From: a bacterium
Lineage (GTDB): Bacteria; SZUA-79; Acidulodesulfobacterales; Acidulodesulfobacteraceae
Reading direction: 5' to 3'
Assembly: GCA_027318865.1 (NCBI GenBank)
Contig: DAHVOJ010000001.1
Coordinates: forward strand, 1-64,000
Length of the DNA: 64,000 nt
Shown here: positions 1 through 64,000 of the stretch, in pieces
How positions within the stretch are numbered: the stretch's first letter is position 1
Layout of the letters: each line of letters begins with the position of its first letter
Translations under genes and position numbers: made by a program
The notes under the pieces: model-generated
Seen by the model: only the letters and a program-made list of their open reading frames with translations
What the model was told of the DNA's origin: nothing
Databases searched by the model: none

Positions 1-60
1 GAATTGCTTTTCTACCTTTTTGAGCTCGTCTTCTATGTAATAACCGAAAGAAATATTCTG
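1..60 (-). CDS. N-terminus of a CDS running off the left edge, possible TTG start (MQNISFGYYIEDELKKVEKQF...)
   Basis: Reverse strand reads openly from a TTG near position 60 to the window edge. Too short to identify. Confidence 0.25.
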
Positions 61-74
61 CAAAATTTGTTCTC

Positions 75-102
75 TTTTATTTTATTTTATTTTATTTTAT
101 TT
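75..102. repeat. Pentanucleotide microsatellite (TTTTA)x5 plus TTT
   Basis: Direct reading: ttttattttattttattttattttattt just downstream of radA. Confidence 0.95.
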
Positions 103-105
103 CAG

Positions 106-1467
106 TTAGACTAAATATTCAATAATTTTTTTTAGTTTTGAAACGGGATGAAGATTTATACCCGAAATGCCTTTTACGTCTTTTGCGTCTTTAACGTTAG
201 ATTGAGGGAGCAGAACATCGGAAAAACCCAAATTTAGCGCCTCTCTTATTCTTGCAACCGGATTAATTATCCCCCTGACTTCTCCGGTAAGACCGACTTC
301 GCCGAATGCAACAAAATTCGGCGGCAGAGGTTTTTCCATATAACTTGAAGTAATTGAAAGCGCAATCGGCAAATCGACGGCAGGCTCCTGAACGCTTATA
401 CCTCCAAATATTTTAACGTAAATTTCTTTAGAAGAAAGTTTTATTCCTTCTTTTTTTTCAAGTACGGCAGAGATAATAGAAACTCTTCCGGAGTCTATTC
501 CAAGACAGACTCTTTTAGGAACCGGCATATAAGACGGAACGACGAGAGCCTGAACCTCTACAAGCATTGCTCTTGTACCCTCGAGGCATGGCACCACGAC
601 GGAACCGGGGGAATCTGCCTGTCTTTCCGAAGTAAAATATGCGGATGGATTTTTAACGCCTTTCAATCCATTTTCGGACATTTCGTATATACCGACTTCG
701 TCGGTAGAACCGAATCTGTTTTTATAACACCTTAAAATCCGGTATGAATCCCTTTTACTCGAATCAAAATATAAAACGGTGTCCACTATATGTTCCAGAG
801 TTTTTGGGCCGGCAAAACCGCCTTCTTTTGTAACATGGCATACAAGAAAAACTCCGCAATTTTTCTTAAGGCATAACGACGTTATCTCATGGGCTATCTC
901 CCTGAGTCCGTTAATACTGCCGTAGGCGGAATCCGACTGAGGAATAGTTATCCTCTGTATAGAATCGATTATTACGAAGCCGTAATTTCCGTTTTCTATT
1001 GAATACAAAACTTCGTTTATATCGTTTAAAGCCTGAAAAAAAAGGGTTTTAGCCTCTATTTTTAATCTTTTAGCCCTTAAAATAATCTGGTTTAAAGACT
1101 CTTCGGTAGAGATATAAAGGGTTTTAATGCCGGCGGATGCAACCTTTTCCGCAACCTGCAGCATAAGGGTGGATTTGCCTATTCCCGGCTCTCCGCCTAC
1201 AAGAATGCTCTGACCGGCTACAAGTCCCGAACCTACGGATAAGTCGAACTCTTTTATTCCGGTAGCAATCCGCGTGGAAGGCGTAAAATTTTGTTCGTCT
1301 AAAACCGTCGCCGGTGAAACTGCCGGCGGCGTTTTTCTGAATTTAACGACCTTCTTCGGAAAGGAGAAGTCGGCTAAAACCTCTTCCATAGTGTTAAAGC
1401 TATGGCATTCCGGACATCTTCCGACCCACTTTAAAGAACCTGCGCCGCAAATTTTGCATTTATACAT
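106..1467 (-). CDS. radA: DNA repair protein RadA
   Basis: N-terminal CxxC...CxxC zinc finger, Walker A GGEPGIGKST, KNRFG motif. Confidence 0.97.
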   Translation of the reverse strand: MYKCKICGAGSLKWVGRCPECHSFNTMEEVLADFSFPKKVVKFRKTPPAVSPATVLDEQNFTPSTRIATGIKEFDLSVGSGLVAGQSILVGGEPGIGKSTLMLQVAEKVASAGIKTLYISTEESLNQIILRAKRLKIEAKTLFFQALNDINEVLYSIENGNYGFVIIDSIQRITIPQSDSAYGSINGLREIAHEITSLCLKKNCGVFLVCHVTKEGGFAGPKTLEHIVDTVLYFDSSKRDSYRILRCYKNRFGSTDEVGIYEMSENGLKGVKNPSAYFTSERQADSPGSVVVPCLEGTRAMLVEVQALVVPSYMPVPKRVCLGIDSGRVSIISAVLEKKEGIKLSSKEIYVKIFGGISVQEPAVDLPIALSITSSYMEKPLPPNFVAFGEVGLTGEVRGIINPVARIREALNLGFSDVLLPQSNVKDAKDVKGISGINLHPVSKLKKIIEYLV

Positions 1468-2014
1468 TTGTATTTTCGGTTGCAGATATAATATCTAGTA
1501 TTTGTCTATTCTCTTCGTCAAAACCCGTTTCCAGAAACAAAGAAACTTCCTTTTCGCTGTTTTTAGCATCTATCGTAACGCCGTTATTTTTAACGACTAT
1601 AACGTTTGCATCGAACCGCTTTCTGGAGTTTATTATATATTCTTCGTCTGCCCCGTAAACAGCTCTTACGTTTCGAAATTTATTGAGTAAAACGCTGATA
1701 GCGCCGCAGTCTTTTGCCAGTAAAGCTATACCGAATTCTAATTTGCCTTCTTCTAATGCCTTTCCTAATTTTAAAGCCATTTTAAATACATCTTTCGGAT
1801 GGTCGAACCTCGAAGGACCGATATCGTAAAGGCTTGTCCATTTAGTGTCTAAATAAATACCGACTTTTTCTTTAAAGAAAAAACTTTCCCTATCGGAAAA
1901 TATCCCTACCTTTAAAGCTTTTTTTTCGGCTTTAATAGAATTATTTACCCAGTCTTTAAGCTGCATAGTCATCCCGCATATATATATTTTACAATATCGG
2001 CCTCGATAAGACAA
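1460..2014 (-). CDS. RpiB/LacAB-like fold protein with degenerate active site
   Basis: GIALLAKDCGAISVLLNKFRNVRAVYGADEEYIINSRKRFDANVIVV aligns by eye with the RpiB core [47 protein letters not shown]. Confidence 0.6.
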   Translation of the reverse strand: MSYRGRYCKIYICGMTMQLKDWVNNSIKAEKKALKVGIFSDRESFFFKEKVGIYLDTKWTSLYDIGPSRFDHPKDVFKMALKLGKALEEGKLEFGIALLAKDCGAISVLLNKFRNVRAVYGADEEYIINSRKRFDANVIVVKNNGVTIDAKNSEKEVSLFLETGFDEENRQILDIISATENTNV

Positions 2015-2056
2015 GTTATTTAGAATAGTTATTTAGAATATCTAGAATATACGCCG

Positions 2057-3112
2057 TTACTTATAATACTCTTCGAACGACGGCCATAAAAACTTAATAT
2101 TTTTGTCTATACCGTATTCGTCGTTCATGGAAGGATATAATTCATATCTTTTATTGGAAGCGGTTAACAAAGATTTTTTAAATATTGACTCGAGTTCTTC
2201 TTTATAGCCGTTAAAAAGATTTTTCGACGTCTTGACGCTTTCTGCGGCATAATCCCCAGCTAAACTCCCCGATATTACGGCGCTTAAAATACCGGCTCCG
2301 GTAATTGGATGCGTTAAACCCGCCGCATCGCCGCATAAAGCGATATTGCCGCCGGTTATTTCATTTAAACCGGAAACGGGAACGAGCCCCGAAGTTTTTT
2401 CTATTATTTCCAAGCCGATAAGCCCCGCGCTTCTTATTTCGTTAAGGAATTTATCGAAAGATAAAGACAACGGCAGAGCCGATGCCGGTTTTTCTATGCC
2501 GATGCCCACGTTTGCAAAATTTCCTTTGGGAAAAACCCAGCCGTAACCATATGGAATATATGGCCTGAAATAACAGGTTACACAATCTGATTCTTTTAAA
2601 AGTTCCGTTTTTATCTGCACCGCATAAATATAGGATCCGTTTTTTGGAAATTTAAAAATGTTTTTTGGACCGGCGGCGATTATTAAATAATCGTAATAAA
2701 TTTCATATATTATTTTTTCTAAGACGTCTAATACTTCGATGCAGTTTTTTTGACGGTCGATTTTATATACCCTCGAGTCGGTAAGCAGTTTAGAACCTGA
2801 AAGAACGGCAGTTTCAGCCAAACGCAAATCAAAAATATCCCTGTTTAAAATAAATCCCCTGCCGTCAAATCTGTAAAGACTTCTGCCGGTATCAACGTCC
2901 ATATATTTAATTCTTTGATTTACGGCGGAAGGAAATGAGCTTAAACCTACATAAGAACTTATATTGGAAGAAACAAACTCTGCGCACTGAACGGGAATTC
3001 CAACCGTGTGTCTTTTATCTATTAAAATATTTGATATTCCCTTTTTAGATAGGGCTATGGCGGCGGATGAACCGGCAGGACCTGCTCCTATAACGGCAAC
3101 TTCGGTTTTCAT
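2057..3112 (-). CDS. FAD-dependent oxidoreductase, geranylgeranyl reductase family
   Basis: N-terminal GAGPAGSSAAIALSKKG dinucleotide-binding motif; GDAAGLTHPITGAGI motif. Confidence 0.85.
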   Translation of the reverse strand: MKTEVAVIGAGPAGSSAAIALSKKGISNILIDKRHTVGIPVQCAEFVSSNISSYVGLSSFPSAVNQRIKYMDVDTGRSLYRFDGRGFILNRDIFDLRLAETAVLSGSKLLTDSRVYKIDRQKNCIEVLDVLEKIIYEIYYDYLIIAAGPKNIFKFPKNGSYIYAVQIKTELLKESDCVTCYFRPYIPYGYGWVFPKGNFANVGIGIEKPASALPLSLSFDKFLNEIRSAGLIGLEIIEKTSGLVPVSGLNEITGGNIALCGDAAGLTHPITGAGILSAVISGSLAGDYAAESVKTSKNLFNGYKEELESIFKKSLLTASNKRYELYPSMNDEYGIDKNIKFLWPSFEEYYK

Positions 3113-3113
3113 T

Positions 3114-4238
3114 TCATTCCGTGCCGAATATGCGGTATATTAATACCCTGCCGTTATTTGTGTCGGCTACCGCAAGATATTTTCCGTTTAAAGAAATCGA
3201 TATATTAGATGCGTGGTTAAAATTAGCCCTGCCGGTGCCAGGCGTTCCAAAATTATAGGCTTTTACGACGTTATAACCGCCTTCTAATTTAAATACGGTT
3301 AAAATACTTCTGCCGTAATTGGCGACGTAAAGATAGCCGTTTTTATAAACTATACCTACGGGATGAAAAAGCTGATGACCCGCCTCGCCCGCCATTCCAA
3401 TAGATCCTATGTAATCGAACTGCCTGTTGAAAACAAGTATTTTGGAAAGACCGTAATCGGAAACATAAGTATATTTTTTAGAAAAAGCTATGCTAACGGG
3501 TTTTTTAAATTTTGCTTTTACTCCGGAAATAATATTCTTAGAAGTTTGCGTTTGAGACTTTTTTCTTTTTTTACTCAATTTACCTCCGTTACCCGCCTTA
3601 CCGGCATTAGCGCCGTTTTTTCGTCCGGAAGATAACGTACCCGTTCCGCCGTTGCTTTGAATCGTAGAGTTTCCTATTCTTTCATAAAAATTGCCGCTTT
3701 TTGAATAAATCATAATATCGTCCGCCCCGGAATTTACGACATAAACCTTACCGTCCAAAAAAGCGATACATGTCGGTTGAATAAGCATTCTTTTTTGATT
3801 TTTCGATATTCCGAATTCCGAAACAAAATCGCCGTCCGGTTTAAAAACCTGTATTCTTGCATTACCCGAATCTACTACGTAAATTCTCTCCGGATTTCCA
3901 TAAGCCGCGGCAAACAACGGCACCATAAACTCTCCGGTAGTTTTACCTTCTATCCCCCATTGTCCGAGATAGCGTCCTTTGATGCTAAATTTTATGACCC
4001 TTGAATTGCCTGAATCTACTATATAAATATTATTCCTCTTGCCGAAAGCAACGCCCGCCGGACCCTTAAGGTTATATTTTACGCCTATAATTCTTACTAA
4101 TTTTAACGAAAACGGCGGTTTTTTAAAATAAAGACCGAATCTCTTTTGAAGCAGAAGAAATGCAAGTATTATTATGATAATTATACTTAATAAAAAAAAT
4201 GCCTTATTAATTTTTTCTTTTTTAACGTGCAAGGTCAT
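3114..4238 (-). CDS. NHL-repeat beta-propeller protein, membrane-anchored
   Basis: N-terminal TM helix; repeated GPAGVAFGKRNNIYIVDSGNSRVIKF-type NHL repeats. Confidence 0.8.
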   Translation of the reverse strand: MTLHVKKEKINKAFFLLSIIIIIILAFLLLQKRFGLYFKKPPFSLKLVRIIGVKYNLKGPAGVAFGKRNNIYIVDSGNSRVIKFSIKGRYLGQWGIEGKTTGEFMVPLFAAAYGNPERIYVVDSGNARIQVFKPDGDFVSEFGISKNQKRMLIQPTCIAFLDGKVYVVNSGADDIMIYSKSGNFYERIGNSTIQSNGGTGTLSSGRKNGANAGKAGNGGKLSKKRKKSQTQTSKNIISGVKAKFKKPVSIAFSKKYTYVSDYGLSKILVFNRQFDYIGSIGMAGEAGHQLFHPVGIVYKNGYLYVANYGRSILTVFKLEGGYNVVKAYNFGTPGTGRANFNHASNISISLNGKYLAVADTNNGRVLIYRIFGTE

Positions 4239-4279
4239 AGTTATGCCCTCAATAAATTTTATTTTTTTATAATAACATA

Positions 4280-4789
4280 TTAATTATTTTTAATAAATAC
4301 GATTTTATAATTAGAAAAAGATGATTTTATATCAAAACCGCCTATGCTCTTTGCACAGAAAACATAATAACCGTTTTTAAAATTACTGATATTTACATCA
4401 TAAAAAAATTTATTATAACGCAAGCTGAATCTTTTTTTAAAATTTAAGTTTTGAAAAGCAAACGGTTTTGAGGAAGAACATGCATATTTTGCCGCGGTTT
4501 TTTTGTTTTTATAATATCTCCGGTAAATTAAAAATCCTTTAAGTTTATTCATATTATGCGTATATTTATAAATTATGCGGACCGTGTTTTTGAGTTTTCT
4601 GTCTCCTAAGATAACGGGTGGAGACGGCGGAGAAATTTTAGGAGGCTGCGGATAACCGGTTTTCGCGCAGCCGGATAAGAAAAAAAGAGGCAGTGCAATC
4701 AATAAAACAAATAACCATGCAAACGCAAAACTTCTTTTTTTATTTAAACGAAGATAAAAATTGTTTATCGTTTTTAATTTCTTTTTCAT
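4280..4789 (-). CDS. Putative lipoprotein of unknown function
   Basis: Signal sequence with lipobox LSGC; overlaps the 3' end of argH. Confidence 0.6.
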   Translation of the reverse strand: MKKKLKTINNFYLRLNKKRSFAFAWLFVLLIALPLFFLSGCAKTGYPQPPKISPPSPPVILGDRKLKNTVRIIYKYTHNMNKLKGFLIYRRYYKNKKTAAKYACSSSKPFAFQNLNFKKRFSLRYNKFFYDVNISNFKNGYYVFCAKSIGGFDIKSSFSNYKIVFIKNN

Positions 4790-6176
4790 ATTCTTTTAAA
4801 GCCTTTTTTATTTCTTTGAATGCGGTTCCTCCGGTCGTTTTTTTTGAATTAACCGAAGATTCGGGATTAAAAATATTAAATATATCTTCGTCTGCAACGT
4901 CGCTAATAGATTTATATTCTTTCAAGGATAATTTTGAAAGTTTTTTGCCCGTATTTTCGGCATAGCCGACTATTCTGCCGACTATTTCGTGAGATTTTCT
5001 GAAGGGTATGCCTTTTTTGACAAAATAAGTCGCCATATCCGTAGCGTAAATAGAATCGTTTTTAAGCCCTTTAGACATATTCTCTTTATTAAATTCCAAA
5101 GTTTTTATTATTTCTTTAAATATGGAAAGGGAGTTGTAAACGGCATCCGCGCTTTCCATTACGGGTTTTTTATCTTCCTGCATATCTCTATTGTAAGCAA
5201 GAGGCAAAGATTTCATCATAATAAACAGCGACAGAAGATTTGAAATTACTCCTCCCGTTTTGCCCCTTATTAATTCCAGAACGTCCGGGTTTTTCTTCTG
5301 GGGCATAATACTCGAACCGGTAGTAAATTCGTCTTTTAATTTTATGAAACCGAATTCAAAACTATTCCAAATTATAAGCTCTTCGCAAAATCTGGACAGG
5401 TGCAGCGCGGTCATGGAAAGGGCAAAATTAAACTCGAGAGCAAAATCTCTGTCCGAAACTCCGTCCATGCTGTTTCTGGAAACTTTTCCGAATCCTAAAA
5501 TTTCAGCCTCCATAACTCTGTCTATATCAAAGTCCACGCCGGCAAGAGCGCCGCTGCCGAGCGTCAAAACATCGGCGGCTTCATATGCGCTTATTAATCT
5601 TTTGAAATCCCTCGTAAACATTTCGTAATATGCCGACAGATGATGGGCAAGCGATACCGGCTGAGCATGCTGGAAGTGGGTATATCCCGGAATTATCGTT
5701 TTAATATTGCCGGCGGCAGACGCGGCAAGTTCCGTCCTTAAATCTAAAAGAGCGCCTGCGATATTTTTTGCCGCATTTTTTACATATAGCCTGAAATCTA
5801 CCGATATCTGATCGTTTCTAGACCTTCCGGTGTGAAGTTTTGGTCCCGCGGATGGAAGAAGTTCCGTCAATCTCTTTTCTATATTTATATGGATATCTTC
5901 ATACTTTTTATTTAAAGTTAACTCCCCGCTTTTAATTTCGTCTTTAATTTTTAAAAGAGCTTTTTCTATATCTTTTTTTTCTTTTTTGGTTGCTATGCCG
6001 GCTTTTTCTAATGCGCAAAGATGGGCAATACTGCCGTCTATGTCAAAATCGGCAAGTCTTTTATCGATATCTAAAGACGCGGTAAAATCGGCGGTAATTT
6101 CGGATATATCTTCTTTAAAACGTCCCCTGACGAAATTATCGTGCGATATAATTTCCTTGTTTTTCTTAGGTTTCAT
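4740..6176 (-). CDS. argH: Argininosuccinate lyase
   Basis: GSSIMPQKKNPD signature, HTGRSRNDQ motif. Confidence 0.98.
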   Translation of the reverse strand: MKPKKNKEIISHDNFVRGRFKEDISEITADFTASLDIDKRLADFDIDGSIAHLCALEKAGIATKKEKKDIEKALLKIKDEIKSGELTLNKKYEDIHINIEKRLTELLPSAGPKLHTGRSRNDQISVDFRLYVKNAAKNIAGALLDLRTELAASAAGNIKTIIPGYTHFQHAQPVSLAHHLSAYYEMFTRDFKRLISAYEAADVLTLGSGALAGVDFDIDRVMEAEILGFGKVSRNSMDGVSDRDFALEFNFALSMTALHLSRFCEELIIWNSFEFGFIKLKDEFTTGSSIMPQKKNPDVLELIRGKTGGVISNLLSLFIMMKSLPLAYNRDMQEDKKPVMESADAVYNSLSIFKEIIKTLEFNKENMSKGLKNDSIYATDMATYFVKKGIPFRKSHEIVGRIVGYAENTGKKLSKLSLKEYKSISDVADEDIFNIFNPESSVNSKKTTGGTAFKEIKKALKEYEKEIKNDKQFLSSFK

Positions 6177-6236
6177 ATCCCGCCTTGTTAGGTGGGGCAG
6201 ACTTAAGCCGCCCCCGTTATTGCTAAGTAATTCTTA

Positions 6237-7439
<1,203 letters not shown>

Positions 7440-7461
7440 AATTAATAATTTCTCCTTAAAC

Positions 7462-8391
7462 CTATCTTATATTTTTATTGAAAATTTTTTCCATTACAGC
7501 TTTCTGCACGTGGAGCCTGTTTTCCGCTTCCTCGAACACGACCGGCGAAAATCTTTCGAAGACGTCTTCCGCAACCTCTTCGTTTCTGTGAACCGGAAGG
7601 CAATGCAGAAAGATAACGCCGTCTTTTGCATTTTTTACGACATTATCGTCTATAATAAAAGGCCTTAATTTATCTATTTTTTCTTTTTCCTCGTCCTGTC
7701 CCATACTTATGAAAACGTCGGTCGTGATAACGTCTGCGTTTTTTGCCGCCGAAATTTTATCGCCGGATATAATAAATTTGCCGCCCCTTTTTTCCGATTC
7801 CATCCTTACGGCTTTGTCTATACCGAATCCCTCCGGCATCGCCAGCACGAGTTCAAAACCGAGCGCCGCCTGAAGGCTTACCCATGAATTTGCCATGTTG
7901 TTTGCATCGCCGAAATAAACTATTTTCAAATTTTCGATAATATCGGCTCCGCCGTTTTTTATCTCGTAAACCGTAAATATATCGGTTAGTATCTGCGCGG
8001 GATGATATAAATCCGTAAGCCCGTTAATTACGGGTTTTTCGAAATACCGCGCAAAGGTTTCTATTCTTTCCTGTTCGAAAGTTCTTATTATCGCGCCGTC
8101 CAAATACCTGCTTAAAACCCTTGCGGTATCTTTTACAGGCTCGCCCCGCCCTAATTGAAGGTCCCTCGACGACATAAAAATAGGATATCCCCCTAATTCG
8201 GCGATGCCGACTTCAAAAGACACCCTGGTTCTCGTAGAGGATTTCTCGAAGAGCATGCCGATTTTTTTGCCTTCGAGACAGGCGTTTTTTCCGCCCCTTT
8301 CCGCCTTTAAAACGGCGGACCTCAAAAGAACGTCGTATATTTCGTCCTTCGTAAAGTCGTAAACCGATAAAAAATTTCTCACATGATTCAT
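7462..8391 (-). CDS. argF: Ornithine carbamoyltransferase
   Basis: FEKSSTRTRVSFE and HCLPVHRNEEV motifs. Confidence 0.97.
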   Translation of the reverse strand: MNHVRNFLSVYDFTKDEIYDVLLRSAVLKAERGGKNACLEGKKIGMLFEKSSTRTRVSFEVGIAELGGYPIFMSSRDLQLGRGEPVKDTARVLSRYLDGAIIRTFEQERIETFARYFEKPVINGLTDLYHPAQILTDIFTVYEIKNGGADIIENLKIVYFGDANNMANSWVSLQAALGFELVLAMPEGFGIDKAVRMESEKRGGKFIISGDKISAAKNADVITTDVFISMGQDEEKEKIDKLRPFIIDDNVVKNAKDGVIFLHCLPVHRNEEVAEDVFERFSPVVFEEAENRLHVQKAVMEKIFNKNIR

Positions 8392-8420
8392 AATTTATAT
8401 AACCACCCCACCCTAACGGG

Positions 8421-8577
8421 CACCCCTCCTTAAAAAGGAGGGGAGTTAAAAAATTAAATTTATAAATAATGCCTATTACCGAAGCCTTGCTCCACTCCTT
8501 AAAAAGGAAGGGAGTTAAAAAATTAAATTTATAAATAATGCCTATTACCGAAGCCTTGCTCCACTCCTTAAAAAGGA
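8421..8577. repeat. 69-bp tandem repeat, about 2+ copies, each containing a CTCCTTAAAAAGGA palindrome
   Basis: ctccttaaaaagga recurs at 8426, 8495 and 8564 with near-identical intervening sequence. Confidence 0.93.
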
Positions 8578-8634
8578 ATGCGGTTTAAAAGAGTCAATGT
8601 TTACAAAAAAAATACGGTTATTTAAACCACCAAA

Positions 8635-8686
8635 CTCCCCTCCTTTTTAAGGAGGGGTGGCAGGCTTAAGCCTGCCGGGGCGGTTT
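8635..8686 (-). repeat. Double-hairpin palindromic element (family P), inverted orientation
   Basis: ctcccctcctttttaaggaggggtggcaggcttaagcctgccggggcggttt; both hairpins readable. Confidence 0.9.
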
Positions 8687-8689
8687 GCC

Positions 8690-9895
8690 TCATTTATTAT
8701 AATGGCCGTTAAGAACCTTAACGATTGATTCTATTAATAAATCAACGTCGCCTTTTTTGATAATTAACGGCGGAGTGAGCCTTAATATTTTATCCTGAAC
8801 CGCCGTGGTCAAAAAACCTTCGCTTATTAAATTAACCGCTACATCCTTAGACTTAATAGAATAAAACTCTATTGCGCTGATAAGTCCGATAGACCTGACG
8901 TCTTTTATCAAATCGGGAAATTTTGATTTTAGACTATTTAATGCTTCTTTTACATATTCACCGGTATTTAAAACCTCGTCTAAAAAACCTTCTTTAGTTA
9001 TTTCGTCGAAAAAAGCGTTTGCCGCCGCCGTTACTAAGGGTCCGCCTCCGAAAGTCGTCGCATGATTTCCGGGTTCGAAAGCTTTCGCAGTTTTGTCCTT
9101 TGCAAGAACGGCGCCTATAGGAAGCCCGCCTGCCAACGGTTTCGCAAGAGTCATAATATCTGGTTCTACGCCGTAATTCATGTAAGCAAAAAGTTTTCCC
9201 GTCCTTCCGAGTCCGACCTGAACTTCGTCGAAAATTAAAACTATATCGTTTTGCGCGGTTAAATCCCTCAATGCCTTCATATATTCTTTATCCGCAATAT
9301 TAACGCCGCCTTCTCCCTGCACCGGCTCTATTATTACGGCGCAATAGCCGTTCCCTTTTTCGCTCTTAATTAATTTTTCCACAGCTCCGAAATCGTTAAA
9401 TTTTACATGGGTAAAGCCTTCGAGCAGAGGTTCGAAACCTTTGTGGTATTTATCCTGTCCGGTTGCGGAAAGCGCCCCGAAAGTTCTGCCGTGAAAAGAA
9501 TTCTGCATCGCTATTACGTTATATCCCCTTTTTGAAAATTTACCGGCATATATTCTTGCCAGTTTAATTGCCCCTTCGACGCTTTCGGCTCCGCTGTTGC
9601 AGAAAAAAACTTTATCGGCAAACGAATTTTTACAGAGTTTCTCCGCAAGCAGAGCCTGAGGTTCCGTATAAAAATAGTTGGATGCATGTATTAACTTTTT
9701 TACCTGATTTATTACAGCTTCGTTGACGGCATGATTGTCGTATCCTAAATTATTCACCGCAATTCCCGATGCAAAATCTACATATTCCTTTTCGTCTTCG
9801 TCATACAAAAGACAGCCTTCGCCTTTAACTAAAGTTAAATCAAACCTGCCGTACGTATTCATTATATATCTGATAGTCCGTTCCTTCGTGTTCAT
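8690..9895 (-). CDS. argD: Acetylornithine aminotransferase
   Basis: Class III aminotransferase motifs (FCNSGAESVEGAIKLAR, LIFDEVQVGLGRTG, TLAKPLAGGLPIGAV) in an arg cluster. Confidence 0.95.
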   Translation of the reverse strand: MNTKERTIRYIMNTYGRFDLTLVKGEGCLLYDEDEKEYVDFASGIAVNNLGYDNHAVNEAVINQVKKLIHASNYFYTEPQALLAEKLCKNSFADKVFFCNSGAESVEGAIKLARIYAGKFSKRGYNVIAMQNSFHGRTFGALSATGQDKYHKGFEPLLEGFTHVKFNDFGAVEKLIKSEKGNGYCAVIIEPVQGEGGVNIADKEYMKALRDLTAQNDIVLIFDEVQVGLGRTGKLFAYMNYGVEPDIMTLAKPLAGGLPIGAVLAKDKTAKAFEPGNHATTFGGGPLVTAAANAFFDEITKEGFLDEVLNTGEYVKEALNSLKSKFPDLIKDVRSIGLISAIEFYSIKSKDVAVNLISEGFLTTAVQDKILRLTPPLIIKKGDVDLLIESIVKVLNGHYNK

Positions 9896-9905
9896 TCTTT
9901 CGCCT

Positions 9906-10751
9906 TTAATAAATCTGAGTCCCTATTCCTTTTTTGGTAAATATTTCCAGTAAAACCGCATGCGGAATCGAACCGTTTATTATATGAACTTTTTTTACGC
10001 CCAGTTTTACGGCTTCCACGCACGAATTGGCCTTAGGTATCATACCGCCGTAAATAACGCCTTCTTTAATCATATTTTTGACGTCTGCCGTTTTAACCGA
10101 AGGGATAAGCTCGTTATCCGCATTTAAAAGTCCGTCCTGGTCCGATAAAATTATAAGCTTTTCGGCTTCAAGCTCCGCCGCGACGGCAGATGCGACAAGG
10201 TCGGCATTAATATTAAGCGTCCTGCCCTCATCGTCCATGCTTACCGGAGCGATTACCGGAATAAACGAAGGGTCGAGCGTCAACAGTATTTTTTTATCTA
10301 CATGCTTGACTTCGCCCACAAAACCGAGGTCAACTTTTTCGGTTTTGAGCTTTTTTGCCGTGATAAGATTTCCGTCTTTTCCGGATAAACCGCAGGCGCG
10401 TCCGCCGAATTTATTTATCAATGCGACAAGGTCTTTATTTATTTTTCCGGATAAAACCATCTCTACGACTTCCATAGTATTTTCGTCTGTAATGCGGTTG
10501 CCTTCGTGAAAATTTACGCTTATATCCAGCTTTTTTAAAAGAGCGTCTATTTCTTTTCCGCCGCCGTGAACGATAACAATATTTATTCCTATAAGTTTTA
10601 ATAGAATGACGTCTCTTATGAAACTTTCTTTTAATTCCGCATTTACCGCTATAGAACCGCCGAATTTTATTACAAAAGTCTTACCCGTAAAATTCTGTAT
10701 ATAAGGCAGAGCCTCAAGTAAAACATTTGCTTTTTTTATATATTCTTCCAT
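9906..10751 (-). CDS. argB: Acetylglutamate kinase
   Basis: FVIKFGGSIAVN, VIVHGGGKEID motifs. Confidence 0.97.
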   Translation of the reverse strand: MEEYIKKANVLLEALPYIQNFTGKTFVIKFGGSIAVNAELKESFIRDVILLKLIGINIVIVHGGGKEIDALLKKLDISVNFHEGNRITDENTMEVVEMVLSGKINKDLVALINKFGGRACGLSGKDGNLITAKKLKTEKVDLGFVGEVKHVDKKILLTLDPSFIPVIAPVSMDDEGRTLNINADLVASAVAAELEAEKLIILSDQDGLLNADNELIPSVKTADVKNMIKEGVIYGGMIPKANSCVEAVKLGVKKVHIINGSIPHAVLLEIFTKKGIGTQIY

Positions 10752-10809
10752 TTTTATTTATTTTATTTCAATTTTATTTCAATTGCCGGGCTATTTTCGT
10801 CGTTAACCG

Positions 10810-12276
10810 TTAAAGGATATACCTTGAAAGATCCTCGTCTTTAATTATGTCTTTTAATCTTTCGTCTATATAGTCCTTGTTTATTAAAACTTTTTTCGCC
10901 TTCCCGTACGGAGCCTCGAAAGAAACGTCCTCCATAACCCTTTCTAAAATTGTATGAAGCCTTCTCGCTCCTATATTTTCTGTTTTAAGATTGACTTCTT
11001 CCGCAATTTCCGCGATCCTTTCTATGCCGTCGTCCGTAAAGTTTAAGCTAACGTTTTCGGTTTTAAGAAGTTCGTAATACTGCTTAATTAATGCGCTTTT
11101 AGGTTCCTTTAATATTCTTACGAATTCTTTTTTGGACAGCGAATCCATTTCAACCCTGATAGGAAACCTTCCTTGAAGCTCCGGAATTAAATCCGACGGT
11201 TTGGAAACATGGAAAGCGCCTGCGGCGATAAATAAAATATGGTCGGTTTTGACGATTCCGTACTTCGTCATAACGTTAGAACCTTCTATTATCGGCAATA
11301 AATCCCTCTGGACGCCTTCTCTCGAAACATCGGGACCGTAAGATTTTTCCCTTGAAGCTATCTTGTCTATCTCATCGATAAATATTAAACCGGAATTTTC
11401 GACTCTCCGAATAGCGTTATTAATAACTTTATCGTTATCGACAAGTCTTTCGCTTTCTTCGCGGACAAGTATGTCGAAAGCCTCGGAAACTCTAACTTTT
11501 TCTAATTTTTTCTGTTTAGGGAAAATATTTGAAAAAATGTCTTTGAAGTCCTGTCCTATATCGTCCATTCCCGATTGAGAAAATATTTCTATTACGGGAA
11601 TAGGGGGCTTGGATGACGATTTAACCTCCATTTCCACGAATCTTTCGTTCAATTTACCGTCTAAAAACATTTTTCTGAACTTCTCTCTCGTGCCCGCATA
11701 ACTGTTTTTATCGGGTTCATCGGTTATATTGCCGTTTGCTCCTCCGTTCTTTTTAGACGATTTTGGGGGGCGTGGAATCAGAATATCGAGAAGAAGTTCT
11801 TCCGCATTTTGTTTAGCTTTATCGATAACCTGCTCGGTTTCCCTCACTTTTTCGCCGATAAAGGCGGTTTCCACAAGATCTCTTACCATAGATTCTACGT
11901 CTCGTCCCATATAGCCTACTTCCGTAAATTTTGACGCTTCGACCTTTATAAAGGGGGAATCGGAAAGTTTGGCAATACGTCTCGCTATTTCCGTTTTACC
12001 GACGCCTGTAGGTCCTATCAACAGGATATTTTTCGGAACTATATCATCCCTAATTTCATCCGGAACGCTGTTCCTTCTGAACCTGGTTCTTAATGCTATA
12101 GCAACCGATTTTTTGGCATTATCCTGACCTATAACGTATTTATCGAGTTCCTTGATGATTTCTTTAGGCTTAAGAAAATCTATTTTGTTTGACCCTTTTA
12201 CCCCGTTCACCTCGTTTGACGCATTGGAATTCAGAGCGTTTTTCGATATTTTAGATATTTTATTTTTATTTGCCAT
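10810..12276 (-). CDS. hslU: ATP-dependent protease ATPase subunit HslU
   Basis: [36 protein letters not shown]; next to hslV. Confidence 0.98.
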
Positions 12277-12285
12277 ATTTAATTA

Positions 12286-12840
12286 TTATATCTCCTCTAT
12301 TATTATATTTTCGTTAGTATAAATACAGATACGGGCGGCAGTTTTCATAGAAAATTCGGCGATCTCCTTTGCGCTCAAATCGGTTTTTTCCAGCAAACCG
12401 AGAGCGCACGCCAGCGCGTAAGGCGCGCCGGAACCGATTGACAGAGCATCTTCGTCGGGTTCTATAACGTCGCCGGCTCCGGATAGAACAAAAGAATCGG
12501 TTTTATCGACCACTATCATCATTGCTTCCAACCGCCTTAAAATTTTATCGGTCCGCCAGTCTTTCGCAAGTTCCACGCTTGCTCTTTTAACGCTCCCGTT
12601 ATATTTGGAAAGCTTTTCTTCCATCTTCTCAAAAAGCGTAAAAGCGTCTGCGGTAGCTCCGGCAAACCCTGCTATCACTTTATCGTTGTAAAGCCGTCTT
12701 ACTTTTCTTGCATTATGTTTCATAACCGTGTTTCCTAACGTAACTTGCCCATCACCGGCTACGACCACCCGCCCTTTACGCCTTACGGTTATAATAGTCG
12801 TACCCATGAGTTTTATCCCTTCGTTATTGCCGTAATTCAT
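12286..12840 (-). CDS. hslV: ATP-dependent protease subunit HslV
   Basis: [29 protein letters not shown]; true start may be the internal Met just before GTT. Confidence 0.97.
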
Positions 12841-12905
12841 TAATTTATTTCTCCCGTATTTAATTTAATTAATAATCAATCCGTCATGCCATTGCATATC
12901 TTTGA

Positions 12906-12998
12906 CTGCGTTTGCAAAACCAAGGTTTTACGCAGGCAAAAATGGAACGGACGAAGTCCAGCGTGGCTAACTCCGGCATACAAACGCGCGTCGTTTGT
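12906..12998. repeat. Structured intergenic segment with two hairpins
   Basis: CTGCGTttgcAAAACCaaGGTTTTACGCAG (12906-12935) and ACAAACGcgcgtCGTTTGT (12980-12998). Confidence 0.6.
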
Positions 12999-13013
12999 GC
13001 TGACTAATCCCGC

Positions 13014-14018
13014 CTAAAATCCGTTCCTTATTTTCCCTCCCGAAAGCGGATGGGCTTTATTATAAACGTCTATAAGTTTTTTAATGCTTAAATGCGTATA
13101 TTTCTCCGTCGTCGCCAGATTGGAATGACCCAGCATATCCTGAATAGACCTTAAATCCGCGCCGTTGTCTAAAAGATTGGTAGCAAAAGAGTGCCTCAGA
13201 CCGTGCGGCGAAATATTCTTAAACTGACCGGTTATAAACATCGATTCCTTAACTATCCTGTGGACAGTCCTTCTTGTAAGATGCAGTCCTTTTTTGTTAA
13301 TAATAATATATCCTTCTTTAGGAATTAAACCTATTGCGGATAAATAACCCGACCACGCCTTAATTTTTTTGGCGGTAATTTCCGTAAGCGGAACGATTCT
13401 CTGTTTAGAGCCTTTTCCAAAAATTCTAACATAACCGCCGCCTTTTTCAAGTTCCAAATCCGTTTTTTTAACGGAAACAAGTTCGCTCACCCTTAATCCG
13501 CTGCCGTATAAGAATTCTAAAATCAGGTCGTTTCTGAGAGCCTCGAAATATCTTAACGGTTCCGACGCGGCAAGCGGGATTAAACCGCCAACCTCCTGCG
13601 GATAACCGTTAATACCGTCCAATTTATCTTTTTTTAACTTGAGGTCTAAATAATTATTTAATAAAAAATCGGCTTCTTTTGCCGTTAAAAAAAACGGCAG
13701 CTTCTTTTCGGTTTTAGGCAAATCTACCAAAAAAGCCGGATTTTGCTTAATTATATGCTTTTTTTCCAGAAAATTAAAATAAGATTTTATGGATTCTATT
13801 TTTCTTGCAAGGCTCGTTTTTTTTACGCTTTCGTAAATTTTGCTTAAATAACCTTTTATCTCGAATTCTGTAACGCCTTCTATGGAATTTATGGACGTTT
13901 CTTCTTCAAGGTATAATATAAAAGCCTTGACGTCGGATACGTATGCCAGAACGGTATTAGAAGAACGATTCTTTTCGAGTTTAATATTCTTCGCAAAATC
14001 TTTTAAAAAATCTTCCAT
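13014..14018 (-). CDS. xerC: Tyrosine recombinase XerC/XerD family
   Basis: SPHGLRHSFATNLLDNGADLRSIQDMLGHSNLATTEKYTH; linkage to hslVU. Confidence 0.9.
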   Translation of the reverse strand: MEDFLKDFAKNIKLEKNRSSNTVLAYVSDVKAFILYLEEETSINSIEGVTEFEIKGYLSKIYESVKKTSLARKIESIKSYFNFLEKKHIIKQNPAFLVDLPKTEKKLPFFLTAKEADFLLNNYLDLKLKKDKLDGINGYPQEVGGLIPLAASEPLRYFEALRNDLILEFLYGSGLRVSELVSVKKTDLELEKGGGYVRIFGKGSKQRIVPLTEITAKKIKAWSGYLSAIGLIPKEGYIIINKKGLHLTRRTVHRIVKESMFITGQFKNISPHGLRHSFATNLLDNGADLRSIQDMLGHSNLATTEKYTHLSIKKLIDVYNKAHPLSGGKIRNGF

Positions 14019-14147
14019 TTAAATTTAAATAATTTAATAATTTAATAATTTATTCTATCAAATATTGAAAAAATATTTAAAATTAATTTAAAATAATTAT
14101 TATATCATAATTAAAATAAAAACGTTTGATTTATTTCTTTATGAAAA

Positions 14148-14993
14148 TTAAATAAACCTGTAGGTAAGAACGAAAGCGCCGAAAATTATGCAGTAAAAAG
14201 CAAAAGGATAAAGGGCATTTATTTCATATTTGTTGAAATATTTCATAAGGGCGTAAACGCTCAAATATGCGGCTATGCCAGCGGCTAAACCGCTGATTAA
14301 AGAAACCGCGTCAAAATGGAACATATGAAGTTTGAGCATCTTGGGCACTTCCAGAAGTCCGGCGGCGAGAATAATCGGCGTTGCAAGAAGAAACGAAAAT
14401 CTTGCGGCATATTCGTGCTTAAAGCCTAAGTAAAGGGCGGCTACCATAGTTATGGCAGAACGGGATATTCCCGGAATCAAAGCAAAAGACTGGAATACGC
14501 CTATAATAAGAGCGGCGGTAACGGTCATATCGGAAATCTTCGCTATGCCCTGTTTTCTTCTGCGCTTTTCGCCAAGATATAATATGACGCCGTTAGCCAT
14601 AAGAAAGACGGCGGCTATAGACGTAATACCGAAGAGCTTTTTCAGTTTATGGACGAACAAAAGCCCTATGAGCCCGGCAGGTATCGTGGCGAGCGCAAGC
14701 AGGTATAAAGTTTTGGAATCTTCGTTTATGTTAAGATTTTTGCTTTTTAAACCGGCAAAAAACCCCTTAAACAAATTAATCCAGTCTTTATAAAAATATA
14801 TAAGCAGGGCAAGGGCCGTCCCAAGGTGAAGCACCACGAGGAAAGGCAAAAATCCTTCCGCCTGCCTGTTAATTTTCCATCCTAAAATAGCGGGAACTAT
14901 AACACCGTGGGCAAGGCTAGAAACCGGAAAGAGCTCGGTAACTCCCTGAATAATTGCAAGAATTAAAGCATGGAATAAAGAAAGATGAATCAT
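14148..14993 (-). CDS. uppP: Undecaprenyl-diphosphatase
   Basis: IIQGVTELFPVSSLAH and GISRSAITMVAAL motifs. Confidence 0.95.
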   Translation of the reverse strand: MIHLSLFHALILAIIQGVTELFPVSSLAHGVIVPAILGWKINRQAEGFLPFLVVLHLGTALALLIYFYKDWINLFKGFFAGLKSKNLNINEDSKTLYLLALATIPAGLIGLLFVHKLKKLFGITSIAAVFLMANGVILYLGEKRRRKQGIAKISDMTVTAALIIGVFQSFALIPGISRSAITMVAALYLGFKHEYAARFSFLLATPIILAAGLLEVPKMLKLHMFHFDAVSLISGLAAGIAAYLSVYALMKYFNKYEINALYPFAFYCIIFGAFVLTYRFI

Positions 14994-15175
14994 ATCGCCT
15001 CCGGCTGATTTTTACGTAGTTTGATTATTTAATTTAATATGATTGAAGCAAAATGTCAATAAAAATACCCCGAGATTCTAAATTGTAAACAATATTTAAG
15101 AATGATACAATTAAAGAAGCGAAAGAATTAGAATTATTTCCGCAAGGAGAGCAAGAAACGGGGAGGTAAATTTAT

Positions 15176-15391
15176 ATGAAAGCGGCTAAATTTGATGAAA
15201 AATTCGATAACGGAGAATCCGTTATCGATTATTTAGATTTAAAAAATATCAGGAAGCCAAATCTTGAATTGAAAAGAATAAATATAGACATTCCCGTCTG
15301 GATTGTCGAATCCTTGGATAAAGAAGCAAAACGGATAGGCATATCGAGGCAGGCTATAATTAAAATGTGGCTTGCCGAGCATTTCGGTTAG
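15176..15391 (+). CDS. CopG/BrnA-like ribbon-helix-helix antitoxin, orphan
   Basis: FDEKFDNGESVIDYLDL...RINIDIPVWIVESLDKEAKRIGISRQAIIKMWLAEHF; good SD (ggggagg). Confidence 0.75.
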   Translation: MKAAKFDEKFDNGESVIDYLDLKNIRKPNLELKRINIDIPVWIVESLDKEAKRIGISRQAIIKMWLAEHFG

Positions 15392-15704
15392 AACTCAAAT
15401 ATATATTTTAGTTCTTCCGTGAGTTATAAAAAGTTGATATAAGAAATTTAATCTATTTCATTATAACTCCGCCTATACTACCTCCGTTAAAAAAAGAATA
15501 AAAATCCATTTTATTTGTAAATATAACAAATTATAGCACAAAAAAGAGAGTTCGGTTTTAAAATTTAACTAACATTAAATTTTTTAATTAAACCAAAAAA
15601 TCCTGTTTGACGGCATATCTGCTTATGATGTATAATAAAGCAAGGATAAAACAGGCTTGCGCCGATAAAGCATATATATTTTATATTTCCGCAGGGGGTT
15701 CTTA

Positions 15705-16490
15705 ATGAAATTCGGAAGATTCAGGCACAAAACCGGAGAAATGAGAGAATATTACGGAACGCTTTCCACGGATAAAGACAAGTCGTTTGTTAATATCATC
15801 GAAAAATTTAGCTTCGAAGAGGACTTGAAATATCAATATACGGGAAGACAGTACGAGTTAAACGAACTTGAATTTTTGCCTCCGATTCATCCGACAAAAA
15901 TAGTAGCGGTAGGATTAAACTATAAAGACCATGCCGCAGAGATGCAGAAAAAACTGCCGGAAGAACCTCTGCTTTTTATAAAACCGTCCTCCGCCGTTAT
16001 TCCTCATCTCGGAACCATAGTCAGGCCGGAAGCCTCAAGAAGGGTGGACTACGAATCCGAACTGGCGGTCGTCATAGGAAAAACCGCTAAAAACGTTAAA
16101 CAAGAGGAAGCGTCTGATTACATATTCGGCTATACCTGTTTAAACGACGTAACGGCAAGAGATTTACAAATTAAAGATATTCAATATACCCGGTCTAAGG
16201 GATTCGATACTTTTGCGCCTCTAGGTCCTTATATAGAAACGGAAATAGAGAATCCTTCAAATCTTCAGATTAAAGGCTGGCTTAACGGGGAATTAAAGCA
16301 GTCTTCGAATACTTCAAACCTGATTTTTAGTCCTTATGAATTAATAGAATTCATTTCGGGAATTATGACGCTTTTCCCCGGCGATATAATTTCTACGGGA
16401 ACTCCTTCGGGCGTCGGAAGTTTAAATAAAGGCGATATTTTCGAAATAGAAATAGAAAATATCGGAAAGTTAAAAAACTTCGTAGAATAA
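15705..16490 (+). CDS. Fumarylacetoacetate hydrolase family protein
   Basis: VGLNYKDHAAEM, DYESELAVVIGK, GDIISTGTPSGVG motifs. Confidence 0.92.
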   Translation: MKFGRFRHKTGEMREYYGTLSTDKDKSFVNIIEKFSFEEDLKYQYTGRQYELNELEFLPPIHPTKIVAVGLNYKDHAAEMQKKLPEEPLLFIKPSSAVIPHLGTIVRPEASRRVDYESELAVVIGKTAKNVKQEEASDYIFGYTCLNDVTARDLQIKDIQYTRSKGFDTFAPLGPYIETEIENPSNLQIKGWLNGELKQSSNTSNLIFSPYELIEFISGIMTLFPGDIISTGTPSGVGSLNKGDIFEIEIENIGKLKNFVE

Positions 16491-16503
16491 CAAATATATA
16501 TGG

Positions 16504-16752
16504 CCTTAAATCACGTTAGAAACTATTAAAACTGCTTAAACATATAATAATACTGGATTCCCGCGTAGGCGGGAAAGTCCTTAAAAGGACTTCACGAGGC
16601 TTGAAAAGCCATATCGCAAGCACGCGTTTATCAAAGCATTTCGTTTAGCATAAAGCCTTTGGCTTTATAAGCGCTAAACTCCATATCTTTGATGCGTGCT
16701 GGGGATGGCATAGCGTTAATCCAGAAAAAGAAATTTCTAACGGTTATTTAAA
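16504..16752. mobile_element. MITE-like element, imperfect TIRs, abutting the MFS start codon
   Basis: Imperfect inverted ends ccttaaatcacgttagaaa / tttctaacggttatttaa; internal ctggattcccgcgtaggcggga; same layout as 25931-26207. Confidence 0.6.
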
Positions 16753-16754
16753 AT

Positions 16755-18302
16755 ATGAATAAAATAGCGGAGCACAGACTTTATAAATGGCTCGTTCTGG
16801 CAATAGCCGTTACCGCTTCTTTTATGGCTATATTAGACATAAATATCGTCATAGTAGCGCTTCCCAAGATGATGTCGCACTTCGGGGTCAACGTCATAAC
16901 GATAGACTGGGTAATTATCGCCTATACCATAACTTACTCCATTATCATTCTTCTTACGAGTTTTGCCAGCAAAAAATACGGACTTAAAATTCCTTTTGCG
17001 GTATCGATAGTATTTTTTTTAATAGGCTCGGCATTCTGCGGTTTTGCCCCGACTTACAGAATAATGATAATATTCAGGATAATTCAGGCGGTAGGAGGGG
17101 CGGGACTTATTCCGATATCCGTCAACCTTATCGCAAAATATTTTAAGGCGCAGGAAAGAGGGACAGCCATGGGGGTCTGGACTATCGGGATAATGGTAGC
17201 CCCCGCTCTCGGTCCCATAATAGGAGGATATTTCGTCGATTACGTTGACTGGAGGATGATATTTTATTTTAACGTCCCTATAGGTATAATCCTGTTTTTA
17301 GGCACATTAATTTTGCTCGAAAACGATATACCGGAAAAACCTTTTGCAAAAAAGTTCGACCTCATCGGATTTATTCTTGTCGCGATATGTCTGGGAACTT
17401 TACTGTACGTCCTTAACGAAGGACAGACTCTCGAATGGGATTCGGCGATAATCCGCCTGAACGAACTCATAAGCGCAACTTCCTTTATACTTTTTATCGT
17501 CGTCGAAATATTTTCCAAAAAACACTTAATGGACTATTCTCTTTTTAAAGCAAGAAACTTCGTCGCCGGCAATTTAGTCAACATGATAAGGGCAGGGGCA
17601 ATTTTCAGCACTTTATTTTTATTGCCGATATTCATCGAGGACTTGCTGAATTATAACGCAATGCATGCAGGATATTTAATGGCGCCGTTTGCTATTGCTG
17701 TTGCCGTCGCATCGCCGATTGCAGGGAAAATTTCCGATAAATACGGACCTAAATATCTTATGTTTGCAGGCATGCTGATATTTGCTATCGCAAATTTTTC
17801 TCTGGGCAGCATTTCGCTGCAAACATCTATTCCGTTTTTGGTTTATAATCAGTTTTTACGCGGTATCGGCGTTGGACTTATAAATGCACCGGTTATGATG
17901 ACCGTGATAAACTCGGCTAAGTTTGAACAAATACCTGATGCTTCCGCTTTATATAACGTTTTATTCCAGATAGGAGCGTCTTTTGGAATAGCATGGTCTG
18001 GAGAAGAACTTGCGGTCAGGCAGGTTTATCATTTAAACCAGTATGCAAGGGATGTAAATTATAATTTTAATAATTTTAATAATGTAATAAATTTTCTGCG
18101 CGGAGATTTAATGCATAGAGGAAGCTCTTTCGTTAGAGCTTTGCTTCATCCATCAAATTCTATCAAGGTTTTCGATTACATAATCAACGAATTTTCGTTG
18201 ATAGGCGCATACGGCGACGTTTTCGCCGCATTGGGCTATCTGTGCATTATAGGCGGCATAGCCGCCATTGCCGTAAAAAATATCAAAACCAAAAAAAATT
18301 GA
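16755..18302 (+). CDS. DHA2/EmrB-type MFS drug transporter
   Basis: 14-TM profile, LDINIVIVALPKM and GPIIGGYFVDYVDWRMIFYFNVPIG motifs. Confidence 0.92.
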   Translation: MNKIAEHRLYKWLVLAIAVTASFMAILDINIVIVALPKMMSHFGVNVITIDWVIIAYTITYSIIILLTSFASKKYGLKIPFAVSIVFFLIGSAFCGFAPTYRIMIIFRIIQAVGGAGLIPISVNLIAKYFKAQERGTAMGVWTIGIMVAPALGPIIGGYFVDYVDWRMIFYFNVPIGIILFLGTLILLENDIPEKPFAKKFDLIGFILVAICLGTLLYVLNEGQTLEWDSAIIRLNELISATSFILFIVVEIFSKKHLMDYSLFKARNFVAGNLVNMIRAGAIFSTLFLLPIFIEDLLNYNAMHAGYLMAPFAIAVAVASPIAGKISDKYGPKYLMFAGMLIFAIANFSLGSISLQTSIPFLVYNQFLRGIGVGLINAPVMMTVINSAKFEQIPDASALYNVLFQIGASFGIAWSGEELAVRQVYHLNQYARDVNYNFNNFNNVINFLRGDLMHRGSSFVRALLHPSNSIKVFDYIINEFSLIGAYGDVFAALGYLCIIGGIAAIAVKNIKTKKN

Positions 18303-18413
18303 ATTCTAATTCCATTGAATTCTAATTCCATGTTCTAATTCCATTGATTTATTAAACGGATTATATTAATATAGACAAAGTTAAAATCGATAATTTTAAA
18401 ATAGGAGAAATGT

Positions 18414-20141
18414 TTGATGATAGCATATTTCGTTATGGAATGCGCCGTGGACAGCAGGATTCCCACTTACAGCGGAGGACTTGGGATTCTTGCCGGAGAT
18501 ACCCTCCAGAGCTTTGCCGACCTCGAAATTCCGGCGGTAGGTATAACTTTATTATGGAAAAACGGTTTTATCGAACAGAAACTGTCTAACGAAGGCGGTC
18601 AGTTGGACTCCTTTCAGGAATGGGATATAGAAAAATATATGCAGCCTACAAACGTTAAAATAAAAATTCCTATCGGCGGCAAAGACGTTACGATAACGGC
18701 TTTTAAATACGTCGTAGAATCTACGAGAGGCGACAACGAGATAGAGGTATATTTTTTAACGCCCGATACTCCGGAAAACGACCCCGAAACAAGAAAAATA
18801 TGCGACAGACTGTATATCGAGGGAGGCCTAACGAGACTCAGGCAGGAAATAATTCTCGGAATAGGCGGATATGAAATGTTAAAAGCTCTGAATTACAGGC
18901 CTTTTTTGTATCATATAAACGAAAGCCATTCCGCCCTTTTAATAGCCGGTCTCATGAAAGATATTGACAATTTGAATAGAGTAAAGTCAAGAGTGGTTTT
19001 TACGACGCATACGCCTATTCCCGCGGCTTTTGATAGGTTTGCAATAAAAGACGTAAAAGAAATGCTTTTCGGGTACTGCGGAGAAAAAGTTTTTGACGAT
19101 ATTTACCGGGAAAACCTCGAAGAAAAAGATGAATTAAATTTGTCGTGGCTTGCGATAAAAAACGCTAAAAACGTCGTAGCGGTGTCAAGAAAACATAAGT
19201 ATGTATCGGAACAGATATTCGAGGGTTATAAGCTAAAATACGTAACCAACGGCATCCACCATGTAAAATGGACTTCTCCGCATTATAAAATGTTATTTAC
19301 TCAATTTATAAAAGGTTGGGAAGAAGACCCGGACCTGCTGAGGGGGGCCGCGTGCATCCCCGACAGCGACTTTGCGCAGGCGCATATTTTATGCAAAGAA
19401 ACTCTTATAGAAATGATTAATTCCGAAACGGATTCTTCACTCGTACCTGCCGATTTTACTATCGCCATGGCTAAAAGAATAACACATTACAAAAGAAATA
19501 ACCTCATACTTTCCGATCCGGATAAATTAATTGACATTGCAGAAAAAAAAGGCAATATTCAGATTATTTTTGCCGGAAAAACGCATCCCGCCGACACCGG
19601 CGGACTTGCAATGATAAAGTCTATCCACGATACGGCAAAATATATTTCGTCTAAAACAAAAAAAATTAAAATTGCTTTCTTAGAAAATTATAATATTCAT
19701 AAAGCCAATATAATACTTGCAGGAGCGGATTTGTGGCTTAATAATCCTACAAGACCGCTTGAAGCCTCCGGGACAAGCGGAATGAAAGCCTCTCTTAACG
19801 GCGTTCCTAACTTCAGCGTATTAGACGGCTGGTGGCTCGAAGCGTGTATGGAAGGAACTAACGGCTGGAGCATAGGTCCTAAGTCCGCTTGGACAGACTT
19901 GAGCTATTCGGACGATATGCAGGATTTAAACGATATATACGGAAAATTGGAATTCAATATACTCGATTTATATTACAAAAATTATTCGGATTATTTAAAG
20001 ATAATGAAAATGGCGGTTTCTTCTATTGCCCCGCATTTCAATACGCACAGGATGGTTTCCGAATACGTTACCGATTTATATCTGACCGGCATAATAATGT
20101 GCTACTTAGAAAAAGAAAAAGGCGGCGTCTGCGATTTATAA
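18414..20141 (+). CDS. glgP: Alpha-glucan (glycogen) phosphorylase family protein, short type
   Basis: YSGGLGILAGDTLQSFADL; NPTRPLEASGTSGMKASLNG. Confidence 0.92.
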   Translation: MMIAYFVMECAVDSRIPTYSGGLGILAGDTLQSFADLEIPAVGITLLWKNGFIEQKLSNEGGQLDSFQEWDIEKYMQPTNVKIKIPIGGKDVTITAFKYVVESTRGDNEIEVYFLTPDTPENDPETRKICDRLYIEGGLTRLRQEIILGIGGYEMLKALNYRPFLYHINESHSALLIAGLMKDIDNLNRVKSRVVFTTHTPIPAAFDRFAIKDVKEMLFGYCGEKVFDDIYRENLEEKDELNLSWLAIKNAKNVVAVSRKHKYVSEQIFEGYKLKYVTNGIHHVKWTSPHYKMLFTQFIKGWEEDPDLLRGAACIPDSDFAQAHILCKETLIEMINSETDSSLVPADFTIAMAKRITHYKRNNLILSDPDKLIDIAEKKGNIQIIFAGKTHPADTGGLAMIKSIHDTAKYISSKTKKIKIAFLENYNIHKANIILAGADLWLNNPTRPLEASGTSGMKASLNGVPNFSVLDGWWLEACMEGTNGWSIGPKSAWTDLSYSDDMQDLNDIYGKLEFNILDLYYKNYSDYLKIMKMAVSSIAPHFNTHRMVSEYVTDLYLTGIIMCYLEKEKGGVCDL

Positions 20142-20153
20142 TATTTCTCCAAT

Positions 20154-20201
20154 AACCACCCCGTCAGGCAACCACCCCGTCAGGCAACCACCCCGTCAGG
20201 C
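20154..20201. repeat. 16-bp tandem repeat aaccaccccgtcaggc x3 at the end of a palindromic element
   Basis: Direct reading of three exact copies. Confidence 0.95.
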
Positions 20202-20377
20202 TATCGCCTGACACCCCTCCTTTTTAAGGAGGGGAGTTAAAAACCTTACCATAGCATTCGATAATAGTAATAGATAAATTCCCGCAGTGTTACCCTCCTT
20301 ACAAGGGATAGGAGTTAAAAACTTAAATCTGCACAGTTGTTATTAGCATTTAAGGCCGCTCCCCTCCTGTTTAAGAT

Positions 20378-20426
20378 ATATTCTTCTGCGTGCTTTAAAA
20401 AGCACTGCTTTTTAGCAGAAGAATAT
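20378..20426. repeat. Nested palindrome inserted within a family P unit
   Basis: 12-bp perfect arms ATATTCTTCTGC / GCAGAAGAATAT, internal hairpin gtgctttaaaaagcac. Confidence 0.8.
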
Positions 20427-20457
20427 GGGTGTCGGCCAAAGGCCGACGGGGTGGTTA

Positions 20458-21606
20458 TTAAGGATTTATTATAACTTTTAGGGAATCCTGAGCTTTTGCC
20501 GTAAGTTCAAACCCTTTTGCGATTTCTTCCAGAGGAAGCCTGTTTGTTATCATATCTTTTACGTTAATCCTGCCGGACATTATAAGTTCGAGAGCCGTCC
20601 TATGGTCGAGTATAGACCCGGCGTAAGAGCTTAACAGCGTAATTTCGGTTCTCCAGAATATATCGTTGATAGAAAGCGGAATTTTTGCTCCTTCGTCAGC
20701 CGCCCCAAAAAACAAAACCGTCCCGCCGCGCCTTACCGATTTAAGTCCCTGCAAGATTGCGCTGTCCGCTCCGGTCGATAAAATTACTATATCCGCTAAA
20801 AATCCTTCGTTAATGTCTTCGATAGCCTCAGATAAATTAGGCCGGCCGAATGCGCCCGCTATTAATATATCGTCGTCTGCTAAATTGTCTGCTTTGGACC
20901 GACCTTTGGCTTCCGCCTCTCTGACATCTTCAAAACCTGCATCCGCGACTGCGCCCGTATTGAAATTTTTTGCGTTAAACGTATAATCCGCTCCGAATCT
21001 CTTTGCGTATTCAAGCCGTTTATCGTTAATATCGACCGCTATAATCCTGCTTGCGCCAGTAGCCCTTAAAAGACTTATATGCAGAAGACCCGAAAGCCCG
21101 CTGCCAAAAACTATTACGGCATCTGCAGGCTTTACCCCCGCAAGCCTCTGTCCCCTTACGACGCATGCGAGAGGCTCGATAAACGTCCCCTCCTCGAAAC
21201 TCACGGAATCAGGCAAAAGATATATTCCGTTTTTTACGTTTATTTCTGGAAGCCTCAAATACTCCGAAAATCCGCCCGGGTCAAAGTTAGTCGTCCTTAT
21301 GGTTTCGCATACTGTTTGATGTCCGCTAAGGCAATATTTACATATATTGCACGGAACATGGTGCGCGGCGCAAATCCTGTCGCCTGCTTTATATTTTTTA
21401 ACGTTTTTTCCGGTTTCGACTATCGCGCCGGTAACCTCGTGTCCTAAAACAAGCGGAACTTTATCCCTTCTATACCATTCTATGACGTCGCTGCCGCAAA
21501 TCCCGCTCGCTTCGACCTTCATAAGAACTTCGCCGTCGTTTATTTTCGGAATATCTTTTTCTATGAGCCTGATATCTTTGTTGCTATAATACAGAGCGCA
21601 TTTCAT
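20458..21606 (-). CDS. Zinc-dependent medium-chain alcohol dehydrogenase
   Basis: GICGSDVIEWY, GHEVTG, structural-zinc Cys cluster CNICKYCLSGHQTVC. Confidence 0.9.
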   Translation of the reverse strand: MKCALYYSNKDIRLIEKDIPKINDGEVLMKVEASGICGSDVIEWYRRDKVPLVLGHEVTGAIVETGKNVKKYKAGDRICAAHHVPCNICKYCLSGHQTVCETIRTTNFDPGGFSEYLRLPEINVKNGIYLLPDSVSFEEGTFIEPLACVVRGQRLAGVKPADAVIVFGSGLSGLLHISLLRATGASRIIAVDINDKRLEYAKRFGADYTFNAKNFNTGAVADAGFEDVREAEAKGRSKADNLADDDILIAGAFGRPNLSEAIEDINEGFLADIVILSTGADSAILQGLKSVRRGGTVLFFGAADEGAKIPLSINDIFWRTEITLLSSYAGSILDHRTALELIMSGRINVKDMITNRLPLEEIAKGFELTAKAQDSLKVIINP

Positions 21607-21633
21607 AATTTGCTATCAACCCGTTTAATTAAC

Positions 21634-23490
21634 TTATTTAACCTTAACCGTTGCTTTCTGCCCGTCGGGAAACTTCTGTCCTTCTTCTATTGCAAGCACG
21701 ACGTCTCTTTTTCTTAAAATACCTTTATATCTGCCTTCTTCATCGATTACGATAAGTTCGTCGGTATTTTTCCTGAAAAAGTTTTGCACCGCTATATCTA
21801 AAGTATCCGTCAATCTAATTTTAGGCAAATTGGACGATTCCATTAAATCTTTCGCCGTTCTGGAATCGTCCGGCGAAGTCATCATTAAATTTTTTACGGC
21901 ATCGTATTTAACTACGCCGACAATCTTACCTGTTTCATCTATAACGGGATGCATATAAAAATTAGAATTAAAAAAAATCTTGATCATCTCGTACAAAGGC
22001 ATATTGGGGTCTATCGGCTTTGCCGAAGCCGTGTCCGAGCTTTCCATTACGTCGCTAACCGAATATCTCTGAAGAGGCTTAATTAAATAATCTTTAAAAT
22101 GAGCCGGCGATTCCATTCTGTTTCTTTTTTGGCTTCGGTATATGCTTCCTTTTCCGCTCACTATAAAAGTTATCGCCGAAACAAGCATAAGCGGCGGAAG
22201 GAGGCCGTAACTTCCGGTCATTTCCGACACCATAAGAAGTGACGAAATCGGAGTTTTTGCGGCTCCGGCAAAAAAACCTCCCATTCCTATTAACACAAAA
22301 GGCGCAATATCCGAAGAAAGTATCAGATGAGGAAATAAAATATGGAAAATCATTCCCGCCGCGCCCCCAAAAGCTCCGCCTATTACCAAAGACGGAGCGT
22401 AAACTCCGGCGGAACCGCCCGAACTTATCGTAAACGACGTGGCGACTATCTTAAAAAATCCTAAAAGAATAAGCGTTACTATAGCCAGTTTTCCAAGCAC
22501 CGCAAGCTGCAGCCAGCCGTAACCCACGCCCATAATTTCCGGAAAAAAATAAGCTATTGCTCCTACGACCGCACCGCCGAGCATTGGTTTAAAATGAGGC
22601 TTTATTTTTATCTTTTTAAAAACATCGTGAATAAAATAAAAAAAACGGACATAAAACTGCCCTGCAAAAGCTAAAAAAATCCCAAGAATTGCATAAAAAA
22701 ATAAAGTAATCGGTCTGGTATATGTGAACATGGGCGTCTTGACCACCGGATTAAATCCGGCGTAAAAATATGCGTAAATGGAATATCCGACGATAGCCGC
22801 AATAATGGAAAGCATTAGCGCTCCGCCCTCGAAATCCATTTCGGAATACAGAACCTCGACGCCAAACATTGCGCCTGCAAGCGGAGATTTAAAAATAGCT
22901 CCTATACCGGCGCCGATTCCCGCGACAAGCATCGTCCGCCTGTCCGGCACAGGCAGTCCTAAATATGTAGCAAGCACGGAACCGAATCCAGCGCCTATCT
23001 GGGCGACCGGGCCTTCCCTGCCGCCTGAGCCTCCCGAACCCAGCGTAACGGAAGAGGCAAGCGTTTTTATTATCGGCACCCTTCCCCTTATATATCCTTC
23101 TTTGTTATGAAAAGCGTCTATAGCGGCATCCGTTCCGTGCCCTTCCGCCTCCGGCGCGAAAGTATAAACTAAAATGCCGGATATTAAACCGCCGAGCATA
23201 ATTATTAAAGGTATAACCCAGCGTATAGGATGATTGTCGATGGGAGCTCCGGTCTGCCCCATAAGTTCCGGTCTCGGAGAATAATAATGCGCCATGCTTA
23301 CCTGGAATACAAACCTGAAAAATCTTATAAGGGCATTAAAAACTATTGCCCCTATGCCTGCAATAATGCCTATTAAAACTCCGAAAAAAATCCATCTGGA
23401 AAAATAAAATATCGAATTATCCTGAAATCTTATTATTTTTCTTTTAAGATTGGTTCTTAATCGTATAAGAGAATTTTTTATATTAGGCAT
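21634..23490 (-). CDS. ClC-type chloride channel/transporter with C-terminal CBS pair
   Basis: GSGGSGGREGPVAQIGAG, SSGGSAGVYAPSLVIGGAFGG, CBS domains. Confidence 0.94.
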   Translation of the reverse strand: MPNIKNSLIRLRTNLKRKIIRFQDNSIFYFSRWIFFGVLIGIIAGIGAIVFNALIRFFRFVFQVSMAHYYSPRPELMGQTGAPIDNHPIRWVIPLIIMLGGLISGILVYTFAPEAEGHGTDAAIDAFHNKEGYIRGRVPIIKTLASSVTLGSGGSGGREGPVAQIGAGFGSVLATYLGLPVPDRRTMLVAGIGAGIGAIFKSPLAGAMFGVEVLYSEMDFEGGALMLSIIAAIVGYSIYAYFYAGFNPVVKTPMFTYTRPITLFFYAILGIFLAFAGQFYVRFFYFIHDVFKKIKIKPHFKPMLGGAVVGAIAYFFPEIMGVGYGWLQLAVLGKLAIVTLILLGFFKIVATSFTISSGGSAGVYAPSLVIGGAFGGAAGMIFHILFPHLILSSDIAPFVLIGMGGFFAGAAKTPISSLLMVSEMTGSYGLLPPLMLVSAITFIVSGKGSIYRSQKRNRMESPAHFKDYLIKPLQRYSVSDVMESSDTASAKPIDPNMPLYEMIKIFFNSNFYMHPVIDETGKIVGVVKYDAVKNLMMTSPDDSRTAKDLMESSNLPKIRLTDTLDIAVQNFFRKNTDELIVIDEEGRYKGILRKRDVVLAIEEGQKFPDGQKATVKVK

Positions 23491-23527
23491 ACAATAGTTT
23501 TTCTTTTATTCCCGTCAAAATAAAAAA

Positions 23528-23602
23528 TGGCAGCCCCAACGGGATTCGAACCCGTGTTACTGCCGTGAGAGGGCAACGTCCTGACCGCTAGACTATGGGG
23601 CC
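23528..23602 (-). tRNA. tRNA-Glu, anticodon CTC, CCA encoded
   Basis: Reverse complement GGCCCCATAGTCTAGCGGTCAGGACGTTGCCCTCTCACGGCAGTAACACGGGTTCGAATCCCGTTGGGGCTGCCA folds as a cloverleaf; anticodon loop CTCTCAC. Confidence 0.96.
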
Positions 23603-23664
23603 TTTTTTGAATTATAATATTATACTATAAATTTATTGAAATTTAAAAGGTTTTTAGGCTAAAA

Positions 23665-24435
23665 TTACTTTTTTATAATTTCAAATTTTCCTGATTTTAC
23701 CAATTCAATGCTGTTATAATTTTCGGGATCCTTAAATTCAAACTGCCGTATTGAATAAACATCTTCGCCATGATTCTTATTAAAAAACAATGTGGCCGCT
23801 TTTTTCTTCGTATGCGATTGCCATTGCCTAAAAGGATAAAAAAACTGCCTTATAATAACATTAGCGGCGTTAATATTTTTTGCTTCGACAAGCACAACTT
23901 GATTTTTTCCCTCATAGCCTGCATCAACTTCTGTTTGCACGCTATTCACCTTAATCAACTGTTTACCGACATAAAATTCAAATTCAGGAGTATATTTTCT
24001 TCCTCTTATTGTTAGAACAAGAGAATCATCCTCCATAAACGTTCTAATCAGGCTAACCGCATATGCAAAGTCAAGATGCTGCATCTCGGAATCGCCTATT
24101 TTAGAGGTATCTAATTGAAAATCAAGTTTCGGCAAATAAATTGTATTTTCTTTATCAATTTTTGGAATATCGATATATCCCTCTCCTTTTATTATATTGT
24201 ATGTTCCGTTTTTAACAGGTAATAAAAATAGATTATTTTTAATAAAAACATCGGGCCTGTCTTCTTTGCTATCTTGTTTACATAAAATACGAACCTCTTT
24301 TTCGCCCGTTTTTTTAAATTTTTGGCAGGATTTTTTTATTTGTTCGGCAGAAATTATGCATGGCGACCCATCAAAATCGTGTTCTAATATTTTATAGTCG
24401 TCAAAAATCTTTTTCCAAGAATTATTATTAGACAT
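23665..24435 (-). CDS. Putative Type II restriction endonuclease (PD-(D/E)xK-like)
   Basis: VQTEVDAGYEGKNQVVLVEAKN resembles a PD-(D/E)xK core; overlaps the adjacent methyltransferase gene. Confidence 0.65.
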   Translation of the reverse strand: MSNNNSWKKIFDDYKILEHDFDGSPCIISAEQIKKSCQKFKKTGEKEVRILCKQDSKEDRPDVFIKNNLFLLPVKNGTYNIIKGEGYIDIPKIDKENTIYLPKLDFQLDTSKIGDSEMQHLDFAYAVSLIRTFMEDDSLVLTIRGRKYTPEFEFYVGKQLIKVNSVQTEVDAGYEGKNQVVLVEAKNINAANVIIRQFFYPFRQWQSHTKKKAATLFFNKNHGEDVYSIRQFEFKDPENYNSIELVKSGKFEIIKK

Positions 24436-25888
24436 TTAATTTATAAATTATTAAATATTTATGATTAATATTTAAATTAGAGTTTTTATTATTTGGATTA
24501 TATGCATCTTTAATCTGAATTACTACGATCTCCTTAATTTTTAATTTATCATCCTTGTTAAAATATTTTTCAATATAAATAGGATTTGAATATACAAGAT
24601 TGTCATCAACCCTAATATCTTCGCATATTATTGCTAAGATCCCCTCTTTTTCTAAATAATTATAAAAATCTTTGCTGAAATTACTAAAATTATTATCATA
24701 AAAATATATTAAAAGATTGCTTGATTTTTTAGGATTATCATTATAGATAGAATAGCTGCCGTTGCCGTATCTTTTAATTAAATTATTTAAAGTATTATTT
24801 ACCCAATCTTTTTTTTCAAAAATCCATACCGTAGTGGATTCTTGTTGTATATTATTATTTTCAATAAATTTTATTTTACTTTTTTCATATTGTGAAAAAG
24901 ATACTTCGGTATTGTTGCTTTTATGATTTTTAACTTTTTTTTTGTCTGATTTTTTAAAAATAACCAGATATTCGTGAGCTAATAAAAGAAAATTAAATTT
25001 GATGCTGTTTGTGTACCAAAAACCGGTCGTCTTGCAATTATGCTGTCTTTTTATTATTAATTCTTTTATAACAAAACCTTCCTTTAAATATTTGTCTATA
25101 GTCCAAAAACCAAGGGGTATAACATTCTTATTTTTTCTCATATCTCCTATTAATATAGAACAATATTTATTATCTTTTAATACTCTATAACTTTCTTTGG
25201 CAACTTTTTCGATTTCTTTAAGAAAATCACCTACCTCATAGTTAGAAAGGTCACTTTTGTTATTATGAGTATAATTAATAATATTAGAGTATGGGGGGTG
25301 GGAACAAATTAAATCTATAGAATTATCATTTATTAAATCTAAATTTCTTGCATCTCCTACCATAAAATCAATTGAGACTCTGGAATGCTCTAAAAATTTG
25401 ACGTTTTCATCAGCCGCTTTAGTTAAAAAATCAGCATTTTCGTTGGCTAATTTAACTGCATTTTCATTTATATCTATGCCTATAAAATTTCTGTTTAGTA
25501 ATTTTGCTTCTACTCCGGTTGTTCCAGAGCCGCAAAAATAATCTAAAACCAAATCATCCTCATTCGAATACTTTAATAAAATGTTTCTCGGAATATAAGG
25601 CGACCAATTGCCCCTATAATTACCGTTATGGGTAGCCCAACTCCCTCTTGATTTAAAACTCCAAACGGTATTCTGCTCTAAACTAAAATCTTTTGGCACT
25701 ATTTTTTTTATAATCTTTAAGGGATTAGATAAAGTATTTACTGGATTAGAAATATTTATGCCTAAATTTTTAGTAATGGATTTCTCTATAAATTTTAAAT
25801 TTACATTATATTTATTGCCGATTTCCCTATCAGACAACCCTTTGATTTTATCTTCCAGTATATCTTTTTCCAGACTAAAATCTGCCAT
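24428..25888 (-). CDS. Site-specific DNA methyltransferase (amino-MTase)
   Basis: Motif I VLDYFCGSGTTGVEA followed by motif IV SHPPYSNI. Confidence 0.88.
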   Translation of the reverse strand: MADFSLEKDILEDKIKGLSDREIGNKYNVNLKFIEKSITKNLGINISNPVNTLSNPLKIIKKIVPKDFSLEQNTVWSFKSRGSWATHNGNYRGNWSPYIPRNILLKYSNEDDLVLDYFCGSGTTGVEAKLLNRNFIGIDINENAVKLANENADFLTKAADENVKFLEHSRVSIDFMVGDARNLDLINDNSIDLICSHPPYSNIINYTHNNKSDLSNYEVGDFLKEIEKVAKESYRVLKDNKYCSILIGDMRKNKNVIPLGFWTIDKYLKEGFVIKELIIKRQHNCKTTGFWYTNSIKFNFLLLAHEYLVIFKKSDKKKVKNHKSNNTEVSFSQYEKSKIKFIENNNIQQESTTVWIFEKKDWVNNTLNNLIKRYGNGSYSIYNDNPKKSSNLLIYFYDNNFSNFSKDFYNYLEKEGILAIICEDIRVDDNLVYSNPIYIEKYFNKDDKLKIKEIVVIQIKDAYNPNNKNSNLNINHKYLIIYKLNV

Positions 25889-25930
25889 TATTTGTACTCC
25901 GCATGTATTTTGGGCTTAATTAAAATAGTT

Positions 25931-26207
25931 ACCTTAACTCACCGTTAGAGACTATAAAAATTGATTTAACAAGTTATAAATACTGCATAAACGGCGTGCG
26001 TTTATATCTGCTTTCGCAATATTGGCGTCCGTGTATATCAAAGCATGTCTTTGATACGGACGCCAATGGACACCTTTTGGGTTAAAACCTCAATCCCCGC
26101 ATAGTCATTCCCGCGTAGGCGGGAAAGTTTATGATAAACTTCACGAGACCAAAGGTCGAGAGCGAAGCGTTAATCCAGATAAAAAATCTCTAACGGTGAG
26201 TTAAGGT
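25931..26207. mobile_element. MITE-like element with perfect 21-bp TIRs (family B)
   Basis: accttaactcaccgttagaga ... tctctaacggtgagttaaggt; no ORF inside. Confidence 0.88.
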
Positions 26208-26503
26208 ATTATTAATATTAAAAAATATTTATATGATTTATTCTATTTTAAATTGTTTTAATTATATCATAATTTATATCATAATTTTAAATTTTGTTCT
26301 TCTTAATTTTTGTTTTGTCTCTCCATGTACTATCTAATACAATTAAAGAGTAATAAAGAGGATGGATTTATTTATTTGCTTACTACCGACTAAGTTTGCT
26401 GAAATTCATAATAAAACCGAGCAAGATTCCTAAAATTTAACTAAAATTTAATTGCAAAAAGTTTTTTGCAGAGTATTATAAGTTAACGCTTGCGCTTCAT
26501 ACG

Positions 26504-27634
26504 TTATAATACAAAATCTAAGTAATTTTCGTTATTTATAACCGATAACGGGGCATTGGGATAAGTACTGTTCCATAACTCGCGGGTTTTGTTATTATTT
26601 TTATATTTAGACCATTTAAATTCATAAGAAGACAATATTCCTTCGTTTTCCTCTACTAAATCGACTTCTTTGCCGTCGTACGTTCTCCAGAAATAAAAAG
26701 AAACGGGCATAACTCTTTCATATGTCAGTTTTTTGATTCTTTCCATAAATATAAAATTCTCCCATAGCATACCGGTATCGTTCCTATTTTCCAATGAATT
26801 AAATTGGGAGACAACGGCATTTCTTATACCGTTATCTACAAAGTAGTATTTTGCCTTGGCGGTAATTTCATTTCTTAAATTCCTGTTAAAACCGCCTAGT
26901 TTTTTAATAACAAAAGTTTTTTCTAAAACGTCAAGATATTTAGCGACGGTTTTAACGTCTATTTTTAGCTTAACGGCAAGCTCGTTAAACGATACAAGAT
27001 TTCCTACTTGAAATGCCAATAATTTTAAAATGTCTATCAATGTTTTAGACGATTTTAAATTATCAAGAGTCAATACATCTTTCAGCAAGTAAGAATTAAC
27101 CAATTCTTCAAGTACTTCTATCTTTTCTTTTTTGTTTGCCGCATTTATGACATCGGGATAAGATCCGAATATTAAAAAATCTTCCAGCTTTTCTTTAAGC
27201 TCAAATCTATTATATAAAGCAAGCAGTTCCTTTTGTGCAAACGGATAAATCAATATAGTAGTTTTTCTGCCCGTCAAAGGTTCTCCCGCCATAGAAGATA
27301 AGTCGAACGACGATGATCCCGTAGCTATTATATGTATTCCTTTAATATTATCGACTAATATTTTAAGAGCCATTCCTATAGACGGAATCTGCTGAGCTTC
27401 GTCGATAGCATAAAGTTCATAACCTTCTACATACTCGAATATCTGTTTAAAATCCTGCGAACCCAGTATTTGCCGTACTTTTATATTGTCTCCGGAATCT
27501 ATTTTGTATTTTAACGTCGTATATTTTAAAAAACTTTCAAGAAAAGTCGTCTTGCCTACCCTTCTCGGTCCGTAAATTATTAAAACTTTATTGGGTTTTA
27601 TCAGTTCATTAATATTATATGCTCTTTTAATCAT
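26504..27634 (-). CDS. AAA ATPase with DUF4143-like C-terminus
   Basis: IYGPRRVGKTTFLE Walker A, AIDEAQQ Walker B, C-terminal nuclease-like WENFIFME...WRTYDGKEVDLVEE. Confidence 0.85.
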   Translation of the reverse strand: MIKRAYNINELIKPNKVLIIYGPRRVGKTTFLESFLKYTTLKYKIDSGDNIKVRQILGSQDFKQIFEYVEGYELYAIDEAQQIPSIGMALKILVDNIKGIHIIATGSSSFDLSSMAGEPLTGRKTTILIYPFAQKELLALYNRFELKEKLEDFLIFGSYPDVINAANKKEKIEVLEELVNSYLLKDVLTLDNLKSSKTLIDILKLLAFQVGNLVSFNELAVKLKIDVKTVAKYLDVLEKTFVIKKLGGFNRNLRNEITAKAKYYFVDNGIRNAVVSQFNSLENRNDTGMLWENFIFMERIKKLTYERVMPVSFYFWRTYDGKEVDLVEENEGILSSYEFKWSKYKNNNKTRELWNSTYPNAPLSVINNENYLDFVL

Positions 27635-27809
27635 GATACCTATATTATATAAGAACAGTTACATAAAATCCATAAAATAATTAAAATTTATGGAATGTCA
27701 ATCCGTAAATTATTGAAATTAAAGATGGAAGATTGAAAGATGGTCGGATTTGTTTATTCTCGTACTCCCGACTGCGTTTTTAGCCGATGAAAATTTGCTG
27801 CAGGTTATT

Positions 27810-28985
27810 TTAGGTTATTTCTTTTTGAGTTAAAAACTCTATATAGTTTTCAGGATTAATAACCGATAAAGTTGAACTGTAAGCTTCCTGAAATGCAGAA
27901 GACATTATTCTTTTTGCTTTTGCATTCCATTTGAATTCATAAGCGTTTATTTTTCCGTTTTCTTCTTCTATATAATCGATTTCCTGTTTTTGCAACGTCC
28001 GCCAGAAATAGCTTTTAACCCATCTGTTTTTATTAAAATTCGATTTTATTCTTTCGCCGACAAGAAAGTTTTCCCACAATTTTCCTTTATCCTGCCTTAA
28101 ATTTAAAACCGAAAAATCGTTTATAACCGCATTTCTGATGCCGTTATCCCAAAAATATATTTTCGTGCTTTTTTTAAGTTCGTTTCTTAAATTACGGCTA
28201 AAAGACCGTAATCTGAATATTACAAAAGACTTTTCCAATAAGTCTATATATCTTTGGACGGTTATTTTATCGGCTTCTACCTGTCTCGACAACTCGTTAT
28301 AAGAAACTTCCGAGCATACCTGAAGCGCCAGCGATTCGAGAAGTTTAAATACGGTTTCCGGCCGCCTTATTTCGTTAAACGTAAATATATCTTTATATAA
28401 ATAGCTGTCGCTTAAATTTCTTAAATTTTCTTTTTCAAGCCCCTGTCCTTCCGTGTTTATTATATCGGGATACATACCGTATATAAGCCGGTGCTCAAGA
28501 AGTCTTTTTTCTTTTACTATTCCAAATTCATCTATAAGCTCTTCCGTAGAAAACGGCAGTAATCTAAATTCATATTTTCTGCCTGTTAAAGGTTCGTTTA
28601 TTTCGTTTGACAATTCAAATGCAGAAGAACCTGAGGCTATAACCTGAATATTTTTAATGTTGTCAACCATCAGTTTTATAGTCAAACCTATATTTTTAAC
28701 CCTCTGGGCTTCGTCGATTATTACGATAACGTTTTTGCCGATAATTGCTTTAAGTTTATCGGATGTCGCGTTAAAAAGAATGTCTCTTATATCCGGTTCG
28801 TCACAGTTAAGAAATATGTACGGCTTGTCAAAAGATTTGGCAATCTCTAATAAAAGGGTAGTCTTTCCAGCCTGTCTGGGACCAAGTATTATAATTGCTT
28901 TTTCTTTAAAGGAATGCTTAAGTATAAGTTCGAATAACTGTCTTTTTATTATTTTTTTTGTTTCCATAATAAAATTTGAATACAA
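27810..28985 (-). CDS. AAA ATPase with DUF4143-like C-terminus, paralog of 26504-27634
   Basis: ILGPRQAGKTTLLLE, IIDEAQR, WENFLVGERI...FWRTLQKQEIDYIEE. Confidence 0.87.
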   Translation of the reverse strand: MYSNFIMETKKIIKRQLFELILKHSFKEKAIIILGPRQAGKTTLLLEIAKSFDKPYIFLNCDEPDIRDILFNATSDKLKAIIGKNVIVIIDEAQRVKNIGLTIKLMVDNIKNIQVIASGSSAFELSNEINEPLTGRKYEFRLLPFSTEELIDEFGIVKEKRLLEHRLIYGMYPDIINTEGQGLEKENLRNLSDSYLYKDIFTFNEIRRPETVFKLLESLALQVCSEVSYNELSRQVEADKITVQRYIDLLEKSFVIFRLRSFSRNLRNELKKSTKIYFWDNGIRNAVINDFSVLNLRQDKGKLWENFLVGERIKSNFNKNRWVKSYFWRTLQKQEIDYIEEENGKINAYEFKWNAKAKRIMSSAFQEAYSSTLSVINPENYIEFLTQKEIT

Positions 28986-29092
28986 AAGCCTATACTATTA
29001 TATTTGTTTTAGATATTATAATCACTAAATATTATCATTTTTGGTGATTATAGTCAACAAAAAACTGTATAACGAATCAAGAATATAATAAA

Positions 29093-29125
29093 AAAGCGGA
29101 AGGGCTGAAAAGCCGCTTCCGCTTT
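29093..29125 (-). terminator. Rho-independent terminator downstream of the Cyc2-like gene
   Basis: Minus-strand AAAGCGGAAGCGGCTTTTCAGCCCTTCCGCTTTTTT: GC-rich stem followed by a T-tract. Confidence 0.85.
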
Positions 29126-29165
29126 AATTTTATGCTGTCGCAATCATAATACTGCGTCGGCAGGA

Positions 29166-30608
29166 TTAGAATGCAAAGTCAAGACCTGTGCCGAGCGTAT
29201 CATCCTGCGATTTATTGGTAAATAAATATGCGAGATACAGATGGGCGTTGTATGCCAGGTTGTATTCGGCCTGAAGGGCGATTGCGTCTTTTATGCCTTC
29301 GTTGGTGCATCCGTTAGAAGAAGTATAGGTTCCACTTTGGTACAAACTGGCATTTTCACAAGTTGTTGGATTACCATTAATCCAACCTTCTTGTAAATTC
29401 TTATGTGTCCATGAATACTGGGCATAATCACCCACAAGCATTAAACCATTGCCAATTTGCGGAAATAAATATCTGCCGTAAATCTCAAATTCCGAATAAC
29501 CATTGCTTGAGTTAGTGTTGCCAACAACGCTATTGTCTACGCTAATATTATTTGATGGTATTGACGGATTTCCGTACGGATGATTGTCGCTCTGAACCAT
29601 ATATGTTAAGCCAAGCTCGTAAATATCGTTTGCAAGGTCAACATCCACGCCGTTAATTGTTACACGGTTTGTCCAAGCTTCGTCACCGGTAGCGACAGTT
29701 GAGATTGGTTCTGCAACTGTTGCGCCATAATAACCAAATTCAAGCTGACCCATTGGAACCGGATAATATTCTTTTAACTGATAAGAATACTCCATTGCAT
29801 TTGAAATAGTGCCACCAGGTAGAGCTTCTGCATTATAAGCCTGCGTTCCATTTAATTTATTCGGCGATCCCGCATCATTCGTAACCGTTACTTTATACCA
29901 CAAATGATAACCGGGCGTTCCGTAGAGGGCAAATCCCTCATTTCTTGCATGGATTAAATTTCCATTTTCGCCGTCGTAGCCTACAGCCAATCCCTGCCCG
30001 TTTCCTGCCGGCCCGCCAAGAATATAGAACGGCATCTGCCTGTAAAAATAGGGGCTTGCGGTCGTAACCTGACCGAGTTTTAAGTTAAACAGGTGCGACG
30101 GAACGCCAAAACCGGCTCCTAAACCGTTGATGGAGGCAAATATCTGTTTTTGCTCAAGAACTTGTTTTGGGCTGCTTGAGTTAAAATGAACATAAAATGA
30201 AACCGAATTTGCAAAAGGAGTATAAACTTTAAATGCCCCAGCCGAAACTAAATCGGCTTCTGCTTTAAATGCATCTGTTTGCGGGTTAACATTTTCATTC
30301 GTATAATGCTGATAACTGATAATCGGTTCGATCATCACCGGTATCGGCCACGGATTCGGAAGACTCAATCCTTGAGTAATCTGCGTTGCATCGGATGGAG
30401 TTCCGTTTGTTCCCGGAAGTCTGAAGCCGTTTCTCCAGAATGCCCTGCCGAACGGGTTTAAGTTTGGAAATACCGTGTGGCAAACTGCGCATGAAAAATG
30501 ATACTTTTGAGCAAAAGCCGGAATAGCGTTTGCTTTCTTGGGAACCATCGCAAAAGAAACCGCTAAGACGAATAAAACTGCAAGAGTTACTGCTAATTTC
30601 TTTTTCAT
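29166..30608 (-). CDS. Cyc2-like fused monoheme cytochrome c / outer-membrane beta-barrel
   Basis: Signal peptide, then AIPAFAQKYHFSCAVCHTVFPNLNPFGRAFWRNGFRLPG (CxxCH plus LNxFGRxF), long beta-rich region, C-terminal Phe (LGTGLDFAF). Confidence 0.72.
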   Translation of the reverse strand: MKKKLAVTLAVLFVLAVSFAMVPKKANAIPAFAQKYHFSCAVCHTVFPNLNPFGRAFWRNGFRLPGTNGTPSDATQITQGLSLPNPWPIPVMIEPIISYQHYTNENVNPQTDAFKAEADLVSAGAFKVYTPFANSVSFYVHFNSSSPKQVLEQKQIFASINGLGAGFGVPSHLFNLKLGQVTTASPYFYRQMPFYILGGPAGNGQGLAVGYDGENGNLIHARNEGFALYGTPGYHLWYKVTVTNDAGSPNKLNGTQAYNAEALPGGTISNAMEYSYQLKEYYPVPMGQLEFGYYGATVAEPISTVATGDEAWTNRVTINGVDVDLANDIYELGLTYMVQSDNHPYGNPSIPSNNISVDNSVVGNTNSSNGYSEFEIYGRYLFPQIGNGLMLVGDYAQYSWTHKNLQEGWINGNPTTCENASLYQSGTYTSSNGCTNEGIKDAIALQAEYNLAYNAHLYLAYLFTNKSQDDTLGTGLDFAF

Positions 30609-30819
30609 AACTTTCCTCTCTCTTAAAGTTAAAAATTAAATTAAATAAATTAGAACTTTTAAAAATTGCCGTTTTGCAATTCTTTAAACGATTAAAGACG
30701 AGTTGCCTGCCGCATAACCTTAAAAATCTTTAAATCTTTTTCGGTTCTTCCGGCTTCACCACCTCCTTAATAAAGATATAGCGGGAATGACGCCCAAATA
30801 GGCAATATCTTTTAACCTA

Positions 30820-30847
30820 ATTATAATACCTAAATTCTATATGTCAA
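30820..30847 (-). promoter_or_regulatory. Consensus sigma70 promoter TTGACA-N16-TATAAT upstream of the Cyc2-like gene
   Basis: Minus strand GACTTGACATATAGAATTTAGGTATTATAATTAGG; preceded by long A-tracts (30851-30887) resembling an UP element. Confidence 0.8.
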
Positions 30848-30892
30848 GTCTTTTTTATTTTTTTTTATTTTTTATTTTTTATTTTTTGAAAA

Positions 30893-31282
30893 TCAGCGGA
30901 GTTCATCCAGATACGACGCAAGCTCGAAAAGCTCTTTTTTGGAAAGCATCTTGTGGTCGGGCATAATTGCCATATAAGTCTTTCCGTTAATTTTTGCCAT
31001 AGAACCTGATTTAAAATGTTTGGACGGCGTAGCAATCTGAACTTCGAGCCATTTAATAGAATGTTTAGCAAGTCCTTCTTTAGAAAGATTGGGACCTACA
31101 CTGCCGCCTTTTTTGTCTATTGTATGGCACGCAAAACAGTCTATGCCTTTTTTGTTGGAATGAATAAGCTGATTACCCAGCTGTGCGGCGGTCAATTTTA
31201 CCGGAGCGGTAAGAGCGTGAACCGCAATATAACCGAGAACTATGACTAAAACGATAAATATCGCCGTTAAACCTTTTTTCAT
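30893..31282 (-). CDS. Small monoheme c-type cytochrome, signal-anchored
   Basis: N-terminal hydrophobic segment; CFACHTIDKKGGSVGPNLS; distal Met in YMAIMPDHKML. Confidence 0.9.
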   Translation of the reverse strand: MKKGLTAIFIVLVIVLGYIAVHALTAPVKLTAAQLGNQLIHSNKKGIDCFACHTIDKKGGSVGPNLSKEGLAKHSIKWLEVQIATPSKHFKSGSMAKINGKTYMAIMPDHKMLSKKELFELASYLDELR

Positions 31283-31333
31283 AAAACCTCCCTTAAAAGA
31301 ATATATTTAAATAATGACGCAATGACGACCAAG

Positions 31334-31852
31334 TTAATAATCGAATTTCATTAAAGCGTTTACCGTATGCGGCTTAAGTTTATCCGCGCCTTTCAAGAAA
31401 GAAAGCTCCGCAAGAAACGCCGTATCCGCAACTTTCGCCCCGAAACTTTCGACGAGTCCTATAGTAGCGAGAGCCGTTCCGCCGGTCGCAAGGACGTCGT
31501 CGGCTATTATTACCCTGTCGCCCGCCTTTAACGCGTCTCTGTGGATTTCGAGAGTCGCGCTTCCGTATTCGAGGTCGTAGCTTAAAGACGAACATTCGTA
31601 GGGAAGTTTGCCGGGCTTCCTTACCATTATGACGCCTGCGCCGAGCCTGTAGGCGAGCGGAGCGCCGACCACGAACCCTCTGGCTTCTATGCAGACGACG
31701 TAATCGATTGTTTTGGATATATAAGATTCGGTTAAAGAATCGACGGCACAAGCAAACGCTTTTGCGTCGGCAAGAAGCGGCGTAATATCTTTAAAGTTAA
31801 TCCCTTTTTTTGGAAAATCTGGAATTTCACGGATAAATTGTTTTAAGTCCAT
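31334..31852 (-). CDS. apt: Adenine phosphoribosyltransferase
   Basis: IREIPDFPKKGINFKDITPLL; VIIADDVLATGGTA. Confidence 0.97.
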   Translation of the reverse strand: MDLKQFIREIPDFPKKGINFKDITPLLADAKAFACAVDSLTESYISKTIDYVVCIEARGFVVGAPLAYRLGAGVIMVRKPGKLPYECSSLSYDLEYGSATLEIHRDALKAGDRVIIADDVLATGGTALATIGLVESFGAKVADTAFLAELSFLKGADKLKPHTVNALMKFDY

Positions 31853-31975
31853 TAGAACTCCAATATTCGTATTTCATTAATACTTGTTTACGACTGATAA
31901 TTATATATTTACGAAAATTAATTGTCAATACCGGAAAACGAAAGTTTTAACATTGCGTTAATATATTTAATAATT

Positions 31976-33904
31976 TCAATACACTCTGCTTTCGGCGTTA
32001 AGCCTTTTAATAGCTTTTTTTGCGTCAAAATCTTTCATAAGATACAGATAACACGTTCTGACGGGCCTGAATTTAACGTATATGTCGAGCCTGCCTATTT
32101 TTTTAATAGACTTGAAATACGGCGCGTATTTTTTAACAGGGTCGAGCATATATTTGTCGTCCATAATAAACATGGCATTTTCTCCGTTTATTTTATTAAG
32201 GTTCTGCCATAGGTCGTACTGGTTTAAAAAACCGGATATATTATAAATGTTTACGGCGGGCTTGTATCCGCCGTAATAGACGAGTTCGTCGGCGATTGCA
32301 TAATGGTGCGTGAGAATAAAGAGCGGACGATAAGCCGTTTTATAACCATTATAAACGATACGTATATATTTTGCGCTATACCGCCAGCCGAAAAGGTCGT
32401 TCGTTATGTCGGCGGTCGAGGGTTTTCCAGGGATATGCGGTATAAGCGAAAATATCCCGCCTTTTTTGAGCCGCTTTTCTTTATCTATATATCGTATTAT
32501 CCTGCCTACCGGTATGGAATTATAATAAATCTGGTTATACAGAATAAAGGAAAAGAAAAAGCCGGAAAAGAGGGCGAAATAGACGTAGTATTTCAAAATG
32601 AAGTATATGAACCGCCTCTTCCCCTCCTTAAGAAGGAGGGAAGCTTCGGATAAAAGGTGTCCGAATTCAATCCGGATACCTTTTATCTCTCGAAGAAACT
32701 TTTCTTTCCTATCGGTAAGCATGTCCGCAACGTAACCCGCAATAGGAAATGCGGCAAGATAGCCTATATCCGGCCAGTGCACCAATATTCTGTGGGAATA
32801 TCCGTTGACGATAAAAAATAAAAGAATAGGGAGGGAAAGGCAGACGGAAAAGAGAAAGGGTTCGCGGACAGAAAAGGGAGCGGGTTTATTTATTACAAAT
32901 AATATATATATAAAAACTGCGATTAAAAATAAGTATATGAAGGGGGTTATGACCAAAACCTGTCCTAACCAGCCCGCGGCTAAAAGAGATAAACCCGGTT
33001 CGGGACGTGAAAAACCGTGCGAAAGTTGAAACTCGAACGATATAAAATTATGCGTGAAATTCCAGTATATTACCGGCGAAAAAACCAAGAGCGCAACGGC
33101 AAGAGCCATATAAGGATAAAATGTTTTCAGATAACGCCTGTTTCGTTTGGAAACAAGCAGATACAAAAGAATGGAAGGCGGGATAAGCGCGGCGGTATAT
33201 TTGCTTAAAAACGCAAAGCCGAGGGAAATGCCGGCGAGAAGCCAAAAAAACCACCCCGTCGGCCTTTGGCCGACACCCCTCCTTTTAAGGAGGGGAGCTT
33301 TAAAGTCAGATTTATTTATTTCTTCGGAATAAAAAATATCTGTCCCATTTTCTTCCGATTTATTTATTTCCTTATTGCCGTCTGCTTGTTCCAAGAAAGG
33401 GGACAGATTTGAAATCTGTCCCCTTTCTTGCGTTCCATTTTCTTCTACCGCTTTATAAAAAAATATGAAAAATAATAGGGTAAAAAATAACAGCGGGGCG
33501 TCCGGAAGCATCATAACGGACAGAACCATTCCGAATATTACGGCTGACAGGAAAAACAAAAACGAAAAAAAAGCCGCCCGTTTGTTTTTAAACAGAATAT
33601 AAGAAAGGTAATATATAAGAAATCCGTCTAAAAAAGAAAAAATAAGTGCGCCAAGCCTGACGGAAAGCTGGCTTTTGCCGAAAATACCGTCAAAAACATA
33701 TATAATCCAGCCGACAAGCGGGGCATCGTCGAGATAACCCAAAGACGGTTTCAGCGACCATACATAATAATGCGCTTCGTCGTTGCCGAGATTTAAAGCC
33801 GAGGCAAGATGAACGCGAACGATTAAGGCAAAGACCGATATTATAAAAAGATAAATCTCATATTTGAATCTACCTATGTAAGAACTTAATTTTTGCTTGC
33901 TCAA
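31976..33904 (-). CDS. Glycosyltransferase family 39/ArnT-like membrane protein, with palindromic-element-derived inserts
   Basis: LGNDEAHYYVWSLKPSLGYLDDAPLVGWIIY motif; multiple TM helices; in-frame repeats at 32618-32643 and 33251-33430. Confidence 0.88.
   Translation of the reverse strand: MSKQKLSSYIGRFKYEIYLFIISVFALIVRVHLASALNLGNDEAHYYVWSLKPSLGYLDDAPLVGWIIYVFDGIFGKSQLSVRLGALIFSFLDGFLIYYLSYILFKNKRAAFFSFLFFLSAVIFGMVLSVMMLPDAPLLFFTLLFFIFFYKAVEENGTQERGQISNLSPFLEQADGNKEINKSEENGTDIFYSEEINKSDFKAPLLKRRGVGQRPTGWFFWLLAGISLGFAFLSKYTAALIPPSILLYLLVSKRNRRYLKTFYPYMALAVALLVFSPVIYWNFTHNFISFEFQLSHGFSRPEPGLSLLAAGWLGQVLVITPFIYLFLIAVFIYILFVINKPAPFSVREPFLFSVCLSLPILLFFIVNGYSHRILVHWPDIGYLAAFPIAGYVADMLTDRKEKFLREIKGIRIEFGHLLSEASLLLKEGKRRFIYFILKYYVYFALFSGFFFSFILYNQIYYNSIPVGRIIRYIDKEKRLKKGGIFSLIPHIPGKPSTADITNDLFGWRYSAKYIRIVYNGYKTAYRPLFILTHHYAIADELVYYGGYKPAVNIYNISGFLNQYDLWQNLNKINGENAMFIMDDKYMLDPVKKYAPYFKSIKKIGRLDIYVKFRPVRTCYLYLMKDFDAKKAIKRLNAESRVY
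32618..32643. repeat. Palindromic element core inside a CDS
   Basis: cttcccctccttaagaaggagggaag, in frame in 31976-33904. Confidence 0.85.
33251..33297. repeat. Double-hairpin palindromic element (family P) in frame inside a CDS
   Basis: ccaccccGTCGGCCtttGGCCGACaCCCCTCCTTttAAGGAGGGGag. Confidence 0.93.
33392..33430. repeat. 39-bp perfect palindrome (family Q) in frame inside a CDS
   Basis: caagaaaggggacagattt-g-aaatctgtcccctttcttg, 19-bp arms. Confidence 0.95.
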
Positions 33905-34046
33905 ATTTATTATAAACCGCCTTCTATTTCCACCAGTTTATCAAACAATCTTGTAAAACTTTTAGTCCGGCAAATTTTTTCTATACCGGGTTTTTTGCTT
34001 TGTAATTATATTAAATATGCTTTAAAAAGACAAATATGCGGTTTGT

Positions 34047-34261
34047 CCCAAAATTGCCGATAGAAAATTATTTTTCTGGATGAGCCGTCTAAATACCGAC
34101 GGCTTTAAACCGTACCCGCCTGCGCGGGAATGACAATTAAGGAATTTAACTTTTCACCCAACGGGTGTCATTCCTGCGTAAGCAGATATAAACGCACGCC
34201 GTTTATGCAGAATTTATAATATACCGAAACAGTTTTAAATATTTCTATCGGCAATTTTGGG
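34047..34261. mobile_element. MITE (family A), 20-bp perfect TIRs, 5-bp TSD TTTGT
   Basis: tttgt|cccaaaattgccgatagaaa ... tttctatcggcaattttggg|tttgt. Confidence 0.93.
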
Positions 34262-36152
34262 TTTGTAGGTGCTTTATCAATCCGTTAAATCTGTCTTTCA
34301 ATTCCAAAGCGGCGTCGATTTGCGCAAATAAGGCAATACCTTTGCCCGCATCCGCATCCGTGCCTGTCCCGCCGGAGCCGCGTACGGTTAACGGCTCTAT
34401 TTCCTTTTCCGAAGGTTCCTCGAAATATTTTTTCTGATTTAAATAAACGGCGGCGTCCGCTTCGGAATAGTCGTTCAAAGCGGCAAACCTGTTTTCGAGC
34501 CTCTTTAATATAATTTTTTCTTTTTCTTTATCGTCATATATTTTAGAATATACGAATATAAAAATACAGTCTTTTTTATTAAAAGCGTTAATTATTTTTT
34601 CGCGGTGGGCGCGCTTTAAGAATGTAGCATCGAATATTACGCCGCCGCTACAGGCGTTCCCCCCGCCGGCGGCGCCGATACCGCCTGTTCCATATTCTGC
34701 TCCGCTTTCGAATTCTTTCAATCCTTCTTCGAGCATAGTTCCATAAACTTTGACGTTTGCATCGGCGGAATATTTTACGGATTGAACGGCAGAGCCGAAT
34801 AAATTTTGCCTGATTTCGTCGGTAGAAATAACGCGTGCGTAAAACCACTCCGAAAGCAGGCGGGAAAGCGAAGACTTGCCGCTGCCTGAAAGACCGCAGT
34901 TAAGAATGACTGCCCGCTTTTGCGCAAGCGCAAGGTAAAAACCGGCAAGACCGAAATATTTTAAGGCTTTTGCAGGCGCGTATTTACCGGGGGAAAGCAG
35001 GGCTATCTTGGTTCTGACTATCGCCCTGTAGGCTTTAAAAAACGGGATTACGAAAGGTTCGTATTTTGCGTAGGGGGCTATGGATTTTGAATAGTTAAAA
35101 TAGTTTTTATAACAGCCGAAAAAAACCGCGGATTCGTAAAAATATCCGTTAAATTCAAAATCCATAAGCAAAAAAGCGACGTCTAAATATATATCCTGAC
35201 ATCTGTATCTTTCGTCGAATTCGACACAGTCCATAAGACAGATTCCGTTAACGCGGCGCTGGTCCAAAACGGCGATATGCTCCATCCTTAAATCTCCATG
35301 GACGTCGCGGACAAAACCGCCTTCGGCGCGAAGGCGGATAAACTCGGAGAAGAGCGGAGATGAAAGGAACGAGGAATAAGATGCAACCACCCCGTCAGGC
35401 GAAGCCTGACTCCCCTCCTTGAAAAGGAGGGGAGTTTTTTTGCCGTCGAAAAAGGTGCCAGTTTTTTTGCCGTCGAAAAAGGTGCCAGTTTTATTTATTT
35501 TCTGCGTCCATATTTCCTTTATCGTTTCGTAATTGTCTTCCCAGTTGGCTCTGTAAACGTCGTAAGAGCCGAATTTGGAAATTCTTTCGGACGTCCGGGC
35601 GGTTTTGTGAAAAAGATATATTTTTTTGGCAATTTTTTTTAAAATATCCTCTATATTTATATCGGCGTTACCGGGTTCGTCAATTTTACCATGTTTATTA
35701 ATTTTGGCAAATTTGCCGCTTTTTAATATATTGCTTAAAAAACGTGCCGGCTCGACTCTTTTCATTCTGACTAAGACGTCTATAAGTTTTCCGCCTTTAA
35801 AACCGATAAACCGTCTGTCTTTTTTCTGCCTTAGTTCGACTATGTCTATATAAATTCCGGAACAGGATCTTCTGTTCAGGGACAGTTCCTTTTTTGCGAA
35901 AAAAATTCTCTTTTCAAGGGCGGTATAATCGACAAAACCGAAATTTACCGGTTTTTTTTGCTTGTAGGCAAATTTATCGGTCAGATAAACGCGGGATATG
36001 TGGGTTTCGATTGTTTCGGAAGCCGGCAGCCACTCCGGCAGACTATCGTCTGCCTCCCCTCCTTTATAAGGAGGGGAGCTAACCGTTCCATTTATTTTTA
36101 AATCCGTACCCTTTTCCATTATATCATTTTCGGCTGAATCTTTATCTGTCAT
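34245..36152 (-). CDS. Phosphotransferase (APH-like) plus P-loop kinase two-domain protein
   Basis: VHGDLRMEHI APH motif; LNCGLSGSGKSSLSRLLSEW P-loop; C-terminal codons come from a MITE. Confidence 0.85.
   Translation of the reverse strand: MTDKDSAENDIMEKGTDLKINGTVSSPPYKGGEADDSLPEWLPASETIETHISRVYLTDKFAYKQKKPVNFGFVDYTALEKRIFFAKKELSLNRRSCSGIYIDIVELRQKKDRRFIGFKGGKLIDVLVRMKRVEPARFLSNILKSGKFAKINKHGKIDEPGNADINIEDILKKIAKKIYLFHKTARTSERISKFGSYDVYRANWEDNYETIKEIWTQKINKTGTFFDGKKTGTFFDGKKTPLLFKEGSQASPDGVVASYSSFLSSPLFSEFIRLRAEGGFVRDVHGDLRMEHIAVLDQRRVNGICLMDCVEFDERYRCQDIYLDVAFLLMDFEFNGYFYESAVFFGCYKNYFNYSKSIAPYAKYEPFVIPFFKAYRAIVRTKIALLSPGKYAPAKALKYFGLAGFYLALAQKRAVILNCGLSGSGKSSLSRLLSEWFYARVISTDEIRQNLFGSAVQSVKYSADANVKVYGTMLEEGLKEFESGAEYGTGGIGAAGGGNACSGGVIFDATFLKRAHREKIINAFNKKDCIFIFVYSKIYDDKEKEKIILKRLENRFAALNDYSEADAAVYLNQKKYFEEPSEKEIEPLTVRGSGGTGTDADAGKGIALFAQIDAALELKDRFNGLIKHLQTQNCR
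35385..35434. repeat. Family P palindromic element in frame inside a CDS
   Basis: aaccaccccGTCAGGCgaaGCCTGACtcccctccttgaaaaggagggg. Confidence 0.9.
35434..35487. repeat. 27-bp tandem duplication x2 encoding a 9-aa repeat (GTFFDGKKT)
   Basis: gtttttttgccgtcgaaaaaggtgcca x2. Confidence 0.95.
36030..36078. repeat. Family P palindromic element in frame near the N-terminus of a CDS
   Basis: ccactccggcagactatcgtctgcctcccctcctttataaggaggggag. Confidence 0.88.
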
Positions 36153-37122
36153 CGGAAGATTTTAAACTTATAAGACCGGCTTCTGTCGCCATTAACTTAA
36201 GTTTTTTTAAGGCTTTAACTTCTATCTGTCTTATACGTTCTTTGGTAAGTCCGAAAATGTTTCCTACTTCATTAAGCGTGCGCGGTTTTTCATAGTTAAG
36301 CCCATACCTTAAAATTATAACCTTTCTTTCAATTTCCGGAAGTTTTATAAGCCATTTATTTAAAAGATTTAACGTTTCGATTTTATCAAGAGTATCATAT
36401 GCGGAATCGGCGCTTTCATCGGTTTTTATTAAATTGGCAAACGAGTTTGCGGAGTTTTCTTCGTCTTCGTTTCCGGAATACGGAGCGTCTAAAGAATAAA
36501 TATTACCTACAAGACTCATAACCTTTTCGAGCTTAGATTCCTTAATCCCCATACGGTCGGCTATCTCGTTTAATTTCGGCTCTCTTTGAATTTCGGACGT
36601 AATCTCTTTTACGGCTCTGGCATATTTGTAAATATTTTCGGATATATGAATAGGCAGCCTTACGACTCTGCCGGAATTCAATATTCCGCGTTCTATAGTC
36701 TGCCTTATCCACCAGATAGCGTAAGTAGAAAACCTGAAACCTTTTTTCGGCTTGAATTTTTCTACCGCTTTTATAAGCCCCAAATTTCCTTCCATAATAA
36801 TGTCCTCGAACGAAAGACCCCTTCCGAGAAATTTTTTTGCCACGCTTATTACAAGCCCAAGGTTGGACTTTATCATTAAATCTCTTGCCTTCTCGTCGCC
36901 TTCCCCGACTTTAAGGGCAAGTTCGTATTCCTGTTTTTTTGTCAAAAGAGGATACTTTTTCAGATATTTAAGATACTGCGTAGAAATAGCATTGTCGTCC
37001 GATTTGATAGATTTATCCGCATCTTTATCGCCTTCGGCGGCATCCGCATCGGGAGCTGTATAAGCAACTTCCGCTCCGGTTCCTTCAGAAATCGCATCGT
37101 TGTTGAGACTTTTGCGCTTCAT
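36142..37122 (-). CDS. rpoS: RNA polymerase sigma factor, RpoS-like sigma-70 family
   Basis: GLSFEDIIMEGNLGLIKAVEKF, FSTYAIWWIRQTIERGI, region 4 HTH; linkage to pcm and surE. Confidence 0.88.
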   Translation of the reverse strand: MKRKSLNNDAISEGTGAEVAYTAPDADAAEGDKDADKSIKSDDNAISTQYLKYLKKYPLLTKKQEYELALKVGEGDEKARDLMIKSNLGLVISVAKKFLGRGLSFEDIIMEGNLGLIKAVEKFKPKKGFRFSTYAIWWIRQTIERGILNSGRVVRLPIHISENIYKYARAVKEITSEIQREPKLNEIADRMGIKESKLEKVMSLVGNIYSLDAPYSGNEDEENSANSFANLIKTDESADSAYDTLDKIETLNLLNKWLIKLPEIERKVIILRYGLNYEKPRTLNEVGNIFGLTKERIRQIEVKALKKLKLMATEAGLISLKSSDDR

Positions 37123-37741
37123 ATCCGTTTTTTCCTATAAGTTTTACAAAATTTGCGGGGGCTATATCTTTTGAGAACATAGCTCCGTTTTTCTTTTCGA
37201 TAACGCAGATGTTCTGCGCCCCGTTTTTTTCCACCGGAACGACCATAATTCCGCCTTCGCTCAGCTGGTTAAACAGGGGCTGCGGGATATCCGGAGAGCA
37301 GGCGGTTATAAGTATTCTGTCGTAAGGCGCATATTCTCCATAACCTATAGATCCGTCTCCGATAATAAAAATTATATTGTGCATATTCAAAGATTCTACG
37401 GCGTTTCTTGCTTTTAAAGATAAATCTCTTATGCGTTCTATCGTAAAAACGGAACCGCAAAGCAAAGAAAGAACGGCGGCTTGATAACCGGAACCGGTTC
37501 CTATCTCCAAAACTTTGAGGTTTTTATTTAAGGCAAGCGCCTGAGTCATAAGCGCAACCGTATAAATACTCGAAATTGTCTGATTATGCCCGATGGGCAG
37601 AGGCGATTCTCCGTAACACATATCGAAATGCCTGAAAGGAGGTTCGACGAACGATTCGCGCGGAATTTTCGCGATAGCGTCTAATACGGCGGCAGAATTT
37701 ATACCTTTAGAGGTGAGGCTGTCGATTATTTTTACGCTCAT
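37085..37741 (-). CDS. pcm: Protein-L-isoaspartate O-methyltransferase
   Basis: ISSIYTVALMTQAL, VLEIGTGSGYQAAVLS. Confidence 0.95.
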   Translation of the reverse strand: MSVKIIDSLTSKGINSAAVLDAIAKIPRESFVEPPFRHFDMCYGESPLPIGHNQTISSIYTVALMTQALALNKNLKVLEIGTGSGYQAAVLSLLCGSVFTIERIRDLSLKARNAVESLNMHNIIFIIGDGSIGYGEYAPYDRILITACSPDIPQPLFNQLSEGGIMVVPVEKNGAQNICVIEKKNGAMFSKDIAPANFVKLIGKNGYEAQKSQQRCDF

Positions 37742-37780
37742 ATCGCAATATTACCTTATATCACAATATCATTGCTTTTT

Positions 37781-38587
37781 TTATTCTTTTATAGAAAAAT
37801 CGATATTTTTTAATTTCTCCATAGCGTTATAGTTGGTCATATCGAGGTGTATCGGCGTAATAGAAATAAGCCCGTTATGCACGGTTTCGTAATCGCTGTT
37901 TTTTATATCGTCGAACATTATATTCTTACCCCATATCCAGTAATATTTTCTGCCTCTCGGGTCTATTTTCTCCACTACGAAATCTTCGAAATAACGCTTG
38001 CCCTGTTTCGTAATTCGATATTCAAAATGATTTTTTTCTTTTTTTATTATAGTCTGCGGAATATTTACGTTCAAGAGGGTATTTTCCGAAAAACCGCTTT
38101 CGTTAAAAACGGAAGCAAGATTAGATACGAATTTGGAAGCTTTCATAAAAGAGGTCTCGAGATCGTCTTCAAGAGAAGCGTCTTTGGGCAGATAACCGCC
38201 TCCTTTATTCACGACTAAAGAAACGGCTATAGATTTTATACCCATAATTGCGCCTTCCATCGCCGCGGAAACCGTTCCGGAATATATAATGTCGTCGCAA
38301 ATATTGCCGCCGTAATTTATTCCCGAAATTATAAGATCGGGCCTCGTTTTTAAAATTGAGTGAACGGCTATGTTTACGGCATCTGTGGGAGTACCGTCCA
38401 CGGAATATATATTCGGCTTAATTTCGTTGACCCTCAAAGGTCTGTCTATGGTGAGCGAATGGGAACTTGCGCTTCTTTCCCTGTCAGGGGCGACTATCGT
38501 TACGTCGTATTTTTTCTTCAGTTCGTCGTATAAGACGTTGATACCGGTCGCATAAACGCCGTCGTCGTTAGAAAGAAGTATATTCAA
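37781..38587 (-). CDS. surE: 5'/3'-nucleotidase SurE
   Basis: MNILLSNDDGVYATGI; SGINYGGNICDDIIYSGTVSAAMEG. Confidence 0.97.
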   Translation of the reverse strand: MNILLSNDDGVYATGINVLYDELKKKYDVTIVAPDRERSASSHSLTIDRPLRVNEIKPNIYSVDGTPTDAVNIAVHSILKTRPDLIISGINYGGNICDDIIYSGTVSAAMEGAIMGIKSIAVSLVVNKGGGYLPKDASLEDDLETSFMKASKFVSNLASVFNESGFSENTLLNVNIPQTIIKKEKNHFEYRITKQGKRYFEDFVVEKIDPRGRKYYWIWGKNIMFDDIKNSDYETVHNGLISITPIHLDMTNYNAMEKLKNIDFSIKE

Positions 38588-38591
38588 GTCT

Positions 38592-39047
38592 TTAGCGCTC
38601 CATTTTTTTTGACGTCAGAAAGGATTTTAAAGAATTAAGTTCACGGCGGACTATTTTAAGCAGTTCCCGTTCCGACGGTTCGGCAGACGTGCCGCCCGTG
38701 TAACCGGCAGTGCCGCCGCCTTTGCTTTTGTTTTCCGATAAATAATCAGTGCGGCATTCGTACAATCCGTCCTGTTGCGGCTTATCATAAGACCGTCTCG
38801 ACTTTAAAGCCTTTCTTGCCCCTTCTATCGTAAATTTCTTATCGTATAAATAATCTTTTACAAGTAAGAGCTTTTCGATATCCGAATGCGAATAAAGCCT
38901 GTGGCTGCTCTTAGATTTATAAGGTTTTAAAAAAGAAAACTCCGTCTCCCAATATCTGATGACGGAAGGCTCTACGCCGATTTTTTTAGCCGCTTCGCCG
39001 ATTTTATAAAAATATTTTTCATCTTGACCGTTTATCGGAACTTCCAT
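38592..39047 (-). CDS. MerR family transcriptional regulator
   Basis: YKIGEAAKKIGVEPSVIRYWETEFSFLKPYKSKSSHRLYS. Confidence 0.92.
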   Translation of the reverse strand: MEVPINGQDEKYFYKIGEAAKKIGVEPSVIRYWETEFSFLKPYKSKSSHRLYSHSDIEKLLLVKDYLYDKKFTIEGARKALKSRRSYDKPQQDGLYECRTDYLSENKSKGGGTAGYTGGTSAEPSERELLKIVRRELNSLKSFLTSKKMER

Positions 39048-39336
39048 TTTTATATTTTTTGTTTATTTCCGATTTAAAAATAACGGAAGGCTTAAATTTT
39101 ACGACCTTTCTTTCGCTTATAATAATTGTTTCTCCAGTCCGTGGATTTCTTCCTTTTCTTGCTTTTTTTTCTTTAACCGTAAAATTTCCGAAACCGTTAA
39201 GTTTTATGGTTCCGGCTTCTTCCGCTTCAGACTTTATAAAATCGAAAAAAGATGCTACGTATTCAGCCGATTCTACGGTGGACAATCCTACTTTTGAACG
39301 AACTTTTGCGGCTAAATTTGCTCTTGTTAATGCCAT
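39019..39336 (-). CDS. ihfA: Integration host factor subunit alpha / HU family
   Basis: IKLNGFGNFTVKEKKARKGRNPRTGETIIISERKVVKFKPS. Confidence 0.93.
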   Translation of the reverse strand: MALTRANLAAKVRSKVGLSTVESAEYVASFFDFIKSEAEEAGTIKLNGFGNFTVKEKKARKGRNPRTGETIIISERKVVKFKPSVIFKSEINKKYKNGSSDKRSR

Positions 39337-39387
39337 AATTTATACTCCATTTTATTTTAAATGAAGATAGTGCGTTACTTATGCTTA

Positions 39388-39738
39388 TTATGCCGCAAGA
39401 GCTTCCTTTACGATGCCGGAAAAAGCCGACGGGTCGGAAAAAGCAATCTCGGACAAGACTTTCCTGTTTAAGTCTATTCCTTTTTTGTTAAGCGCATCCA
39501 TAAATTTTGAGTACGAAACTCCGTTTTCCCTGCATGCGGCGTTAATCCTGACTATCCACATACCCCTGAACTCTCTTTTTTTGACTTTTCTGTCCCTATA
39601 GGCATAGTTAAGCCCCCTGTTTACCGCTTCGTTGGCGGACTTGAAAAGCCTGCTTCTTGCGCCGTAATAGCCTTTAGCCGCTTTTAATACCCTTTTGTGT
39701 CTTTTCTTTGTTAAAATACCTCTTTTTACTCTCGGCAT
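39388..39738 (-). CDS. rplT: 50S ribosomal protein L20
   Basis: MPRVKRGILTKKRHKRVLKAAKGYYGARSRLFKSA. Confidence 0.99.
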   Translation of the reverse strand: MPRVKRGILTKKRHKRVLKAAKGYYGARSRLFKSANEAVNRGLNYAYRDRKVKKREFRGMWIVRINAACRENGVSYSKFMDALNKKGIDLNRKVLSEIAFSDPSAFSGIVKEALAA

Positions 39739-39842
39739 TATTTTACTCCTTATTCTTAATTCTTCTTATTGTAACATTTTGTAACATTCCGTTAAATATC
39801 GAACCGATTTTTATATTTGCATTTGCATTTATTTTATTTATT

Positions 39843-40046
39843 TTATAGATAGGGGATTAATCTCCTTACGTTAAGGGAATCTACGGAATTAACTAAGGCT
39901 GATTTTTTAAGCCTGTTTTTTCTGCCGCGTTTTTTCGACGTCAATATATGGCTTTTATTCGCCTTATTATGCGCGACAAGACCGGTTGCGGTCACTTTAA
40001 ACCTTTTCTTTGCTCCTTTTTTCGTCTTCATCTTTATTCTTGTCAT
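39843..40046 (-). CDS. rpmI: 50S ribosomal protein L35
   Basis: [41 protein letters not shown] inside infC. Confidence 0.97.
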
Positions 40047-40608
40047 TTTTACTCCCTTTATCTTTATTATTTAAAATTAAAATTTTTTTCGTCTTGACCG
40101 GAACGACGACCGTGCTGAAAGTCCTTTTGACGTCCGGCTTAATTGGAAATTCGGGAACGCCAAATTCCTTAAGGTCTTCGATAGCCCTCAATATTACCTT
40201 GATTCCGAGTTCGGTGTGGGCAAGTTCCCTTCCCTTAAAAGTTACAGTTAATTTTACTTTGTTTCCTTCTTTGAGAAAAGAAACGGCATTTTTTAATTTG
40301 AAATTATAATCGTGTTCGTCGGTATTAGGCCTGAATTTAACTTCTTTTAAATGGATTACGACCTGTTTTTTCTTTGCCTCTTGAGCTTTTTTGTTCTGCT
40401 CGTATTTGAATTTGCCGAAATCCATTATTCTGCAAACAGGCGGAACCGCTTCTTCCGAAACTTCGACGAGATCGAGAAGTTTTTCTTTTGCAAGTTTAAT
40501 GGCTTCGTATAAAGGCATTATACCGGCTTGTTTTCCGTTTTCGTCTATAACTCTTACTTCCTTTGCCCTGATATTTTCGTTTATATAAGTTCTGTTATTT
40601 TTCTGTAT
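39997..40608 (-). CDS. infC: Translation initiation factor IF-3, start extended to a probable AUA codon
   Basis: IF3 core in ORF 39997-40518; in-frame upstream extension GGAGAGG-TTAAC-ATA CAG AAA AAT AAC AGA ACT TAT ATA AAC GAA AAT gives the conserved N-terminus [22 protein letters not shown]. Confidence 0.92.
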
Positions 40609-40705
40609 GTTAACCTCTCCTTTTTCATTTTTTAATTTATTGCATAAAACGGGTTAGCGTTAAATTATTGCATAATTTATGTTCCGTGTCAATATGATTT
40701 TATTG

Positions 40706-40871
40706 CCCAAAATTGCCGATAGAAAATTATTTTTCTGGATTCCTGCTTACGCAGGAATGACTTCGCAGGTTTTAAGGTCTTCACCCAACGGGTGTCATTC
40801 CCGCGTAGGCGGGAATCCAGTATTTATTTAACTTTAAAGCCATTTTAATGGTTTCTATCGGCAATTTTGGG
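40706..40871. mobile_element. MITE (family A), 20-bp perfect TIRs, 5-bp TSD TATTG
   Basis: tattg|cccaaaattgccgatagaaa ... tttctatcggcaattttggg|tattg. Confidence 0.93.
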
Positions 40872-40879
40872 TATTGATT

Positions 40880-41662
40880 TTATTCCGCATACCTGCTTTT
40901 CGGATACTTTGTTTTAAGAATATTCATATAGCGCGCTTCTAATTTTTTATTGCCCGAACGTCCGTAGCATACGGCGAGATAATAAAGCGTTTTAGGTATA
41001 ACGGGAACGTCGTCCGCGCCGTATTGCTTTAAAACGGTTTTAAACATATAAACCGCAGGCTTCCATAAACTTGCGTTATAATAGTAAAGTCCGGTAAAAA
41101 AAGTATTTTCGGACAGCCTTATATTTATAAACCTGATATATTTAAACGCGTTTTTTGAATATTTGGAATAAGGATAATCCGATATAAGTTTTTCAAAAAC
41201 GGCTTTTGCATTTTTTAAGGGACTCTGATTTCTTCCTACGGCTAATTTTCTTTTATAAAAAGACATGGCTTCATAATACATGGCAAAAGGAACATATTTA
41301 GAACGCGGGTGCAGGTGTATAAAATCCAAATAAGCGCCGGCGGATTCTATATACTTTCCTTCGAGATAATAAACATCCCCGAGCCTGATTTCCGCCGTTG
41401 CTGTTTTACCGTAAGCGGGATAATTTTCTATCAGGGCTTTGAAATTTTTTGAGGCTCCGCTATAGTTTTTGTTATGCGAATCGCGCATGGCTTTATTGTA
41501 ATAAACGCCGGGCGGCAAAATATTTTTCTTGACGTTTTTACCGCAGCCTGAAAGCATAATCGAAAATACCAAGGTTACAACTACTATTGCTGTTATCGAT
41601 AAAATTAAATTGCGTAAAGGAACAGATTTAAAATCCGTCCCCCGTTCCGTCTCCTTTCCCAA
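40880..41662 (-). CDS. bamD: Outer membrane assembly lipoprotein BamD-like (TPR)
   Basis: Lipobox MLSGC; YNKAMRDSHNKNYSGASKNFKALIENYPAYGKTATAEIRLGDVYYLEGKYIESAGAYLDFIHLHP. Confidence 0.85.
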   Translation of the reverse strand: MGKETERGTDFKSVPLRNLILSITAIVVVTLVFSIMLSGCGKNVKKNILPPGVYYNKAMRDSHNKNYSGASKNFKALIENYPAYGKTATAEIRLGDVYYLEGKYIESAGAYLDFIHLHPRSKYVPFAMYYEAMSFYKRKLAVGRNQSPLKNAKAVFEKLISDYPYSKYSKNAFKYIRFINIRLSENTFFTGLYYYNASLWKPAVYMFKTVLKQYGADDVPVIPKTLYYLAVCYGRSGNKKLEARYMNILKTKYPKSRYAE

Positions 41663-42508
41663 TTACATATCCCCTTTTTTAATTAACCTGCTTCCTTTGG
41701 AAAGCGCTATATTTATTTTAACATTATATAAATAATCGTCAACATATATTTTTAAAGGCACCATACTCCGCCTGCCGAAGGCGCCTTTTAAAACATAGTC
41801 CTTAAAGCGGACTATTTCGAGCATTTTTCCGTTGCCGACGGACGTTATAGAGCGGATAAGATAGTTCCTTGCAACCGAAATATAATAACCGGAAAAACCG
41901 CAATTCAAAGAGGCGGCTTCGTCGGCGGCAGGACATTTAACGTTTTTACGCGACGGACAGGCGAAAAAAAAACCTTTATCGGTATTATAAAACGTTACCG
42001 CCCTTTTAATTTTATCCAGATCGTCTATATTAAGTAAAATTTTAAAAGCCCTGAACATCCTTTCATAAGACCGCATCTTTCCCGTATATTTTCCGGCGAG
42101 TTTTATAGACTCGATTTTGCCGTCTTCAGGGTTTAAAAAGACCGCCTCCGAACTGTTTTTAGTTTTAATTATCTTAGCGTAAAAAAGCGCGTTCCCATAC
42201 ATATCGAAAATCGTAAAATCTATGTATTTCCCCGCTATGTATCTATAAAGTCCAGCCTGTTCGAAAGAAAAAAGTCCGCTTGCGGCGGTTATTTTTAATC
42301 TTCCCGATAGACCATCGAAACTGCCGTAATTTTTTATAAGTCCGGCCAGAACTTCTTTTCTGCTTTTATAGGTTTTATAGGAAAACGCCGCTTTATTTGA
42401 CGCAGGAACGGCCGTCTTTACGTTTGACGCGCAACCGCTTAAGCCCGAAGATAGAAAAATTAAGGATAAAAATATAAGAAATTTAAAGTTAAAGTTAGAC
42501 TTTTGCAG
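41663..42508 (-). CDS. LolB/DUF4292-like lipoprotein; N-terminus extended to a probable CTG start overlapping the alaS 3' end
   Basis: Track ORF 41663-42202 lacks a signal. The same frame is open upstream and encodes LQKSNFNFKFLIFLSLIFLSSGLSGCASN (lipobox LSGC); AGGGGAG SD upstream of CTG. Confidence 0.7.
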   Translation of the reverse strand: MQKSNFNFKFLIFLSLIFLSSGLSGCASNVKTAVPASNKAAFSYKTYKSRKEVLAGLIKNYGSFDGLSGRLKITAASGLFSFEQAGLYRYIAGKYIDFTIFDMYGNALFYAKIIKTKNSSEAVFLNPEDGKIESIKLAGKYTGKMRSYERMFRAFKILLNIDDLDKIKRAVTFYNTDKGFFFACPSRKNVKCPAADEAASLNCGFSGYYISVARNYLIRSITSVGNGKMLEIVRFKDYVLKGAFGRRSMVPLKIYVDDYLYNVKINIALSKGSRLIKKGDM

Positions 42509-45248
42509 ATAAGCTCCCCTGAATTATTTTTTCTATGATTTTTTCTATTTCGGCAAATTTAGAAACGTCGGATGTTCCACCCTGCGAAAAATCCTTTTTG
42601 CCTCCGCCTTTTCCTCCCGTTTCGGAATTAATAAGTTTTATTATTCCGGAAGCATCAGCCGTTCCGTGCGCCGCTACGATATAAATTAACTTGTCCCCGT
42701 TAAGATTCGAAACGAAAACTATGACTGAATCTCCCGCCGGAAAATCGCGCCTCGAACCGAGAGCGTTGACAAGGTCTTTCAGTTCTTCGCCGGAAACGTT
42801 ATTAAACTTGGAAATTAAATATTTAAAGCCTCCGCCTTTATATGCTTTGAATGATTTTATAAGGCGTTCCGCCTCAAAAGCATTCAGTTTCGATTTAAGC
42901 TCTTCGTTGGCTTTCTCTAAAAATTCGTAATCGTAATAAAGTTTAATTATTCTGTTATATACTTCGGTTTTTGAAGAATTTAACAGTTTCGCTATATTAT
43001 ATATGTTGTCTTCTTCGACGTATAAATAATCGAGATAATTAAATCCGGTTACGGCTTCTATCCGCCTGATGCCCGAAGCTACGGAAGATTCTCCTAAAAT
43101 TTTAAAAAATCCGAGCTCTCCGGTTCTCGAAACATGCGTTCCTCCGCAGAATTCTTTGGATACCGTCCCTATAGACACTACCCTTACCGCGTCTTCGTAT
43201 TTCTCGTCGAAAAAATGGAGGGCGCCGGAGTTCAAAGCTGTTTTTACGTCAAGTTCCTCTGTTTTTACATCGAGGTCGGCAAAAATATATCCGTTGACTA
43301 AAGTTTCTACTTTTCTTATTTCTTCGTCCGTCAAAGATTTGCCGTAAGAAAAATCGAACCTGAGTCTTTCCGAATCTACGAGCGAGCCTTGCTGCGCTAT
43401 ACGGTTTCCGAAAATTTCCCTGAGAGATGCCTGAAGGAGATGCACGGCGCTGTGGTTTGCGGCAGTCTTTTTTCTTGTTTCCGCATCAACCGAAAAATCT
43501 GCTTTTACCGGTAAAGCAACTGTAAAAGAAGGCGGCTCAAAGGAAACTTCGACGCCGGAGCCGGAGCCGGATTCAGCCTCGGATATATTTTTCGCGAATA
43601 TTCTGGCATAATGAAGAATAACTCCGTTTCTGGTTTTGTAAGTGCTCGAAACAGCCGCGTAAAAAGAATATTTTTCCGCGCTCCATTCGATAATCCCCTT
43701 ATCGCCGGACTGACCTCCGCCTTCCGGATAAAAAGGCGTGACATCGGACGATATATAATAAAAATTACCGTCTTCTATAGACGCCGCAGGTTCGCCGTCT
43801 TCGTCGAATACTCCGGTAATATTTGCGGCAAACGGGGTTTCTATATTTTTGTATCCGTTAAAAATAGTTTTCGGCACGCTATAGACGGTTTCCGGAACTC
43901 CGTTTTTTTCTTTTTTTTGTTTGGAGCCTTTTTTCTGGAGTTCCATTAATTCGTCGAAAGTTTTTAAATCTGCGGAAAGACCGTTTTCTTCCGCCATATC
44001 TATAGCGATATCGACCGGAAAACCTTTTTCGTCGTAAAGTTTAAATATGAAATCTCCCGGCACCGTCTTTTCCTTGCAGGCTTTTAGTTCCAAAATTTTT
44101 TCGTCTAAAAGTTTAATTCCCTGACCTACGGCATCGCTAAATTTTTCATATTCTTCGGAAATTATTTTCTCGAAAACGGCAAGACCGTCCCCTGTTTCGG
44201 GATAAAATCCGCCCATAATTATTACTACGGTATTACCGAGATATTTCAGGTTTTCAAGGCTCATGCCGAGTTTTAAGGAATATCTTATAAGCCTTCTCAA
44301 TATTCTTCTGAATACGTATCCTCTGCCCTCGTTGGAAGGAAATACAGACTCGGCGGACAAAAAAACGGAGGTTCTTATATGGTCGCTTATGACCCTTGCG
44401 GCGGTATCGTACGCTTCGTCCCCGCCGCCGTAACGCTTTCCCGCAATAGCGTCTATTTCGTTTATATAAGGAACAAAAACGTCGGTATCGTAGTTAGATT
44501 TTACGTTCTGTAAAATACGCAATACACGTTCGAGCCCCATACCCGTGTCGATCGAGGGACGCGGCAGCTTAGAAAGAAGCCCCTTTTTGTCTCTGTTAAA
44601 TTCCATAAAAACAAGATTCCAAATTTCTAAATATTTACCGCAGTCGCAGTTTATATCACAATCCTTATGTCCGGCTTCGGAATATTCCGTGTCGTAAAAT
44701 ATCTCGCTCGAATAGCCGCATGGTCCGGTTTCTCCCATCTGCCAGAAATTAGTTTCATCGCCAAGCCTGTATATCTTTTTTTCGTTTATGCCTACCGTGT
44801 TTTTCCAGATAGAATAGCTTTCGTCGTCTTTTGTGTTGACCGTAACGTATATTTTGTCCATATCCAGTTCGAGAACGTCTTTTATAAATTCGTAGGCAAA
44901 TATAACGGCATCCTTTTTAAAATAATCGCCGAACGAAAAATTTCCGAGCATTTCGAAAAAAGTGTGGTGGCGTGAAGTTCTGCCCACGTTTTCAAGGTCG
45001 TTATGCTTGCCTCCCGCCCGCATACATTTTTGAACTGTTACGGCGCGGGGCGCCGGGGCAGGGGCGGCGCCGGTAAAATAATCCTTGAATTGAACCATTC
45101 CGGCATTCGTAAACATAATCGAATCGTCGCCTGCCGGAATTAAAGACGAACCCTGGACTAACGCATGACCTTTTTCCGTAAAAAATTTAATGAAAATTTC
45201 CCTTAGTTCGTTTGACTTTATCATGGCTTCAAATTTGCGGCAGTGCAA
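42495..45248 (-). CDS. alaS: Alanine--tRNA ligase
   Basis: FFTEKGHALVQGSSLIPAGDDSIMFTNAGMVQFKDYF; CGGTHVSRTGELG. Start may be the internal MIKSNELRE. Confidence 0.98.
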   Translation of the reverse strand: MHCRKFEAMIKSNELREIFIKFFTEKGHALVQGSSLIPAGDDSIMFTNAGMVQFKDYFTGAAPAPAPRAVTVQKCMRAGGKHNDLENVGRTSRHHTFFEMLGNFSFGDYFKKDAVIFAYEFIKDVLELDMDKIYVTVNTKDDESYSIWKNTVGINEKKIYRLGDETNFWQMGETGPCGYSSEIFYDTEYSEAGHKDCDINCDCGKYLEIWNLVFMEFNRDKKGLLSKLPRPSIDTGMGLERVLRILQNVKSNYDTDVFVPYINEIDAIAGKRYGGGDEAYDTAARVISDHIRTSVFLSAESVFPSNEGRGYVFRRILRRLIRYSLKLGMSLENLKYLGNTVVIIMGGFYPETGDGLAVFEKIISEEYEKFSDAVGQGIKLLDEKILELKACKEKTVPGDFIFKLYDEKGFPVDIAIDMAEENGLSADLKTFDELMELQKKGSKQKKEKNGVPETVYSVPKTIFNGYKNIETPFAANITGVFDEDGEPAASIEDGNFYYISSDVTPFYPEGGGQSGDKGIIEWSAEKYSFYAAVSSTYKTRNGVILHYARIFAKNISEAESGSGSGVEVSFEPPSFTVALPVKADFSVDAETRKKTAANHSAVHLLQASLREIFGNRIAQQGSLVDSERLRFDFSYGKSLTDEEIRKVETLVNGYIFADLDVKTEELDVKTALNSGALHFFDEKYEDAVRVVSIGTVSKEFCGGTHVSRTGELGFFKILGESSVASGIRRIEAVTGFNYLDYLYVEEDNIYNIAKLLNSSKTEVYNRIIKLYYDYEFLEKANEELKSKLNAFEAERLIKSFKAYKGGGFKYLISKFNNVSGEELKDLVNALGSRRDFPAGDSVIVFVSNLNGDKLIYIVAAHGTADASGIIKLINSETGGKGGGKKDFSQGGTSDVSKFAEIEKIIEKIIQGSLSAKV

Positions 45249-45327
45249 GAATTGAATTCCGGCGCCGCGGTTAAATTGCTCCTTTTCTACATATTTATTT
45301 ATATTATTTTACGAAGCGAACCCGCAT

Positions 45328-45819
45328 TTATTTCCTGATAAAATCTTCGATAATTTTAGAGGAAAACCCTCTGCTCTGCAAAAAATCATAAAGCTTTTTT
45401 TTAAATATAAGCTCGTTTTCCTTATATTTTATAAGGGAAACTTTTTTTTTGTCCACTGCCTTAAGCATAATGGAACGTTCTTCGTCCTCGGTATAAAGTT
45501 TTTCTGCAAGCCGGTCTATAAGGCTTTTATTTATTCCTTTTTTATATAATTCGTAGCTTAATTTTATTCTGCCTATAAGCCTTCTTTTTCCGTTTTCTAT
45601 AAGTCTTTCGGCAAATGCCTCGTCGTTTAAATAACCGTATTCTTTTAATTTTCTGACGGCTTTACCGGTATCTTCCGTAGAAAATCCTTTTTTTATTAGT
45701 TTCTCGGCAAGCCGCTTTTCCGAATAAGATCTCGCCGACACGAGCCTTAAAGAATAAACCTGCGCCGTTCCGAGAGTTTTGGATTTTCTTTTAGAAATAT
45801 TTTCCTGCGATATTTTCAA
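45328..45819 (-). CDS. recX: Regulatory protein RecX
   Basis: RSYSEKRLAEKLIKKGFSTEDTGKAVRKLKEYGYLNDEAFAERL; near recA. Confidence 0.9.
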   Translation of the reverse strand: MKISQENISKRKSKTLGTAQVYSLRLVSARSYSEKRLAEKLIKKGFSTEDTGKAVRKLKEYGYLNDEAFAERLIENGKRRLIGRIKLSYELYKKGINKSLIDRLAEKLYTEDEERSIMLKAVDKKKVSLIKYKENELIFKKKLYDFLQSRGFSSKIIEDFIRK

Positions 45820-45893
45820 TTTGTTTAATTAACATACTTATCGAATTAAAGCATAAACTGCGTGAAACATATAAACGGTAAATCGCTTGACGG

Positions 45894-47168
45894 TTAAGTT
45901 GTCCAGTAGGAACCGCCGGAAGCCGTACCCGGCTTAGCCTTAAGTTCCGCTCCCGCCGTTCCGGGAGCCGCCGCCCCGCCTGAACCGAGCCCGCCTCCGG
46001 CAGACGAAGTTTGCGTATTTCCGCCGCCGATACCTTCGTTAGAAGAATTCACCCCAGATATTAAGAGGGCAAGATCGTTAGGGGAAGTGGATTCCGAGAG
46101 GGCATCCTCGTAGGTTATTAAACCCTGATTATAGAAACTGTATAGCGACTGGTCAAACGTCTGCATACCATACTGTATATTGCCGCTTTTTATAAAATCT
46201 CTTATACTTGCCGTCTTGTCTTCATTCGATATACATTCTTTTATAGTTTCCGTTCCGAGCATAATTTCTATAGACGGGAGCCGCCCTTTTTTATCCGCTC
46301 TGATTATTAACCTCTGGGATATGACGGCGGAAATAACGGAAGCAAGCTGTATTCTTATCTGTTTTTGCTGATAAGGAGGAAAAACCGCTATAATTCTGTT
46401 GATAGTTTCCTGAGCATCGAGCGTATGGAGGGTGCTCATAACGAGATGTCCCGTTTCAGCCGCCGTTATGGCTGTTTCTATGGTTTCTAAATCCCTCATT
46501 TCTCCGACTAAAATAACGTCCGGGTCCTGTCTTAACGCTTCCCTGAGTCCATGGGAAAAAGAATAAACGTCCATACCTAGTTCCCGCTGGTTTATTACTG
46601 CTTTTATATCTTTATGCAGATATTCTATAGGGTCTTCAATGGTTATTATGTTGACCGGTTTATTTTTATTTATAAAATCAATCATGGAAGCAAGCGTAGT
46701 GGACTTTCCGCTGCCCGTTATGCCGGTAACGATTATGAGTCCCCTTTCTTTAAGAGCTATGGATTTAATAATTTTCGGCAGGTTAAGCGATTCGAAAGCT
46801 GGAATATTAAAAGGTATATAGCGCATTGCTATGCTTAAATAATTTTGCTGGGAATAAATATTTACCCTGAATCTGCCGACGTCGCTCAGGCTGTATGCAA
46901 GATCGACGTCCCTGTTTTCCTGAAAAACTTTAAGCTGGTACTTGTCCATCATGCTTCCGGCAATTTTTTCTATTATTTCCTTTGACATTACGCCGAAACT
47001 TTCCTGCCTGTAAATATCTCCGTCGATTCTAAAAATCGGGTAGGTATTTACTTTAAGATGAATGTCGGACGCTCCTTGAGCGACTGCCGTTCTTAAAATC
47101 GTTTCTATAAGTGACGGCTGCGCGCCCGCCTGAACAGATTGATTGGACTGTAAAACCGTTTCGTCCAT
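45894..47168 (-). CDS. pilT: Type IV pilus twitching motility ATPase PilT
   Basis: GASDIHLKVNTYPIFRIDG; GITGSGKSTTLASMID; Gly/Ala-rich C-terminal tail. Confidence 0.95.
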   Translation of the reverse strand: MDETVLQSNQSVQAGAQPSLIETILRTAVAQGASDIHLKVNTYPIFRIDGDIYRQESFGVMSKEIIEKIAGSMMDKYQLKVFQENRDVDLAYSLSDVGRFRVNIYSQQNYLSIAMRYIPFNIPAFESLNLPKIIKSIALKERGLIIVTGITGSGKSTTLASMIDFINKNKPVNIITIEDPIEYLHKDIKAVINQRELGMDVYSFSHGLREALRQDPDVILVGEMRDLETIETAITAAETGHLVMSTLHTLDAQETINRIIAVFPPYQQKQIRIQLASVISAVISQRLIIRADKKGRLPSIEIMLGTETIKECISNEDKTASIRDFIKSGNIQYGMQTFDQSLYSFYNQGLITYEDALSESTSPNDLALLISGVNSSNEGIGGGNTQTSSAGGGLGSGGAAAPGTAGAELKAKPGTASGGSYWTT

Positions 47169-47184
47169 TTTTTTATTATTTTAT

Positions 47185-48237
47185 TTATTTGAGGTTAAAT
47201 TTTTCTAAAATTTTCGAATGTATTTCGTCGCGTAATGCCGGATTATTTTTAAGCGTTTCTTTTGCCGCTTCTCTTCCCTGCCCGAGTCTTTCCTTGCCGT
47301 AACTGAACCATGTTCCCGATTTTTCGATTATACCGCTTTCCGAACCTATATCCACCATATCGCCTTCTAAAGATATTCCGCTGTCGTAAATTATATCGAA
47401 TTCGGCTTCCTTAAAAGGCGGCGCTACTTTATTTTTGACTATTCTCGCCTTGGTACGCGAACCTATGACTTCGTCGCCTTTCTTTATCGACCCGGTTCTT
47501 CTTATATCTATACGGACGGAGGCGTAAAACTTAAGCGCATTGCCGCCCGTCGTAGTTTCGGGGGAACCGAACATAACGCCGATTTTCATCCTGATCTGAT
47601 TTATAAATATTACGGATGTATTAGACCTTGCTATTGCCGAGGTAAGTTTCCTCAAAGCCTGAGACATAAGCCTTGCCTGCAAACCCATATGGGAGTCGCC
47701 CATTTCGCCTTCTATTTCCGCTTTTGGAACCAGGGCGGCAACCGAATCTATCACAAGAACGTCTATCGAACCGGACCTGACTAAAGAATCGGCTATTTCT
47801 AAAGCTTCTTCGCCGGTGCCCGGTTGCGAAACTACAAGTTCGTCGACGTTTACGCCTATTTTCTTTGCGTATTGCAAATCTAAGGCATGTTCGGCATCGA
47901 TAAAAGCGGCAATACCGCCGCGTTTTTGAGCCTGTGCGACTATTTGAAGCGTAAGCGTAGTCTTTCCGGAGGACTCGGGGCCAAATATTTCAATTACCCT
48001 GCCCTTAGGTATTCCGCCTATACCGAGCGCTATATCTAAAGAGAGAGAGCCTGTAGGAATAGACTGTATATTTTCGGCAGGCGGTTTTCCGCCGAGTTTC
48101 ATTACGGCGCCGGCGCCGAACTGCTTTTCTATCTGAGCCATCGCAAGATCTAAGGCTTTCATTTTCTGTTCCCGAATAGAATCGTCCTTTGCGCTTTCTT
48201 TGGCGCTTTCTTTAGCTTCGCCTGATTTTATAGCCAT
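47185..48237 (-). CDS. recA: Recombinase RecA
   Basis: [66 protein letters not shown]. Confidence 0.99.
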
Positions 48238-48332
48238 AATTACACCTTCTCGTTATTTTATTATTTTTTTTATCTAAAAGTTATATCTCAAAAAAGAAAT
48301 ATTATCAAGTTAAATTTTTGTTACCATTCCCG

Positions 48333-49595
48333 TTACGATTTTATAAAAGACCGCGGCGTCCCGCTTATAAGGCGGTATATCCAGAACAGCGCCATTTTTG
48401 ACGTGTAGGATTTAATATCCGAACGGGAACCTGAAAATGCATATTTCCTTACTTCTTTTATCTTTGAACTCGACAGGGCTATAAAAACGGTTCCGACGGG
48501 ATAATTATCGTTTTCGGTTTTAGGTCCGGCAAAACCGGTAACGGCGATGCCTATATCCGATTTTGATTTTCCCCTGACCTTTTCCGCCATTTCCATAGCG
48601 CACGCTTCCGAAACCGCGCCTTCTTTTTCGATAATGGACGGGCTTACGCCAAGTAAATCGGTTTTTGCAAAATTTGAATATACGACGCCCCCGTAAATAA
48701 AATATGACGAGGCGCCGGGTAAATCGGTAAGTTTGTCTGAAATATGTCCGCCGGTCAGGGATTCCGCTATAGAAATTTTAATTTCGTTTTCCCTTAAAAG
48801 ATAAGAACACACTACGTGAAGTTCGTCGTCGTCGAAACCGTAAAGATAATCTTTAAATATTCCCGCCGTTTTGCCGTCTATCAGTTTTATATTTTCGTTA
48901 AGTTTCTGCGTCGAGACCCCGTTTATAGCGGCGGATACAATAAATTCGCCATATGAAAATTCGTAAGACAGATTAAATTCCGAGGTTTTTCTTAATTTTT
49001 CAAAAAGGGCTTCGAACTCTTTTTCTTTTAGCCCGAACAATTTATATTTTCTAAGCCTTACGAAATAATTAATTCCCAATTTTCCGAGCATTTTCCCGAG
49101 TACGTGATTTTTAAACATATTTACGGCATTCTGCGGTTCTAACGGAAGCGCCGCGAGAAACACCGGTTCGGTCAGATAAAAGCCGGATATGCCAGAGTTT
49201 TGATTTGGGATTATAAAAGAATGTTCCGGAAAATAGCAGGCTTTTTCGGCTGACGGACTAAAGAGTTTTTTGTTGGATTCGTAAACGAGCGACATTAAAT
49301 CTGCGGCGTCTTTGCTCCTGACCGGCTCTTTTTTTAGAACCGAGCAGGTTATTTCACCCGCTAAAGAAACTCCTTCTTTTATGCCGCCGCATACTATGAC
49401 GAAAGAATCTCCCGATGCCATATAAGACAAAACTTTAAATATGCTTTCATTCTGACTTTCGGGCATAATCACGGCTTCTTTAAAACCCAGATTATAGGCG
49501 GCAAGCACGTCCGAAAGCTCTTTTACGGCTTCCCCGGCTAACCCAAAATTCCTGCCGTCGGCTATAATTAATATTCTTATATCTTTAGTTTCCAT
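48333..49595 (-). CDS. cinA: CinA family protein with C-terminal nicotinamide-nucleotide amidase domain
   Basis: C-terminal ISIAESLTGGHISDKLTDLPGASSYFIYGGVVYSN; TGFAGP. Confidence 0.88.
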   Translation of the reverse strand: METKDIRILIIADGRNFGLAGEAVKELSDVLAAYNLGFKEAVIMPESQNESIFKVLSYMASGDSFVIVCGGIKEGVSLAGEITCSVLKKEPVRSKDAADLMSLVYESNKKLFSPSAEKACYFPEHSFIIPNQNSGISGFYLTEPVFLAALPLEPQNAVNMFKNHVLGKMLGKLGINYFVRLRKYKLFGLKEKEFEALFEKLRKTSEFNLSYEFSYGEFIVSAAINGVSTQKLNENIKLIDGKTAGIFKDYLYGFDDDELHVVCSYLLRENEIKISIAESLTGGHISDKLTDLPGASSYFIYGGVVYSNFAKTDLLGVSPSIIEKEGAVSEACAMEMAEKVRGKSKSDIGIAVTGFAGPKTENDNYPVGTVFIALSSSKIKEVRKYAFSGSRSDIKSYTSKMALFWIYRLISGTPRSFIKS

Positions 49596-49708
49596 TTTTA
49601 AATTTTTAGTTAACGCTGGACGGAAATTTAGATTTTATTTAACATTTTAACATCTTTTAAAAATTTTTATTCTTAAAATAAATATTAGAAACTTATAGTT
49701 CCAGAAAC

Positions 49709-50215
49709 TTAGAATCCGGCGGCAACGACTATTACGAACCGCAGAATTATTAAAGAAAAAACGGCGGCGGCAAGGTCGTCGAGCATAATGCCGAAGCCGC
49801 CTCCGATTTTTTTGTCGATCGTTCCGACCGGAAAAGGCTTTAATATATCGAAAAAACGGAATAATAGAAGTCCGCAAAATGCATATATTAAAAGATGAAA
49901 AAAATCGAAATGCATCCATAACAAACCGGACATAACCGTAAGATACCCCAGAACTTCGTCTATAACTACGAAAGGCGGATCCGCTATGCCGGATATTTTC
50001 GCCGCCTTCGAAGATACATAAACTCCTGAAATAAATATTAGCAGGCAGATAACAATATAGTAAAAAGGATTTAAAAACCTTAGCAGTAATACGTACAACA
50101 AAAATGCGGCAACCGAACCCGCCGTACCGGGACCGAACGGAAAAAATCCCACGTAAAAAAAGGAGGATATTAAAATCGGGATGTTTCGTATATCTAAATT
50201 TTTATATTTTTCCAT
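49709..50215 (-). CDS. pgpA: Phosphatidylglycerophosphatase A
   Basis: FPFGPGTAGSVAAFLLY; FVVIDEVLGYLTVM. Confidence 0.92.
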   Translation of the reverse strand: MEKYKNLDIRNIPILISSFFYVGFFPFGPGTAGSVAAFLLYVLLLRFLNPFYYIVICLLIFISGVYVSSKAAKISGIADPPFVVIDEVLGYLTVMSGLLWMHFDFFHLLIYAFCGLLLFRFFDILKPFPVGTIDKKIGGGFGIMLDDLAAAVFSLIILRFVIVVAAGF

Positions 50216-50219
50216 TTTT

Positions 50220-51332
50220 TTAAGACTGAAATTTGTACCTCCTCATCGAAATGTTTAAAAGTATTGCAACGGCAGACATATCGACGACGAGCGACGTTCC
50301 GCCGTAACTGAAAAATGGGAGGGGAACGCCTACTACCGGCAAAAGGCCGACGGTCATAAACATATTTATTATAGCATGAAAAGTTATGATGGCAAGAGCT
50401 CCGCCGCCGAGCAAAAACCCCTGAAGTTTTTTTGCCCTATAAACTATCTTAAATCCTCTTATTATAACGATAAAATACAGGGATATAAGAACTAACCCGC
50501 CCAGAAAGCCAAACTGTTGCATATATGTGGAGAAAATAAAATCCGTATGTTTAGCCGGCAAAAAATCTAAAGTGCTCTGAGAACCGTTCCCTAACCCGTT
50601 GCCAAAAAACTTTCCGGCGCCGACGGCTATCTCGGACTGAATAATATTATATCCTGCGCCCAGATAATCTTTAGCCGGATGCAAAAAAATAAGTATCCTG
50701 CTTTTTTGATACGATTTAAGCCTGAACCACAAAAGCGGACCGGCGACTAAAGCAATTCCGGCAAGAATAGCCATAGAGCTTTTTTTAATTCCCGCAAAAA
50801 AGATAACTATTAAACCGATAAATAAAACTATAAGGGACGTTCCCAGATCGGGCTCTTTAGCTATAAGAAGAACCGGCATAACGATTAATGTAAAAGGAAT
50901 AATAAGCCCCCGCAGAGTATAACCTTTTTTATTTTCGTAGGTCGTAAAATATTTCACGAGAGCGAATATCAAAGCTATTTTCATTAATTCCGACGGTTGA
51001 AAGGAAAACGGTCCGAGCGGAATCCACCTCGAAGCCCCGTGTGTAATCCTGCCTTTTACCAGAACTACAGCAATAAGTATTAAAATAAAACCGTATATAT
51101 AATATGCCGCTTCTATCAGCGTATTATAATCGATTGTTATTATTACGAACATTATAAAAAAAGCTATTATAAACCATATAATCTGTTTCACGACGTAAGG
51201 ATCGAAAAAATCTTTATGATGCACGCTTAACGAACCGTAAAGATTAATAATGCCCAGTAAGGAAATTATAATTACCGTAAAAAACATTATAAAATCGAAA
51301 TTTTTAGCGTACTGATTATCTAATATTTTCAT
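50220..51332 (-). CDS. rodA: Rod shape-determining protein RodA
   Basis: SEDS family: GPFSFQPSELMKIALI, FLPAKHTDFIFSTYMQQFGFLGG, PLPFFSYGGTSL. Confidence 0.96.
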   Translation of the reverse strand: MKILDNQYAKNFDFIMFFTVIIISLLGIINLYGSLSVHHKDFFDPYVVKQIIWFIIAFFIMFVIITIDYNTLIEAAYYIYGFILILIAVVLVKGRITHGASRWIPLGPFSFQPSELMKIALIFALVKYFTTYENKKGYTLRGLIIPFTLIVMPVLLIAKEPDLGTSLIVLFIGLIVIFFAGIKKSSMAILAGIALVAGPLLWFRLKSYQKSRILIFLHPAKDYLGAGYNIIQSEIAVGAGKFFGNGLGNGSQSTLDFLPAKHTDFIFSTYMQQFGFLGGLVLISLYFIVIIRGFKIVYRAKKLQGFLLGGGALAIITFHAIINMFMTVGLLPVVGVPLPFFSYGGTSLVVDMSAVAILLNISMRRYKFQS

Positions 51333-51334
51333 AT

Positions 51335-53254
51335 TTAAAAACTCGTATATATAAAACCCGGCAGTTTGCTTTTAACTTTCTTCTTATTAAGCGTGCCGTT
51401 TTTGCTTTTTTTATGAACCGGCGGCTTCCACATGCCTTTTTGTTCTAAATATTTTTCTACCACCTTTTTGGCAATTACGGCGGCGTTCGCTCCAAGAAAT
51501 TTTGCATGCATATCAAGCACTACCACGGCTATTTCAGGATTTTTAAGCGGAGCAAAACCCACGAACCATGCATTGTCGCGATATTTTCTCGGTATGGATT
51601 TTATATCGTAAATAGAATACGTTTTCGATATAATCTGTGCCGTGCCCGTTTTTCCGCAAAATTTTATGCCTTTTATTCTTGCGTTTACCGCCGTTCCGTA
51701 ACTTTTGCTTACGACTTCGCACAACCCCTTTTTAACGGCGTCAAGATATTTTCGCTTTATACCTATGTTCCGTATTAACTTAGGCGACATCTCTTTTAAT
51801 ATCCCGCCTTTTTGCGATACTATTTTTTCAAGCAGATACGGCCTATACAGTTTACCGCCGTTAGCTATAGCGCTGTATGCCATAACAAGCTGTATAGGCG
51901 AAACAAGGTCGTAGCTCTGTCCTATAATTGCGGAAAGAGTCGAACCTTTATACCAGCGCCTGTGATATCTGTCGTAAACAAGTTGTTTAGTGGGAATAAA
52001 ACCCGGATTTTCGTCCGGAAGATCTATTCCCGTTTTTTCTCCCAAACCAAGTTTGTATGCATATTCAGCCAGCTGGTCTATACCTATTCTTACGCCTATA
52101 GAATAAAAATAAGTATCGACGGACTCGGCAATCGCCCTGTATAAATTTACTTTTGAGTGTTGATACGGATTCCAGTTATAAAAAACCGCGTTTCCCAGTT
52201 TAAAGGTAGGACCGGAATAAATTTTTTTACGCGGCGTAATTAAATGTAAAGAAAGAGCGGCAAGGGAGGCTATCGCCTTAAAGGTGGAACCGGGTGCGAG
52301 AGCATTCTGAATTCCCTTATTTTGCAGGGGATGTTCGTCATTGTTAATAATGGCGTCCCAGTGTTTAACGCTTATGCCTGCCGAGAAATAAAAAGGGTTA
52401 AAAGACGGCGTGGACACCATGGCAAGAACTTTCCCGTTTTCGGGATCCACGGCTATTACCGCCCCTTCTCTTTTTTTCATAAGTTTATAAGCCAGTCTTT
52501 GAAGGGAAAAATCAAGGGTGGTGTATAAATTAGCTCCCATAACGGGTTTTTTTACAATAACCCTGCCTATAGATTCTCCTTTTGAATTAACCACTATTCT
52601 CTTCTCTCCGTCCTTTCCGTGCAAATATTTTTGATAGTAGTATTCTAATCCGGTTTTCCCTATAATGTCGGAAGAATTCAGATAAGAATATTTCGCCTCT
52701 TTTAGCTGCGCAGAAGACACGGGCCCTACATAACCGAAAATCTGCGCGCCCATTTTTCCGTAAGGATAATGCCTTATAGGAATTTTAACTATAAAAAAAC
52801 CATCGAGAAAGAGCTTGTTTACCTCGAATTCGGATAATTGTTTAATCGAGATATCGCGCATTAAAATAATCGGTTCGTAAGGGGGCAAAAACTCTTCTTT
52901 TTTAACTTTTTTAAAAAAGCGGCGATAATTTTTATGCATCAGTCCGGCGAGGAATTGTAATTCCGGTTTTAAGTTTTTCGCACGCGACATCGTAACGGCA
53001 ATATTAAAAGACGATTCGTTATCGACGAAAGTTTTGCCTCCGGCGGAAAGTATATCGCCCCTCGGAGCGGCTAAATATATGACCCTTGTAGCATTGTCCC
53101 GGGCCAGATTATAATAATAACCGCCCATCATAATCTGAAGATAAAAAAGCCTGAGTATTAAAATTAATAACAGAACGGTTACTATAATAGCTATCGTATC
53201 GATCCTGTTTTTCTGTTCTTTAAATATCCCGTTTTCGTTATATAACGACGACAT
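51335..53254 (-). CDS. mrdA: Penicillin-binding protein 2
   Basis: APGSTFKAIASL (SxxK), KFCGKTGTAQ (KTG); adjacent to rodA. Confidence 0.96.
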   Translation of the reverse strand: MSSLYNENGIFKEQKNRIDTIAIIVTVLLLILILRLFYLQIMMGGYYYNLARDNATRVIYLAAPRGDILSAGGKTFVDNESSFNIAVTMSRAKNLKPELQFLAGLMHKNYRRFFKKVKKEEFLPPYEPIILMRDISIKQLSEFEVNKLFLDGFFIVKIPIRHYPYGKMGAQIFGYVGPVSSAQLKEAKYSYLNSSDIIGKTGLEYYYQKYLHGKDGEKRIVVNSKGESIGRVIVKKPVMGANLYTTLDFSLQRLAYKLMKKREGAVIAVDPENGKVLAMVSTPSFNPFYFSAGISVKHWDAIINNDEHPLQNKGIQNALAPGSTFKAIASLAALSLHLITPRKKIYSGPTFKLGNAVFYNWNPYQHSKVNLYRAIAESVDTYFYSIGVRIGIDQLAEYAYKLGLGEKTGIDLPDENPGFIPTKQLVYDRYHRRWYKGSTLSAIIGQSYDLVSPIQLVMAYSAIANGGKLYRPYLLEKIVSQKGGILKEMSPKLIRNIGIKRKYLDAVKKGLCEVVSKSYGTAVNARIKGIKFCGKTGTAQIISKTYSIYDIKSIPRKYRDNAWFVGFAPLKNPEIAVVVLDMHAKFLGANAAVIAKKVVEKYLEQKGMWKPPVHKKSKNGTLNKKKVKSKLPGFIYTSF

Positions 53255-53347
53255 ATGACATACTAAATAATAATGCAGATATAAAATACCCTGTCCTATT
53301 CCTGTATAATCGGATATAAGGTTGCATGGTGCGGGTATATATGTTAG

Positions 53348-54406
53348 TTAATATGGATGAAACGACGATAAGGCATTTTTATCGATTTTAACGTTCGATT
53401 TAGATTCCAGATAATCGACGTAACCGTCTAAAAATTCCCGCTCTTTCCGCAAACCGTAAAACTCTTTTTCTTTGAGCATTGCATTGCCGGCGCCCGTAGA
53501 ATTTGTTTTGGAAACGGAATTTGAAATATATTCGGGAAAATAAACCTTCAAAATTTTGATTGCGGCATATCCATGTTTTACGGAAAAAATTTCGCCGATT
53601 ACGGTTTTTCTGACTCCGTTATATATGGAATTTAACGTGCTGCCGTTAAAAGCGTATTTTTTGAAGTAAACCGATTTTATAAGACCCGCTTCGGAAAAAA
53701 GAGGAACGACTTTAACGTTCCCATCGTATTCTTTCGAAAGTCCCGTAAAATCTTTATTAAATAACGCGGCTTTTTTAAGAAAATCCCCCGCTTTGCTTTT
53801 CGATTTAAAAACAGCTATTTCAAAAGAAACCGACTTATTTTTTATTTTATAATCGTTTATAAACTGGACGTTTACGATGCTGAAAGATTCTTCTATTATT
53901 CTTTTTATATATCCCCTCGTAATTTCGTTTCCGTAGCTTTTTTCAAAAGCGGCGGGCGTCGTATGATTATCTTGCATATCGGTCCTAAACAATTTGCCGC
54001 TGAATTTTCCGTTTTTTTGAAACGCCGGAGCCGACGCTATGTTTCTTGCTATAAATCTATTGGAAACTTCAATGCCGAACACGCCCTTTTTTAATTCTAA
54101 AACCTTGTCGGCAATAAGCGATGACAACGCCGAACCGGTCAGGCCGAGTCCGCTTAATTCTTTTTGCGTTAATTTATTACCGTAAAGCCGTTCGTATTCA
54201 TTTTCCAGTCTTCCGTAATAGCGGTTTAAAGCGTTCAGCGTAATGCCCTTTCCGGCTACGACTGCGACGTCGCCAGGCGATACTCCGCCTCCCACTCCCA
54301 TTATGTACGGAAGAAAGCTGAAACCGACTATAAACAAAAACCCCACGAGTATAGTAATAATTTTTCCCGCCGTGTGGGCATAAAACCTTCTTAAAAAATC
54401 AAGCAT
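53348..54406 (-). CDS. PpiD/SurA_N-like membrane chaperone without an evident parvulin domain
   Basis: MLDFLRRFYAHTAGKIITILVGFLFIVGFSF N-terminal anchor; SurA_N-type segment; no recognizable rotamase motif. Confidence 0.65.
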   Translation of the reverse strand: MLDFLRRFYAHTAGKIITILVGFLFIVGFSFLPYIMGVGGGVSPGDVAVVAGKGITLNALNRYYGRLENEYERLYGNKLTQKELSGLGLTGSALSSLIADKVLELKKGVFGIEVSNRFIARNIASAPAFQKNGKFSGKLFRTDMQDNHTTPAAFEKSYGNEITRGYIKRIIEESFSIVNVQFINDYKIKNKSVSFEIAVFKSKSKAGDFLKKAALFNKDFTGLSKEYDGNVKVVPLFSEAGLIKSVYFKKYAFNGSTLNSIYNGVRKTVIGEIFSVKHGYAAIKILKVYFPEYISNSVSKTNSTGAGNAMLKEKEFYGLRKEREFLDGYVDYLESKSNVKIDKNALSSFHPY

Positions 54407-54499
54407 AATTATTTAAAGCTCCTTAAAAATTTTATAAATTTATAAATTAAATAATTATAATATTTATTATAATTAATATTATTATAATTGTAAATTCGG

Positions 54500-55054
54500 T
54501 TAAAGATACATCAATTTTTTTTTATTTAAAAAATTACCGAAGCCGATTTTTTTAAAAATATAAAATACCCATGGGGAAACTAAAGCCGTAGAAACAGTCA
54601 CCGGAAAACCATAGGACAAAATGAAGTTCCAATATAAAAAATTTATGTTTAAACCGTAAAAAACTATTAAAAAAAGAATAAAATAAAATATGCACGATAC
54701 GATAAAAGTTATTAAAATTTCGTTCGGGACATTGTCGTAAGGAATTCTGCGCCATACAACATATGAGGCTGCATACGATAATGTTCCCGCAAGCCCGAAA
54801 ACCGAAGGATTTAACGGCGTCATAGAACCGTAAACGTAAAACATTATATACGCCGCGATCCAACCCGAATATACGTCTAAATAGGCGGATACGTAAACTA
54901 ATCCGGCTAACGCAAGATTGGGGAAAACATAAAAAGAACCGGAATCAAAATTAAAATAGTTGCTGAAAATAAGAGGGAATATAATTAAAAACAAAAACAA
55001 ACATATTATATAAAAATATTTATAAATAATATTATTATTTTTCGACGAGAACAT
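54500..55054 (-). CDS. mreD: MreD-like membrane protein
   Basis: Multi-TM protein between mreC and mrdA. Confidence 0.7.
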   Translation of the reverse strand: MFSSKNNNIIYKYFYIICLFLFLIIFPLIFSNYFNFDSGSFYVFPNLALAGLVYVSAYLDVYSGWIAAYIMFYVYGSMTPLNPSVFGLAGTLSYAASYVVWRRIPYDNVPNEILITFIVSCIFYFILFLIVFYGLNINFLYWNFILSYGFPVTVSTALVSPWVFYIFKKIGFGNFLNKKKLMYL

Positions 55055-55859
55055 ATTTTTCGTTAAACAGGTTTTTATACGGCATTATAGTTATGCGCTG
55101 GAATATATCGTAACTTTTTTTTCTTACCGAAATTACTCTGCCTACATATATTCCCGACGTAAAGACGCCGCCTAATCCCGACGTCAAAATTTTGTCGCCT
55201 TTATCGACTTTTTTTGAATTAAACACGAATCTCATTTCAAGATAACCGTTGCCCGCGCCATGAACTATACCCATAGTTCCGGTATTTGCGTCTATTACGG
55301 AAAAAACGCACTTCGGGTTTGTAATCGGAATAACCTTTGACCTGCCGCGTCCGGCATAAACCACGCGTCCAACCACTCCGTCGTAAGAAATAACGCCGTT
55401 CCCGTTCTTAATTCCGTCTTTAGCTCCTTTATTTATATATAACCCGTAAAACCAGCCTTCTATGCCGTGCAGTATAACTTTAGCCGCAACGGATTTTTTG
55501 CTTATAGAGTTCTTTAAAAACAGCAGGGATTTAAGTTCCCTGTTTTCTATGGCGTAATCCCTGTAGCGGTTATATTTAAACTTTATTTTTTTTAATTCTT
55601 GTTTAAGTTTTCCGTTCTGTTTATTAACGGACAGGAGGCCGATATAATTTTTATAAATTTTTTCGGAAACCGCTGCCGGATAATCCGCCAATCTATAAAT
55701 CGAATATATTTTATCTCCTATAAAATCGGAAAAGGAGCCTCCAAATTTAACGCCTTTTAAAGAAAATACGTAAATTGCAGCGGATATTATTACAACTGCC
55801 AAAAGAACTATAACATCTTTGTGCTTTTTAAATTTTAACTTTTTAGCAAACTTTCCCAC
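55035..55859 (-). CDS. mreC: Rod shape-determining protein MreC
   Basis: AAKVILHGIEGWFYGLYINKGAKDGIKNGNGVISYDGVVGRV; adjacent to mreB. Confidence 0.94.
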   Translation of the reverse strand: MGKFAKKLKFKKHKDVIVLLAVVIISAAIYVFSLKGVKFGGSFSDFIGDKIYSIYRLADYPAAVSEKIYKNYIGLLSVNKQNGKLKQELKKIKFKYNRYRDYAIENRELKSLLFLKNSISKKSVAAKVILHGIEGWFYGLYINKGAKDGIKNGNGVISYDGVVGRVVYAGRGRSKVIPITNPKCVFSVIDANTGTMGIVHGAGNGYLEMRFVFNSKKVDKGDKILTSGLGGVFTSGIYVGRVISVRKKSYDIFQRITIMPYKNLFNEKYVLVEK

Positions 55860-55864
55860 AACGG

Positions 55865-56902
55865 TTAATTCTCTAACATTATATCTTTCAGAACATTAAT
55901 TTCGTTTAACGCTTTGCCTGCTCCGCGGACGACGCATGTAAGGGGGTCGTCGGCTATTATAACCGGCAATTCCGTATGTTCCCTTATAAGAACGTCGATA
56001 TTTTTCAAAAGCGCCCCTCCGCCTGCAAGTACTATTCCTCTATCCACTATATCGGATGAAAGTTCGGGCGGAATTTTTTCAAGCGTGGTTTTTATCGCAT
56101 CGACTATCTGCGCCGCCGGTTCGGATATAGCTTCCAAAACTTCGGAAGAATTTATTTCTATAATCTTAGGTATGCCGCTGACTAAATCTCTGCCCTTAAT
56201 ACTCATCTTGGACTCTTCTTCGACTGGATAGACCGTGCCTATAGTCATTTTAACGAGTTCTGCCGTCCTATCGCCTATTAGAAGATTATATTTTTTCTTT
56301 ATATACTGTATTATAGAGTCGTCGATTTTGTCTCCGCCTACCCTTAAGGATTTGGCAAAGACGATGCCGGACATAGAAATAACGGCTACCTCCGTAGTTC
56401 CGCCTCCTATATCGACTATCATATTCCCCGCGGCTTCGGTAATGGGAAGTCCTGCGCCTATAGCGGCCGCAACGGGCTCTTCGATGAGATAAACCACCCT
56501 TGCTCCGGCGGCTTCCGCAGATTCCCTGACCGCTCTTCTTTCAACCGCCGTAATACCGGAAGGAATAGCTACGATTATTCTCGGCCTTATCATGCTTTTC
56601 CTGTTATGTATTTTTCTGATAAAATATTTCAGCATCGCCTCCACCACTTCAAAATCGGCTATAACTCCGTCTTTCATGGGTCTTATGGCAGAAATGTTTC
56701 CCGGCGTCCTTCCAAGCATTTTCTTTGCATCTTTTCCTACGGCAAGAATTTTCTTTTCTCCCCGCAAGTCTATATGAACCGCGACCACCGAAGGTTCATT
56801 GGAAATGATACCTTTGTCTTTTACATAAATAAGCGTATTTGCGGTCCCAAGGTCGATGGCAAGGTCGTTACTGAATAAACCTATCAAACTATCGACAAAC
56901 AT
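55865..56902 (-). CDS. mreB: Rod shape-determining protein MreB
   Basis: [47 protein letters not shown]. Confidence 0.99.
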
Positions 56903-56977
56903 AATTAAATAACCTCTCTTTGCATATCTTTTAAATCTTATAATATATTGCTAATTTTAGCAACTAAAACTTTTTTT

Positions 56978-57952
56978 CTACCCGGCGGTAAACAACCGCG
57001 CATTAAGCAGGTATCTGTCTAACGATTTTGAATACTGGCTCCACAAGACGTTACCGTTGTTTTCGATAAAATCGGCAATCTGGTTTTCTTTGGAATCCAT
57101 ATTGTCTATATAATGAAGAAGAAAAGCCTCAGCCGTTTTTGGCCTTTTCGGCGAACCGTATTCCATCTCGCCGTGATGCGAAATTATACAGTGCAAAAGA
57201 ATAAGCTTCAAATTTTCCGGAAATCCCCGTATCTCCGATATTTTTTCGCTCACTGCCGACGCGCCTAAGACTATATGCCCTAAAAGCCTTCCTTCGTCGG
57301 AATATTCCGTAACGTTGTTTTTAATCCTCAACTCTTCCATCTTCCCTGCGTCGTGCAGAAATATAGAGGCTAAAAGGACGTCTTTTATAACGTATCTTTT
57401 ATAATGTTCCGAAAGGAAAACCCCTATTTTAAGCATACTGAGCGTGTGTTCGAGCAGTCCTCCGACATATGCATGATGAATGGATTTTGCGGCGGGAAGC
57501 GTTTTAAAAAGTTTTATGTAATTTTCGTCTTCAAAAAATTTATCGACGAGTTTTATGATAAATTCGTCCGTTAAATTTTCTTTTAAGACTGATTTTAGTT
57601 CATTGAACATGGATTCTATACCATTTCTCGAAGATTTAAAAAACAACGCCGCATCTTCGGCTCCAAGCGTTTCGAATCCTATTTTTTCTATTTCGGAAAT
57701 ACTGAGTTGAAGCTCGTTCTGGAACAAGGAACTTTTGGATTTTATCCTGATTATATCCCCTGTTTCGAACAGCTGAGCCGATTTATCGACGTTATCCCAT
57801 ATATAACCTTTGATTTCACCGGTTTTATCCGATAATTTCAGATAAAGGTAAGGCTTTCCGGTTTTACCCATAGCCTGCGATTTGCTTTTGACGAGAAAAA
57901 AGGAGTCTATCTTCTGATTTTCCCCGATTTCCGAAACTAAAATTTTTTCCAT
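56978..57952 (-). CDS. YhaM-like OB-fold/HD-domain 3'-5' exoribonuclease
   Basis: N-terminal OB-fold-like segment; SIHHAYVGGLLEHTLSML; LHDAGKMEEL. Confidence 0.9.
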   Translation of the reverse strand: MEKILVSEIGENQKIDSFFLVKSKSQAMGKTGKPYLYLKLSDKTGEIKGYIWDNVDKSAQLFETGDIIRIKSKSSLFQNELQLSISEIEKIGFETLGAEDAALFFKSSRNGIESMFNELKSVLKENLTDEFIIKLVDKFFEDENYIKLFKTLPAAKSIHHAYVGGLLEHTLSMLKIGVFLSEHYKRYVIKDVLLASIFLHDAGKMEELRIKNNVTEYSDEGRLLGHIVLGASAVSEKISEIRGFPENLKLILLHCIISHHGEMEYGSPKRPKTAEAFLLHYIDNMDSKENQIADFIENNGNVLWSQYSKSLDRYLLNARLFTAG

Positions 57953-58037
57953 ATATGCTTATTCCCTTAATCCTGCAATAGAAAATATTTATAAGGTATT
58001 TATATTAACAAAACAAAGCATAAAAATCAAAAAAAAA

Positions 58038-59495
58038 TTAACCAACCTCGTTATAACGCCTGAGTTTAAAATTAACGCCGAGGTTTTTTGCAAGATTTTC
58101 TATGAATGTTATATCTATACCCGGTAAATCTATTGCGGTAACGGTAACGTTTTTTATATGTTTTTTAGATTCTTTAACAAAATCGAGAACCGAATCATAC
58201 GCATTTATGCCTTTTAAAGTTATCTGCGGATCGCATATATCGCCGTATATTTTTGAATTCTGCGCATTGAGGCTTATGCTTACGGCATCTATAACGCTTC
58301 CGAGTTCGGCGGCTATATTGCGGCCGTAAACCGCATTTGCAAGTCCGTCGGTATCGAGCCTGATTTTTATACCGTCCGAACTTATCGGATAAATATTCTT
58401 TTTTACCTTTTCGGCAACTTCCTTTAACGTTTCTATTCTCAAAGTCGGTTCGCCCAACCCGCAGAATACTATTTCGTCAAAATCGTAATAACGAAAAATA
58501 GACGATAAAACCTCGCTTGCGGACGGTTCTTTTTTCAGGCGGAGATTATATCCCTTAACGCAGAAATTGCTTCCGTTCCCCTGTTCTTTAGGGCAGAAAA
58601 CACACCTGTTCGTGCATTTATTGGTAAGGTTGACGTAAACGGAATTTCTTATTTTATAGGCAACGGCGGGATAAAAACCTTCTACGCCTTCGAGCGAAAA
58701 AAGATTTACCGTATTCTGAACGGTTAAATCGTCCATTTTTTTCTTATCCACGCCTTTTTCGGCAGTTAAAACGTCAAGAACAAAACGGACGTAGGACGGT
58801 TCATTTCTCTTGCCCCTGAAAATCTGCGGGGCAAGATACGGGCTATCCGTTTCTATGAGAAGTTTTTCGGACGGTATTTTTTTAGAGACGGCTCTGAGTC
58901 CGTCGTTTTTTTTATATGTTATATTACCGGAGAAAGATATAAAAAAACCCATTTTTAACATTTCGTCGGCTACCGCCTGCTCTGCCGACGAAAAACAGTG
59001 TATAACGCCTCCGAAAAAACCGTCCGGATTTTTCGCATATTCTTTTAAAATTTTAATTGCGTCTTCATAGGCATCCCTTATATGAATTATGACCGGAAGT
59101 TCTTTTGCCGAAGCAAGTCCGAGTTGAAATTTAAAAAGTTCTTTCTGTTTTATTTTATTTTTTTCAAAATCTTCTTGCGAAAGAGCGGGCAAAAAATAAT
59201 CCAACCCTATTTCACCGACCGCAACGAGCTTTCTTTTATTTATAGAATAATATTTTTCAAACTTTTCCGCTATATCCGCAAGGTCTTTATATGGGCTTTT
59301 GGGATGAACGCCAAGCGTCGTGTATATATTATCATGCGAACCGATTATTTCGGCGGTTTTTTCGAGCCTTTCGTTTTGAGCTAAAGAGCCTATCGACACG
59401 GCATGCGTAACGCCGTTTTCGAACATCCTCGATAAAACTCCGTCAAAGTCGCCGTCAAAAACAGGCATTTCAAGATGGCAGTGGGAATCTATCAT
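58038..59495 (-). CDS. TatD-family hydrolase fused to radical SAM domain
   Basis: N-terminal IDSHCHLEMPVFDGDFDGVL and LLIETDSPYLAPQIFRGKRNEPSYV; C-terminal NLTNKCTNRCVFCPKEQG (CxxxCxxC) and FCGLGEPTLR. Confidence 0.92.
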   Translation of the reverse strand: MIDSHCHLEMPVFDGDFDGVLSRMFENGVTHAVSIGSLAQNERLEKTAEIIGSHDNIYTTLGVHPKSPYKDLADIAEKFEKYYSINKRKLVAVGEIGLDYFLPALSQEDFEKNKIKQKELFKFQLGLASAKELPVIIHIRDAYEDAIKILKEYAKNPDGFFGGVIHCFSSAEQAVADEMLKMGFFISFSGNITYKKNDGLRAVSKKIPSEKLLIETDSPYLAPQIFRGKRNEPSYVRFVLDVLTAEKGVDKKKMDDLTVQNTVNLFSLEGVEGFYPAVAYKIRNSVYVNLTNKCTNRCVFCPKEQGNGSNFCVKGYNLRLKKEPSASEVLSSIFRYYDFDEIVFCGLGEPTLRIETLKEVAEKVKKNIYPISSDGIKIRLDTDGLANAVYGRNIAAELGSVIDAVSISLNAQNSKIYGDICDPQITLKGINAYDSVLDFVKESKKHIKNVTVTAIDLPGIDITFIENLAKNLGVNFKLRRYNEVG

Positions 59496-59509
59496 ATATA
59501 GTTATTCTG

Positions 59510-61084
59510 TTATTCTTCAGGCTTAATTTTGGGAAACATAATTTCGATTTTTTCGGCTATGCGAAATCCGTCTTTAAACAATTTGCCGCAAAGAGCGGCA
59601 ATATCTTCGGGAGCGGCGGAAAAACCGGGCGCATCGAACGGCGGAATATTTAATATAGCATTTATTTTCTTTGACGTTTCCGGCATAAAAGGATAAATTA
59701 AATACGAAATATAATAAATAGAAATTGTTACGGTCCTCAATATTTTCAATAAATTCTTTTTTTGTTCCAAGTCGTCCATGTTTAATTTCCATGGAGCGGA
59801 GTCGTTTATATACTTGTTAGCTATGTTTATAAACCCGAATATGTCTTCTAAAATTTTTGCGAAATCGTAATCGTCGTATCTGCGGTCTATATTTTTCAAA
59901 ATACGGCGGACTGTTTTTAAAACCTCGTCGTCTTCGCCGGCGGATACGCTTCCCGGAATGTTTCCGCCTGTATATTTATTCAGCATTGCGGCGGTTCTGG
60001 AAATTAAATTTCCAAGATCGTTTGCAAGTCCCGAGTTGTATCTCGTAATAAAATTATCTGCGTTGAAATCTCCGTCGAGACCTAACGTTATTTCGCTTAA
60101 AAGATAAAAGCGCAGGGGGTCGGGACCGAATTTTTTAATTAAAGATACCGGATCCACGACGTTTCCTAACGATTTAGACATCTTCCTGCCGCCTTGAAGC
60201 CACCAGCCGTGGGCAGTTACGATTTTGGGCGGCTCAAGTCCGAGGGAAAAAAGCATGCTCGGCCAGTAAACGGCATGAAACCTTAATATGTCTTTGCCTA
60301 CTACGTGGTTGGCAGATTTAGAAAAACGCTCGAAATCGGGATTTTTGCCGTTAAGGAAATCTTCGTATCCGATACCGGTCAGGTAGTTTAAAAGCGCGTC
60401 GAACCATACGTATATAACGTGCTTTTCATTACCCGGCACCGGAATTCCCCATCTGAAAGACGTTCTGGATATGCTTAAATCTTCCAAACCTTCCTTGACG
60501 AAAGACAGAACCTCGTTTCTTCTGAAATCGGGTTTTATAAATTCCGGATTATTTTCGATATAATCCAGAATCCTTTTTTCATATTTTTTTAATTTTAAAT
60601 AATACGTTTCTTCCTTGACTTTTGAAACGGGCCTTCCGCACTGAGGGCATCTTCCGCCTCCTTCCAGAGACTTTTCCGTAAGAAACGTTTCGCAAGGAGT
60701 ACAGTACCACCCTTCGTATCCGGCAAGATATATATCGCCGTTAGCCGACATTTTTTCAAAAGCCGACGTTACGGTTTTAACGTGGTCTTCGTCGGTAGTT
60801 CTTATAAACCTGTCGTATGAAATACCGAGCTCCGTAAAAAGTTCCTTAAACTTGATATGTACCGAATCGGCAAGTTCTTTAGGGTTTATACCTCTCGAAA
60901 CGGCTTCTTTTTCAATTTTTAAACCGTGTTCGTCGGTACCCGTAAGAAAAAAAACTTTGTAGCCGGAAAGCCTTTTGAATCTGGCGATAGAATCGGCTAT
61001 TATAGTCGAATAAGCATGTCCTATATGCGGCTTATCGTTTACGTAATAAATCGGCGTAGTAACGTAAAAATAATCGTTTTTCAT
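59510..61084 (-). CDS. metG: Methionine--tRNA ligase
   Basis: TTPIYYVNDKPHIGHAYSTIIAD; GRKMSKSLGNVVDP. Confidence 0.97.
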   Translation of the reverse strand: MKNDYFYVTTPIYYVNDKPHIGHAYSTIIADSIARFKRLSGYKVFFLTGTDEHGLKIEKEAVSRGINPKELADSVHIKFKELFTELGISYDRFIRTTDEDHVKTVTSAFEKMSANGDIYLAGYEGWYCTPCETFLTEKSLEGGGRCPQCGRPVSKVKEETYYLKLKKYEKRILDYIENNPEFIKPDFRRNEVLSFVKEGLEDLSISRTSFRWGIPVPGNEKHVIYVWFDALLNYLTGIGYEDFLNGKNPDFERFSKSANHVVGKDILRFHAVYWPSMLFSLGLEPPKIVTAHGWWLQGGRKMSKSLGNVVDPVSLIKKFGPDPLRFYLLSEITLGLDGDFNADNFITRYNSGLANDLGNLISRTAAMLNKYTGGNIPGSVSAGEDDEVLKTVRRILKNIDRRYDDYDFAKILEDIFGFINIANKYINDSAPWKLNMDDLEQKKNLLKILRTVTISIYYISYLIYPFMPETSKKINAILNIPPFDAPGFSAAPEDIAALCGKLFKDGFRIAEKIEIMFPKIKPEE

Positions 61085-61086
61085 CT

Positions 61087-61881
61087 TTATAACTTTTCTT
61101 TTTCCTCGTTATTTAATCCGTCGTCGAATCCGTTCGAGTTATGCGAATTTTCGGTTAAATTATCGCCGCCGTCTTCGGCGGCTGCTTCGGCAGTTGCGAT
61201 TTTTTCGCAATTACATTCGCCTTCGGCGTCTATAAGCGGCGGGTCAAACGCAAGACAGCATAAAAGTCTGCCGCAATAACCAACGAATTTGCTTGTATTC
61301 TGGCACTGAAGTTTTGTAATCTTGGAAGTTACGGCGTTCATTTCGTTAACTATGGAAGCACAGCAGCAGACCCTGCCGCATACGCCTATGCCGCCAAGAA
61401 TTTTGCATTCATCGCGGATATTAATCTGACGCATTTCTATTCTTAAATGAAATCTCGACGCAAGGATTTTAACGAGTTCCCTGAAATCGACTCTTTCCTC
61501 TGCGCTGTAATAAAACACGAGTCTATTGTCGGACGCAATATATTTAACCAGCAGCAACTTCATCGATAAACCAAGTTCGGCAACATTTTTTTTGCAAAAA
61601 TCTAACCCTTCGTCTTCTATTTTATAACGTATAAATTTATCGCCGGTTTCAAACGGGAAAAGTTTTCTGATTATAAAAGAATCCGGGGGCGGCTGAGCGG
61701 CAGGAATGCCGTCTGTAAATACCGCGTCTGTAAATACCGCGGCATCCGAAGCTACGATTCCGGCAAAGATAATTCCGTTAGATTTCACAAGCACCCTGTC
61801 GCCGGGTAAAAGTTGCGGGATTTTAACCGCGCATTTTATAACGCAGCCGATATCTAATATTTTTACTTCAACGGTTCTCAT
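61087..61881 (-). CDS. ricT: PSP1 domain protein RicT/YaaT-like
   Basis: IEMRQINIRDECKILGGIGVCGRVCCCAS; QNTSKFVGYCGRLLCCLAFD. Confidence 0.92.
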   Translation of the reverse strand: MRTVEVKILDIGCVIKCAVKIPQLLPGDRVLVKSNGIIFAGIVASDAAVFTDAVFTDGIPAAQPPPDSFIIRKLFPFETGDKFIRYKIEDEGLDFCKKNVAELGLSMKLLLVKYIASDNRLVFYYSAEERVDFRELVKILASRFHLRIEMRQINIRDECKILGGIGVCGRVCCCASIVNEMNAVTSKITKLQCQNTSKFVGYCGRLLCCLAFDPPLIDAEGECNCEKIATAEAAAEDGGDNLTENSHNSNGFDDGLNNEEKEKL

Positions 61882-61984
61882 ATTTTTACTATATATTCTC
61901 TATTCTAATAATATTATCTATTCTAATATTGCAAAATTATTCGATTAATATAAATACAAGCAATGCAATACGGGAAAAGATTTT

Positions 61985-63115
61985 TCAGGCGGATAGAAGG
62001 TTTGAAAAATATGAATCTGCCGATATAGATTTATTTAAATTGCAGCTGTTTATTTTTTCTATATGCGAAACCGTTATTTCCATCATATGTTCTATAACCT
62101 TCGGGGATGCGCCGAAATCCGACGCAAACCTTTTTATTTTATCCGCAACGTCTTCATTATATAATATTTTTTCGTTTTTTGACACACTATAAATATAAAT
62201 GTCCCTGAGTATAAATAAAATTAACTCGAATGCCGGGTTCCCGCCTTTGGCTTCAAATTCAAAATTCTTTTCTTTATTTCTGACGTTTTTAGGGATTTTT
62301 TCGGAAAAAGCAAACTTAGCCGTAAATGCCCCGGATATATCGTAAAAATTTCCCTTTTTTCTAAATTCTTCGAACAGTTCCTCGAACACGTTATTAATCA
62401 AAAAATCCCTTTTTTCTAAATATCCGCTTTCTACAAGATTAAGAAAACCGGAATAGCTTCCTCCGGCAAGTTTTAAAAAGAGCTTGAGTTTTACGTCGTC
62501 TATATCCGGAAATTTTAATTTAAAAACATTTAATAAAATTTCGTCCGGAACGGGAGCGAAGCCGAGCGGAAGACACCTCGATAAAACCGTGGGCGGAAGC
62601 ATGCCCGCGTTCGAAGTTATAAGAATAAAAACGGTTTCCCCCTGCGGTTCTTCGAGTATTTTAAGAAGAGCGTTTGCGGCCGATGGATTCATAACGGAGG
62701 CATCGTCGATAATTACGAACCTGCGCGACGGATAAGGCGGAGTAAAAGCAAGAAATGAGCCGATTTGATGAACGGTTTCTATTTTAATAGGGTTCCCGAA
62801 AGATTCCGCTACGAAAAGATTCTGATTGGAACCGTTCGAAATTGAGGCGCAGGACGGACATTTTCCGCAAAAATTTAAAGAAGAGCCGGAAAAGGCGGAA
62901 GAAGAAGGATTGAAATAAGCGGCGTAATCCGCACATAAAACCGAGGCGGCAAAAACCTCCGCCGTAAATTTTTTTCCTATATTATTCTGTCCGTAAAATA
63001 AAAGTCCGGACGGCATTCTGTCCGAAGAATACAGGCCTTTTAAAAAATCTATCTGCCTTTTGTGTCCGACAATTTCCGAAAAATTATAATCGTGATTCAT
63101 AACTCCGTAAAACAT
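61985..63115 (-). CDS. holB: DNA polymerase III subunit delta'
   Basis: FSEIVGHKRQIDFLKGLYSSDRMPSGLLFYGQNNIGKKFTAE; zinc cluster CGKCPSC; NALLKILEEPQGETVFILITSN. Confidence 0.9.
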   Translation of the reverse strand: MFYGVMNHDYNFSEIVGHKRQIDFLKGLYSSDRMPSGLLFYGQNNIGKKFTAEVFAASVLCADYAAYFNPSSSAFSGSSLNFCGKCPSCASISNGSNQNLFVAESFGNPIKIETVHQIGSFLAFTPPYPSRRFVIIDDASVMNPSAANALLKILEEPQGETVFILITSNAGMLPPTVLSRCLPLGFAPVPDEILLNVFKLKFPDIDDVKLKLFLKLAGGSYSGFLNLVESGYLEKRDFLINNVFEELFEEFRKKGNFYDISGAFTAKFAFSEKIPKNVRNKEKNFEFEAKGGNPAFELILFILRDIYIYSVSKNEKILYNEDVADKIKRFASDFGASPKVIEHMMEITVSHIEKINSCNLNKSISADSYFSNLLSA

Positions 63116-63207
63116 AAAATAAATTAATTAAATAATTAATAATTTTATCATAATCGGCGAAAAGTTAATAGAAAATAAAATAAAGTTGTTATATAATAGA
63201 CGCCGGT

Positions 63208-64000
63208 ATGAAAATAGATTTATTCGATTACAAATTTAATCCGGAAAGTATTGCAAAATATCCGAAAAATAACAGGGACGAGGCTAAACTGCTTGCGGTC
63301 GACGTTGGAAATTTTAAAATAGAGCATAAAAAATTTTACGAAATAACGGATTATATAAACAAAGGCGACGTAGTAGTCGTCAATAATTCTTACGTAAAAA
63401 AGGCGAGAATATTCGGAAAAAGAGCTTCATGCGGCAAAGTAGAAATATTTATAACGGAATTTCCGATGAATATTTTTTTTCCGTTAAAACTGAACGCGCT
63501 GTTAAAATCGCACAAAACGGTCAAAGAAGGAGAAAAAGTCGAGATAACCGAAATGGAATCCGGGAATGAAACCGTTCCGCGTAAGGTTTATATCACGGCG
63601 GAAAAAAATTGCGGGTATGGAAATTACGAAATATCGATTAAGACTAAAGAAGACTATGATTATATTTTCGGAAAATGCGCCGTTATTCCCTTGCCGCCCT
63701 ATATAAAACGAACTGCGGAAAAAACGGACGACGTATATTACCAGACGGTTTATGCAGACGATTCTGCCGGATTTTCCGTAGCGGCGCCCACTGCGGGCTT
63801 ACATTTTACAGGCGAAACAATAAACGCAATAAAAGAAAAAGGCGGTATTTTTACCGCCGTATCGTTAAATATAGGTCTTGGAACTTTTCTTCCGGTGAGA
63901 ACCGAAGACGTAAGGGACCATAAAATCCATAAAGAAACCTACTCTATCTCGAGAGAAACCGCCGGCACGATTAACAATGCGTCGAAATCGAAAAATAAAA
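63208..64000 (+). CDS. queA: S-adenosylmethionine:tRNA ribosyltransferase-isomerase, 3' truncated by window
   Basis: MKIDLFDYKFNPESIAKYPKNNRDEAKLL...VYADDSAGFSVAAPTAGLHFT...LNIGLGTFLPVRTEDVRDHKIHKE; frame open to the window end. Confidence 0.96.
   Translation, partial: MKIDLFDYKFNPESIAKYPKNNRDEAKLLAVDVGNFKIEHKKFYEITDYINKGDVVVVNNSYVKKARIFGKRASCGKVEIFITEFPMNIFFPLKLNALLKSHKTVKEGEKVEITEMESGNETVPRKVYITAEKNCGYGNYEISIKTKEDYDYIFGKCAVIPLPPYIKRTAEKTDDVYYQTVYADDSAGFSVAAPTAGLHFTGETINAIKEKGGIFTAVSLNIGLGTFLPVRTEDVRDHKIHKETYSISRETAGTINNASKSKNK

Follow-up and report, generated by a model that had tools for sequence, protein, structure and literature searches.

Intragenic REPs of the GTAG and CGTC types are known in Opitutus terrae, Thauera, Xanthomonas and other bacteria, where single REPs or REP dimers add 20–82 amino acids to a protein, sometimes twice per gene (PMC3733652). 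In the recB genes of two Xanthomonas they lie at about the same site, and the Rickettsia palindromic elements RPE-4 and RPE-6 are themselves CGTC REPs. In-frame REPs outside Rickettsia are already published (PMC3733652). The terminal repeats of TIRYT transposases share the motif GGGGWSAS (PMC3733652). Subclass 2.1 of the HUH transposases probably corresponds to these TIRYTs, and no REP-like sequences were found near subclass 2.1 genes in the same study (PMC6006769).

We analyzed a 64,000-nucleotide stretch of DNA (the window) from an uncultured acid-mine-drainage bacterium whose assembly spans 1.46 Mb and is 87% complete. Relatives carrying the glycosyltransferase described here are mostly known as MAGs, among them Candidatus Acididesulfobacter diazotrophicus. 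The related order Ca. Acidulodesulfobacterales has been described from acid mine drainage (PMC6776010). On protein similarity, the window's organism probably belongs to this group. We consider it probable that two mobile families of palindromes, Q and P, have built up in dispensable loops of a working GT-C glycosyltransferase while keeping its reading frame, with Q derived from the terminal repeats of a TIRYT and P a REP-like family that often adjoins Q.

In-frame inserts in a constrained glycosyltransferase gene

The initial annotation placed the repeats in frame between transmembrane segments of a glycosyltransferase and quoted the resulting peptide. The reading frame has a TTG start, is open throughout and contains that peptide (Table 1). 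The product is PMT/ArnT-like, with PMT and PMT_2 domain profiles, a multi-TM fold and an acidic motif in the first external loop, where the alignment of orthologs locates the invariant DE pair, D42 and E43. Lysine and arginine counts rise and fall in the pattern of alternating cytosolic and external segments, from which the N terminus and each of the three loops discussed below are predicted to be cytosolic. The AlphaFold model is weak (mean pLDDT 60, built from 25 sequences). Its top structural matches are ArnT (the best), AglB and Pmt4, and insert residues 160–213 have pLDDT below 50. We used only this low confidence and the fold-level match to ArnT, and did not rely on the coordinates.

Table 1. 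Positions, in the window, of the invaded genes and the elements within them
Feature	Position	Strand	Basis or remark
GT-C glycosyltransferase gene (PMT/ArnT-like), host of the inserts	31976..33904	-	642 aa
Insert 1, loop 1, residues 157–218 (Q, decayed Q dimer and P)	33251..33436	-	ortholog alignment
Q, 39-bp perfect palindrome CAAGAAAGGGGACAGATTT-G-AAATCTGTCCCCTTTCTTG	33392..33430	.	matches 25-bp core family exactly
Decayed Q-type dimer with internal spacer (GTCAGATTTATTTATT...ATATCTGTCCCATT)	about 33305..33349	.	sequence; intact counterpart in L033
P, two hairpins (GTCGGCC/GGCCGAC and CCCCTCCTT/AAGGAGGGG)	33251..33296	.	
Insert 2, loop 3, Q-like near-palindrome GATAAAAGGTGTCCGAATT...AATCCGGATACCTTTTATC	32649..32687	.	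sequence; loop 3 alignment
P-type hairpin adjoining insert 2 (CCCCTCCTTAAGAAGGAGGG, family D1)	32618..32640	.	
Neighboring gene with AAA_33 domain, 635 aa	34245..36152	-	domain profile
P copy inside the AAA_33 gene, followed by 27-bp tandem repeat	35383..35441	.	
P copy inside the AAA_33 gene, near the N terminus	36025..36085	.	

Insert 1 adds ~180 bp in frame. The double-hairpin P and the 39-bp palindrome Q that had been reported in it are both present in the sequence and free of stops, the arms of Q being 19 nt each and 100% complementary about a 1-nt center. That inventory was correct for Q and P but incomplete. It missed a decayed Q-type dimer between Q and P, which is intact in the nearest ortholog (L033), and a second insert in loop 3 (32618–32687), where a P hairpin again accompanies a Q-like palindrome. 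The neighboring gene holds two further copies of P that were likewise missed.

An alignment with 26 orthologs shows conserved sequence except in three hypervariable loops. The comparison with orthologs lacking the insert, which the initial annotation had proposed, sets the junctions of insert 1 at about residues 157 and 218. Anchors included, the loop 1 segment is shortest in L049 and L051, at 13 residues; it is 73 residues long in the window and reaches 85 in other orthologs. The insert was earlier thought to have created the loop, but a short positively charged loop is already present in orthologs, and the insert lengthened it. Within the genus, loops 1–3 often hold Q or P (L033–L038, L040, L042 and L049). 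In other genera the same loops are mostly short or filled with N/K-rich low-complexity sequence, and Q-like variants occur in L045 and L013. Some loop insertions are common by descent, and independent events are therefore fewer than the counts. Loop 1 of L039 (GAAATAAAGGGGTGGTTC) looks as if the beginning of Q had been joined to the final part of P through a common GGGG, and is possibly the deletion footprint of an earlier Q–P insert.

The initial annotation had left room for a pseudogene and for orthologs with the same peptide but no palindrome. None of the 26 aligned orthologs carries the insert peptide without the DNA palindrome. The gene has no stop or frameshift, and dN/dS for the core outside the loops is about 0.1 (0.07–0.13), indicating purifying selection; pseudogene status is ruled out, and the gene is intact and constrained. 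The same observations weigh against the insert being the mark of a decaying gene. That it is an artefact of the source, a metagenome assembly of 121 contigs, is equally hard to credit given related inserts in the same loops of separate assemblies from several sites.

Association of Q with RAYT genes and its genomic distribution

The Q core GGGGACAG fits the TIRYT terminal-repeat motif GGGGWSAS. Repeats of the AATAAAGGGGACAGATTTATTTATT type adjoin RAYT-type genes of congeners (flanks in L102, L103, L104 and L110). The Q-type pairs around these genes are inverted in L104 and L110 and direct in L102 and L103, so the architecture is not uniform. RAYTs of the genus have NHVH, WE and YIELNP motifs and are 245–268 aa long, in agreement with the signature and length of subclass 2.1 (PMC6006769). 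Judged by these sequence features, Q is a putative derivative of terminal repeats belonging to a RAYT/TIRYT-type HUH transposase of subclass 2.1. In the window's own genome, as far as its 87% completeness reaches, we saw a canonical IS200 transposase only and no subclass 2.1 gene. The initial description of an unrelated sequence family stands with respect to the Rickettsia elements; Q is not an isolated new family, however, as it fits a TIRYT terminal repeat.

A RAYT gene lies near an invaded gene in five congeners, 3.5–5 kb downstream of the glycosyltransferase in L033, L035 and L041 and beside the AAA_33 gene in L100 and L106.

Q is not a widely spread repeat. Among 386 genomes searched, the full palindrome is confined to this family, and viral contigs contain no exact match to the 31-bp Q pattern. 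Across 12 genomes of the genus we counted 90 exact copies of the Q end (AAAGGGGACAGAT), which is rare in each of them (1–20 per genome). Based on ortholog coordinates, 24 of the 90 fall in the glycosyltransferase, about 0.1% of the genome, compared with 0.09 expected. The binomial test on these counts overstates independence, since Q ends are paired and some inserts inherited, and because of common ancestry we rejected treating each end as an independent event. Ends within the glycosyltransferase are found in seven of the 12 genomes and lie in the three predicted cytosolic loops.

The coding census was made by scanning stretches around exact matches for ORFs, with ORF length and Pfam used for the main cases; a few sites fall at the ends of ORFs and are ambiguous. 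There are about 66 Q clusters including the window, and roughly a third are in ORFs, nearly all in five genes: the glycosyltransferase (12), its AAA_33 neighbor (5), chorismate synthase (3), folE2 (1) and a NuoB-like gene (1). Most Q copies outside the glycosyltransferase are intergenic. In-frame Q is seen in chorismate synthase of two species, in one case at the same site, and also in folE2 of one species (L157 and L167). In L076, L077, L081, L085, L086, L087, L089 and L181 there are bare 24–25 bp palindromes (GGGGACAGATTTNAAATCTGTCCCC), most of them between genes, whose outer arms do not match. They could be the smallest unit that moves, or a site resembling an operator.

Seven genomes have a RAYT, and by a tally of coordinates 24 of their 56 Q ends are less than 10 kb from it; when the glycosyltransferase is excluded, 14 of 41 are. 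These figures bear on the possibility that permissive loops alone account for the inserts, with any added DNA tolerated and Q and P merely common repeats, and with neither a transposase preference nor local spread. The N/K-rich sequence in the same loops of other genera and the predicted cytosolic position of all three are consistent with that explanation. However, Q is rare and yet has a quarter of its exact ends in one gene, tolerant loops must exist in many other proteins that contain no Q, and Q clusters near RAYT genes outside the glycosyltransferase too. We therefore regard tolerance by itself as improbable. The data fit local spread and permissive loops jointly better than either alone.

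The initial annotation had also called for a search for P and Q inside ORFs with reading-frame statistics, which we ran on the stretches. Of the 24 intragenic Q units, 21 are read in the KGTD frame and one in the GDRF frame. The remaining two, in the window and in L033, use the RGQI frame and probably stem from a single event. The KGTD frame is open for every Q center variant seen, while other frames are closed by some variants. The bias is thus largely explained by selection against the stops that other frames hold.

A further alternative is that the inserts were selected for a function, with the length or charge of the loop tuning the enzyme, with a hairpin acting in mRNA pausing or stability, or with the DNA serving as a protein-binding site. 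The repeated invasion of the same loops across the genus, the dominance of one frame and the intergenic position of bare 25-bp Q palindromes, at least one pair of which is at matching positions in two species (L080 and L083), could be read in this way. In contrast, loop sequence and length vary between close relatives, parts of the insert are decaying (33305–33349), and the frame bias is largely due to stop codons. The elements have no match in Rfam, and the reading as an RNA element was rejected. We hold selected function to be more doubtful still than tolerance alone, and the insert probably has no dedicated function of its own.

Palindrome arms and the P family

The outer arms of Q differ from copy to copy but match within one copy. 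Among 41 non-identical dimers, self-matching arms extend a mean of 4.6 nt beyond the core, compared with 1.8 when left and right flanks were dealt between copies (2000 trials, maximum 2.9), and arms reach 6 nt in 19 dimers versus 1.1 by permutation. In loop 1 of L038, the right Q arm is the reverse complement of the conserved host codons AAAGCGGTGGAAAA. These observations suggest that the palindromes are perfected or extended in place, and the arm symmetry is most simply explained by intrastrand template switching at the hairpin. Intergenic copies might instead have inserted into hairpins that were already there, although L038 is hard to account for in this way.

A course of events consistent with accumulation in dispensable loops would begin with the transposase mobilizing Q in the form of folded single-stranded DNA, in many cases to a nearby site. 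Copies that break genes would be lost, and only in-frame, stop-free copies in disordered cytosolic loops would survive. After landing, the hairpin may be perfected and lengthened by intrastrand template switching, with flanking host codons copied in inverted form. It is a more speculative proposal, and one we would not yet favor, that a landed Q goes on writing in-frame protein by inverted copying of adjacent host codons and that the gene pair is a preferred landing site throughout the genus.

In the AAA_33 gene, the invaded sites are the N terminus and a linker at about residues 215–255. Beside one of its P copies is a 27-bp in-frame tandem repeat (KKTGTFFDG, window 35421–35500). The P core hairpin occurs in 19 copies in the 1.46-Mb genome, compared with none for a reversed-pattern control, and in the stretches examined all P copies beyond the two genes are intergenic. 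P is therefore REP-like in being a short palindrome with many, mostly intergenic, copies. The P core is absent from the RAYT loci of the genus, and P has no linked transposase there. Outside the family, P was found in four of about 163 genomes, some with a non-hairpin interior.

In L212 (1975–2075), a P element lies between two inverted Q-type ends; such a composite unit may explain the frequent adjacency of P and Q. P-related intergenic tandem arrays are built from a repeated 69-bp unit or a repeated 16-bp unit (AACCACCCCGTCAGGC), and are found at 8420–8590 and 20154–20208 of the window. A further palindromic family of the ATTCCCGCGTAGGCGGGAAT type, distinct from P and Q, occurs at 34113–34190, 40739–40818, 16557–16578 and 26107–26128, with CACCCAACGGGTGTC between two copies in two places.

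Comparison with known systems

We find it likely that selfish DNA here lengthens proteins where additions are tolerated, and that in related species it has done so more than once within the same few loops. In-frame palindromic elements are thereby extended to repeats of the TIRYT transposase class and to free-living acidophiles. More than 20 orthologs provide a natural series of empty, minimal, composite and decayed inserts at one locus, which makes both the route from repeat to perfect palindrome and that from selfish DNA to protein open to testing.

The parallel with RPEs drawn in the initial annotation is borne out by in-frame repeats in an intact, constrained gene. Both add tens of residues to functional genes, but Q and P differ in their unrelated sequence, their free-living acidophile hosts and the tie to a known transposase class. 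Intragenic GTAG and CGTC REPs also occur in ORFs as single repeats or dimers, with double insertions and repeated sites. In contrast, Q and P have no unpaired GTAG or CGTC tag and have invaded one gene pair genus-wide and in several loops. No unpaired GTAG head is found beside the Q or P stem in the window, which excludes GTAG membership. CGTC REPs, including RPE-4 and RPE-6, have an unpaired CGTC tag, a stem of 8–9 bp and a CCA tail; the CGTC of P, read by eye, sits in the stem (CGTCGGCC.../...GGCCGAC) and Q has none, so neither belongs to that class. Q dimers that have a spacer resemble REPINs, in that a short repeat linked to a RAYT is present as an inverted pair. However, Q has no GTAG head, its copy number is low, and many copies are bare palindromes without a spacer.

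Q most resembles the TIRYT-associated terminal inverted repeats (TIRtrons; subclass 2.1, RAYT group 1) in its fit to GGGGWSAS, in its location beside RAYTs with NHVH, WE and YIELNP motifs, and in its dispersal as dimers too. In-frame insertion into proteins is not described for published TIRtrons, unlike Q, and dispersed Q copies form perfect palindromes with copy-specific arms. New here are the TIRYT-type repeat as source, a single gene pair that is a hot spot throughout the genus, and the symmetry of the arms.
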